The translations under genes and the position numbers were made by a program. The notes below the pieces were generated by a model. That model ran no database searches. It worked only from the letters and a program-made list of their open reading frames with translations, and had not been told where the DNA came from. Below, piece by piece: positions 1 through 43,562 of a stretch of DNA of 43,562 bases. The stretch is from an uncultured Mucilaginibacter sp. (GTDB lineage Bacteria; Bacteroidota; Bacteroidia; Sphingobacteriales; Sphingobacteriaceae). The stretch is from contig CAIWRU010000130.1 of assembly GCA_903915155.1 (NCBI GenBank), positions 1 to 43,562 of the forward strand, read 5' to 3'. Positions within the stretch are counted from its first letter, which is position 1. Every line of letters begins with the position of its first letter.

Positions 1-1
1 A

Positions 2-475
2 AAATCAGAACAATTATTTAAGGAAACCGGCGTATTCACCCGCCGCGAGGCACATGCCCGGCACGAAATATTACTGGAAAGCTTTTATAAGAAATTACAG
101 ATAGAGGCCCGTGTTATGGGCGAACTGGCCAATAACATTATTATCCCGGCGGCTATTGCTTACCAAACCAAACTTATTGAAAACGTAAAAGGCCTGATAG
201 ATATTGGGCTGCCAGCAGATATATATAAAACCCAGCTAGCCATCATTACCAAAATATCGGAACACATGAATGCCATAAGGCAAGACATTGACAGCATGGT
301 TGACGAACGCAAAAAAGCCAATAACATCGAGAACCTGCGCGATAAAGCAATTGCTTATGATGAAAAGGTAAAAACCTATTTTACGCCAATACGCTACCAT
401 GTTGATAAATTGGAGCAATTGGTTGACGACTCATTATGGCCGCTGCCTAAGTTTAGGGAGTTGTTGTTTATATAA
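2..475 (+). CDS. glnN: Glutamine synthetase type III, C-terminal fragment
   Basis: The gene is open from the window edge and runs 157 codons to a TAA. Type III glutamine synthetases (about 730 residues) make glutamine from glutamate, ammonia and ATP in the cytoplasm and are the usual form in Bacteroidota. The visible part matches the alpha-helical C-terminal region of this family: a stretch beginning TGVFTRREAHARHE, then ARVMGELANNIIIPAAIAYQ, and the end LWPLPKFRELLF. The catalytic barrel lies upstream and outside the window, so activity cannot be judged here. An internal ATG at 116 is not the real start, because the homologous frame continues upstream without a stop. A hairpin with a T run about 118 nt downstream probably ends the transcript. 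Confidence 0.93.
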   Translation, partial: KSEQLFKETGVFTRREAHARHEILLESFYKKLQIEARVMGELANNIIIPAAIAYQTKLIENVKGLIDIGLPADIYKTQLAIITKISEHMNAIRQDIDSMVDERKKANNIENLRDKAIAYDEKVKTYFTPIRYHVDKLEQLVDDSLWPLPKFRELLFI

Positions 476-965
476 ACAGGAAAATAAGCTATCTCCGAAG
501 AGGCGGTATCAAAAGTAAAATCCAGTGAGGCACAACAGAATAAAATTTGGTTGATAGTGTTCTCTATGTCGCTCCGTGTAGTTTTTTAGCATAAAACAGG
601 TATTTTGGGTTAATACTGTTTTTTTATTAAGGCATTCATAATCAATATTTCAACTCGTTATTGCTCGAAATTGTGTTAACTTATGTTAACCCTATAATGC
701 GCCAACTGTGGCTAGTTTTATCATAGGAAAAACACAAAGAAAGGAATATAGAGCGCACTGAGCCAAATAATATTTTGACCGATCTTTCAAAATACACTTT
801 TAATACAGCCTCCTCGTTTTTATAGTTTGGCCCAGGCTTGATCTATCGTTTGGTTGCTTCGGCGCACATCTTTTTCATTCTAACCAATTTGCATCGTGCA
901 ACTACAAACGTTTGCGCAAAAAAACAACCGATAGCACCTTTTCTTTAAAAGGATTTTAACGCAAA
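476..965. other. Gene-free stretch between glnN and the GH89 gene
   Basis: No convincing ORF is present in about 500 bases. The stretch holds the terminator-like hairpin at 594-627 and a GTTAAC-TTAT-GTTAAC motif at 675-690. The part just upstream of the GH89 gene is AT-rich. I could not find an exact TAnnTTTG promoter box; near matches with a three-base spacer occur around 820-855. Confidence 0.6.
594..627 (+). terminator. Probable intrinsic terminator after glnN
   Basis: AAACAG-G-TATT pairs with AATACTGTTT (one bulged G, 7-nt loop), followed by a run of T. It sits 118 nt after the glnN stop and points the same way. Confidence 0.6.
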
Positions 966-1004
966 TTGGTCGAAAAAAACTTTAGTTTCCCAAATCACAA
1001 TAAC

Positions 1005-3170
1005 ATGAAATATTTACTTGTAACCTTAATATGCCTATTCATAAATTATAATTGCTTGAAAGCGGATACAAGTAACATTAAAAGTACAGCAGCAGTTAAG
1101 CAGATATTACAAAGACAACTCGGGGAAAAGTATGCTAATAAGTTTATTTTAACCCTTAAAGCAGACATTAATAGCACGGACACTTATCAAACCGAAGTAA
1201 GAGCAGGAAAGGTTTATATTACGGCAAACAGCCCTGTGGCTTTGTGCCGTGGTGCGTATAATTTTGTGAGGCAAGCAGGAGAAGGTGATATTAGTTGGAC
1301 GGGCAACCATATTTATCTGCCTAAAATTTTTCCGGCTTATACAGAAAACGCCACGTCGCCATATAAATACAGGTATTATCTTAATGTAGTAACTCACGGT
1401 TACACCACACCATATTGGCAGTGGGACCGATGGGAAAAAGAATTAGATTGGATGGCTATGCATGGGATCAATATGCCTTTATTGAGCGGTGCCCACGAGG
1501 CCATCTTGTACCGCGTTTTCAAAAAGCTTGGCTTAACAGATAAGGAAACAAACGCTTATTTTACAGGGCCCGCACATTTCCCGTGGAACAGAATGGGAAA
1601 TATAACTGGGGTTAACGGCCCATTACCAAAAACATTTTTCGCCAAACAAATTGCATTGAACCATCAAATATTAAATAGGGTAAGGGTGTTAAAAATGAAA
1701 CCCATTATACCGGCATTTGCAGGTTTTGTGCCAACGGCAATAAAAAGGCTATACCCTACAGAAGAAATGGAAGAACTGGATTGGGTGGGATTCCCTAAAA
1801 AATTCAGGGCACATATTTTAAAGCCGGGTAGCCCGCTTTTTATTAAAATAGGGAAAATGTATATTAAAGAATGGGAAAAAGAATTTGGCAAGACTGATTT
1901 TTACCTGGCAGACAGTTTTAACGAAATGGAAGTACCATTACCTACCGATTCAGTAAAGGCAGAAGAGAAGTTAGCTGACTATGGAAAAGCGGTATTCAGG
2001 TCTATAAATGAGGCTGACCCCAATGCAACATGGGTAATGCAAGGATGGACGTTTCCTTTCCAAACTGATTCTAAAACGGGCAAGTTATTTTGGACAACAG
2101 ACAGGCTCCAATCTCTATTATCACAAGTACCTGACAACAAATTGCTGATACTTGACCTGGCTAATGACTACAACCACGACTGGTGGCATAGCGAACCATC
2201 GTGGAAAAAATACAAAGGCTTCTTCGGTAAACAATGGCTGTTTTCTTTTATACCCAATATGGGCGGCAAAACACCTGCAAACGGAATATTGGATACTTAT
2301 GCAAACATTCCAATTGAAGCTTTAGAATATGAAGACAAAAAAAACCTGGTTGGATTTGGTTTTGCACCGGAAGGCATTGAAAACAATGAAATTGTTTATG
2401 AACTAATAGCCGATATGGCATGGCGCACTACCCCAATAAACTTAGACAAATGGATAGCTGATTATTGCAGGGACAGGTATGGAGCTTATCCTGATGCTTT
2501 AAAAGCAGCATATACTGCTTTTAGAAAAAGCAGTTACGGCTCTTTTACCGATCATCCACGGTTCAAATACCAGTTCTCCCCCGACAGCAAAGCAAACGCC
2601 TCCGTAAATAACTCACCTGAGTTTAGCAATGGCGTAAATGCATTCTTGAGTTGTAAGGAACTACTTAAAAATAACGAATTGTACAAAGCTGATGCGATAG
2701 AATTATCGGCACAATACTTGAGCCTGAAAGTTGACAGCATGTTGTTATTATTTAATAACAGATACAATTTTACTGAATTAAATAAAGCATTAGAACTTTT
2801 AAATACTATCGACAGGCTTTTGCTGTCGCACCCCAACCATAGATTACAAAAATGGGTAGATCTGGCCCGTAATTTTGGAACAACAGTAAACGAGAAGAAT
2901 TACTACGAAGCTAATGCAAAACAACTAATTACAATTTGGGGCGATAATGGTGAAATTTCCGATTATTCAGCCCGCATGTGGAATGGATTAATAAGCGATT
3001 ATTATGTTCCAAGGTTAAAACTATATTACGAGGCACAGCGAAGTGGTAATAAGTTTGATCTGATTACCTGGGAGCGAAATTGGGTTTCCACACCCTGGCA
3101 TCAGGAACAACAGAAACCTTTTGAAAACCCCGTTGATGAAGCAACAAAATTAGTGAAAGAGTTTCAGTGA
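1005..3170 (+). CDS. Secreted alpha-N-acetylglucosaminidase (GH89, NAGLU family)
   Basis: The 721-residue protein matches glycoside hydrolase family 89, which removes terminal alpha-linked N-acetylglucosamine from glycans such as mucin or heparan-type chains. Residues 1-20 form a signal peptide (MKYLLVTLICLFINYN), so it is exported to the periplasm or outer surface. Family landmarks are WQWDRWEKELDWMAMHGINM near residue 140, GPAHFPWNRMGN near 190, the acid/base motif ADSFNEME with Glu at about 307, and APEGIENNE near residues 454-462, which corresponds to the nucleophile region. An in-frame TTG at 966 would add 13 residues before the signal peptide; I chose the ATG at 1005 because it starts a canonical signal sequence. 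The gene stands alone, convergent with the ClC gene, with no SusC/SusD pair or other hydrolase nearby. It is rather AT-rich. Confidence 0.9.
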   Translation: MKYLLVTLICLFINYNCLKADTSNIKSTAAVKQILQRQLGEKYANKFILTLKADINSTDTYQTEVRAGKVYITANSPVALCRGAYNFVRQAGEGDISWTGNHIYLPKIFPAYTENATSPYKYRYYLNVVTHGYTTPYWQWDRWEKELDWMAMHGINMPLLSGAHEAILYRVFKKLGLTDKETNAYFTGPAHFPWNRMGNITGVNGPLPKTFFAKQIALNHQILNRVRVLKMKPIIPAFAGFVPTAIKRLYPTEEMEELDWVGFPKKFRAHILKPGSPLFIKIGKMYIKEWEKEFGKTDFYLADSFNEMEVPLPTDSVKAEEKLADYGKAVFRSINEADPNATWVMQGWTFPFQTDSKTGKLFWTTDRLQSLLSQVPDNKLLILDLANDYNHDWWHSEPSWKKYKGFFGKQWLFSFIPNMGGKTPANGILDTYANIPIEALEYEDKKNLVGFGFAPEGIENNEIVYELIADMAWRTTPINLDKWIADYCRDRYGAYPDALKAAYTAFRKSSYGSFTDHPRFKYQFSPDSKANASVNNSPEFSNGVNAFLSCKELLKNNELYKADAIELSAQYLSLKVDSMLLLFNNRYNFTELNKALELLNTIDRLLLSHPNHRLQKWVDLARNFGTTVNEKNYYEANAKQLITIWGDNGEISDYSARMWNGLISDYYVPRLKLYYEAQRSGNKFDLITWERNWVSTPWHQEQQKPFENPVDEATKLVKEFQ

Positions 3171-3228
3171 TAAATTAATAACAAGTTTAGCCACCGGCGA
3201 TCTATGCCTGGTGCAATGATCGTGGCTC

Positions 3229-5034
3229 TTACCCTCTTGCAAACAGGTCTGCTTCTTTGTGCTGCTTTATAATTACATCGCGGTACTGGGAAAGCATTGC
3301 CGATTTTGATATAAAACCGATAAACACACCATTTTTTAAAACAGGCAATTGCCATACGTCAAGCGCATCAAAAGCTTCCATTACTTCACCTGCTGACTGT
3401 AGGTAATCAATCACAGCCGGGGGATTTGTCATTATGGCTTCAACCGTACCCGAGTGGTCTTTTTCATTAAATAACTGTTTGCGCACCTGGTCTAACAATA
3501 TTATGCCCTCTAATCCGCCATCTTTATCGGTTACAGCGAAAATATTGGCTGTGCTATCAGCCAATAACGCATAAAACTCCGTGATGAGTGTTTCCCTACG
3601 CAGGGTTATAAAGTTCCTATTAATTATATTATCTAAACTTATGGCATCAAGCATAAAGTAATCCTGGTCGGGCCGTATGTTTTTATGTTCGATGAGTTCT
3701 TTCCAGTACATGTTATTCGGATTGTAAAGGCGCGCTATGACATAGGATATTGCTGATACGATCATCAGCGGTATAAAGAGTACGTAGCCGCCCGTTATCT
3801 CGGCTATCAGGAATATGGCGGTTAATGGCGCATGCATTACCCCGCTTAATGCGCCTGCCATACCAACGGCTATAAAATTACTTACCGATAAATGTACAAG
3901 GCCTGTTTGGTTAACTGCCAACGCTACAAACAACCCCAAGAACGCACCGGTAAACATGGTTGGCGCAAAAGTACCGCCGTTGCCGCCCGAACCTATAGTT
4001 ATGCCGGCCGCAATTATCTTCATAAAAACCAGGCAGGCAATGAATAACAATAATATTAATGGCTGGGCCAGCCAGCTACTAAAAAGAGTCTCGTTTTTAA
4101 GTGCATCAATATTTCCGTTCAATATATCTTGTAGATGAGTGTAGCCTTCGCCAAACAATGCAGGGAAAACCATTATAATAATGCCTAATATAAGGCCACC
4201 GGCTAAGGCTTTTTGATAGCGATTAAGGTTATTAAAAATTCCCTTTTCCAATATCTCTGCCATTTTTGAAATGTAAACAGATACCCAGCCACTACATAAA
4301 CCCAGGACGACATAAAAAGGCAAAGCATCAAGCACCCAACCACCGGTAACCAAATGAAACAATTGCCCTGAATATAATAGCTTTGATACCACCACGCCGG
4401 TTGCCGAAGCTATTAACAACGGTATGAACGTGGGAATGGTAATCTCGCCTATCAATATCTCCAATGAAAATAACACACCCGCTATGGGGCTGTTAAATAC
4501 CGCCGCAATGCCTGCCGATGCCCCTGCTGCAATTAAAACTGTTTTTTCATAAGAACTAAGGTTGAAAAATTTGCCGCCATTTGAGCCGATAGCTGCCCCC
4601 ATGGTGACAATAGGTGCCTCCAAACCTGACGAACCGCCGAAGCCTACCGTAAGCGAACTGGTTAGCAACTGCGAGTAAATATTATTGAGCTTTACATTTG
4701 AACGATTTTTTTTTATATTGACGAGGATACTGCCTATCCCCTTTTCCATATGGTCGCGGTTGATGACGTGTTTGTAGAAAACCGCGAGCAAGATGCCCAA
4801 TGCAGGCAAAAAAGCATAAGCCAGGTGATAATACAGGTGACCTGCAATGTTCTTGCTCAGTTCTTCCATTAAATGCACCACATATTTCAAAAGGATTGCT
4901 GCCAACCCACCCAAAAGGCCTATAAAAGCGCTACAGAATATGAGAAAATTTCGCTGGAAATTTCGTCTTAATCTCCATTGGTTTACTTTATCGGCTACCT
5001 TTTTAGCAACGGGGATATAATTGAAGTTTAGCAA
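3229..5034 (-). CDS. ClC-family chloride channel/transporter with C-terminal CBS pair
   Basis: This is a 601-residue inner-membrane ClC protein moving chloride or related anions. About ten hydrophobic segments fill residues 30-430 and two CBS modules follow at about 465-595. Visible signature regions are GGSSGLEAPIV (residues 133-143; the gating glutamate is E139), FNSPIAGVLFSLEILIGE (180-197) and GSGGNGGTFAPTMF. The internal proton-path glutamate of E. coli ClC (E203) aligns by eye with Ile193, and the usual GSGIP filter reads EKGIG, so channel-like rather than 2Cl/H exchange behaviour is possible. Similar changes seem common in Bacteroidota members of the family. The only usable start is TTG at 5034: an in-frame TAA lies upstream and the next Met is inside the first membrane region. 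It is divergent from purM across 48 bp. Confidence 0.9.
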   Translation of the reverse strand: MLNFNYIPVAKKVADKVNQWRLRRNFQRNFLIFCSAFIGLLGGLAAILLKYVVHLMEELSKNIAGHLYYHLAYAFLPALGILLAVFYKHVINRDHMEKGIGSILVNIKKNRSNVKLNNIYSQLLTSSLTVGFGGSSGLEAPIVTMGAAIGSNGGKFFNLSSYEKTVLIAAGASAGIAAVFNSPIAGVLFSLEILIGEITIPTFIPLLIASATGVVVSKLLYSGQLFHLVTGGWVLDALPFYVVLGLCSGWVSVYISKMAEILEKGIFNNLNRYQKALAGGLILGIIIMVFPALFGEGYTHLQDILNGNIDALKNETLFSSWLAQPLILLLFIACLVFMKIIAAGITIGSGGNGGTFAPTMFTGAFLGLFVALAVNQTGLVHLSVSNFIAVGMAGALSGVMHAPLTAIFLIAEITGGYVLFIPLMIVSAISYVIARLYNPNNMYWKELIEHKNIRPDQDYFMLDAISLDNIINRNFITLRRETLITEFYALLADSTANIFAVTDKDGGLEGIILLDQVRKQLFNEKDHSGTVEAIMTNPPAVIDYLQSAGEVMEAFDALDVWQLPVLKNGVFIGFISKSAMLSQYRDVIIKQHKEADLFARG

Positions 5035-5071
5035 AGTATTGAATTTGGTATTGATAAAAATTATTAAGCGC

Positions 5072-5079
5072 TATATTTG
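5072..5079 (+). promoter_or_regulatory. TAnnTTTG promoter box of purM
   Basis: TATATTTG matches the Bacteroidota -7 consensus TAnnTTTG exactly. It ends 3 nt before the purM ATG, so transcription would begin at or very near the start codon. An ATTG about 18 nt upstream could serve as the -33 box. Confidence 0.6.
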
Positions 5080-5082
5080 CCC

Positions 5083-6261
5083 ATGATTTCTTCGCAAAGA
5101 TATGACCAAAGAGGGGTATCTGCATCAAAAGATGATGTACATAATGCAATTAAAAACATTGATAAGGGCATTTTTCCTCAAGCGTTCTGCAAAATAGTTC
5201 CCGATATATTAACTAACGACGATGCGTTTTGCAATATTATGCACGCAGATGGCGCGGGCACAAAATCGTCATTAGCTTATACCTATTGGAAGGAAACCGG
5301 TGATATATCTGTTTGGCGCGGCATAGCCCAGGACGCCATTATCATGAATCTTGATGACCTGCTTTGTGTGGGTGCTGTTGATAACATACTGCTTTCATCA
5401 ACCATTGGCCGTAATAAGAATTTAATAACAGGCGAAGTTATTGCAGCCATAATAAACGGCACCGAAGAAATTTTGGCAGAACTGCGTAATGCAGGTATTG
5501 GCATTTATTCTACCGGTGGCGAAACTGCTGATGTAGGCGACCTGGTGCGTACCGTTATAGTTGACTCGACCGTTACCTGCCGCATGAGGCGTGACGAGGT
5601 AATATCAAACCATACCATTAAAGCTGGCGATGTAATAGTCGGTCTTGCATCCTACGGACAGGCGACTTACGAGCATGAATATAACGGCGGCATGGGCTCA
5701 AATGGCCTTACTTCGGCAAGACATGATGTGTTCAACAAATCCGTGGCCGAAAAATACCCGGAAAGCTATGATGCCGCAATACCTTACGAACTGATATTCT
5801 CCGGCTCAAAAAACCTCACCGACCTGGTTGATATTGGCAACGGGCAAAGCATAACTGCCGGCAAACTGGTATTATCGCCAACACGCACCTATGCCCCTAT
5901 TATTAAAACAATACTCGATAATTACCGTGACCAAATACATGGCATGGTGCATTGTAGTGGCGGCGCGCAAACCAAGGTGCTGCACTTTATTGAAAAGCTG
6001 CATATTATAAAGGATAACCTGTTTCCTGTTCCGCCTTTATTTAAACTGATACACAAAGAATCAAAAACGAGCTGGCAGGAAATGTACAAGGTATTCAATA
6101 TGGGGCACCGCATGGAGCTTTATGTACCTGCCGAAATTGCACAGGACATTATCAATATATCGAAAAGCTATAATGTTGACGCGCAGATCATTGGGCGCGT
6201 TGAGGACGCTGAAAAGAAACAGGTGACCATCCGCTCGGAGTTTGGCGAGTTTGTGTATTAA
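5083..6261 (+). CDS. purM: Phosphoribosylformylglycinamidine cyclo-ligase (AIR synthetase)
   Basis: The enzyme closes the imidazole ring in purine synthesis: FGAM plus ATP gives AIR. The 392-residue product has the family motifs HADGAGTKSSLAY (residues 54-66, ATP and substrate loop), GIAQDAIIMNLDDLLCVGA and STGGETADVGDLV, and ends in the C-terminal PurM domain. It is longer than the roughly 345-residue E. coli enzyme but of the usual size for the Bacteroidota form. A TTG two codons upstream is open, but the ATG at 5083 gives the expected N-terminus (MISSQRYDQRGVSASKDDV). It is transcribed alone: divergent from the ClC gene and closed by a strong terminator 7 nt after the stop codon. Confidence 0.95.
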   Translation: MISSQRYDQRGVSASKDDVHNAIKNIDKGIFPQAFCKIVPDILTNDDAFCNIMHADGAGTKSSLAYTYWKETGDISVWRGIAQDAIIMNLDDLLCVGAVDNILLSSTIGRNKNLITGEVIAAIINGTEEILAELRNAGIGIYSTGGETADVGDLVRTVIVDSTVTCRMRRDEVISNHTIKAGDVIVGLASYGQATYEHEYNGGMGSNGLTSARHDVFNKSVAEKYPESYDAAIPYELIFSGSKNLTDLVDIGNGQSITAGKLVLSPTRTYAPIIKTILDNYRDQIHGMVHCSGGAQTKVLHFIEKLHIIKDNLFPVPPLFKLIHKESKTSWQEMYKVFNMGHRMELYVPAEIAQDIINISKSYNVDAQIIGRVEDAEKKQVTIRSEFGEFVY

Positions 6262-6267
6262 AAAACA

Positions 6268-6293
6268 AAAAACCCCGGCAAGCCGGGGTTTTT
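6268..6293. terminator. Bidirectional intrinsic terminator
   Basis: A perfect CCCCGGC / GCCGGGG stem with an AA loop is flanked by an A run on the left and a T run on the right. It serves purM on the plus strand and the receptor gene, which ends at 6317, on the minus strand. Confidence 0.9.
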
Positions 6294-6316
6294 CTGTATC
6301 AGTTTTAGAGCGTATA

Positions 6317-9300
6317 TTAATTGAATATATATCTTAAACCAATTTGACATTGGTAACGTGATAGTTGGCTAAAGTCATTAATAAATGATCGTGTAACCGG
6401 TATCTGGTTAGTTGCATCAAGATAAGGAAACGAATATTGCGCCTGCTTGGTAACAGGGTCAATGCCCTGGTATTTAAGTACCCCAACAGAACCATTAGTT
6501 GCACCATTGAATGAAGTTTGGTATAAGCCCCAGTTGTGGTTCAACAGGTTACCAAAGTTGATGATGTCCATAGTAAACTCAAGCGTGTTTTTAACTTTAC
6601 CCGACTGTATAAAGAAGTCCTGTGCAAAATGCAGGTCCATTCTTTTATAATAAGGCAGGATAACGCCGTTACGTTGAGCAAACTGCCCCCTGTGAGTACT
6701 TAAGTATTGGTCCTGGCTGATGAAATTATTCAACTGTGCCCATAATTGATCAGGTGTACGGGTATCCTTAGCACCATCCGGTACCAGTTCTATCTGGCCT
6801 TTAGCAGCAGGTATCCACATCAGGTCGTTTGATGTTGAGCCGTCGTGATTAATATCATTTCCTGCTTTAGCGGTTGTGATATACGAAATTGCACCATTGT
6901 TAGCAGCTTCAAATATTACACCTACAGTTGTTGCTGTATGGTTCCAATATGCCTTTTTATAAGCGAATGAAGCAACTACGCGGTTTGGCTGTACATATGT
7001 ACTATTTGACAGATAATCGCCGTTAGGGTTCCCCGGGGTCGGGCGTGAGCTCCAGATAGTGCTTGCTGTTGAACCACCATCGTTCACATCTTTTGAACCA
7101 CTGTGGGTGTACGCTATGTTAGCATATAAACCGTTAGTAAAGCTTTTTTGTAATTGCGCAGTTGCGAAATATGAATAACCTTTACTGGTGTTTGTTAAGT
7201 AGTATAACGACGTAATATTAGGATTAGCCGGGGAAATATTGCTTTTGTTATATTGAATTTGACCTTCAGGACCGGGGATAGTTGTATATCCGTCAGAAAC
7301 CACAAGGTTTTCAGTATAAATTGCATTTATATCCTTGGTATAAGCACCTTCTAATGTACCTACTATACCGCCTGGTAAACGTTGGTCAATAGCTAAGTTT
7401 GTACGCCATATCTTTGGATATTTGAGTTTAGGGTCGGTAATATCCAACTCATATGATGAGCTGGCCGCTAAACCTGTAGGCCTGTATGGGGTCGGGTTAA
7501 ATATTAGCTGGCCATTTTGGGCCGGGGTATTAGTAGCCACACCATTTTTAATAGAATAATTACCAAATAATAAACCGTTGTTAGACGCCTGGTTTGATAT
7601 CCATACAAATGGAACTGTACCAGCAAATAAACCGGTACCACCGCGAACCTGTGTTGAGCCATCGCCATTTACATCCCAGTTAAAGCCAATACGAGGTGAT
7701 AATTGCACCCTGTTTTTAGGAAGCTTTGATGGATCAACATGTATCCCTTGCTGGAAAGTAATCGTATCAACCGCCGCATTTTGACCTAAATGGGTTGGGA
7801 ATGCATCATAGTCAGCCCTCAACCCGTAAGTTAACCTAAAATTATCAGTAACGTGGAATTTATCCTGCACGTATAAGCTATAAATTCCCGCTTTTATTTT
7901 AGCATAAGGGAAGGCACCGCCAGCCAAAGCCGAATAACGGGTAGCATATTGCTGAGCCGGGTTACCAAGCCCATTATTATTGCTGCTCAAAAAGTCGCTA
8001 GCAGAGTTATAAATGTAAATACCATTATAGTTAGGTGCAAAACCATTGGTATAGCTTTGTATCTGGTCGCTGGTACCAATAGTGATCTCGTGCTTGCCTT
8101 TGTATATGGTCAAATCATCAGAAAACTGGCCGATATTGGTTGTTAAAAGGTTACCTGCGGTAAAAATTTCGGAACCAAATGAAGTTAAAGTAGCATTAGC
8201 CGCACTTATAACGTTACCGTTTGCATCAGATATCCCGTTACCAATATCAACAAATGGCAGTGTAGCGCCTGAACCTAAGAATGAACGGTAGTCGCGCAAG
8301 GCAGAATACCCCGCCGTTAACCTGTTTGATACCGTGCTGCTGATACGGCTGTCCAACTCAATAATACCGATGTTAAAATTATTATTAATGCGGTATCCTG
8401 CACCGTAAAATGGCAAAGTAGTATTACTTGCAGCCCTTGAACCGTAGTTTGATATATTCGAGTTAGAGTTGCTCGGCGGGTGATCTCCGTAAGATTTTAA
8501 GTAAAAATACTTAGCACTTAAAGTGTTGTTTTTGTCGATGTTCCAATCGATCTTAACAGTAGCTTTATCGCTGTAAGTTTGATAGTTGTAATTTTGATAA
8601 GCGCCTGGATTATAACCGAAAGTCTTTAATTTAGCAGCTATAGAATCAAGTGTCGAAGCTTTCGCCTGTGATACGTTAGCGCCGCTTGCACCATTGCCCG
8701 AAGCTACATAGCTTGATGCAGGGGCACTGATACGCTCTTGCTCGCCCGACAGGAAGAAAAACAATTTATTCTTAATGATAGGTCCACCAAAGCTAAAACC
8801 ATCCTGGTGATAAGTGAATGGGGTTTTAACAACGTTTGTAGTACCTGCACTATATCCTGTTAAGTTTACTGCGCGAATGTAGTCATAAACTGTACCCTTA
8901 AATTCATTGGTACCTGATTTTACTACAGTGTTAACACCTGCACCTGTAAAGTTACCCTGCCTAACGTCATAAGGTGCAATATCAACCTGGATCTGGTCGA
9001 TCGCGTCTAATGAAATTGGCTGTGAGTTGGTTTGACCACCCAAGGTACCGGACAAACCGAAAGAGTTGTTGAACAAAGCACCGTCAACAGTGATATTGTT
9101 GAACAAGTTACTGCGGCCGCCAAAACTTAAACCGTTGGCCGATGGCGTTAATTTTGTAAAATCGCTCAATGAACGGTTAATAGTTGGTAACGCGTCAATC
9201 TGCTGGCGGTTGATAGTTTCGCGGGCGCCGGTACGTGATTAGTTGATCACTTTACCCTGTGTACCTACTACTTTTACCTCGGCCAGGTTGGTGTTGTTCT

Positions 9301-9634
9301 CTTCGATTTTGGCGTCGATCCGTTGATCCTGGCCAATTGACAAGGTAATACCTTCCTGAACGTAGTTGTTGTAACCTACAAAGCTTACTTTAAAGGTGTA
9401 AGGGCCGCCTACACGTAAGTTAGGTAAATTGAAACGGCCGTCGGCACGGCTGGTGGTAGCATAAACTGTACCTGTGGGAATGTGGGTTACGATAACAGTA
9501 GCCCCCGGTACAGCACCTTTGCTGTCGGTAATCACCCCGTTGATAGAGGCGGTTGTAACACCTTGAGCGTGTACATTTTTTGATACGAAAAACGTACAAA
9601 ACGTAAGTAATGATAAGAGTAAAAGCTTCCTCAT
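6317..9634 (-). pseudogene. Oar-like TonB-dependent receptor interrupted by one in-frame stop
   Basis: The reading frame encodes a complete Oar-type outer-membrane receptor of about 1105 codons, but codon 132 (9239-9241) is TAA. Before the stop are a signal peptide (MRKLLLLSLLTFCTFF...HAQ), a carboxypeptidase-regulatory-like fold (residues about 27-110) and the TonB-box-like stretch NLAEVKVVGTQGKVIN. After the stop the same frame continues without a gap: SRTGARETINRQQIDALPTI, then SLSDFTKLTPSANGLSFGGR, the plug domain, and a long barrel ending GLRYIFN. Family members normally have Ser-Ser-Arg-Thr-Gly at the break, so one TCA-to-TAA change explains it. No other damage is visible, so the mutation is recent, an assembly error, or suppressed. 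The TTG at 9169 cannot make an exported protein on its own. Such receptors import large substrates, often with TonB/ExbBD; the substrate is unknown. Confidence 0.88.
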
Positions 9635-9677
9635 ACTTCGCTTGTTTTGATAAATAAATGAAACCAGTTAATTACCG

Positions 9678-9724
9678 CAAAGATAAGGAGTTGAACAAAA
9701 GTTAACAATTAAGTTATTGTTAAC
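9678..9724 (-). promoter_or_regulatory. Promoter and palindromic operator candidate of the Oar-like receptor gene
   Basis: On the minus strand, TATCTTTG (9678-9685) matches TAnnTTTG and lies 43 nt before the receptor ATG. An ATTG 20 nt further upstream is the likely -33 box. That box lies inside a perfect 9-bp inverted repeat, GTTAACAAT-6 nt-ATTGTTAAC (9701-9724), suited to binding a dimeric regulator. Confidence 0.5.
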
Positions 9725-9926
9725 TTTTTATATTCTTTTCAACAATATATCCATTGAATAAATAAAAACGGAAATTAAAAGCCCATTTCATACAAAATTT
9801 TCATCAAAGCAAACATTATTTCATAATAAAATATGATATAACCCGAAGTAAGTTAGGCTAATACGCCCCCGGAATAATTTGACATAACAACCAAACTGGC
9901 AATTTTCTGATTTCGCCCCTTTTACT

Positions 9927-9934
9927 TAGCTTTG
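9927..9934 (+). promoter_or_regulatory. TAnnTTTG promoter box of lpdA
   Basis: TAGCTTTG matches the consensus exactly and ends 31 nt before the lpdA ATG. The 331-bp divergent gap around it holds no ORF; apart from this box and the palindrome at 9701-9724 I see only AT-rich sequence. Confidence 0.55.
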
Positions 9935-9965
9935 CACTTAATCAATAAGGATTATAATATACAAT

Positions 9966-11354
9966 ATGAACTACGATTTAATTGTTATAGGGTCGGGCCC
10001 TGGCGGGTATGTAGCCGCCATTCGCGCGTCTCAGTTAGGTTTAAAAACCGCAATAGTAGAAAGAGAATCACTGGGTGGCATATGCCTTAACTGGGGTTGT
10101 ATACCTACCAAGGCTTTATTAAAAAGCGCCCAGGTATTTGAATATTTAAACCACGCTGCCGATTATGGCATTAATGTACAAGGCGGCGAGGTTAATTTTG
10201 AAGCTATGGTAAAACGCAGCCGAGGTGTTGCCGATGGCATGAGCAAGGGCGTTCAGTTTTTAATGAAGAAAAATAAAATTGACGTAGTAAACGGCTTCGG
10301 AAAGCTTAAAGGCAATGGTGTTGTTGAAGTAAAAGGCAACGACGGGGCAGTACAGCAATTAACCGGCAAAAACATAATTGTAGCCACCGGCGGCCGCTCG
10401 CGCGAGTTGCCAAACATAAAACAAGATGGCGTTAAGGTTATAGGTTATCGCCAGGCAATGGTATTACCTAAGCAGCCAAAATCAATGATAGTGGTTGGCT
10501 CGGGTGCTATAGGTATTGAATTCGCTTATTTTTATAACTCTATCGGCACAAAAGTTACCGTGGTTGAATACCTTGATAATATAGTACCGCTTGAAGACGA
10601 AGAAGTATCGAAACAACTGGCACGCTTGTTAAAAAAGACAGGCATTAATATCATGACAGGCTCAAACGTGGAGTCGGTTGATTCATCGGGCGAAGTTTGC
10701 AAAGTGAATGTAAAAACCGCAAACGGGGTGGAAGCTATTGAAGCCGAGATCGTTTTATCAGCTGTAGGTATATCAACCAACCTTGAAGGCATTGGGCTTG
10801 AAGAAACAGGCGTTAAGACCGACAAGGGTAAAGTTTTGGTTGATGATTTTTACAAAACAAATATTGCAGGCGTTTATGCCATAGGCGATATTGTTAAAGG
10901 ACAGGCATTAGCCCACGTAGCATCGGCCGAAGGCATAATTTGTGTTGAAAAGATAGCTGGTCATAACCCTGAGCCGTTAAACTATAATAACATACCTGGC
11001 TGTACCTACTGCGCCCCTGAGATCGCTTCTGTAGGTTATACCGAAAAGGCTGCGAAAGAAGCAGGATATGAGTTAAAGGTAGGCAGGTTCCCATTCTCAG
11101 CATCGGGTAAAGCAAGTGCTGCGGGAGCTAAAGAAGGTTTTGTTAAACTGATATTTGATGCCAAATACGGCGAACTGTTAGGCGCACACATGCTGGGCCA
11201 TAACGTTACCGAAATGATAGCTGAAATAGTTACTGCACGCAAGCTGGAAACTACCGGTCATGAGATCATTAAATCGGTACACCCACACCCTACCATGAGT
11301 GAAGCTGTTATGGAAGCGGCCGCTGAGGCATATAGGGAATGTATACATTTGTAG
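9966..11354 (+). CDS. lpdA: Dihydrolipoyl dehydrogenase (E3)
   Basis: A 462-residue flavoprotein that re-oxidises dihydrolipoamide with NAD+ as the E3 component of 2-oxoacid dehydrogenase and glycine-cleavage complexes. Visible motifs: FAD-binding GSGPGGYVAA (residues 9-18), redox-active disulfide in GGICLNWGCIPTK (C40 and C45), NAD-binding VVGSGAIGIEFAYF, FAD-binding VYAIGDIVKG, and the catalytic His-Glu pair in HPHPTMSEA near the C-terminus. Length is normal. It is not next to E1 or E2 genes, so it is probably a shared E3. Its stop is followed after three bases by a foldback repeat that fills the gap to the next gene. Confidence 0.95.
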   Translation: MNYDLIVIGSGPGGYVAAIRASQLGLKTAIVERESLGGICLNWGCIPTKALLKSAQVFEYLNHAADYGINVQGGEVNFEAMVKRSRGVADGMSKGVQFLMKKNKIDVVNGFGKLKGNGVVEVKGNDGAVQQLTGKNIIVATGGRSRELPNIKQDGVKVIGYRQAMVLPKQPKSMIVVGSGAIGIEFAYFYNSIGTKVTVVEYLDNIVPLEDEEVSKQLARLLKKTGINIMTGSNVESVDSSGEVCKVNVKTANGVEAIEAEIVLSAVGISTNLEGIGLEETGVKTDKGKVLVDDFYKTNIAGVYAIGDIVKGQALAHVASAEGIICVEKIAGHNPEPLNYNNIPGCTYCAPEIASVGYTEKAAKEAGYELKVGRFPFSASGKASAAGAKEGFVKLIFDAKYGELLGAHMLGHNVTEMIAEIVTARKLETTGHEIIKSVHPHPTMSEAVMEAAAEAYRECIHL

Positions 11355-11357
11355 TTC

Positions 11358-11524
11358 GCCCCCCAGCCCCCTAAAGGGGGAGTAATAATTTAACGGGCTT
11401 TATAATAATGAACACCGAATATTGAATTTTGAATAATGAAGTTGTAGCTTCGGAGTTCGATAATTAATATTCGGTGTTTTATTTTTAACATAATTTAAAT
11501 TCCCCCTTTAGGGGGTTAGGGGGC
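11358..11524. repeat. Composite foldback element, 167 bp
   Basis: The outer arms (11358-11381 and 11501-11524) are 24-nt inverted repeats built on CCCCCTAAAGGGGG, with two mismatches. Inside them is a perfect 13-bp inverted repeat, AACACCGAATATT (11411-11423) and AATATTCGGTGTT (11466-11478). The element fills the gap from 3 nt after the lpdA stop to the base before the next ATG. It has no ORF. It resembles the miniature palindromic repeats common in Bacteroidota intergenic DNA. Confidence 0.8.
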
Positions 11525-12364
11525 ATGAACTTACACACGATAGATACCGGCTTTTTTAAATTAGATGGCGGCGCTATGTTTGGCGTGGTGCCGAAAGCCA
11601 TCTGGAACAAAACCAACCCTGCCGATGAAAATAACCTGTGTACATGGGCCATGCGTTGCCTGCTGGTTGAGGAGGGCGACAGGCTGATATTGATTGATAC
11701 CGGCATTGGCAACAAACAGGATGAACGGTTCTTTAGTCACTATTATTTGCATGGCGATGCTACGCTTGACAAATCTTTAAAAGCTAAAGGCTTCCATCGC
11801 GATGATATTACGGATGTATTTTTAACGCATTTGCATTTTGACCACGTTGGCGGCGCCGTTGTGCGCGATGGCGACAAACTGATCCCTGCGTTTAAAAATG
11901 CTACTTACTGGAGCACACAAAAGCACTGGGATTGGGCAGTTAATCCGAACGATCGCGAAAAGGCGTCGTTTTTAAAGGAAAATATTTTGCCAATACAGGA
12001 AAGCGGCCAATTGAAGTTTATTGATGGTCATGAGGGTGTAAGCTTTATGGGTAATATAAATGTAAAATTTGCTTACGGGCACACAGAATCAATGATGCTG
12101 CCATTGATAAATTATAAAGGCCGACAGATATTGTACATGGCCGACATGCTGCCATCTGTAGGCCACCTGCCTATGCCTTACGTAATGGCCTACGATATGT
12201 TCCCATTAAAAACTTTGACAGAAAAGAAGATTATTTTGTCGGAGGCCTTGGAAAAAGAATATATTTTGTATCTTGAACACGATCCGGTTAATGAGTGCTG
12301 TACGTTACAGCAAACCGAAAAAGGCATTAGACTAAAAGAAACTTTTAACCTAAACGTTATATAA
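11525..12364 (+). CDS. Metallo-beta-lactamase-fold hydrolase
   Basis: The 279-residue protein has the metal-binding motif THLHFDHVGG (H102, H104, D106, H107), then a downstream His in FAYGHTES, an Asp in LYMADMLP and a late His in YLEHDPV, which together would hold two metal ions. No signal peptide is seen, so it is probably cytoplasmic. The substrate cannot be read from sequence; relatives include lactonases, thioesterases and other hydrolases. The overall pattern (early DTGFFKLDGGAMFG and RCLLVEEGDRLILIDTGIG) is that of the broad MBL-fold hydrolase group common in Bacteroidota. The ATG abuts the right arm of the upstream foldback, so its promoter must lie inside the repeat or upstream in lpdA. 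Confidence 0.85.
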   Translation: MNLHTIDTGFFKLDGGAMFGVVPKAIWNKTNPADENNLCTWAMRCLLVEEGDRLILIDTGIGNKQDERFFSHYYLHGDATLDKSLKAKGFHRDDITDVFLTHLHFDHVGGAVVRDGDKLIPAFKNATYWSTQKHWDWAVNPNDREKASFLKENILPIQESGQLKFIDGHEGVSFMGNINVKFAYGHTESMMLPLINYKGRQILYMADMLPSVGHLPMPYVMAYDMFPLKTLTEKKIILSEALEKEYILYLEHDPVNECCTLQQTEKGIRLKETFNLNVI

Positions 12365-12474
12365 TACGAGAAGAATTTACACCACAAAAACCGTGCAATA
12401 AATCGCATAAAATCAATAAAATACGCTTCTTTTTTTTATATAAATATTAGTGAAAAATTTTCATAACAATTTCG

Positions 12475-12482
12475 TACCTTTA
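12475..12482 (+). promoter_or_regulatory. Promoter -7 box of rpoD
   Basis: TACCTTTA differs from TAnnTTTG only in the last base and lies in an AT-rich leader 41 nt before the rpoD ATG. The 160-bp gap holds no other feature. Confidence 0.4.
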
Positions 12483-12523
12483 CACGTTCAATTCTAAAAG
12501 TAAGAATCGAGGTTTTAAAATAG

Positions 12524-13384
12524 ATGAGACAACTCAAAATAACCCAGTCCATTACCAACCGTGAGTCACAATCACTCGACAAATATCTGCACGAAATTGG
12601 TAAAGTTGACCTTATAACAGCCGAAGAAGAAGTTATATTAGCGCAAAAAATACGGGAAGGCGACCAGGCCGCTCTTGAGCGTTTAACCAAAACGAACTTG
12701 CGCTTTGTTGTATCGGTAGCAAAACAATATCAAAACCAGGGCTTAACCCTTGGCGACTTAATAAACGAAGGCAACTTAGGTTTGATTAAGGCTGCCAAGC
12801 GTTTTGACGAGACAAAAGGTTTCAAATTTATATCATACGCCGTATGGTGGATCCGCCAATCGATATTGCAGGCTATTGCCGAGCAGTCGCGTATTGTGCG
12901 TTTACCACTGAACCAGGTAGGTTCATTAAGCAAAATAAGCAAGGCATTTTCGAAATTGGAGCAGGAGTTTGAGCGCGAGCCATCGCCTGAAGAACTTGCC
13001 GACATACTGGAAACAACTGTTGACAAAATCTCAGACACGCTGAGCAATTCAGGTCGCCACGTATCAATGGACGCCCCGTTTGTACAGGGTGAAGAAAATA
13101 CACTGCTTGACGTACTGGAAAACCAGGAGCCAAATACCGATTCGATTTTAATTAATGAATCATTAAGCGAAGAAATCAAACGTTCACTTTCGACATTAAC
13201 TGAACGCGAGCGCGAAATAATAGTATTATTCTTCGGACTAGGCACCAATCATCCGTTGTCGTTAGAAGAAATTGGAGAGAAGTTTAACCTTACCCGCGAG
13301 CGTGTAAGGCAGATTAAGGACAAAGCGTTACAACGCCTGCGCCATACCTCAAGAAATAAAATATTGAAATCGTATTTAGGTTAA
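12524..13384 (+). CDS. rpoD: Primary RNA polymerase sigma factor (sigma-70)
   Basis: The 286-residue protein is the housekeeping sigma factor of Bacteroidota, which recognises TTTG / TAnnTTTG promoters. It lacks region 1.1, as usual in this phylum. Region 1.2 covers the first 25 or so residues ([19 protein letters not shown]). Region 2 follows ([47 protein letters not shown]), then region 3. Region 4 ends with the helix-turn-helix [20 protein letters not shown] (about residues 246-265) and the tail LKSYLG. The gene is monocistronic, with a strong terminator just after the stop. Every TAnnTTTG call in this window presupposes this factor. Confidence 0.96.
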
Positions 13385-13396
13385 AAAACCATACAA

Positions 13397-13434
13397 CAAA
13401 GAAGTCCGGCTAAGTTTAGCCGGACTTCTTTTGT
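13397..13434. terminator. Bidirectional intrinsic terminator between rpoD and threonine aldolase
   Basis: A long perfect stem, GAAGTCCGGCTAA pairing with TTAGCCGGACTTC around a GT loop, extends into A/T flanks and is followed by TTTTGTTTT. It lies between two convergent genes and can serve both. Confidence 0.92.
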
Positions 13435-13449
13435 TTTATGCCAATTAGG

Positions 13450-14466
13450 CTATAATGCCTTTAAAACATCAACAGCATATTCAATTTGTTCGGGGTGCAC
13501 ATCCAAATGCAGCACAAAGCGGATGCGATGGCTATCTGTTGGCAATGCCATTATACCTTTCTCTGCCAGCTTTTCCAATACAATTGCTGCAGGTTCAACG
13601 GTATCAAATAAAATGAGATTGGTTTCAGCGGGCAAAACACCGCTTACCCAGGAGCAGCCTGATAACGCTTCACTTAAAATCTGCGCATGTGCATGATCGA
13701 TCTTCAATCTTTCTACATGATGGTCGAGCGCATAGATGCCTGCAGCAGCTAAGAATCCCGCCTGGCGCATGCCACCGCCAAATACTTTCCGTATGCGACG
13801 GGCATATTTAATAGTTTCTTTATCAGCCAAAAAAACTGACCCTACCGGAGCGCCTAAACCTTTTGACAGGCAAACCGATATGCCGTTAAAATACTTACCA
13901 TACTCCACCGACTTATCGCCGGTATGGGCCAGCGCATTGAATATGCGTGCGCCATCCAGGTGCAGCTTTAACCCTTTGGTGCGACATAATTGGGCTATGG
14001 GTTTTATCTGCTCCAATGTATAACAACTGCCCCCACCTTTATTCACTGTATTTTCTAAGGCAACCAAACTGGTATGCGGATAATGAATATTTTCGGCGTT
14101 GATCTCCGGCTCTATCATTTCAGCGGTGATGATACCGCGGTAACCATTAAGCAAGCGTGTTGATACTCCTGAATTAAAGGCTATCCCCCCACCCTCGTAA
14201 CGATAAATGTGCGCGGTTTGGTCGGCTATCAATTCATCAAGCGGCTGGGTGAAGCACTTAATAGCTATCTGGTTGGTCATGGTGCCTGAGGGGCAGAATA
14301 TCCCGGCTTCCATGCCAAAAATGGCTGCGGCCTTCGCTTCAAGTTCATTTATGGTTTCATCCTCGCCAAAAACATCATCGCCAACCTTTGCTGCCATCAT
14401 GGCTTCGAGCATTCCGGGGGTGGGTTTGGTTACAGTATCGCTTCTTAAGTCAACAGTTAATTGCAT
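13450..14466 (-). CDS. ltaE: Low-specificity L-threonine aldolase
   Basis: A 338-residue PLP enzyme that splits L-threonine or allo-threonine into glycine and acetaldehyde. Family motifs: VDLRSDTVTKPTPGMLEAM at the N-terminus, GDDVFGEDETINELE, CPSGTMTNQIA, the PLP-ring-binding LHLDGARIFNA (residues 168-178) and the Schiff-base lysine K202 in CLSKGLGAPVGS. The His of HIYRYEGGG (residue 86) is the one that stacks on PLP in the family. Length is normal. TAAATTTG on the minus strand (14499-14506) ends 32 nt before the ATG and is a plausible promoter. Confidence 0.93.
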   Translation of the reverse strand: MQLTVDLRSDTVTKPTPGMLEAMMAAKVGDDVFGEDETINELEAKAAAIFGMEAGIFCPSGTMTNQIAIKCFTQPLDELIADQTAHIYRYEGGGIAFNSGVSTRLLNGYRGIITAEMIEPEINAENIHYPHTSLVALENTVNKGGGSCYTLEQIKPIAQLCRTKGLKLHLDGARIFNALAHTGDKSVEYGKYFNGISVCLSKGLGAPVGSVFLADKETIKYARRIRKVFGGGMRQAGFLAAAGIYALDHHVERLKIDHAHAQILSEALSGCSWVSGVLPAETNLILFDTVEPAAIVLEKLAEKGIMALPTDSHRIRFVLHLDVHPEQIEYAVDVLKAL

Positions 14467-14512
14467 AATATTGTATTGTAAATTGTTATTTTAGTGCTCA
14501 AATTTAAATCTT

Positions 14513-15183
14513 ATGCGTACAATATTATTTATTTTATTGGCATTCGTTACTACATCTGCCATGGCTCAATATCATGGTCATTATTACACTACATCCGGCG
14601 AAAGGATCAACGGTTATATAAGCGTTACATTGCATGAAGATTTTATACGTTTTAAGACGGATGAAAAAGGGCATTGGGACAAGATCAGCATTAACGATAT
14701 ACAAGCGCTGGTGACCTACAATGCAGGAGTAATTGACGATAGCCTTGTAGTTTTGACTGAGAAAGGAGATGAAAAGTGAAAGGAGATGAAAGTAAAAGAT
14801 ATTTTGCCAAGCCTATCGTTGCCTCAAAGGTGACAAGTTTTTACTATAAATTTAAATTTAATCATTGGGGAGATGGCTCTGATATGCACACATCATATGT
14901 GCCAACAACAGCTTCTTCCATTGCACAGCACAATCAAAACCCTGGAAATCCAACTATTACATGGACAGCCTTTCATAGTAAAGACATGGTGATACCCATG
15001 TATAGCGAGAATGGGACTACCTATGAGTTAACAAAAAGCAATTTTAAGGATATTTTAGGCAAGGCCTTCGCTGATGATACAGACCTTGCGAATCAAATTA
15101 ACGGTGGCGATCTAAAGTTTAAATACTTATCTGATATGTTCAGCATATATAAAGACTTTCTGGACAGTAAAAAATCCAAATGA
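14513..15183 (+). pseudogene. Secreted unknown protein, frame broken by a 17-nt tandem duplication
   Basis: Two reading frames, 14513-14779 and 14776-15183, belong to one gene. The first gives a signal peptide (MRTILFILLAFVTTSAMAQ) and a small beta-rich region and stops at TGA after TEKGDEK. The second gives KGDESKRYFAKP and continues to ...KDFLDSKKSK. The junction holds two adjacent copies of GAAAGGAGATGAAA(A)GT, 17 nt (14761-14777) and 16 nt (14778-14793). Removing one 17-nt copy joins the frames as TEKGDESKRYFAKP. The restored protein (about 217 residues) resembles the next gene end to end, including the shared tail KDILGKAFADDTDLANQI versus VDIMSDMMGDEPDIADAI. Alternatively the GTGA overlap could let ribosomes restart on the second frame, with AGGAG upstream. 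Function unknown; probably periplasmic. Confidence 0.7.
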
Positions 15184-15287
15184 TTTTCGCGATCAAAAAT
15201 ATGCGAAAATTATTAGAACAAACGACGTAAATTATCAAAGATGGGGTTCGAACAATTTTGCTTTTAATGCAACGTTTACCAATTACT

Positions 15288-15992
15288 ATGCTTAAGCTAA
15301 ATATTACTTGTTTTATAATTCTTGCAACATTTGTTTTCGTTAATCGCACACAAGCTCAAAAATGGCAACAAGGCTATTTTTATGACACCAAAGGCAACAA
15401 AGAAACCGGCTTTATATGGGCAAAACCCGGCGGCAAAGGCCCGATAAAGGATGAAGCCTTTATCGAGTTTAAAGAAAACAATAAAGAAAACCCTTTTAAA
15501 CTAAGCGCCAGCGATTTGAGTTCGTTTGTAGTTGGGCGCGATAGTTTTGTGGTTACTGCCGAACCGCAAACCGGCAATTGGCAATATGGGATGGACTTTG
15601 TGAAAGTGGTAGTTGATGAGGATGTAAAGCTATACTTAATAAGGGGCGGCGGCAGCGGGGGCATTGGCGGCAGCGGCATACAACCTGGCTTTGAAGGCGG
15701 CATTGGGGGCGGAACCGGCGGTTATGGTGGTGGGGTTGGCGCGGGAATATCAATACCCATAGGCCACGGGGGTGGCGGAAAAGGCGGCAGCCGGATAGCC
15801 TACTATTATGGCGCCAATACTGCAGAAATGAAAGAACTGACCCCGCTTAATTTTGTTGATATAATGAGCGACATGATGGGTGATGAGCCCGATATTGCCG
15901 ATGCTATACGCAATAACAAATACAGTTTAAGCAATGTTGAAAAGCTCGTTGCTGATTTTAAAAAAGCAAAAGCGAGTCATTCAAGTCAATAG
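15288..15992 (+). CDS. Secreted unknown protein with glycine-rich loop, paralogue of the preceding gene
   Basis: The 234-residue protein has a signal peptide (MLKLNITCFIILATFVFVN...TQAQ), so it should be periplasmic or surface-exposed. A beta-rich first half (about residues 25-115, starting KWQQGYFYDTKGNKETGFIW) is followed by a low-complexity Gly-rich stretch of about 60 residues (118-178, repeats of GG/GGI/GGG). It ends with a charged helical tail (PLNFVDIMSDMMGDEPDIAD). The preceding broken gene shares the first half and tail but has a polar segment in place of the Gly-rich stretch. Alternative starts are TTG 15258 and ATG 15267; ATG 15288 is preferred because it opens the signal peptide. 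I do not recognise a function. The gene ends inside the next repeat. Confidence 0.7.
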   Translation: MLKLNITCFIILATFVFVNRTQAQKWQQGYFYDTKGNKETGFIWAKPGGKGPIKDEAFIEFKENNKENPFKLSASDLSSFVVGRDSFVVTAEPQTGNWQYGMDFVKVVVDEDVKLYLIRGGGSGGIGGSGIQPGFEGGIGGGTGGYGGGVGAGISIPIGHGGGGKGGSRIAYYYGANTAEMKELTPLNFVDIMSDMMGDEPDIADAIRNNKYSLSNVEKLVADFKKAKASHSSQ

Positions 15993-16044
15993 TCTATAGT
16001 CGGAGAACAAAAAAGACTTAAGACTATGGACTTTAGACTCAAGA
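15991..16044. repeat. Short foldback of GACT/AGTC units
   Basis: AGTCTATAGTC (15991-16001) is an imperfect inverted copy of GACTATGGACT (16022-16032), with more AGACTT/AGACTC units to 16044. It starts at the stop codon of the upstream gene and ends 5 nt before the stop of the convergent flavoprotein gene, filling the gap. Confidence 0.6.
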
Positions 16045-16048
16045 CTCC

Positions 16049-17263
16049 CTACAAACTTTGCGCTATGACAAACCCACAGGCCCAGGCCCATTGGAAATTG
16101 TAGCCGCCAAGCCAGCCGGTTACATCAACACATTCGCCGCCGTAGTACAGGCCGGGCACTTTTTTTACTTCAAGGGTTTTGGATGATAGTTCATCGGTTG
16201 ATACGCCGCCGCGCATTACCTCGGCTTTGTCGTAACCCTTATCGCCAGCCGGTTTTACTTTAAACTGGTGGATAAGGTTGCTGATACTTTCTATATCTGC
16301 CTTACTTAATGATGCCAGGTTCTTTTCAACTGGCAATTTATCGGCCAATGCTTCGGCAAATTTACGGGTGTATAAATTGGCAAGATAGGCCAGCAACATT
16401 TTTTTGCCGTTTACTTCCTTTTCCTTCTGAATAAGTTCGGTTATGTTTTGATGCGGCAGCAGGTCGATATAAATATACTCGCCGGGCCGCCAGTAGGACG
16501 ATATTTGCAGGATGGCCGGGCCGCTAAGGCCCCAATGGGTAAAAAGTATGTTTTCTTCAAAACTGATTCTGTCGTTCCACACCCGGCAAAAAATACTGTT
16601 GCCCGATAGCTGCTCATACCATGGCTGATCTTTACCGGTAATAGTGAGCGGCACCAAAGCCGGGGCAGTTTCATTTATTTTAAGGTCGAATTGTCGCGCA
16701 ACGCGCAAACCAAAATCGGTAGCACCAATTTTTGCAATAGGCAAACCGCCGGAGGCTATTACTACCTTTGGTGCCTGCAACTGCACTTCCCTCCCATCCT
16801 TTTCATAAGTAACTATAAAACCTTCATCAACCTTGTAAATATTGTTTACCGTTACGTCGCAGCGTACCTCCTGCCCCATATCACGGCACAGATCGGTAAA
16901 TACCTGCACCACATCTTTTGCTTTATTGGTAGTCGGGAATAATTGACCCAGTGTTTTTTCCTGTCCGTAAATGCCGTAAACTTCGAAAAAGCTGATGGTA
17001 TCATCCACCGTCCACTGCGCGAAAGCTGATTTAGAAAAATGTTCGTTAGCCGATATAAATTGCTGTGCCGATGAATACAGGTTGGTGTAATTGCAACGGC
17101 CGCCGCCACTGATGAGGATCTTGGCGCCTACGCGGTCGTTCTTTTCTAAAACCAATGTGCGTTTGCCAAGGAAACCCGCTTGTACAGCGCACATTAGGCC
17201 GCATGCGCCACCGCCAATAATTATAGCGTCGAAATCTGTTTGTTTTATTAAATTTGTTGCCAT
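16049..17263 (-). CDS. BaiN/HI0933-family NAD(P)/FAD-dependent oxidoreductase
   Basis: A 404-residue flavoprotein of the HI0933/BaiN family. It has an N-terminal FAD-binding motif DAIIIGGGACGLMCAVQAG, then KNDRVGAKILISGGGRCNYT and VVIASGGLPIAKIGATDFG. The C-terminal block GVSTDELSSKTLEVKKVPGL is followed by YYGGECVDVTGWLGGYNFQW. The physiological substrate of most members is unknown; BaiN proper acts in bile-acid dehydroxylation, which should not be assumed here. The open frame extends upstream to 17371, but that part lies over nuoA. The ATG at 17263 gives the expected start [19 protein letters not shown]. That ATG overlaps the nuoA ATG by two bases on the opposite strand. Confidence 0.9.
   Translation of the reverse strand: MATNLIKQTDFDAIIIGGGACGLMCAVQAGFLGKRTLVLEKNDRVGAKILISGGGRCNYTNLYSSAQQFISANEHFSKSAFAQWTVDDTISFFEVYGIYGQEKTLGQLFPTTNKAKDVVQVFTDLCRDMGQEVRCDVTVNNIYKVDEGFIVTYEKDGREVQLQAPKVVIASGGLPIAKIGATDFGLRVARQFDLKINETAPALVPLTITGKDQPWYEQLSGNSIFCRVWNDRISFEENILFTHWGLSGPAILQISSYWRPGEYIYIDLLPHQNITELIQKEKEVNGKKMLLAYLANLYTRKFAEALADKLPVEKNLASLSKADIESISNLIHQFKVKPAGDKGYDKAEVMRGGVSTDELSSKTLEVKKVPGLYYGGECVDVTGWLGGYNFQWAWACGFVIAQSL
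17249..17256 (+). promoter_or_regulatory. TAnnTTTG promoter box of nuoA
   Basis: TAAATTTG is an exact match that ends 5 nt before the nuoA ATG and lies inside the first codons of the divergent flavoprotein gene. On the minus strand a near match, GATATTTG (17277-17284), lies inside nuoA and could serve the flavoprotein gene. Confidence 0.5.
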
Positions 17264-17864
17264 GGGCGATGTTGCGCAAATATCAGAATTTGGAAAGATA
17301 CTTATCTTTTTAATTACAGGAATAATACTTGTATCACTGATTTTCTTTGTAAACCGGCTGATAGCGCCCAATCATCCAAACAGTGAGAAGCAAACCTCGT
17401 ACGAATGCGGCGAGGAACCCGTTGGCAGCGCATGGTTGCCTTTTAATTCGCGGTTTTATGTAATAGCGCTGGTTTTCCTGCTTTTCGAAGTGGAAATGGT
17501 GTTTGTTTTCCCCTGGGCAACTGTATTTGGCAACCACGCCATTAACAGCTTTGAACCGCGTTGGAGCGTACTGGCGCTTGTAGAAATGTTTTTGTTTTTA
17601 GGCGTGCTGATATTGGGACTGGTGTATGTTTGGGTAAAAGGCGACCTGGATTGGATAAAACCAAAGCCCACTGTACCTACTACAAATGTGGCTATCCCAG
17701 CCTCGCTGTATGACAAGCTGAACACTGAGCAAAGCATACACACGATTCGCCCATTTGATCAGCCTGTGGAGCCTGTTACAGCGAGTGCGAGTGCTTCCCC
17801 TACCGCACAGCCCATACGTAAGCCCATGTTTAAACCAACTTTTAAAAAGGCAAGTGATGAATGA
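17262..17864 (+). CDS. nuoA: NADH-quinone oxidoreductase subunit A, with C-terminal extension
   Basis: NuoA is a membrane-arm subunit of respiratory complex I. Residues 1-130 or so carry three membrane helices and the signature loop [19 protein letters not shown], then [15 protein letters not shown] with the conserved membrane acidic residues. The protein is 200 residues, whereas the family is usually about 120-140. The extra tail (from about residue 130) is Pro/Thr/Ala-rich and basic at the end ([17 protein letters not shown]), hydrophilic, and of unknown role. The ATG at 17262 is supported by the promoter box just upstream; open frame before it is antisense to the flavoprotein gene. The stop codon overlaps the start of nuoB by 8 nt, so the two are translationally linked. 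Confidence 0.93.
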
Positions 17865-18354
17865 TATAAAAAGCGAAGACGGCGGCATTGTAATTACCAA
17901 AATGAACGACCTGCTAAACTGGGCGCGTTTATCATCGTTATGGCCTTTAAGCTTTGGGATTGCCTGCTGTGCTATTGAGATGATGGGGTCATACGCCTCA
18001 ACTTATGACCTTGACCGCTTTGGGGTTTTTCCAAGGCCATCGGCAAGGCAATCAGATGTGATCATTATCGCTGGTACCGTTACTTTTAAAATGGCCGAAC
18101 GTATTAAACGCCTGTATGAGCAAATGCCCGAGCCAAAATATGTTATCTCAATGGGTTCGTGTTCCAACTGCGGCGGGCCCTACTGGCAGCATGGCTACCA
18201 TGTGGTTAAAGGGGTCGACAGGGTGATACCGGTTGATGTGTATGTGCAAGGTTGCCCCCCACGTCCTGAAGCGTTGATAGGTGCTATTTTGGAGTTGCAG
18301 AAGAAGATTGAGGGGGAAACTTTGGCGGGGAACCAGGCGGGTGTTTCTGTGTAG
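17857..18354 (+). CDS. nuoB: NADH-quinone oxidoreductase subunit B (N2 cluster)
   Basis: The 165-residue peripheral-arm subunit of complex I carries the terminal Fe-S cluster N2. The four cysteine ligands are visible: the tandem pair in [11 protein letters not shown], one in [13 protein letters not shown], and one in [11 protein letters not shown]. The start ATG at 17857 overlaps the end of nuoA; a longer open frame from 17755 lies over nuoA and is rejected. In most bacteria nuoC or nuoCD follows. Here the next 380 bases contain only foldback repeats and then an unrelated ABC-F gene, so the remaining nuo genes must be elsewhere. Confidence 0.95.
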
Positions 18355-18393
18355 TTGCGTTAGATTAACGCGGATACTGGCCCGTGGTTAAGG

Positions 18394-18603
18394 CCCAATG
18401 TCATTAAGTTAAGGGTGCAAACCCCGTAGGGGTTATATATTGGTAGAAAAATAAATCGAAATAAATACCGTGCCGGTAGGTACGAAACCCCGCTATGTTG
18501 CGTAACTATGGCACGCAGAATGGGATAATTAATATTTGCTACCAATATATTGCTCCTACGGAGCATAGTAGGAGCACATCTTCCTTAACTTAATGACATT
18601 GGG
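18394..18603. repeat. Nested foldback element, 210 bp
   Basis: The outer arms (18394-18414 and 18583-18603) are a perfect 21-bp inverted repeat beginning CCCAATGTCATTAAG. Inside is a second perfect inverted repeat, ATATATTGGTAG (18435-18446) and CTACCAATATAT (18539-18550). Further small hairpins lie within, for example ACCCCGTAGGGGT near 18421 and GCTCCTACGGAGC near 18552. No ORF is present. It lies where nuoC would be expected. Confidence 0.82.
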
Positions 18604-18623
18604 TTAAGGCCTGTGTAGTATAA

Positions 18624-18661
18624 TCCGCTAGGTAGCGGACCGGCCCCGATAGCTATCGGGG
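18624..18661. repeat. Two short palindromes downstream of the nested foldback
   Basis: TCCGCTA-GG-TAGCGGA (18624-18639) is followed by an 18-bp perfect palindrome, CCCCGATAGCTATCGGGG (18644-18661). No T run follows, so a classic terminator is unlikely. Confidence 0.65.
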
Positions 18662-18722
18662 CAACGCCCAAATCTTTACTTTTCACTTACTCCTGCCTCT
18701 TTAAAAAGTCCCCTTAAAAGCG

Positions 18723-18730
18723 TATCTTTG
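18723..18730 (+). promoter_or_regulatory. TAnnTTTG promoter box of the ABC-F gene
   Basis: TATCTTTG matches exactly and ends 7 nt before the ATG at 18738, predicting a leader of only a few nucleotides. Confidence 0.55.
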
Positions 18731-18737
18731 CGCGCAA

Positions 18738-20666
18738 ATGATAGCTATAAATAACCTTACGTTTGAGATTGGTGCGCGGGCCCTTTATGATGAAGCAAAC
18801 TGGCATATAAAACCCGGTGAAAAGATTGGCCTTATAGGAGCTAACGGTACTGGAAAAACTACCTTGCTTAAAATGATAGTGGGCGAATTCAAACCTACAT
18901 CGGGCACCATAAGCATGGCAAAGGACCTTACTATGGGTTATTTGAACCAGGATCTGCTATCCTATTCATCAGACAAAAGTATTTTGCATGTGGCTATGGA
19001 GGCTTTTGAGCGCCAGAACCAGCTGCATGACGAGATTGAAACTCTGCTGCAAAAACTGGAAACAGATTACAGCGAGGAACTACTGCACAAACTAAGCGAC
19101 AAGCAGCACGAATTTGAAGTACTTGACGGCTATACCATTGAATACAAAGCACAGGAAATTTTAGCGGGCTTGGGTTTTGGCGAGCCTGATACGCACCGTA
19201 AGCTAAGCACCTTCTCGGGTGGGTGGCGCATGCGGGTGATGCTGGCTAAGATATTATTACAGGCACCTGATATCCTGTTACTGGATGAGCCTACCAACCA
19301 CTTGGACTTACCATCTATCCAATGGCTGGAAGATTATTTGAGGGCATTTGAGGGCGCGGTGATCATTGTATCGCACGATAGGTGGTTTTTGGATAAGGTG
19401 ATAAACCGAACAGTAGAATCGCGCAAAGGGAAACTGACCGTTTACGCTGGTAATTACAGCTTTTATTTAGAGGAGAAATCTCAGCGCGAGGAAATTCAGC
19501 GCGGCGAGTTTAAGAACCAGCAATCGAAGATAAAACAGGAGGAACGTTTGATAGAGCGTTTCCGGGCGAAGGCATCAAAGGCAAAGATGGCGCAGTCGCG
19601 TATCAAAGCTTTGGATAAAATGGAGCGCGTGGATGATGTGGATGATGATAACCCAACGGTGAATTTCAGCTTTAGGTTCTCGAAGCAATCGGGCAGGCAT
19701 GTGGTTACTTTAGAAGATATTACCAAGAAATATCCTGCTATTGATATTTTAAATGGCGGCGAGGCATTGATAGAGAAAGGCGATAAAATCGCACTGATCG
19801 GTGCTAACGGTAAAGGTAAATCGACGCTGTTACGCATTATAGCCGGGGCCGATAAGGATTTTACAGGCAAGGCAGAAACAGGGCACAATGTAACCCAAAC
19901 TTTCTTCGCGCAGCACCAGTTGGAATCGCTGCATTTGGAGAACCAGATATTACAGGAATTGCAATCATTCGCGCCAAAACATAATGAAACGGAGTTGCGC
20001 TCGATATTAGGGTCGTTTTTGTTTACCGGGGATGATGTATTTAAGAAGATAAAGGTGCTTTCGGGTGGTGAAAAATCGCGCGTGGCTTTGGCTAAAGCTT
20101 TGACCGCCGATGCTAACTTTCTAGTACTGGATGAGCCTACCAATCACCTGGATATGGCTTCGGTTAATATATTGATACAGGCACTGCAGCAGTTTGAAGG
20201 CACGTTGATCGTAGTATCGCACGACAGGTATTTCCTGGATAATGTTGCCAATAAAATATGGTTTATTGAGAACCAGAAAATAAAAGTTTACCCGGGTACT
20301 TATGCCGAGTATGATGAATGGTCGGCCAAGCGTAAGATCGAACTGAAAAACGCTCCTGAGCCTAAGGTTGAAAAGAAGGAAGAGAAAAAGCCTGAGCCTG
20401 TAAAACAACCTCAGCCGCATAACGAAAATAAACACCAGCAATTAAAAAAGCTTAACCAGGACCTGAGCAAAATGGAAGAGAAAATATCTGCGCTGGAGAG
20501 TGAAGTGAAAACCTTTGAGGCACAGCTTGCCGATGATAAGTTGTATGCTGATGCTAACAAATCTAAAGAAGTTACACGCCAGTACGAGGCTAAGAAACTT
20601 GAGCTTGGCGCAGTGCAGCAGCGCTGGGAGGCTTTGGCTGAACAGATAATGGAGCTGGAGGCGTAA
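18738..20666 (+). CDS. ABC-F family ATPase
   Basis: The 642-residue cytoplasmic protein has two ABC ATPase domains and no membrane domain. Walker A motifs are GANGTGKTT (residues 34-42) and GANGKGKST (355-363). Signature motifs are LSTFSGGWRMRVMLAK and LSGGEKSRVALAK, with DEPTNHLDLPS and DEPTNHLDMAS as Walker B regions. Between the domains lies the charged ABC-F linker (EERLIERFRAKASKAKMAQS). After about residue 530 comes a Lys/Glu/Pro linker and a C-terminal coiled coil, as in Uup/YdiF-type members. ABC-F proteins bind the ribosomal E site and tune translation or protect against antibiotics. The housekeeping type is more likely here, but subtype cannot be settled by eye. Confidence 0.93.
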   Translation: MIAINNLTFEIGARALYDEANWHIKPGEKIGLIGANGTGKTTLLKMIVGEFKPTSGTISMAKDLTMGYLNQDLLSYSSDKSILHVAMEAFERQNQLHDEIETLLQKLETDYSEELLHKLSDKQHEFEVLDGYTIEYKAQEILAGLGFGEPDTHRKLSTFSGGWRMRVMLAKILLQAPDILLLDEPTNHLDLPSIQWLEDYLRAFEGAVIIVSHDRWFLDKVINRTVESRKGKLTVYAGNYSFYLEEKSQREEIQRGEFKNQQSKIKQEERLIERFRAKASKAKMAQSRIKALDKMERVDDVDDDNPTVNFSFRFSKQSGRHVVTLEDITKKYPAIDILNGGEALIEKGDKIALIGANGKGKSTLLRIIAGADKDFTGKAETGHNVTQTFFAQHQLESLHLENQILQELQSFAPKHNETELRSILGSFLFTGDDVFKKIKVLSGGEKSRVALAKALTADANFLVLDEPTNHLDMASVNILIQALQQFEGTLIVVSHDRYFLDNVANKIWFIENQKIKVYPGTYAEYDEWSAKRKIELKNAPEPKVEKKEEKKPEPVKQPQPHNENKHQQLKKLNQDLSKMEEKISALESEVKTFEAQLADDKLYADANKSKEVTRQYEAKKLELGAVQQRWEALAEQIMELEA

Positions 20667-20674
20667 GACCATAC

Positions 20675-20766
20675 GTCATGCCGAACTTGTTTCGGCATCT
20701 CACGTGCTTTGTTGACAACATGCAGGTTAGTAGTCCTATGAGATGCTGAAACAAGTTCAGCATGAC
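20675..20766. repeat. REP-like pair of inverted hairpins
   Basis: Two 28-nt arms (20675-20702 and 20739-20766) are inverted copies with two differences. Each arm is itself a hairpin: ATGCCGAA/TTCGGCAT on the left and ATGCTGAA/TTCAGCAT on the right. The two differences are a compensatory C-G versus T-A pair inside each hairpin, so each arm hairpin keeps its pairing. The arrangement resembles bacterial REP/BIME units. It lies just after the ABC-F stop and might stop transcription. Confidence 0.8.
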
Positions 20767-20814
20767 AATCTATTCTTTATTTTGCGTTTATTTGTGAAGT
20801 GAACCAATTCGATC

Positions 20815-22080
20815 ATGAATAAATATTTCAAATTGATCCTGCTGCTCTTTATCTCCGTAAAGTGCATTGCCCAACAAGGTCCTTACGATAATGATGTTTT
20901 AAACCCCGCTATAAAAAGCGTGATGTTTTATAACACTAAGAAGAACCCCTCCTTCCCTATTGTCAAACTGAACAGCGAAGAGCAGGTAGAATTAGAATTT
21001 GACGACCTGCGCGGCGGCTCGCGGTATTATTACTATACGATTGAGCATTGCGATGGCGACTGGAACTCATCGGGTTTATCGCCTACCGAGTATTTGCAGA
21101 ATTTTAACGAGGATAAGATACTGGATTATAGTTATTCGTCGGCTACGCTGCAAAAGTATACGCACTACACCATAAAGTTCCCGAATGATTATATCAAACC
21201 TAAAATTTCGGGCAATTATATACTAAAGGTTTACGAGGATGACGACCAGTCGAAAATGATATTGACAAGGCGGTTTTATGTTGTGAATCCGAAGCTTTCG
21301 GTATCGGCAGAGTTAGTCGCATCAAGCGATCAAAACCTGAGAGCAAGTAACCAGAAGATAAATTTCCAGATAAATTATGGCGGCCTTACCGTGCAAAATC
21401 CCAATCGTGATATACGTACATGGATAATGCAAAACGGTATTGATGCGACCGGGCAATTCACTACGCAGGCGCAATATATCCGTGGAAGCCAGCTTATCTA
21501 TGGCGATTTGAGCAGCAATGATTTTTCCGCGGGCAACGAGTTCCGGCATTTTGACACGCGTACCTTGCGGCTTAATTCTGACCGGGTATTGAAGATGATC
21601 CGCGATACTGCCAATACAGTTATTTTATTAACCGATGGCAGCCGCAACCTGCCCAATTATACTTTTTTGTATGACAATGACGGCAACTATTATGTGCTGA
21701 ACCAGGATGGCGCTGGCAACCCACCTACTGATGCCGATTATGCGCATATATATTTTAGTCTTGCTGCCGGGGGGAAAACCGGGGCTGATGGGTCGGCCTA
21801 TATTGTGGGGAAGTTTAATGACTACAAACTTGACGACCGTAGCAAACTGGATTATGATGACAAGGGCAAATTTTATACTCACCTGTTTTTAAAGCAGGGT
21901 GTATATGATTATGAATATGTTTGGGTGGATAACAATACCAAGAAGCCCGATTATATAGCTTTAGAAGGCAGCTATTTCGATACGGAGAACCGATATCAAA
22001 TATTGGTTTATTATAAACCGCCTACCGCTCGTTGGGAGGAATTGGTGGGATTTGAGGTGGTGAGTACAAAAACGAAATAG
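20815..22080 (+). CDS. Type IX secretion system plug protein (DUF5103 family)
   Basis: The 421-residue protein has a signal peptide ([20 protein letters not shown]) and the features of the DUF5103 family, now named T9SS plug protein. These are [17 protein letters not shown] near the N-terminus, [20 protein letters not shown] around residue 65, [18 protein letters not shown], and the C-terminal block [11 protein letters not shown] ... [20 protein letters not shown]. In the T9SS translocon the plug closes the periplasmic side of the SprA channel while it is idle. No other T9SS gene is nearby, which is normal since T9SS genes are scattered in Bacteroidota. The name rests on family recognition, not on a catalytic motif. 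Confidence 0.85.
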
Positions 22081-22087
22081 GAAACAG

Positions 22088-22179
22088 CCAGCCCCCTCTA
22101 AATCTCCCCCGGTTGGGGAGACTTAAAAAAAGCTGATTTTTTAAGCCCTCCCTTCCGGGGAGGGTTTGGGTGGGGCTGG
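22088..22179. repeat. Foldback element acting as shared terminator candidate
   Basis: CCAGCCCC (22088-22095) and GGGGCTGG (22172-22179) form the outer stem. Inside lie three hairpins: TCTCCCC/GGGGAGA (22103-22121), CTTAAAAAA/TTTTTTAAG (22122-22145) and CCCTCCC/GGAGGG (22146-22164). It fills the gap between two convergent genes and could end transcription from both sides. Confidence 0.75.
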
Positions 22180-22187
22180 TTTATTCT

Positions 22188-24485
22188 TTAAAAATCTCCT
22201 TTTACTGCTTCGACCGGTTTGGCAGGGCCTGTTTTCTCATTCAGGTTCGGCAGGTTAAAATTTCCTTTCAGGTATTGTTCTAAATAATCAAAGCTTACTT
22301 CATTTATTAAAAGGCGGCTTTGGCTGTTGTAGCCTGCACCATGTGCGCCCGGCGGATAGATGCGCAGATCAACATCCTTGCTGGCGTTAGTTAAGGCGGT
22401 TAACAGTTGCATGGTATTGGCCGGGTGTACGTTATCGTCGCTCATGGAGTGGATAAGCAGCAGGCGATCATGTAATCCCGCCGCATGTGCCATGTCTGAG
22501 CTGTTTTTGTAACCTGCGGCATTTTCTTCCGCAATACCCATGTAGCGTTCGGTGTAAATATCATCGTACAAACGCCAATCGGTTACCGGCGAGTTGGCTA
22601 TACCTACTTTAAATACACCAGGATGGGTAAGCAAGGTGTAGGTAGTGCTGTAACCACCATAACTGCCACCCATAATAGCCATTTTGGTGCTATCGGCAAA
22701 CGGCATGGAGCCTATGTAATGCGCGGTTTCGGCAAAATCATGGCTTTCCCATTTTCCTAGTTGCTTGTAAACAACCTTCATAAATGCGCTGCCGTAATTG
22801 GCTATGCCGCGGTTATTTACATCAACCACAATATAACCATTTTGCGCCAGCCATTGCGCCCAACTGCTTTCCTGGAATTTATTGAACACTCCATGCGATT
22901 CAGGGCCACCATAAACGGTAAATACTACCGGGTATTTTTTATTCGGGTCGAAATTGAAGGGTTTGATCATGTAACCATCCAAACCAACACCATCCGATGT
23001 GGTGAAGTGGAACAGTTCCGCAGGCGAATAGGCATGTGTGGCGATAAAATCGGCCACCTCTTTGTTGTCCTCAAGCGTTTGTAATACCTTACCCTGCGCA
23101 TCGCAAAGATCGACATGGGTTGGGGTGCTGGTATTGCTGTACTTATCGATATAATATTTTGTATTGGGTGACATATTGATATCATGATACCCATCTTGTT
23201 TCGACAGCTTTGTTTTATGACTGCCATCATATTTTATAGAGTAAAATTCCTGGTCGAGGCCCGATGATTCTGCTGATAAATAGTATATGGTTTTAGTCTC
23301 GGGGTTAATGCCGGTTACTTTTATCATGTCCCAGTTACCTTTTGTAACCTGGTTTATCAACTTGCCATCATAATTATAATGGTAGATGTGGTAATACCCG
23401 GAACGGTCGGATACCCAAAAGAAATCTTTAGTTTTCTCGGGAAAATACACCATATCGTTCACATTGGTATAAAAGTTTGATATGGCTACCCAGGTATCGT
23501 TCTTTTCTTCCAACACTACGTGGTGGTCGCCGGTTTTCACGTTGAAGAAGTATAGCTTCATATCGTTTTGGGCGCGGTTAAGGGTCATCACAGCCAGTAC
23601 ATCGGGGTTACTTGTCCAGTAAATGCGGGGGATATAAAAATCGCCGGTTTCATCGGGCGAAAGCCATATCTTTTTGCCTGAGCTTACATCAACCACACCA
23701 ATTTTAACTTTTGGATTAGCATCGCCTACCTGTGGCAAAGCAATATGTACAATATTAGGGTGTTGGCCTTCGAAGTTGGTCATTTGAAAGTCGGGCACCT
23801 TGCTATCATCAAATTGCCAGTAAGCAATGTATTTATTATCAGGCGACCAGTTCCAGGCTTTGCTTACTTCCAGTTCTTCTTCGTAAACCCAATCGCCATG
23901 GCCATTAAAAATGCCATTCTCGCCGCCACTGGCATCATTTGTTAACTGGGTTTCTTTATCGTTTGCAAAGTTATATACGTACATGTTGCCATCGCGCTCA
24001 ATGCCTACCATTGAACCATCGGGAGAAAGTTCGGCTGAGCGGGCGTTTTTTGCCGCTACTTTTAGCTGTTTGGCAGCAACGTCATAAACAAAATAATCCG
24101 ACACACCTGAACGACGGTATTTTTTACGGAAATTATTGCGAAAAACAATGTGCTTTGAATCGTGCGACCATTGGAACTCATCATACTTAAAAGCGGAATC
24201 GGAGCCAGGGAATTTAAGGTCGGCATTATTGAAGATAACATCTTCTTTTAGCGTAGCGGGATCTTTGGAACTGATACCGCCCTGCGTGTTGAAAGAATAT
24301 TGGTCGCCATTGCTTATCCAGTCGACACCGTGCGGACCTGATTTGCCGGCCAGTTTTCGGCCTGTGCGCATGGCTTCTTCAAGGCTGGAATACTGAGTTT
24401 TATTTTGAGCGATGGTAAACGAGGGCAATAAACAACCCGAGACACAAAGGCACAGGAAAATGCCTTTTAAAGAATTATATTTCAT
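22188..24485 (-). CDS. DPP-IV-like S9 family serine peptidase
   Basis: The 765-residue exported peptidase of the prolyl oligopeptidase family probably removes X-Pro dipeptides from peptide N-termini in the periplasm. It has a signal sequence (MKYNSLKGIFLCLCVSGC...), where VSGC could alternatively be a lipobox. An eight-bladed-propeller-type N-terminal domain carries the DPP-IV substrate-binding motif GHGDWVYEEELEV. The C-terminal alpha/beta hydrolase has the nucleophile Ser at about 608 in MGGSYGGYS, the Asp region HSMSDDNVHPANT and the catalytic His in PPGAHGAGY. The nucleophile motif reads GGSYGG rather than the usual GWSYGG, a mild change. Length is typical. It is convergent with the T9SS plug gene. 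Confidence 0.93.
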   Translation of the reverse strand: MKYNSLKGIFLCLCVSGCLLPSFTIAQNKTQYSSLEEAMRTGRKLAGKSGPHGVDWISNGDQYSFNTQGGISSKDPATLKEDVIFNNADLKFPGSDSAFKYDEFQWSHDSKHIVFRNNFRKKYRRSGVSDYFVYDVAAKQLKVAAKNARSAELSPDGSMVGIERDGNMYVYNFANDKETQLTNDASGGENGIFNGHGDWVYEEELEVSKAWNWSPDNKYIAYWQFDDSKVPDFQMTNFEGQHPNIVHIALPQVGDANPKVKIGVVDVSSGKKIWLSPDETGDFYIPRIYWTSNPDVLAVMTLNRAQNDMKLYFFNVKTGDHHVVLEEKNDTWVAISNFYTNVNDMVYFPEKTKDFFWVSDRSGYYHIYHYNYDGKLINQVTKGNWDMIKVTGINPETKTIYYLSAESSGLDQEFYSIKYDGSHKTKLSKQDGYHDINMSPNTKYYIDKYSNTSTPTHVDLCDAQGKVLQTLEDNKEVADFIATHAYSPAELFHFTTSDGVGLDGYMIKPFNFDPNKKYPVVFTVYGGPESHGVFNKFQESSWAQWLAQNGYIVVDVNNRGIANYGSAFMKVVYKQLGKWESHDFAETAHYIGSMPFADSTKMAIMGGSYGGYSTTYTLLTHPGVFKVGIANSPVTDWRLYDDIYTERYMGIAEENAAGYKNSSDMAHAAGLHDRLLLIHSMSDDNVHPANTMQLLTALTNASKDVDLRIYPPGAHGAGYNSQSRLLINEVSFDYLEQYLKGNFNLPNLNEKTGPAKPVEAVKGDF

Positions 24486-24675
24486 AATGAGGAAAGTTAA
24501 AACTGCTTAAATGTAACAGAATTTTAACATTTGGACAACACCTAACGAAAATGTGACTGATTGGGGTTTGTTGGTCTGAACCTTGATTTACCTGATTTAA
24601 GGATTAGAGCGATTTCCGGTTTTGGGTAATGGCATCAATAAAGATGGGAATATCCACCAAAACATAAAAATCCGA

Positions 24676-24712
24676 ATTCGAACATTCGAATTTCGAAATT
24701 AAACTATATTTA
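24676..24712 (+). promoter_or_regulatory. Promoter with palindromic operator candidate for the thioesterase-YfcC pair
   Basis: TATATTTA (24705-24712) is one base from TAnnTTTG and lies 18 nt before the ATG at 24731. The -33 region is covered by a perfect inverted repeat, ATTCGAA-CA-TTCGAAT (24676-24691), followed by the palindrome TTTCGAAA (24691-24698). A regulator bound there would block RNA polymerase. Confidence 0.45.
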
Positions 24713-24730
24713 CGGTTAAAAAAGTAACTG

Positions 24731-25252
24731 ATGCAAGTAAAAAGCCCTAAGGATTCGTACGTAATAATGAATGAACTGGTACTACCGAATGATACCAATA
24801 CACTGAACAACCTGATGGGCGGGCGGTTGCTACACTGGATGGATATTGCGGCGGCCATAAGCGGGCAAAAACACTGCAACCGTATTGTGGTAACTGCATC
24901 GGTTGATAATGTGAGTTTTAAGCACCCTATTAAGCTGGGTGATGTGGTAACTATTGAAGCGCGGGTAACGAGGGCATTTAATACATCAGTCGAAGTAAGG
25001 ATGGATGTTTGGGCCGAGAATATACCAAGCGGCACACGTGTAAAAAGCAACGAGGCCTATTATACTTTCGTGGCTTTAGATGCCGAAGGCTGCACTATTC
25101 CTGTACCTGAGCTGGTACCGAACACGCCAGAAGAAACAGCATTATATGAAGGCGCCCTGCGCCGCAGGCAATTGCGCCTGATATTAGGCGGAAAAATGAA
25201 ACCGGATGACGCAACCGAACTTAAGGCCTTGTTTTTTGCAGCACAACAATAA
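24731..25252 (+). CDS. Acyl-CoA thioesterase (hotdog fold)
   Basis: The 173-residue protein belongs to the YciA/BACH type of hotdog thioesterases, which split acyl-CoA into free fatty acid and CoA. Key features are MNELVLPNDTNTLNNLMGGR and LLHWMDIAAAISGQKHCN with the catalytic Asn/Asp region (about residues 17-50). VVTASVDNVSFKHPIKLGDV and the NEAYYTFVALD strand near residue 110 follow. The C-terminal 40 residues are charged. It precedes a YfcC-type transporter on the same strand by 30 bp and probably shares its transcript, which suggests a link between a carboxylate taken up and its CoA ester; this is inference. Confidence 0.9.
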   Translation: MQVKSPKDSYVIMNELVLPNDTNTLNNLMGGRLLHWMDIAAAISGQKHCNRIVVTASVDNVSFKHPIKLGDVVTIEARVTRAFNTSVEVRMDVWAENIPSGTRVKSNEAYYTFVALDAEGCTIPVPELVPNTPEETALYEGALRRRQLRLILGGKMKPDDATELKALFFAAQQ

Positions 25253-25282
25253 AGATCACCCTTAACCCAACTATAGCCTGTC

Positions 25283-26779
25283 ATGTCCAAGCTTAACAAA
25301 CTGCCCTCGCCGCTTACGATACTTTTTTTAGTGATCATTTTAGCGGCTGTAGCTACGTGGGTGATGCCTGCGGGCGAGTATAATACGTTAAGTTATAGCA
25401 ATGGCGGCTTTACGATCTCATCAGTGGCAGGCAGCAAAGCTGTGCCCTGTACTCAGCATACGCTCGACAGTTTGAAGATACTTATCAAGCTGGAGAAATT
25501 TAAAGGAGGCGATATTTTTAAGCCGGTGGCCATACCGGGTACTTATCATTCGCTGAAAAGTAATGGGCAAGGGCCGATAGATGTATTTATAGCACCCATA
25601 CAGGGTTTGCTTGATGGCTCGGATATTATATTTTTCCTGCTGTTTATTGGCGGTTTTATAATGGTTTTTACGCAAACGGGGGCCATGGAAAAAAGCGTGG
25701 CCTGGCTCTCCCACCGCATGAAAGGGCAAGAGGCATGGCTCATTATCATACTTACCTTCTTCTTTACTTTTTGCGGCTCCGCCGAAGGAATGGCTGAAGA
25801 AGGACTGGCATTTTACCCCATACTGGTACCTCTTTATCTTGCCGCGGGTTATGACCTGCTGGTACCTGTGGCCGTGATATTCGCGGGAACGAGCATTGGT
25901 AATTTATCATCGTTCTGTAACCCGTTCTCAACCATGATCGCCTCAAACGCAGCGGGTATTAACTGGACGGATGGCTTGTATGAACGTTTAGCCATTTTCG
26001 CTGTTACCACCATTATTACCATCTGGTACATTGTGCGCTACGCACAAAAGGTAAAGAAAGACCCCACTGCCTCGCTGGTTTACCGGTTTGACGGCGCGGT
26101 TAAATCGCCTTATGACGAATTTGAACACACTGAAAACAAACATGTCGCCCTGGGTTCAAAAAACACCCTTTTGCTTTTCTTGTTTTTGGCTACTATAGGC
26201 ATTATGATATATGGGTTTGTGAGCAATTGGTCGATGCAGGCGGTTACCGCAGTGTTCCTGGTTTCGTCTATTTTAATAGCATTCATTACCCGGATGAAGG
26301 AAAGCGTGTTTATTGACAAGTTTGTTGAGGGTGCACGATCGCTGTTATCGGTAGCATTGATGTTAGGCGTGGCACGGGGTATTACCATTGTTATGAACGA
26401 TGGCCATATTACGGGCACTATTTTATATTACGCTGCCGGGATGGTTGGCAAAATGCCGATAGTACTGTTTATAGTGGTATTGCTTATTTTATTTATGGTA
26501 TTTACGCTGGTTATCAATTCCAGTTCGGGTATGGCAGTATTAACCATGCCTATATTTGGGTCGTTAGCTGTGATAGTGGGTGTGCCGGGTAGGGAAATTG
26601 TTAATGCCTATTTGTTTGGGATGGGAATTATGGGGCTGATAACGCCCGTGGGACTGGTACTGCCATCGTTAGCAATAGTGAATGTAAGCATAAAAACCTG
26701 GTGGCGGTTTATATGGCCGCTGATGGTGATGATATTTGTAGTTTGTGCGGTATTTTTGGTGGTGGGAACCAAGATTTAA
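25283..26779 (+). CDS. YfcC family membrane transporter
   Basis: A 498-residue inner-membrane protein with about 12 hydrophobic segments, of the YfcC group in the DcuC-like C4-dicarboxylate/basic-amino-acid carrier superfamily. Recognisable parts are the opening LPSPLTILFLVIILAAVATW followed by VMPAGEYNT, the periplasmic loop of about 70 residues containing PGTYHSL, FFLLFIGGFIMVFTQTGAME, FCGSAEGMAEEGLAFYPILV and SLALMLGVARGITIVMNDG-like stretches, and VINSSSGMAVLTMPIFG. Members have been annotated as basic-amino-acid or dicarboxylate carriers; the substrate here is not predictable. It is cotranscribed with the upstream thioesterase. Confidence 0.88.
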   Translation: MSKLNKLPSPLTILFLVIILAAVATWVMPAGEYNTLSYSNGGFTISSVAGSKAVPCTQHTLDSLKILIKLEKFKGGDIFKPVAIPGTYHSLKSNGQGPIDVFIAPIQGLLDGSDIIFFLLFIGGFIMVFTQTGAMEKSVAWLSHRMKGQEAWLIIILTFFFTFCGSAEGMAEEGLAFYPILVPLYLAAGYDLLVPVAVIFAGTSIGNLSSFCNPFSTMIASNAAGINWTDGLYERLAIFAVTTIITIWYIVRYAQKVKKDPTASLVYRFDGAVKSPYDEFEHTENKHVALGSKNTLLLFLFLATIGIMIYGFVSNWSMQAVTAVFLVSSILIAFITRMKESVFIDKFVEGARSLLSVALMLGVARGITIVMNDGHITGTILYYAAGMVGKMPIVLFIVVLLILFMVFTLVINSSSGMAVLTMPIFGSLAVIVGVPGREIVNAYLFGMGIMGLITPVGLVLPSLAIVNVSIKTWWRFIWPLMVMIFVVCAVFLVVGTKI

Positions 26780-26874
26780 ATCATTATTAAATCTTTATTG
26801 CTCACACTATTTTTAGAAAAATGTATTTTTTAAATAATAAAAAATAAATACATTTACCAACTTAATCACAATTT

Positions 26875-27726
26875 ATGAATACCGCTAAACCCTATCTTAT
26901 TAAGATTATTACTTCTTTATTTTTCCTTGTAATTGGCACAAAGTTTTGTCATGCGCAAACGGACACCATTGTTGTAAACAATCAAAAAACAGCTTGTACT
27001 GTTAAAGAAATAACTCCCGACGCAGTTAAATATACCTATCCCGGTGAAGACGTTCTAAATTCTGTTTATAAAAACACTGTGCAAAAGATCATCTTCAAAA
27101 GTGGCAGGATACAAACTTTCGCAGAAGCAACATCTTATAAAAAAGTTTCGGATGTAATGGATTTTGACAATGTTACTGTTACCGCTGTTGAAAGTGAAGT
27201 GCATGGTCTTTTTAAAATAAGCGATGTGGGTGCAAAAGCAAAAGGCACCACTGTATACTCAAGCATGGAACGGGTAAAAGAAAGGGCATACCACAAGTTA
27301 AAATTACAGGCATCAATGTTTGGCGCCAATATCATTTATTTGTCTGACCTAAAATCTGAAGGCAATAAATATGGCGGTTATTGGGGAGGCAGCTCAACGA
27401 CCGAAACTAATTTAACTGGGATTGCTTATTCAAACGTGTTACCCGATTACGATACTTTTAAAAAATTAGTAGGCACAAAAACAGTATTTGTCGCTATTAA
27501 AAGATTTGAATTGGGAGGAAGTGACAGCGACGTATCACAAGATAATATCGATAAACCTTTTAGTATTTCTAATATAACCAATGAAAATGGGCTTATTTTA
27601 ATTGAAGGAAACTTAAAAGATGAGAAAAATGTCACTACATTTCAGGTAGCTAATTTTACTACAGATACTTTTAGTGTTGCTTACAGATACAAAGGCACTG
27701 TTTACAATTTTACCATAAAAATATAA
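26875..27726 (+). CDS. Secreted protein of unknown function
   Basis: The 283-residue protein begins with a signal peptide (residues about 1-28, ending CHAQ). It then has a short domain typical of Bacteroidota secreted proteins (DTIVVNNQKTACTVKEITPD, then VQKIIFKSGRIQTF). A second domain follows around residues 90-200 (VGAKAKGTTVYSS, KLKLQASMFGANIIYLSDLK, YGGYWGGSSTTETNLTG), and the C-terminus is beta-rich. The middle part recalls small stress or envelope proteins that assign a heavy-metal-binding-like fold, but I cannot name it. It is clearly more AT-rich than its neighbours, which may mean later acquisition. TACATTTA about 20 nt upstream is a possible promoter box. Function unknown. Confidence 0.75.
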   Translation: MNTAKPYLIKIITSLFFLVIGTKFCHAQTDTIVVNNQKTACTVKEITPDAVKYTYPGEDVLNSVYKNTVQKIIFKSGRIQTFAEATSYKKVSDVMDFDNVTVTAVESEVHGLFKISDVGAKAKGTTVYSSMERVKERAYHKLKLQASMFGANIIYLSDLKSEGNKYGGYWGGSSTTETNLTGIAYSNVLPDYDTFKKLVGTKTVFVAIKRFELGGSDSDVSQDNIDKPFSISNITNENGLILIEGNLKDEKNVTTFQVANFTTDTFSVAYRYKGTVYNFTIKI

Positions 27727-27832
27727 GCGGTATAGCACATTACTACCGCCGACGGTGAAGCAGTTAGCATTTATTTTATTATTAGTAAGTATTCTTTTTG
27801 GAAATTACAAAGAGCAATAATCTGGGTACAAA

Positions 27833-28966
27833 CTAATTATGCTCAAGCAATTGTTGTACCAGTCCTTCCTGGTTTATGGTGTAGGTAATATGATCGGCTT
27901 CATCGGTTATCAGGGCCATAAACTGGTGTGGTGTGGCTTCCAGTACCAATTGGTTGGGTTTACCATCAACCGTAACCTGTTCGCTAATACCAAGATCTTT
28001 TAAATTAAGTGCGATGGCATGATGTTCGTTGTAGTACATCCGCTCGTGATAGTATATCAGCCACAAATACCGTTTCTGGTCCTCGCTGTAAGGCATCGTG
28101 AAGGTAGTATTACCTGAAGAGTTATCGCTAAAAAACAAGTACCCCCAACGTTCGGGAAAGTGCATATTAATAACACCTTGTGGCGACCAAACCCAATTGT
28201 GTTCGGGCTTCGGACGGCCACTCGTGTCGGTTTGTTTTACATATTTGCCATCTTTAACATTGGTATCCCATTCCACGCGCGAAAAATTGATGCGCCATGT
28301 GGTACCATCGTGCGGTATACGGACATGATCGCCCACTGCTAATGATCTTAGAGGCACGGCTATTTCCACAGTCCATCCCTTATCAGTATCGGAAGGTTTG
28401 TTAACTGTACCTTCAACCTTAACCGCCGACCGCATGCTTTTTGCATCCCAGGTTGTCAGCGGATTTCCTCCGTCGCGATATGGGGAATTCAAAAATAAGT
28501 CGAAGATAGTATTGATAGGGTTTATCTCGATTTCAAAATACTGGTGAGTGGTGTTATTAGGGTCGATAAAAAACTCAAAATCATTATCATGGTAAACAAT
28601 ATCATCATGGTGGGTTTTATATGCCCAAACATTTGGCTCCTGTATTTGCGCGGCTATATACAGGCAACTATCGTCCCATAGCATTTTCACCTTGGTTTGG
28701 TAAGTTGGTTTGGGCTTGCTGTCGCCTTCTATGTCAACAAAATCAGTGGTCCATGCTGCTTGCTTCCAGGCATTATCGTTAATATCGCCGTCAATTACCG
28801 GGGCCTTGTTGGTATGATAGATCACATAGCTAAGGGGTGTTGTAAATAAATTCTCCAGCCCTTTAAATTCCGATTGCGCCTTTGCAATAAAAGGGCATAA
28901 AAGGAAAGTGACTGCTGTTATTACACTTACAAAAAAATGTCTTTTAAAAGGCGCTTTATTAATCAT
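27833..28966 (-). CDS. Secreted CBM9-like carbohydrate-binding protein
   Basis: The 377-residue exported protein has a signal peptide (FVSVITAVTFLLCPFIAKAQ) followed by a family-9-type carbohydrate-binding domain. That domain starts at APVIDGDINDNAWKQAAWT (about residues 54-72) and continues with VKMLWDDSCLYIAAQIQEPN, DNDFEFFIDPNNTTHQYFEI and WTVEIAVPLRSL. No catalytic domain is recognisable. Such proteins in Bacteroidota often accompany glycan-degrading systems. It lies 30 bp after the next gene on the same strand, so both are probably in one operon, with this gene second. Confidence 0.85.
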   Translation of the reverse strand: MINKAPFKRHFFVSVITAVTFLLCPFIAKAQSEFKGLENLFTTPLSYVIYHTNKAPVIDGDINDNAWKQAAWTTDFVDIEGDSKPKPTYQTKVKMLWDDSCLYIAAQIQEPNVWAYKTHHDDIVYHDNDFEFFIDPNNTTHQYFEIEINPINTIFDLFLNSPYRDGGNPLTTWDAKSMRSAVKVEGTVNKPSDTDKGWTVEIAVPLRSLAVGDHVRIPHDGTTWRINFSRVEWDTNVKDGKYVKQTDTSGRPKPEHNWVWSPQGVINMHFPERWGYLFFSDNSSGNTTFTMPYSEDQKRYLWLIYYHERMYYNEHHAIALNLKDLGISEQVTVDGKPNQLVLEATPHQFMALITDEADHITYTINQEGLVQQLLEHN

Positions 28967-28996
28967 GGTGATTTAAAAGTAACATTTTTTATAAAC

Positions 28997-30160
28997 TTAC
29001 AGGCTTGCATCGATAAGTTTTAGCGGAACCCTTATGCCCCGCGGACGGTAAACATTAGGATCGGACCGACCATTGACACAATCTACAGTACATTTTTCAT
29101 AGCCGTTAATGCTATAGGTTATCAGCAATTCGTTGCGGCTGTTAATAAATCCGGGGTGACCAAAAACGCTATAGAAAAATGGCGAATGGCCTTCTTTCCT
29201 GTCGGGAATGGAATAATCCAACTTCGGTTTGTTGAATGGCCCAAGCGGACTATTTGACGTAGCGGTGTAAATATCTTTGCCCTGATCGCAACCAACGTTA
29301 AACTCCGAACACACCATGATGTACTTATTTTTAACCTTGCAAAAACTTACCGAGGTTGACGGCGAACGGGCTATTATTTTGCTTTGGGCGGCATCGGCAA
29401 CCCATTTTTTTCCATCCCAGAATTTCCATGCAGCGTTGGGGTTACTGATAGGGAATCGTGCTACATATATCTCGCCGACAGTTATAACCAGTTTTGAACC
29501 ATAAACATATACAAAACCGTCGGCATCATTCTTTATCATACTAAAGCCAAAGCCTATGCCTGCAAAATCGGGCAATTGGGTATAGCCGGCTACCGTCATT
29601 TCAGGATATTTTATTTTGGCCCACCAATCGTTACCGGCGCTGCCGAAGCCAAAGGCGCCGCCGCCGGGCTTATTCATTAAATTACTGCAATACACATATA
29701 CAGTATCGCCTATTTGCACTCCAGCACCCGGCCAGCTGAAATAGAGGTCGTTAGTATTGAACTTAAAATAGTTTTTGTTGCCCGGCCCCTTGCCTATCAG
29801 CGTTTGGGTGTTTTGCCATTTCCAGTCATTTTTAGGTTGCAATAGGGCGCAATTCCGTACCTGGAACAGGCATGGCACGGTACCGCTTTTCATATCATAA
29901 TCATTAATATGGCTGTCGCCCATCAGCCATAAGGTACGACCATCATTCAGCGGAACGGTTAGGCCGCCGTCGCTGGCTATCCAACCTGTGCTACGTTTAA
30001 AAAAGTTGGTTACAACAGTATCTGCATAGGAATTGCCCGCATTTACAGTATGGCCACTTCTATTTTTTGGGGTCGACGGATGGTGCTTGATACCATTATC
30101 AAAACTAAATAATAGCATTAGCGGGCAGGCAAGCAGCGTGCTGAATATCTTTAATTTCAT
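28997..30160 (-). CDS. Secreted beta-propeller-like protein (DUF5005/DUF4185-like)
   Basis: The 387-residue protein starts with a signal peptide (MKLKIFSTLLACPLMLLFSF). An open frame from 30208 would put 16 residues in front of it and is not preferred. The body looks like a five-bladed beta-propeller of the type seen in glycoside-hydrolase-like families: repeated aromatic blade motifs, an early GRTLWLMGDSHIND, then YFSWPGAGVQIGDTVYVYCS, AAWKFWDGKKWV and a late HPGFINSRNELLITYSINGY. Related DUF families are suspected glycan-active proteins, but I do not assign an activity. It is the first gene of an operon with the CBM9-like gene; the pair suggests binding or processing of an extracellular glycan. 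Confidence 0.72.
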   Translation of the reverse strand: MKLKIFSTLLACPLMLLFSFDNGIKHHPSTPKNRSGHTVNAGNSYADTVVTNFFKRSTGWIASDGGLTVPLNDGRTLWLMGDSHINDYDMKSGTVPCLFQVRNCALLQPKNDWKWQNTQTLIGKGPGNKNYFKFNTNDLYFSWPGAGVQIGDTVYVYCSNLMNKPGGGAFGFGSAGNDWWAKIKYPEMTVAGYTQLPDFAGIGFGFSMIKNDADGFVYVYGSKLVITVGEIYVARFPISNPNAAWKFWDGKKWVADAAQSKIIARSPSTSVSFCKVKNKYIMVCSEFNVGCDQGKDIYTATSNSPLGPFNKPKLDYSIPDRKEGHSPFFYSVFGHPGFINSRNELLITYSINGYEKCTVDCVNGRSDPNVYRPRGIRVPLKLIDASL

Positions 30161-30196
30161 GGCAATAGGTTTTGAATAGCGATGGTTTGATCGCCT

Positions 30197-30235
30197 TAAA
30201 GATAACATGTATATACAAGTTACATGCTATGTAAC
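30197..30235 (-). promoter_or_regulatory. Promoter and palindromic operator candidate of the propeller-CBM9 operon
   Basis: On the minus strand, TATCTTTA (30197-30204) is one base from TAnnTTTG and lies 36 nt before the ATG at 30160. Its expected -33 region falls in a perfect inverted repeat GTTACAT-GCT-ATGTAAC (30219-30235), next to a TGTATATACA palindrome. This is a good candidate binding site for a dimeric repressor or activator. Confidence 0.45.
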
Positions 30236-30267
30236 TACATATTTACAGCAAGAAATATTTATGAAGA

Positions 30268-30672
30268 TTAGCTACCGAGCTGCACAATATGGTCAAACTC
30301 TTCCCGCTTTAAAGCCATTACCGATAAGCGGCCTTGCCGTACCAAAGCAATATCTTTCAGTTTTTCATCGGCTTTTATGGTAGCCAGTGTTACCGGGGTT
30401 TTCAGACTTTCAACCGGCGCAAGGTCGACAACTACCCAATTCGGATCGTCGGTGGTGGGATCCTGGTAAAATTCTTTTACAACTTTGGCTATGCCGACTA
30501 CTTCTTTACCCTCGTTACTGTGATAAAACAGCACCAAGTCGCCTTCTTTCATCCCTCTTAAATTGTTGCGCGCCATATAATTACGCACACCATCCCAAAA
30601 GGTACGGCCCTGTTCGTTAAACTTTTCCCAGCTATATTTATGCGGTTCGGATTTTACCAGCCAATAGTCCAT
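30268..30672 (-). CDS. EVE domain protein (PUA-like fold)
   Basis: The 134-residue protein is a stand-alone EVE domain, relative of human THYN1. It has the classical start MDYWLVKSEPHKYSWEKF, then WDGVRNYMARNNLRGMKEGD, LVLFYHSNEGKEVVGIAKV and a C-terminal LSVMALKREEFDHIV. EVE domains have a PUA-like fold with an aromatic cage suited to binding modified bases in DNA or RNA. In bacteria they occur alone or fused to restriction systems; here no restriction partner is adjacent (the HsdR_N-type gene is 5 kb away). Length is typical and complete. Confidence 0.92.
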   Translation of the reverse strand: MDYWLVKSEPHKYSWEKFNEQGRTFWDGVRNYMARNNLRGMKEGDLVLFYHSNEGKEVVGIAKVVKEFYQDPTTDDPNWVVVDLAPVESLKTPVTLATIKADEKLKDIALVRQGRLSVMALKREEFDHIVQLGS

Positions 30673-30811
30673 GTATTCTATTTATTATTCGCTGGTAAAA
30701 GTAATAAAAGTGTTGATAGCCTAATAAAGAAAATGGACGTAAATTTTCTCTGTCACAAGGGGCTAACCCCTTATGCTATTTTAGTCACCCAAAACGCCGG
30801 GATAGAATTGA

Positions 30812-31174
30812 TTATTTCTTTTCTACTTTGGCCTTAGCAGCAGGCTTTGCTGTAATCACTTTTACCGGGGCTGCTTTTGGCGCTGCTTTCTTTGCAGGTA
30901 CGGCAGCTTTGGCTTTTGCTTCTTTAGCTGCTTTAGGGGCAGCAACTGCTTTAGCTGTTTTTTCAGCTTTTACAACGGCGGTTTTTATTATAACTAATTC
31001 GTCGGCAACTGCTTTAACCAATTTTTTCGATTGCTTTTTTATCTTCTTGGTCAGTTTTATTTTATCCTGTTCCAATATATTGGTTAATGTTGTTAGCAGG
31101 CGGGCCTTAAGTTCGCTTTTAGCGGCTTTACGGGCTGACTTTACGGGTTGTGCTTTTTGTTTCGGCTGTTTCAT
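30812..31174 (-). CDS. Histone H1-like Lys/Ala-rich protein
   Basis: The 120-residue, very basic protein consists mostly of Lys, Ala and Val with a Pro-containing repetitive tail (units like PAKKAAPKAAPVK and AKPAAKAKVEK). The central part (LLTTLTNILEQDKIKLTKKI, then KKQSKKLVKAVADE) could form a helical region. The composition resembles eukaryotic histone H1 tails and bacterial H1-like proteins such as Chlamydia Hc1, so binding to nucleic acid is the likely role, but no specific fold can be seen. The reverse strand of this gene is also open (an Ala/Phe-rich shadow). The gene is solitary, followed 40 bp downstream by an AAGGGG/CCCCTT hairpin without a T run. Confidence 0.75.
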   Translation of the reverse strand: MKQPKQKAQPVKSARKAAKSELKARLLTTLTNILEQDKIKLTKKIKKQSKKLVKAVADELVIIKTAVVKAEKTAKAVAAPKAAKEAKAKAAVPAKKAAPKAAPVKVITAKPAAKAKVEKK

Positions 31175-31517
31175 ATGATTTTATTGCAAATGTAAAGTAT
31201 ATGTATATGAATTTTATATTATCTTTATGTTAAGCACAAGGATGCAATTAACAATGAACAACAAACCAGGCTGAATAGTTTTGTAAAAGCTTTTTTACAT
31301 AAATTCTGCTATTTTCCCCACAAAATCCGGATATGGCTTTGCCGGGCTCTCTAAAAGCATTACCTTTATATTAGCATTTGCGCTGTGAATTTAAATTAAC
31401 AGATGGCATGGCAATTATCTTACCCCTATTCTTCAAAAGAATGATCTTTTGCTTTTAAACTCCATTGTTTTAAACAATTTATAGCTTAAATGGTTGTTTC
31501 TGTAGCTCAAGTAATTA
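31175..31517. other. Gene-free stretch upstream of the NRPS-like gene
   Basis: An AT-rich divergent gap of 343 bases. No ORF, no clear inverted repeat and no exact TAnnTTTG box; near matches with a wrong spacer occur around 31340 and 31375. It presumably holds the promoters of the H1-like gene and the NRPS-like gene. Confidence 0.5.
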
Positions 31518-34142
31518 ATGAAGATATTTAATAATGTAACGCTTACCCAACTTATAACAAAACAGGCTAAACAGCACCCTGACAAGGTAGCTATTAAGCA
31601 CAATGGGCAATCGATTACTTACCAGGAGCTCGATACCACATCAAATCAAATAGCAGCATATTTTATAGCTAATAATATTACAAATAATGATATTGTTGCC
31701 GTTGCTATCGACAGGTCGGTAAACTTGGTGCTGTGCCTATTGGGCCTGGTAAAAGCAGGCGCTGCTTATGTGCCTATCGACCCTAATTTACCTGCCGACA
31801 GGGTTAATTTTATATTGGAGAACAGTGGGGCTAAGGTTTTGTGCACAGCAAAAAAATATAACGAACAATATGCGGGCATCGCAGATAAAATATTGTTTGA
31901 TGATGTGATGCTAACCTGTAGTGATCTGCCTGCTGACGAACCGGATGTTGAATATAATGGTGAAGAACTTGCTTACATTTTATATACTTCAGGCTCAACA
32001 GGGCATCCAAAAGGTGTAGCTATTGAGCGGCATAGCCTGCTTAACTTTTTGTTGAGTATGCAAAAATCGCCCGGCATAACCCCTGACGATAAATTGCTAA
32101 GCATAACCACCATCTCTTTTGATATTGCCGAACTAGAACTGCTTTTGCCTTTAATAAGCGGTGCACAAATTATAATTGTTGATAACGAAATAGCTAAAGA
32201 TGGGCGCAAACTACTTGAAATAATTAAAGCTGAACAAATAAGCATTGTACAGGCTACGCCCTTTAGCTGGCGAATGATATTACAAAGCGGCTGGAGCAAG
32301 CCCCTGCCCATAAAGGCTTTTTGTGGGGGCGAGGCGATGCCTAAAGACCTGGCAGATAAACTGATTGAAAAGTGCGCTGAAGTTTGGAACATGTACGGGC
32401 CTACTGAAACTACTATATACAGCACTATAAAACACATATTGCCTAAAGATGAACTGATAACCATTGGGAAACCTATTGACAATACGCAGGTTTATATTTT
32501 AGATGACGAAAAGCGCCAAGTGCCGGCAGGAGAAGAAGGCGAAATTTATATAGAAGGTGAGGGTATAGCACGTGGTTATGTAGGGCGGCCAGACCTTACA
32601 AATGAACGGTTCATTGACGATACATTCTCGGGCACCGGGGGGAAAATCTATAAAACCGGCGATTGGGGGAAGATACTTGATAACGGCGAGGTGCAATACC
32701 TGGGAAGAATAGATCACCAAATAAAAATAAGGTGTTACCGCATTGAAACCGAAGAAATAGAATATCAACTAAAAAATCAAAGCGGTATTAAAGATGCCCT
32801 GATCATATTGCATGAAGACCGCCTGGGCAATAAACTGCTGGTTGCCTATATAGTAGCTAAAGGGTACATCGCGCCTTATCAACATAATCAGAAGATAAAG
32901 AAATGGAGAAACAGCCTAAAAAACAAGCTGCCCGACTATATGGTACCCGCGGCCTTTATAGTTATACCTCGCGTGCCTTTAATGCCGAACGGGAAACTTG
33001 ACAGGAAAAAATTACCTATACCTACAGCCAAACCACTATCGCGAAGCAATAAAAAACCAAGCACGGAGACTGAAAAAACAATAACACAGATCATATTAAG
33101 CAATACCGACTTTGAGCATATAGGCGTCAATGACAATTTTATTGATTTGGGTATCGACTCGCTTGTTGCGCTAACTATAATTGTTGGCATTGAGGAGCAT
33201 TTTAATAAGCGGCTACCACTAACTGTTTTAGTACATTACCCAACTGTAAAAATGCTCGCACAGTTTATTGATTCAGCCTCAGATTCGCCTTATAATTCAT
33301 TAATAAACCTGAAAAACGGGGGCAGTAAAGTGCCATTATACATGGTACACGGCATAGGCCTTAACCTGTTCAACTTTAATAGCATTATACAACACATGGA
33401 TGCCGACCAACCGGTTTTGGGCCTTCGGGCGGCCGGATTAGATGGTAACGAAGCTCCGCTTGAAAGTATTGAAACAATTGCTGCCTATTATAACCAGGAA
33501 ATATTGAACCATGACCCTATAGGCCCATACGCTGTCGCGGGCTATTCCATGGGTGGCATTATAGCCTATGAAATGGCCAAACAACTTAAAGAAGCAGGTA
33601 AAAAAGTTGAAATGCTGGCTATGATAGATACCAATGTGCAGGAAAGTTTCCAGGCGCCTATAAATAACATACTTAGAAAGGTTGAACGGCAGGTTGATAA
33701 ACTGATATTCAGAGCGGTGTCGTTTTACAAGTATCCTGTATCAAACGTTGATTATTTAAGCCAGACCTTCGGGCATCAACTTAAAACGTTTTTAACCCAA
33801 TCGGGGATTCGTAACAAATACATAGCATCGGAATTACCTGACTATATGCAAAACGTGGTTGAAAAATTAGAGGCGGCATGCGCCAGGTACGTTATAAAAC
33901 CATACGATTTAAAGATAGACCTGATAAAAGCTGAACAGCGGTTTTATTATATTGATGACCCTAAGTATTTGGGCTGGGGCAACTATGCGCTTGATGGTAT
34001 AATTACTTATGATGTACCGGGCGACCATGAAGATATGTTTCATTCGCCTAACGACATGATATTAGCTGAAACGCTGCAGAAGCGGTTGAATGAAATACCT
34101 GCCAATTTAAACAGGCCAATGTTGAAGAACCTATCGGTTTAA
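31518..34142 (+). CDS. Stand-alone NRPS-like enzyme, A-T-TE, glycine-type code
   Basis: The 874-residue protein has one adenylation domain (about 1-505), one carrier domain (about 515-585) and one thioesterase (about 605-865), and no condensation domain. The A domain has YILYTSGSTGHPKG near 155, YGPTETT from 293, YKTGDWG and PNGKLDRK with Lys493. The carrier serine is S548 in DLGIDSL. The TE triad is S677 (GYSMGG), D704 (MIDTN) and H837 (GDHEDMF). Hand alignment to GrsA gives specificity residues D202 I203 L206 Q245 F268 G270 M292 I300 Y301 K493. Asp202 indicates an alpha-amino acid, and the set resembles the published glycine code DILQLGLIWK. No phosphopantetheinyl transferase, condensation protein or exporter is adjacent. 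The product is unknown. Confidence 0.9.
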   Translation: MKIFNNVTLTQLITKQAKQHPDKVAIKHNGQSITYQELDTTSNQIAAYFIANNITNNDIVAVAIDRSVNLVLCLLGLVKAGAAYVPIDPNLPADRVNFILENSGAKVLCTAKKYNEQYAGIADKILFDDVMLTCSDLPADEPDVEYNGEELAYILYTSGSTGHPKGVAIERHSLLNFLLSMQKSPGITPDDKLLSITTISFDIAELELLLPLISGAQIIIVDNEIAKDGRKLLEIIKAEQISIVQATPFSWRMILQSGWSKPLPIKAFCGGEAMPKDLADKLIEKCAEVWNMYGPTETTIYSTIKHILPKDELITIGKPIDNTQVYILDDEKRQVPAGEEGEIYIEGEGIARGYVGRPDLTNERFIDDTFSGTGGKIYKTGDWGKILDNGEVQYLGRIDHQIKIRCYRIETEEIEYQLKNQSGIKDALIILHEDRLGNKLLVAYIVAKGYIAPYQHNQKIKKWRNSLKNKLPDYMVPAAFIVIPRVPLMPNGKLDRKKLPIPTAKPLSRSNKKPSTETEKTITQIILSNTDFEHIGVNDNFIDLGIDSLVALTIIVGIEEHFNKRLPLTVLVHYPTVKMLAQFIDSASDSPYNSLINLKNGGSKVPLYMVHGIGLNLFNFNSIIQHMDADQPVLGLRAAGLDGNEAPLESIETIAAYYNQEILNHDPIGPYAVAGYSMGGIIAYEMAKQLKEAGKKVEMLAMIDTNVQESFQAPINNILRKVERQVDKLIFRAVSFYKYPVSNVDYLSQTFGHQLKTFLTQSGIRNKYIASELPDYMQNVVEKLEAACARYVIKPYDLKIDLIKAEQRFYYIDDPKYLGWGNYALDGIITYDVPGDHEDMFHSPNDMILAETLQKRLNEIPANLNRPMLKNLSV

Positions 34143-34163
34143 TTTAGTTGGTATAAGTAACAG

Positions 34164-34349
34164 TTACTCCCTTTTGATATACTTTTTATATAGGTGCTCA
34201 AGGTAGCCCACACTTACATAATCTAAAAACTTCCAGTTAGGATAATAGTTTCGTTGTAAATGTTTAAGCACGGTGAATATGATCACCAAAAAAACAAGAA
34301 TTACACCTAAAAAGAGTAAAACAGCACCTATTATACTGACAACGCCCAT
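34164..34349 (-). CDS. Small membrane protein of unknown function
   Basis: The 61-residue protein has one long N-terminal hydrophobic segment (about residues 4-30, rich in Val, Leu, Ile) followed by a basic and aromatic tail (LKHLQRNYYPNWKFLDYVSV). An ATG start, typical codon use and a position between real genes suggest it is expressed, but nothing identifies its role. It is convergent with the NRPS-like gene, 21 bp from its end, and upstream of it on the minus strand is holA. The tail would face the cytoplasm under the positive-inside rule. Confidence 0.6.
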   Translation of the reverse strand: MGVVSIIGAVLLFLGVILVFLVIIFTVLKHLQRNYYPNWKFLDYVSVGYLEHLYKKYIKRE

Positions 34350-34461
34350 AATAAAAAGTTATAGTCAAAATTACTCCTTGTACGCAAGATATTAGGTATG
34401 GGTTACCCCAAGAACAAACTTTTAAAACTAACGCGAATATTTTGATGGTAATCGTATTGTA

Positions 34462-35484
34462 TTAATGCAATATCTTAAACATTAATTCTTTCATCAAAGC
34501 GCCATCTTCGGCATTTGACTCCACTCCTTTGCTCTTTAGGTCGTACTCGCGCAGGTAGCTTATTATGCGCATAGTTTTGCCATAGTCGTAGCTGCGGGCA
34601 GCTTGTTCATAGTCCTTCACAAAAAACGGATTCACACCTAATTCACGGGCAAGGTTTTGCTGCGACCTGTCCTTCACATAATGAAAAGCCAGCACCTTGC
34701 TAAAATAATTGTTCAAATTGCCCAACACCAGCACAATGGGATTTGCTTTTGGGTTTGCTTCAAAATAATTGACTATCTGGTTAACCTTAAAAACATCCTT
34801 TTTTCCTAAAGCGGTTTGCAGTTCAAATACATTGTACTCCTTACTTATGCCTATGTTATTTTGTACCAGTTCGAGGGTTATCTCCTGCCCTGCCGATACA
34901 TTCAGCATCAACTTCTCCAGTTCATTGGCAATTTTCGATAGATCATTACCCAGGTATTCGGACAGCATCATGGTTGCCGGCTGACTTATGCGGTAACCTT
35001 TATCGCTTATAAAACCCTCTATCCAAGCCGGAACTTTATTATCATACAAAGCCGCAGATTCAAACACCTGCCCTTTTTTTTCAATGGCTTTATAAGTTTT
35101 TTTGCGTTTATCAAACTTGCCGTATTTATAGCAGAAAACAAGTATGGTGCTTGGCAACGGATTTTCAAGGTAATTCAGCAGGGGGTTAATGCTTTTTTTA
35201 TCATCGTCGTCCTTACCCCACTTCATATCCTGGGCTTCCTTTACCAAAACTACCTGGTAATCGGCCATCATAGGATAACGCTTGGCGGCGTTCAGCACGG
35301 TCATTATATCGGTATCCTTACCGTAAAGCACAGTTTGGTTAAAGCCCTTTTCAGCATCCGGAAGTAATTTATGCTCCACGTAATTACCTACCAGGTCGAT
35401 ATAATAAGGCTCGTCGCCATGCAGCAGGTATAGCGGTTTAAATTTGCGATTTTTAAGATCTTTTATAATATCGTCGGCACTCAT
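34462..35484 (-). CDS. holA: DNA polymerase III subunit delta
   Basis: The 340-residue clamp-loader subunit opens the beta sliding clamp during DNA replication. Typical features: an N-terminal FKPLYLLHGDEPYYIDLVGN, a VLVKEAQDMKWG stretch around residue 80-90, and the later helical domain with VFELQTALGKKDVFKVNQIV and NPIVLVLGNLNNYFSKVLAF. The C-terminal third is the helical collar domain. The start ATG at 35484 lies 4 nt from a foldback repeat. On the minus strand TACTTTTG within that repeat ends 7 nt before the ATG and is an exact TAnnTTTG match, so the repeat may supply the promoter. Confidence 0.92.
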   Translation of the reverse strand: MSADDIIKDLKNRKFKPLYLLHGDEPYYIDLVGNYVEHKLLPDAEKGFNQTVLYGKDTDIMTVLNAAKRYPMMADYQVVLVKEAQDMKWGKDDDDKKSINPLLNYLENPLPSTILVFCYKYGKFDKRKKTYKAIEKKGQVFESAALYDNKVPAWIEGFISDKGYRISQPATMMLSEYLGNDLSKIANELEKLMLNVSAGQEITLELVQNNIGISKEYNVFELQTALGKKDVFKVNQIVNYFEANPKANPIVLVLGNLNNYFSKVLAFHYVKDRSQQNLARELGVNPFFVKDYEQAARSYDYGKTMRIISYLREYDLKSKGVESNAEDGALMKELMFKILH

Positions 35485-35487
35485 GTA

Positions 35488-35593
35488 AAGTCAAAAGTAA
35501 AAATTCAAAAGCCAAAAAATCGCTTTATATTGTAAATTACTTTATATATCTGCAGCGAACAAAAAATAGCTTTTGAATTTTTACTTTTGACTT
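35488..35593. repeat. Foldback with perfect 25-bp arms and outward TAnnTTTG boxes
   Basis: The arms (35488-35512 and 35569-35593) are perfect 25-bp inverted repeats made of AAGTCAAAAGTAAAAATTC-type sequence. They enclose a 56-nt centre. The element occupies almost the whole 122-bp gap between divergent holA and the HsdR_N-type gene. Each arm holds the promoter-like box TACTTTTG pointing outward: 35492-35499 on the minus strand toward holA and 35582-35589 on the plus strand toward the other gene. No -33 TTTG at standard spacing was found. Confidence 0.85.
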
Positions 35594-35606
35594 TTGAATT
35601 TCATCA

Positions 35607-36065
35607 ATGGATCTGCTGCAACCGCTTAACCTTCCCCCATACCCTTTTAAAATAAGCGACGATAATGGCCAGCTTACGCTGTTTGATGAAATACGAAAAA
35701 AGCATTTAATAATTACCCCCGAAGAATGGGTGCGGCAGCATTTTGTACAATACCTCATCAACCAAAAAAAATATCCGAAAACACTTATAAAACTTGAAGG
35801 CGGCCTGCGGTTGCATGGCATGGCCAAACGAACAGACATTGTGGTGTTTAACAACGCGGGCGATAAAATATTAATGATAGAATGCAAGGCGCCAGCAGTT
35901 GCAATAAACCAAAAAGTATTTGACCAAATAGCGCGTTATAACATGACGCACAAGATAGCGTTACTTGCCGTAAGCAACGGTTTGCAGCATTATTATTGCC
36001 GGATAGATTTTGAGAACCAGGCCTATAAATTTATACCTGAGTTGCCTACGTATGACCAGTTGTAG
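35607..36065 (+). CDS. HsdR N-terminal-like nuclease-fold protein
   Basis: The 152-residue protein resembles the type I restriction enzyme R protein N-terminal domain (HSDR_N_2), found alone in many Bacteroidota. A PD-(D/E)XK-like core is visible: a glutamate in KLEGGLRLHG, the Asp in AKRTDIVVF and the ECK motif in LMIECKAPAVAINQ. It ends with QIARYNMTHKIALLAVSNGL and a short C-terminal tail. No methylase or specificity subunit is adjacent, so it is not part of a complete type I system here; its role is unknown. Its stop lies 3 bp from the stop of the convergent kinase gene. Confidence 0.85.
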   Translation: MDLLQPLNLPPYPFKISDDNGQLTLFDEIRKKHLIITPEEWVRQHFVQYLINQKKYPKTLIKLEGGLRLHGMAKRTDIVVFNNAGDKILMIECKAPAVAINQKVFDQIARYNMTHKIALLAVSNGLQHYYCRIDFENQAYKFIPELPTYDQL

Positions 36066-36068
36066 CTG

Positions 36069-37868
36069 CTATGCCAGCATCACAAGGTTCTGAATTTTTT
36101 GCAGCAGGTCTTCGGGTTTGAATGGTTTTGATACATAATCATTCATACCCGAGTTGAATACGCGCTCGCGTATATCAAAAAGTGCCGACGCGGTTAAAGC
36201 GATGATAGGGATATTCGCTTTTTTGGTATCGGGCATTTTGCGTATTTCCATAGCCGCGTCAAACCCGTTCAAGACAGGCATTTGCAGGTCCATCAATATA
36301 ATATCGAAATTGCCATATTGCATCATTTGTATAGCGCTTTCGCCGTTTTCGGCAATTGTAGGCGTCATGTTCCATTTGGAGAACAGTTTCTTCATCAGCA
36401 TAACGTTAACCATGTTATCCTCGGCAATAAGTACACGTAGGCTGCTTAAGCTATTTTTGGCCTTAATAGCAGGTTCGGCTTCAGCCTCCAGCGCATGCGT
36501 TTCGGTGGATACCGGGAATTCCATGGTAAACGAGAATTCCGAACCCTGGTCAATTTTACTATGCACATCCATTTTAAGACCCTGCAACTCAAGCAGGCGT
36601 TTAACAATAGCCAGGCCTAAACCAGTACCACCATATTGGCGTGTAGAGGTGATAGATTCCTGTGCAAAAGGCTCAAATATGGTATCAAGATTATCGGGGG
36701 CAATGCCAATGCCTGTATCCTTAACCGAGAAATTTACAGTTATGGTATTATGCCGGTCTTCAACACAAGCAACTTTAATCCAAATATTACCTTGTTTGGT
36801 AAATTTTATAGCGTTACTAACCAGGTTAAAGACAATTTGGGATATGCGCGTGGGGTCGCCGAATAAAACCTTTTCGTTAAGCGCACTATCAATATCCAGA
36901 CTAAAAGTCAATGCCTTTTCTTTAGCCTTTATTTTTTGGGCGCCGCAAACATTCTGCATCAGCTCTACTAAATTAAAGCTGGTGTTTTCAAATACTACCC
37001 TACCCGATTCAATCTTGTTAAAATCAAGCACATCATTTACGATTGCCAATAAATTAGATGCTGAGAATTTTAATATCTCAAGGTTCTCCTTCTGATCGTT
37101 CCTTGGGCTGCTCATTAACAGCAGGTTACTCATGCCTATTACCGCGTTTAACGGCGTACGTACCTCGTGCGACATGGTGGCTAAAAACTCCGATTTTGCC
37201 TGCGATGATTTCTCGGCCTTTTCAATGGCATTTTCAAGCTTAATATTTAAATCGCCGCGCTCATCGCTGGTTCTTTTAAGCTGCTTTATATTTTTATAAA
37301 ATGCGTTTGAGAAATGCCCGTGTATATACATCAGCAACAAAAAATTTGCAAATATGGCGATGATAATGGTCGACTGATCAACCTGCTCAGGTTTCAGATC
37401 GATAACATAAGGGTGGTTATATTGCAGCGTAAGAAACACCAGTACTACACCCAGGTTAATTATGGAATAAAACAACCCGTAGGCCTGCCCAAGCATATAA
37501 AAGCTGAAAATGATTACCAGTATAACCATTTGAACGGTAATGATATTTACCGTTTGAAAAATAAGATAAACATCGCCTAAATTAACAATCGTGGCCAAAA
37601 CAAGCAGCCCGTGCGATATAAACTTCCAGCGTGGTTTGAAGGTAAGCAGTTTAAAAAACATGGCCGATGCTATAAGTAATGCACTGGCCATAATAGTAAG
37701 TATGGGCTGATCCTGGTAGTAAAGATTGCTGAGCAATGCTGCTATGGCAAAAAACACCAGTACTAAACCATAATACAATAAACGGATACGGGCTTGGTCC
37801 AGGATGGATTGGTCATCAGACAGTACTTTATTTATTGAAAGGTTAAAAAAACCTGCCTTATTCGTCAT
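36069..37868 (-). CDS. Hybrid sensor histidine kinase with C-terminal receiver
   Basis: The 599-residue inner-membrane signalling protein has about six membrane helices in residues 30-190 and no large periplasmic sensor domain. A coiled linker leads to the HisKA domain with phospho-acceptor H234 in [20 protein letters not shown]. The ATPase domain follows with [14 protein letters not shown] (N box), [20 protein letters not shown] (G1/F boxes) and [17 protein letters not shown] (G2). The receiver domain (about 480-597) carries the acceptor Asp527 in [17 protein letters not shown]. No partner regulator or HPt protein is adjacent, so its target is unknown. Membrane-embedded sensing or sensing of lipid state is possible but speculative. 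Confidence 0.93.
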
Positions 37869-37979
37869 TCCTGGTTGTGTAATTGGTAATCTGTATTTGT
37901 TAAATATCGTTTATAACACGTACCGAATAATATTCAATATTTGTTAATAAATCATATATTCTTAAATACTGATTTGCAA

Positions 37980-40733
37980 TTAGCAAGCCAAAGTAGATAA
38001 GTTGTCTTCTAGTATCTTTAATTTGGCCTCGGCATCGGCCTTTTTGTTTAACTCATTCTCAATAATTTCGGGTTTTGCATTGCTCATAAAGCGCTCATTT
38101 GTAAGCTTTGCGTTAACCGATTTTAAAAATCCGTCGAGATATTCCTTCTCTTTTCTCAATCGTTCGCATTCAACAGCGGGGTCGATGGTTTCAGCCAGCG
38201 GTATATAAAACTCATCCGTATGCACCGTAAAGTTAATGGCACCGCTTATTTTATCATCAGTAACGCTTAAACTGCTTACGTTTCCAAGCTTGGTAATTAA
38301 GGCTTCGTACACCTTATAGTTTTGACCTGCGGCGTTTTTTATAAACAGATCTAATATTTCTTTCGGAGAAATTTGTTTTGTATTGCGAATGTTACGGATT
38401 TGTGAAATTAACTGTTTTACGTTCTCCACATCCGTTAATAATCGGGCATTAATTTCCCCATTAATTGGCAGTTGGGCAACAATGCAGCAATCGGTTACAC
38501 TACGCTCTCCAAACAATTCATCATGCCATAATTCTTCGGTAATGAACGGGGTGAACGGGTGAAGTATTTTCAATATATTTCCAAAATATTCCACGGTTTT
38601 GAGGTATGTAGCCCGGTCTATGGGTTTTTGATAGGCAGGCTTTATCATCTCCAAATACCAGGCGCAGAAGTCGTCCCAAACCAGTTTATAAGTGGCCATT
38701 AGGGCTTCTGATAAACGGTATTGTTTAAAGTTATCTTCTATCTCAATTAAGGCCTGGCTAAACCTGCTCTCGAACCAGTCGATTGCTACCTGGTTGGGGT
38801 TGGCAAGGGTGTCATCCACCTCCCAGCCTTTCACCAATTTAAAGGCGTTCCATATTTTATTGGTAAAGTTGCGGCCCTGCTCGCAATAGCTTTCGTCAAA
38901 CATCAGGTCGTTACCAGCGGGCGAGCAAAGCAACATCCCTACTCTAACACCATCCGCGCCAAATTTTTCGATCAGTTCAATCGGATCGGGAGAATTACCA
39001 AGCGATTTCGACATTTTGCGACCCAGCTTATCGCGAACGATGCCTGTAAGGTAAACATTCCTGAAAGGCAGGTCGTTTTTAAACTCGTGACCGGCCATTA
39101 TCATTCGTGCCACCCAAAAAAATAATATCTCGGGTGCGGTAACCAGGTCGTTGGTTGGGTAATAGTAGTTGATATCAGCATTATCCGGGTCTTTGAATCC
39201 ATCGAATACCGATATGGGCCAAAGCCATGATGAAAACCAGGTATCAAGCACATCTTCATCCTGGTGAAGTTGTTCTTCAACAAGGCGTCTGGCTGTTGCT
39301 TCATTGAATACCCTTTTATTTACCAATGGAACAAAGTGTTCAATTGCTTCTTCTCTTGTCTTACATATACAAAAACGCTCTATCGGATCAAGATGTATCA
39401 ATATTTCACCTGTCGGCTCAACTATAGAGAAATCGGGGAAAATATACCAGGCCGGTATCTGCTGCCCCCACCATAGTTGGCGACTGATAGTCCAATCGTG
39501 AACATTTTCCATCCAGTGTTTGTAGGTATTGATGAACTTGTCAGGAATAAGCTTTATATCGCCATTCAAAACATAATCCAGCGCAGGTTTAGCCATTTCC
39601 TCCATCTTGCAAAACCATTGCATAGATAATTTTGGCTCGATAACCGCATCTGTACGTTCGGAGAAGCCTATTTGAGATTTGTATTCTTCAACTTTTTCCA
39701 GCGCGCCTGCTTCTTCCAATAACGGAACTATCTTTTTACGTGCTGCAAAACGGTCCTCGCCCACTAATATCTGCGCCTTTTCGTTCAGCGTTCCATCATC
39801 GTTCAAAATATCAATAACAGGCAGGTTGTGCTTTATGCCTAACTCATAGTCATTTAGATCGTGTGCAGGTGTTACTTTTAAACAACCCGTACCAAAATCC
39901 ATGGTAACGTAATCATCAAGTATAACAGGTATTTCACGGCCAATTAACGGGATAAGCACTTTTTTGCCATGCAAATGCAAATACCGCTCGTCATTTGGAT
40001 TGATACAGATAGCTGCATCAGCCATAATGGTTTCGGGACGGGTTGTAGCTATTGTCAAGTAGCTAGTAGCTAGTATCAAGTCGCTAGATTTTTGTGCTTC
40101 GTCTTGATACTTGCTACTCGATACTTGATACTTAATATAGTAAAGCTTCTGATTAACCTCTTTCCTGATAACCTCCTCATCGCTTACCGCAGTTTTACCT
40201 TGCGGGTCCCAATTCACCATGCGTACACCGCGATAGATGAGGCCCTTTTTATGCAGGTGGATGAAAGTGTCGATAACCGCTTCGCTCAGGTCATCATCCA
40301 TGGTAAAACGGGTGCGGTCCCAATCGCATGAGGCACCTAACTTTTTAAGTTGATCTAATATAATGCCGCCGTATTTTTCCTTCCATTCCCAGGCGTAGGC
40401 CAAAAACTCTTCGCGGGTAAGGTCTTTTTTAGCTATACCGCGTTCCTTAAGCATGGCAACCACCTTTGCCTCGGTAGCGATACTGGCGTGGTCGGTTCCC
40501 GGTACCCAGCAGGCATTTTTACCCTGCATGCGGGCGCGGCGGATGAGCACATCCTGTATGGTATTATTCAGCATATGGCCCATGTGCAAAACGCCGGTAA
40601 CATTTGGTGGTGGCATCACAATGGTATAAGGCTCGCGCCCATCGGGCACCGACTTAAAAAACTTGTGCTGTAACCAATAGCTGTACCATTTATCCTCTGC
40701 GTCTTTGGGCTGATATGTTTTAGAAATACTCAT
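37980..40733 (-). CDS. valS: Valyl-tRNA synthetase with in-frame foldback insertion
   Basis: The 917-residue class I synthetase charges tRNA-Val. It has the HIGH-type motif HMGH (residues 50-53) in PPPNVTGVLHMGH, the editing motif ATTRPETIM, the KMSKS motif (573-577) and a C-terminal coiled coil. At about residues 203-226, just before TTRPET in the CP1 editing domain, the sequence has an extra stretch (SSSKYQDEAQKSSDLILATS) where family members have only a short link between KLYYIKY and LTIATTRPET. This stretch is encoded by the foldback at 40057-40126. The frame is intact and all motifs are present, so the enzyme is probably functional. The ATG at 40733 is preferred over TTG at 40742. TATTTTTG (40740-40747, minus strand) ends 6 nt upstream. 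Confidence 0.95.
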   Translation of the reverse strand: MSISKTYQPKDAEDKWYSYWLQHKFFKSVPDGREPYTIVMPPPNVTGVLHMGHMLNNTIQDVLIRRARMQGKNACWVPGTDHASIATEAKVVAMLKERGIAKKDLTREEFLAYAWEWKEKYGGIILDQLKKLGASCDWDRTRFTMDDDLSEAVIDTFIHLHKKGLIYRGVRMVNWDPQGKTAVSDEEVIRKEVNQKLYYIKYQVSSSKYQDEAQKSSDLILATSYLTIATTRPETIMADAAICINPNDERYLHLHGKKVLIPLIGREIPVILDDYVTMDFGTGCLKVTPAHDLNDYELGIKHNLPVIDILNDDGTLNEKAQILVGEDRFAARKKIVPLLEEAGALEKVEEYKSQIGFSERTDAVIEPKLSMQWFCKMEEMAKPALDYVLNGDIKLIPDKFINTYKHWMENVHDWTISRQLWWGQQIPAWYIFPDFSIVEPTGEILIHLDPIERFCICKTREEAIEHFVPLVNKRVFNEATARRLVEEQLHQDEDVLDTWFSSWLWPISVFDGFKDPDNADINYYYPTNDLVTAPEILFFWVARMIMAGHEFKNDLPFRNVYLTGIVRDKLGRKMSKSLGNSPDPIELIEKFGADGVRVGMLLCSPAGNDLMFDESYCEQGRNFTNKIWNAFKLVKGWEVDDTLANPNQVAIDWFESRFSQALIEIEDNFKQYRLSEALMATYKLVWDDFCAWYLEMIKPAYQKPIDRATYLKTVEYFGNILKILHPFTPFITEELWHDELFGERSVTDCCIVAQLPINGEINARLLTDVENVKQLISQIRNIRNTKQISPKEILDLFIKNAAGQNYKVYEALITKLGNVSSLSVTDDKISGAINFTVHTDEFYIPLAETIDPAVECERLRKEKEYLDGFLKSVNAKLTNERFMSNAKPEIIENELNKKADAEAKLKILEDNLSTLAC
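40057..40126. repeat. Foldback repeat inserted in frame within valS
   Basis: AAGTAGCTAGTAGC... (40057-40080) and CTTGATACTTGCTACTCG... (40103-40126) are 24-nt arms that match at 21 positions as inverted repeats, with a 22-nt centre. Short units such as AAGTATC and TAGC recur inside the arms. The sequence style is that of intergenic foldbacks, not of valS coding DNA, yet the frame stays open across it. Confidence 0.8.
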
Positions 40734-40739
40734 AGTTTG

Positions 40740-40747
40740 CAAAAATA
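40740..40747 (-). promoter_or_regulatory. TAnnTTTG promoter box of valS
   Basis: TATTTTTG on the minus strand matches exactly and ends 6 nt before the valS ATG at 40733, predicting a very short or absent leader. Confidence 0.5.
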
Positions 40748-40752
40748 AATAA

Positions 40753-40890
40753 TTAGTTCATAGTTGATGGTTCATGGTTCATAGTAATTATCAAATTGTT
40801 CGTGGTTGATGGTTTATGGTTCTTGATGAATAGGGTAAAATAACTGAACCCGCTTTTACTATGATCTATCAACTATTATCCATGAACTAA
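40753..40890. repeat. Imperfect foldback of TTCATAGTTGATGG-type units
   Basis: A left arm of about 35 nt (40753-40787, units of TTCATAG, TTGATGG, TTCATGG) is an imperfect inverted copy of the right arm (40856-40890), which ends CCATGAACTAA. Similar units recur between the arms (around 40801-40825). The element makes up most of the first 160 bases of the gap; from 40891 to 41111 I see only AT-rich sequence and a possible TACCTTTA box at 41081 for the next gene. Confidence 0.6.
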
Positions 40891-41111
40891 AGCATCTGCA
40901 ACAATATTTTTACAAACCGGGTGTTTAATTACTATACGATCTCATATTAGTTATGAAAACAGCTCCGCTAAAACATTTTTTACACTATTTAATGAAACGG
41001 TCGGGCTTAAATCTCTTCATCAACTGGCTCAACCGGTAACGGTACGATACGCCATTCCCCCCGTGTTAGCGATAATTTATTACCTTTAATTTTTAATTTG
41101 ATCTCATAATT

Positions 41112-43184
41112 ATGAAAGTAAAGTACTTTAATTTGGTGCTTGCCGGTGCATTATGTATTTCGGTAAGTGCTTTTGCTATTGATGGTAAAAAAACCAAACC
41201 TCATCACTCAGAAAAACCTTCGCATCCGCAAAAATTTATCGACCCGGCAAATATGGATACCTCCATTAAGCCCGGTGATGATTTTTATGATTATGCCAAC
41301 GGCACCTGGATAAAGACCAACCCTATCCCCGCAAAAAATACACGCTGGGGCAGTTTTGACATTATTCATCAGGATAATACAGATAAACTCTTAAAGCTTT
41401 TAACTGAAGTTAGCGCTACTCCCGGCCAGCCTAAAGGCAGCCTAAAACAACGTGTTGGCGACCTTTACGCCAGTGGGATGGATAGCACAGCTATTGAAAA
41501 ACTGGGCTATACGCCAATAGTACCTGACTTGAAAAGGGTGGATAAGATAAGTGACCTTAACGGTGTAATAACCGAAATGATGTACCAACGCACGGTTGGC
41601 GAAGGCAGCCCTTTGTTCAGGTTTGGTGTTGGGCAGGATGATAAGCATCCGAATGTGAACATAGTTGGTTTTGACCAGGGTGGCACCAGTTTGCCTGACC
41701 GTGACTATTACCTGAAAAGCGATGCGAGAACCAAAAAGATTCAGGATGCTTATAAAACCTATATCGTTACCCTGTTTACTTTAACCGGAACCAGTGCCGG
41801 TGATGCCGCTAAAAACGCTGAAACTATATTCAACCTTGAAACCGTGTTGGCAAAAGCACAATTGAGCCGTGTTGTATTGCGCGACCCTAATATTACTTAC
41901 AACAAACTTTCAGTAAAGGACTTTAGCGCCACTACTCCACACCTGGATTGGGCGCAATTACTCACTGTGCTTAAGGCCGGCGGACAGGATACTGTTTTGG
42001 TAGGCGAACCATCATTTTTTAAAACTGCGGATAGCTTATTGGCGGCCGCACCTGTTGCCGATTGGAAAGTATATTTAAAATGGAGCGTATTAAAAGGTTC
42101 AGCAGGTTCATTAAGTTCGGCATTTGTTGACGCCAGCTTTAAATTTAGCCAGGCACTTAGCGGACAAAAGGTTATGGCGCCGCGTACCGAGCGTATGTCG
42201 GGCCTGGTTGATGGCAGCTTGGGCGAGTTATTAGGCCAGCTTTACGTTGAAAAATACTTTACCCCGGCAGCTAAACAATACATGTTAAACCTGGTGAATA
42301 ACCTAAAAAGCACGCTCGGCGACCGTATACAGCGCCTTGACTGGATGAGCCCGGAAACAAAGACCCGCGCACTGAAAAAGCTGGCCGCCTTTACCGTAAA
42401 AATAGGCTACCCTGATCATTGGCAAACTTATGACGGCATAGTGATAGACCGTGGCAATTACGTTGGCAATTTAAGGTCGGTAGCTGCATGGCGTTATAAT
42501 TATAACGTTAGCCAGTTAGGCAAACCGGTTGACAAAACCCGCTGGAACATGTCGCCGCCAACAGTTAATGCTTATTACAACCCCGGCAATAACGAGATCG
42601 TGTTCCCGGCAGGCATATTGCAGTTCCCTTTCTTTGATTTTGATGCGGACGATGCTGTAAACTATGGTGGCATTGGCGCTGTTATAGGCCACGAAATGAC
42701 CCATGGTTTTGATGACAGCGGCCGCCAATACGATGCCGACGGTACCCTGCGCGACTGGTGGACCAAAGACGATGCTGATAAATTTAAAGTGCGCGCCAAC
42801 CAGGTTGTAGACCAGTACAATGCATTTACAATGCTGGATACCATTCACGTAAACGGCAAACTTACCCTTGGCGAAAACCTGGCCGACCTTGGCGGTATAA
42901 ACATTGCTTACGAAGCCTATAAAAAAACAAAAGAGGGACAATCGAACAAAAAAATCGACGGCTTTACCGGCGACCAGCGTTTCTTTTTATCGTGGGCACA
43001 GGTTTGGCGCGGCGAAAAACGTACCGAGTCGATTGCCCAAAGCATAATGACCGACCCGCATTCCCCTGAAAAATACCGTTGCAACGCACCTATCAGCAAC
43101 ATGGATGCATGGTATGCCGCGTTCAATATACAACCCGGCGATAAGAACTATAAAAAGCCTGAAGATAGGATAAAGGTTTGGTAA
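41112..43184 (+). CDS. M13 family zinc metallopeptidase (neprilysin/PepO-like)
   Basis: The 690-residue exported peptidase has a signal peptide (MKVKYFNLVLAGALCISVSA) and then the M13 opening IDPANMDTSIKPGDDFYDYA plus NGTWIKTNPIPA. The zinc site is HEMTH (H527, E528, H531) in IGHEMTHGFDDSG, with third ligand E588 in GENLADLGGINIAYEAY. NAYYNPGNNEIVFPAGILQ (the substrate-binding NAYY motif) and CNAPISNMDAWYAAFNI near the end are also typical. It cleaves short peptides in the periplasm or at the surface. Length is normal for the family and the protein is complete. Confidence 0.95.
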   Translation: MKVKYFNLVLAGALCISVSAFAIDGKKTKPHHSEKPSHPQKFIDPANMDTSIKPGDDFYDYANGTWIKTNPIPAKNTRWGSFDIIHQDNTDKLLKLLTEVSATPGQPKGSLKQRVGDLYASGMDSTAIEKLGYTPIVPDLKRVDKISDLNGVITEMMYQRTVGEGSPLFRFGVGQDDKHPNVNIVGFDQGGTSLPDRDYYLKSDARTKKIQDAYKTYIVTLFTLTGTSAGDAAKNAETIFNLETVLAKAQLSRVVLRDPNITYNKLSVKDFSATTPHLDWAQLLTVLKAGGQDTVLVGEPSFFKTADSLLAAAPVADWKVYLKWSVLKGSAGSLSSAFVDASFKFSQALSGQKVMAPRTERMSGLVDGSLGELLGQLYVEKYFTPAAKQYMLNLVNNLKSTLGDRIQRLDWMSPETKTRALKKLAAFTVKIGYPDHWQTYDGIVIDRGNYVGNLRSVAAWRYNYNVSQLGKPVDKTRWNMSPPTVNAYYNPGNNEIVFPAGILQFPFFDFDADDAVNYGGIGAVIGHEMTHGFDDSGRQYDADGTLRDWWTKDDADKFKVRANQVVDQYNAFTMLDTIHVNGKLTLGENLADLGGINIAYEAYKKTKEGQSNKKIDGFTGDQRFFLSWAQVWRGEKRTESIAQSIMTDPHSPEKYRCNAPISNMDAWYAAFNIQPGDKNYKKPEDRIKVW

Positions 43185-43394
43185 ACCTCGCGCCAACCCA
43201 TCTCCAAAAAGTAACGCCCCATAAAAAGACATTTTTGGGGCATTGCTTAAATTATATGGTTAACATAACTTAACATAATTTTGAATTATTTTTACATTAA
43301 AATATTGACTATCAGTTATTTAATAAAAAAATGAGTTAAATCATGTAAACCATGAAATAACGTCCTTCTTGCTTTGTCTCAAAAATATTTTTTT
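43185..43394. other. AT-rich gene-free stretch
   Basis: No ORF is seen. An imperfect hairpin GCCCC...GGGGC (43216-43241) after the M13 gene is a weak terminator candidate. GTTAACATAACTTAAC lies at 43259-43274. Confidence 0.5.
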
Positions 43395-43502
43395 GATTCC
43401 TTCCGGTCCGAAGGACTCCTATGGAGGGAATCGGCAAACGCTTCAATATGTCATATGATGCGCTATTAATCGTGAGCGGGGATTTTAAATACTCTTAATT
43501 AC
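43395..43502 (+). ncRNA. Possible structured RNA or attenuator upstream of a terminator
   Basis: GATTCC (43395-43400) pairs with GGAATC (43427-43432). Between them are two hairpins, CTTC/GAAG around CGGTCC (43400-43413, sharing a base with the outer stem) and CTCC-TAT-GGAG (43416-43426), giving a three-way junction. A terminator follows about 70 nt later, and no ORF lies between. It could be a small RNA, a riboswitch for a gene beyond the window, or another foldback repeat. I do not recognise a known RNA family. Confidence 0.3.
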
Positions 43503-43529
43503 AAGCCTGGATTTTTCCGGGCTTTTTTT
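43503..43529 (+). terminator. Intrinsic terminator near the window end
   Basis: AAGCCTGG pairs with CCGGGCTT (one G-T pair) around an ATTTTT loop and is followed by TTTTT. It is 319 nt beyond the M13 stop, so it may end a separate transcript starting in this gap. Confidence 0.7.
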
Positions 43530-43562
43530 ATATTGGAAAAACCTTAATTTTATTGCTTCACT

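Follow-up and report, generated by a model that had tools for sequence, protein, structure and literature searches.

The window analysed here is the whole stretch of 43,562 nucleotides, taken from a Mucilaginibacter genome of 3.73 Mb in 222 contigs. Its features of interest are collected in Table 1. The valS product scores above the NCBIfam cut-off for valine--tRNA ligase, and the gene contains an inverted repeat whose best pairing is at 25 of the 29 positions of its arms. An earlier note, made from the sequence alone, had placed here two arms of 24 nt (40057-40080 and 40103-40126) matching at 21 positions and encoding ValRS residues 203-226 in an uninterrupted frame. This holds exactly, and the reading frame stays open through the foldback. 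The same note estimated that the insert adds about 20 residues. This must be corrected to about 15 (26 residues versus 11 in the short state of the loop).

Table 1. Coordinates of valS and of the heptamer foldbacks in and around it
Feature	Position	Strand	Remark
valS, valine--tRNA ligase, 917 aa	37980..40733	-	only full-length valS match in the genome
In-frame heptamer-armed foldback, ValRS residues ~202-227	40055..40128	-	loop just before ATTRPET
Foldback 5' arm, mRNA sense: TCAAGTATCGAGTAGCAAGTATCAAGACG	40100..40128	-	
Foldback 3' arm, mRNA sense: CGACTTGATACTAGCTACTAGCTACTTGA	40055..40083	-	
Intergenic foldback, heptamer family GTTCATA/GTTGATG	40753..40890	.	just upstream of valS
Intergenic foldback, third heptamer family AAAGTCA/AAAGTAA	35487..35594	.	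arms 100% complementary

The valS foldback is not a product of chance, because the RNA fold of this strand reaches -28.7 kcal/mol, against -12.8 (sd 2.7) for 200 dinucleotide shuffles (z -5.86), and because none of 3000 synonymous recodings of the insert peptide attains the 21/24 arm match (the maximum is 20). An alignment with Thermus ValRS (1gax) shows a gap of a size similar to the insert, and the Thermus enzyme has a bare turn at this position. AlphaFold2 places residues 208-222 between two strands with a pLDDT below 50. This model is weak (mean pLDDT 71.4, pTM 0.59) and only the position of the insert has been taken from it. By inference, the enzyme merely tolerates the insert, which would be a disordered extension that takes no part in catalysis.

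The window also carries foldbacks of other types. One that is C/G-rich (GCCCCCCAGCCCCCTAAAGGGGGA...), at 11358-11524, has nearly the same extent as the gap that separates ORFs 9966-11354 and 11525-12364, and encloses another foldback (11411-11478). Intergenic foldbacks of other families are located at 20675-20766 and 22081-22186, the latter bridging the gap between ORFs 20815-22080 and 22188-24485.

Dispersal and architecture of the repeat

The repeat is dispersed in its own genome. With the insert region as query, 53 HSPs were obtained at E ≤ 10. At E ≤ 0.05 there are 20 places, of which 11 are intergenic, 8 lie at ORF boundaries and one, valS itself, is inside a gene. The view in the earlier note that this foldback is of a style found between genes is upheld, most copies sitting outside genes, and the further copies inside and between genes for which it proposed to look are numerous, chiefly intergenic or at ORF edges. 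In the copies that we have read, the arms measure about 32 nt and approximate TTAGTATCAAGTAGTTAGTATCAAGTATCAAGA on one side and the reverse complement on the other. The spacer between them (about 8 to 85 nt) is not the same in every copy, and some copies consist of a single arm. In the class to which we assign the repeat, each element has two arms of about four degenerate heptamers, GTNNNNA... in this family with the right arm its reverse complement, and a centre that is short and variable.

A census of inverted repeats covered 832,564 bases (432,564 from the own genome and 400,000 from a relative), 87% of them coding. The sample is not random: the own contigs were taken from hit lists and the relative's stretch surrounds its valS. 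It yielded 29 periodic inverted repeats, with a best lag of 7 in 22 cases, 8 in six and 4 in one. The period-7 foldbacks are mostly intergenic (12) or at ORF edges (9), only that of valS being inside a gene, and in 19 of the 22 the left arm has more G than C and the right arm more C than G. Such a simple census misses degenerate copies, including a weaker copy in aroA of the own genome that is present in the same sample (L187).

We collected 27 arms from the own genome, counting the ValRS locus itself. In 13 of them no stop interrupts the frame that ValRS uses; the other two frames are open in 1 and 5. Read in the ValRS frame, intergenic arms give YQVVSIKYQ or YQVASIKYQ, compared with YQVSSSKYQ in ValRS. 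The repeat therefore offers one usable frame. The suggestion that the element has a frame that can be translated is thus supported only in part, since translation of roughly half the arms would still run into a stop.

Repeat-like loops in valS and other genes of relatives

We have parsed 119 distinct valS loops from relatives, after removal of 12 duplicates. The count excludes L016 (loop not found; the frame holds one TAA) and eight unparsed loci titled Pontibacter (L160, 161, 163, 165-168, 170). The empty, or short, state has about 11 residues, and 51 of the 119 loops are shorter than 16 aa. Loops of 16 aa or more were tested (n = 66; L110 was added later and is outside this set). Foldbacks were called significant when equalled in at most 1/100 synonymous recodings and at most 1/100 codon shuffles, and period 7 when equalled in at most 2/500 shuffles. 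One or both signals were found in 48 loops: foldback in 29, period 7 in 41 and both in 22. The remaining 20 longer loops of the 119 have no significant signal or are outside the test. As a control within the same 119 genes, inverted repeats with a score of at least 12 were counted: in 18 species such a repeat overlaps the loop (7,359 loop bases), and the remainder of the genes contains 10 in all (318,759 bases in total).

The loop DNA falls into families: KYQ (that of the window), SPE, DEL, KGE, DGK (with a period of about 8 nt) and several singletons. These were named by hand from the peptides because objective clustering failed: single linkage merged 45 of 68 loops, the families intergrading. 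Some loops contain a single arm (L121, L123, L127, L130), and L105 has a native-like GEGA between its arms. In two species (L071 and L113) the loop is of DGK type with a longer conserved centre, EKPQVVIGDDEKQEVIS, common to both. According to the earlier note, an equally long insert of unrelated DNA in all close relatives would mark an ordinary loop and not a mobile repeat. The outcome was not one that the note had foreseen: many relatives do have equally long inserts with different DNA, but that DNA again forms a foldback or an array of heptamers, belonging to a different family.

We also drew 119 genomes class-wide. Apart from the window, the 29 best loci gave 22 parsed loops of relatives, 21 of them with 11-12 residues. 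Of nine class-wide loops chosen for their apparent length, two (L277, L278) show a significant foldback and three (L245, L274, L279) period 7, while L275, L280, L281 and L282 fail both tests, as does L164. The foldbacks of L277 and L278, from two distant Bacteroidia, occupy the same valS position but represent another type, C-rich/G-rich. The idea of phylum-wide foldbacks at this loop was rejected, only some of the nine chosen loops passing.

Families differ between sister species. L025 (KYQ) and L035 (SPE) share 84% nucleotide identity over the gene and 48% over the loop; for L023 (DEL) and L029 (KGE) the values are 86% and 39%. A ValRS tree from which the loop was left out requires at least 22 changes between occupied and short states (99 labelled rows; shuffled mean 33) and at least 45 changes of hand-named family (107 rows; shuffled mean 53). 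Both counts are below their shuffled means, which implies some inheritance together with much turnover. They are indicative only because 38 of the 115 inner branches of this FastTree tree are open. L072 was omitted from the tree, and 11 of its rows have no family label.

The family present in valS is also commoner elsewhere in the same genome, clearly so for KYQ and DGK and weakly for SPE. At least two further KYQ matches occur in 7/8 users versus 17/53 non-users (Mann-Whitney p = 0.0009), and at least two further DGK matches in 6/6 versus 27/55 (p = 0.001, same test). For SPE the figures are 7/12 and 21/49 (Mann-Whitney p = 0.017; Fisher p = 0.26). One KYQ user, G004, has no match beyond valS in its genome. 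The counts are HSPs and are lower bounds. One HSP was subtracted per user for valS, although valS can yield a pair, and the non-user group takes in some genomes in which valS was not read; only these three families were compared.

Arrays also change by whole units. L027 lacks 21 nt (whole heptamers) present in the left arm of L032, and arrays elsewhere show an indel of 28 nt (GTTCATG) or of 19+9 nt (TTTGAGA). In the DEL family dN/dS is 0.09, 0.10 and 0.26 (dS was computable for three of six pairs) and three of the four members (L024, L031, L093) have no significant foldback; here the peptide is conserved as the foldback decays. Other pairs give 0.15-0.99 (SPE), 0.20-0.47 (DGK) and 0.65-1.18 (KYQ), with 0.02 for one half-element KYQ pair. 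These segments are short and the pairs may represent separate arrivals.

Recurrence in frame is not confined to valS. That valS is the sole gene with such copies had been suggested by a KYQ peptide search and by the census, and is ruled out by an SPE peptide search, which retrieved long stop-free frames outside valS. Nine of these were read. They carry inserts of the same kind in a DEXH helicase (3 species), aroA (3), lysA (2) and sucB (1), and within the helicase, within aroA and within lysA the insert position is shared between species. One member of each group is named over the NCBIfam cut-off (ligase-associated DEXH box helicase, aroA, lysA, 2-oxoglutarate dehydrogenase E2). Of 30 aroA loci fetched, 23 were parsed. 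All have loops of 25-45 residues, of several families, with period 7 in 22 (≤7/300 shuffles) and foldback in 14 (≤1/100 recodings). The own genome has the SPE family in aroA and the KYQ family in valS.

A blind scan of 663 sampled ORFs gave five period-7 windows: valS and aroA of the own genome, valS of the relative, and two that lie close to the beginning of other ORFs. Period 7 was combined with an inverted repeat scoring at least 12 in the own valS and aroA only. Of the control lags, 9 yields two such windows, both near ORF starts, hydrophobic or T-rich and not heptamer-like, and 5, 6, 8 and 10 yield none. A second region of valS, between IPAWY and DEDV, could be parsed in 70 of the 119 species and has tandem heptamers in 21 of them (lag-7 identity of at least 0.6 in the best 42 nt, without a shuffle control). 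A weak KYQ match in an ORF of 354 aa (L299) was dismissed, no heptamers being visible by eye. Another ORF, of 345 aa and without an NCBIfam match (L298:674-1708, genome G050), contains KYQ- and DGK-type heptamer stretches in frame; DGK matches also occur near the ends of other contigs of G050.

Mobility, rival explanations and the preferred reading

One intergenic site was compared in twelve genomes, 8 of which have a GATGTGCA-type foldback or arm (families were assigned by eye). G029 carries the GATGTGCA family at this site, its close relative G026 the DGK family and G018 another; G052 is ambiguous and G031 has lost most of the element. Families thus replace one another at fixed sites between genes as well as within them.

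A 113-nt heptamer foldback that distinguishes G013 and G031 (94-95% nucleotide identity) was considered as a fresh insertion with an empty site. We reject this in favour of a deletion in G031, because of the prevalence of the GATGTGCA type in the twelve genomes and because G031 keeps a terminal heptamer-like stretch. In a second pair, about 200 kb compared revealed no clean gain of a heptamer foldback. Hence the pairs compared offer no case of a recent insertion with its empty site preserved, and no target duplication was identified, the sole clean presence/absence case being this deletion. Movement is inferred from the distribution of copies; no event has been caught. Nor was a gene that mobilises heptamer foldbacks identified. 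The own genome has five Y1-transposase (PF01797) matches over the cut-off, and none of these loci (L009-L013, 3.2-3.3 kb each) has heptamer arms; three have other inverted repeats of at least 18 nt and two have none. Those of L010, L012 and L013 have their own non-heptamer palindromes nearby (for example, GGCTGAAGCC... and CACACGCGACACGCGTG...).

The main rival, which remains possible, is an origin in place without any dispersal: slippage would create an array from native codons and template switching during replication would copy an arm to its inverted partner. In its favour, the codons that natively specify YIKYQ may already look like the KYQ heptamer, the array differences described above amount to whole units, and the single-arm loops and the GEGA of L105 also fit. 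Against it, closely similar arms of the same families recur in valS, aroA, lysA, helicase and sucB of different species, the same families are found elsewhere in the genomes, and the valS family tends to track the genome's own pool. That the element is of REP/RAYT type and moved by the genome's Y1 transposases is unlikely: the transposases exist and the palindromes are small, but the absence of heptamer arms from all five of their loci is against it.

Two further explanations fare worse. If the hairpin were kept as an RNA element of the valS mRNA (for pausing, stability or autoregulation), its stable fold and a position common to many species would be accounted for. This is nevertheless very improbable given the many short loops, and given that most DEL members lack a significant foldback while their dN/dS, where computable, is low. 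An ordinary hypervariable loop whose foldback appearance is due to chance or codon bias would explain the short loops and the longer ones without signal, and loops at a tip often vary in length, but it is practically excluded by the recoding result, by the proportion of tested loops that are significant and by strong DNA matches elsewhere in the genome.

Our preferred reading is that the insert is a copy of a genome-wide class of heptamer-armed foldback repeats, and for the origin from a repeat we regard this as very likely. The explanation as a whole is likely: these are non-autonomous foldbacks of Sphingobacteriaceae, tolerated at a few protein sites, whose families replace one another. Copies lie mainly outside genes. 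A small number of sites in housekeeping proteins, among them the hairpin loop that precedes ATTRPET in ValRS, would tolerate them, so that copies in phase and free of stops may survive there. Over time one family would be lost at a site and another would take its place. The route of mobilisation is an inference, and on balance we would lean slightly against it: copies may spread in trans, either by way of single-stranded hairpins or by hairpin-guided repair or conversion. The mobilisation step would read structure more than exact sequence, which is favoured because families with little common sequence share period, polarity and sites. Slippage and template switching may well act on copies after their arrival.

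There is also a bolder reading, which we put forward only as a possibility: an unrecognised process in Bacteroidota may write foldbacks with a 7-nt (sometimes 8-nt) period and G-to-C polarity at preferred positions. The hairpin architecture and not the sequence would be recognised, and unrelated families could then replace each other both between genes, as with G029 and G026, and inside housekeeping genes such as valS and aroA. If true, this would be a recurrent source of in-frame peptide segments, some of them fixed under purifying selection.

Comparison with known systems

In the open-access literature searched (including PMC2229807), we found no description, for Bacteroidota, of heptamer-armed foldbacks or of palindromic repeats lying in frame; the latter are treated there, as far as bacteria are concerned, mainly as a feature of Rickettsia. 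The present case adds another phylum, fixed positions in housekeeping enzymes, heptamer arms, interchangeable families and dozens of natural replicates. This makes it possible to test how repeats spread without a known mobiliser and by what steps raw repeat DNA is turned into conserved protein. Annotators and phylogeneticists should not take it for granted that such loops are homologous in sister species.

REP/REPIN elements with their RAYT are likewise small palindromes with many copies, mainly intergenic. The foldbacks differ from them in the lack of heptamer arms at the Y1 loci and of a single conserved tag across families: of the REP foot tag GTAG/CGTC, KYQ arms hold GTAG internally, and the SPE, KGE, DGK and GATGTGCA families have no common tag (by eye). 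MITEs (ERIC, RUP, Correia and others) are also non-autonomous, with terminal inverted repeats, and are sometimes read in frame (PMC10969869), but the foldbacks have no terminal sequence conserved across families; no target duplication was seen, though the one clean presence/absence case is the deletion in G031. TAACTGA and other heptanucleotide repeats share the heptamer period and intergenic location and have been reported for five Bacteroidetes as well (PMC4679880). They are direct repeats of one exact heptamer, whereas here the arms are inverted and belong to many degenerate heptamer families. The coding palindromes of Nematomorpha mitochondria are inverted repeats inside protein genes that are gained and lost between species (PMC6649704); in contrast to the heptamer foldbacks they are mitochondrial, perfect and long, and are thought to be actively maintained.

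A close likeness is that to Rickettsia palindromic elements (RPEs), which the earlier note had proposed for another phylum and an essential enzyme. This is supported, the repeats being dispersed and in frame in several unrelated housekeeping genes. As with RPEs, these are palindromes with several families per genome and many copies, and their identity as repeats is lost with time (PMC10969869, PMC3733652, PMC6649704). The likeness is one of behaviour and is drawn by analogy, without sequence comparison with described RPE families. One RPE feature, a large share of copies within ORFs, is not met: a review gives nearly half of RPE copies in genes, against a small part of the copies sampled here (1/22 census foldbacks plus aroA, and 1/20 places for the window's family). 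The foldbacks are further distinguished from RPEs by their occurrence in Bacteroidota, by degenerate heptamer arms around variable centres and by the presence of different families at one protein site in sister species.
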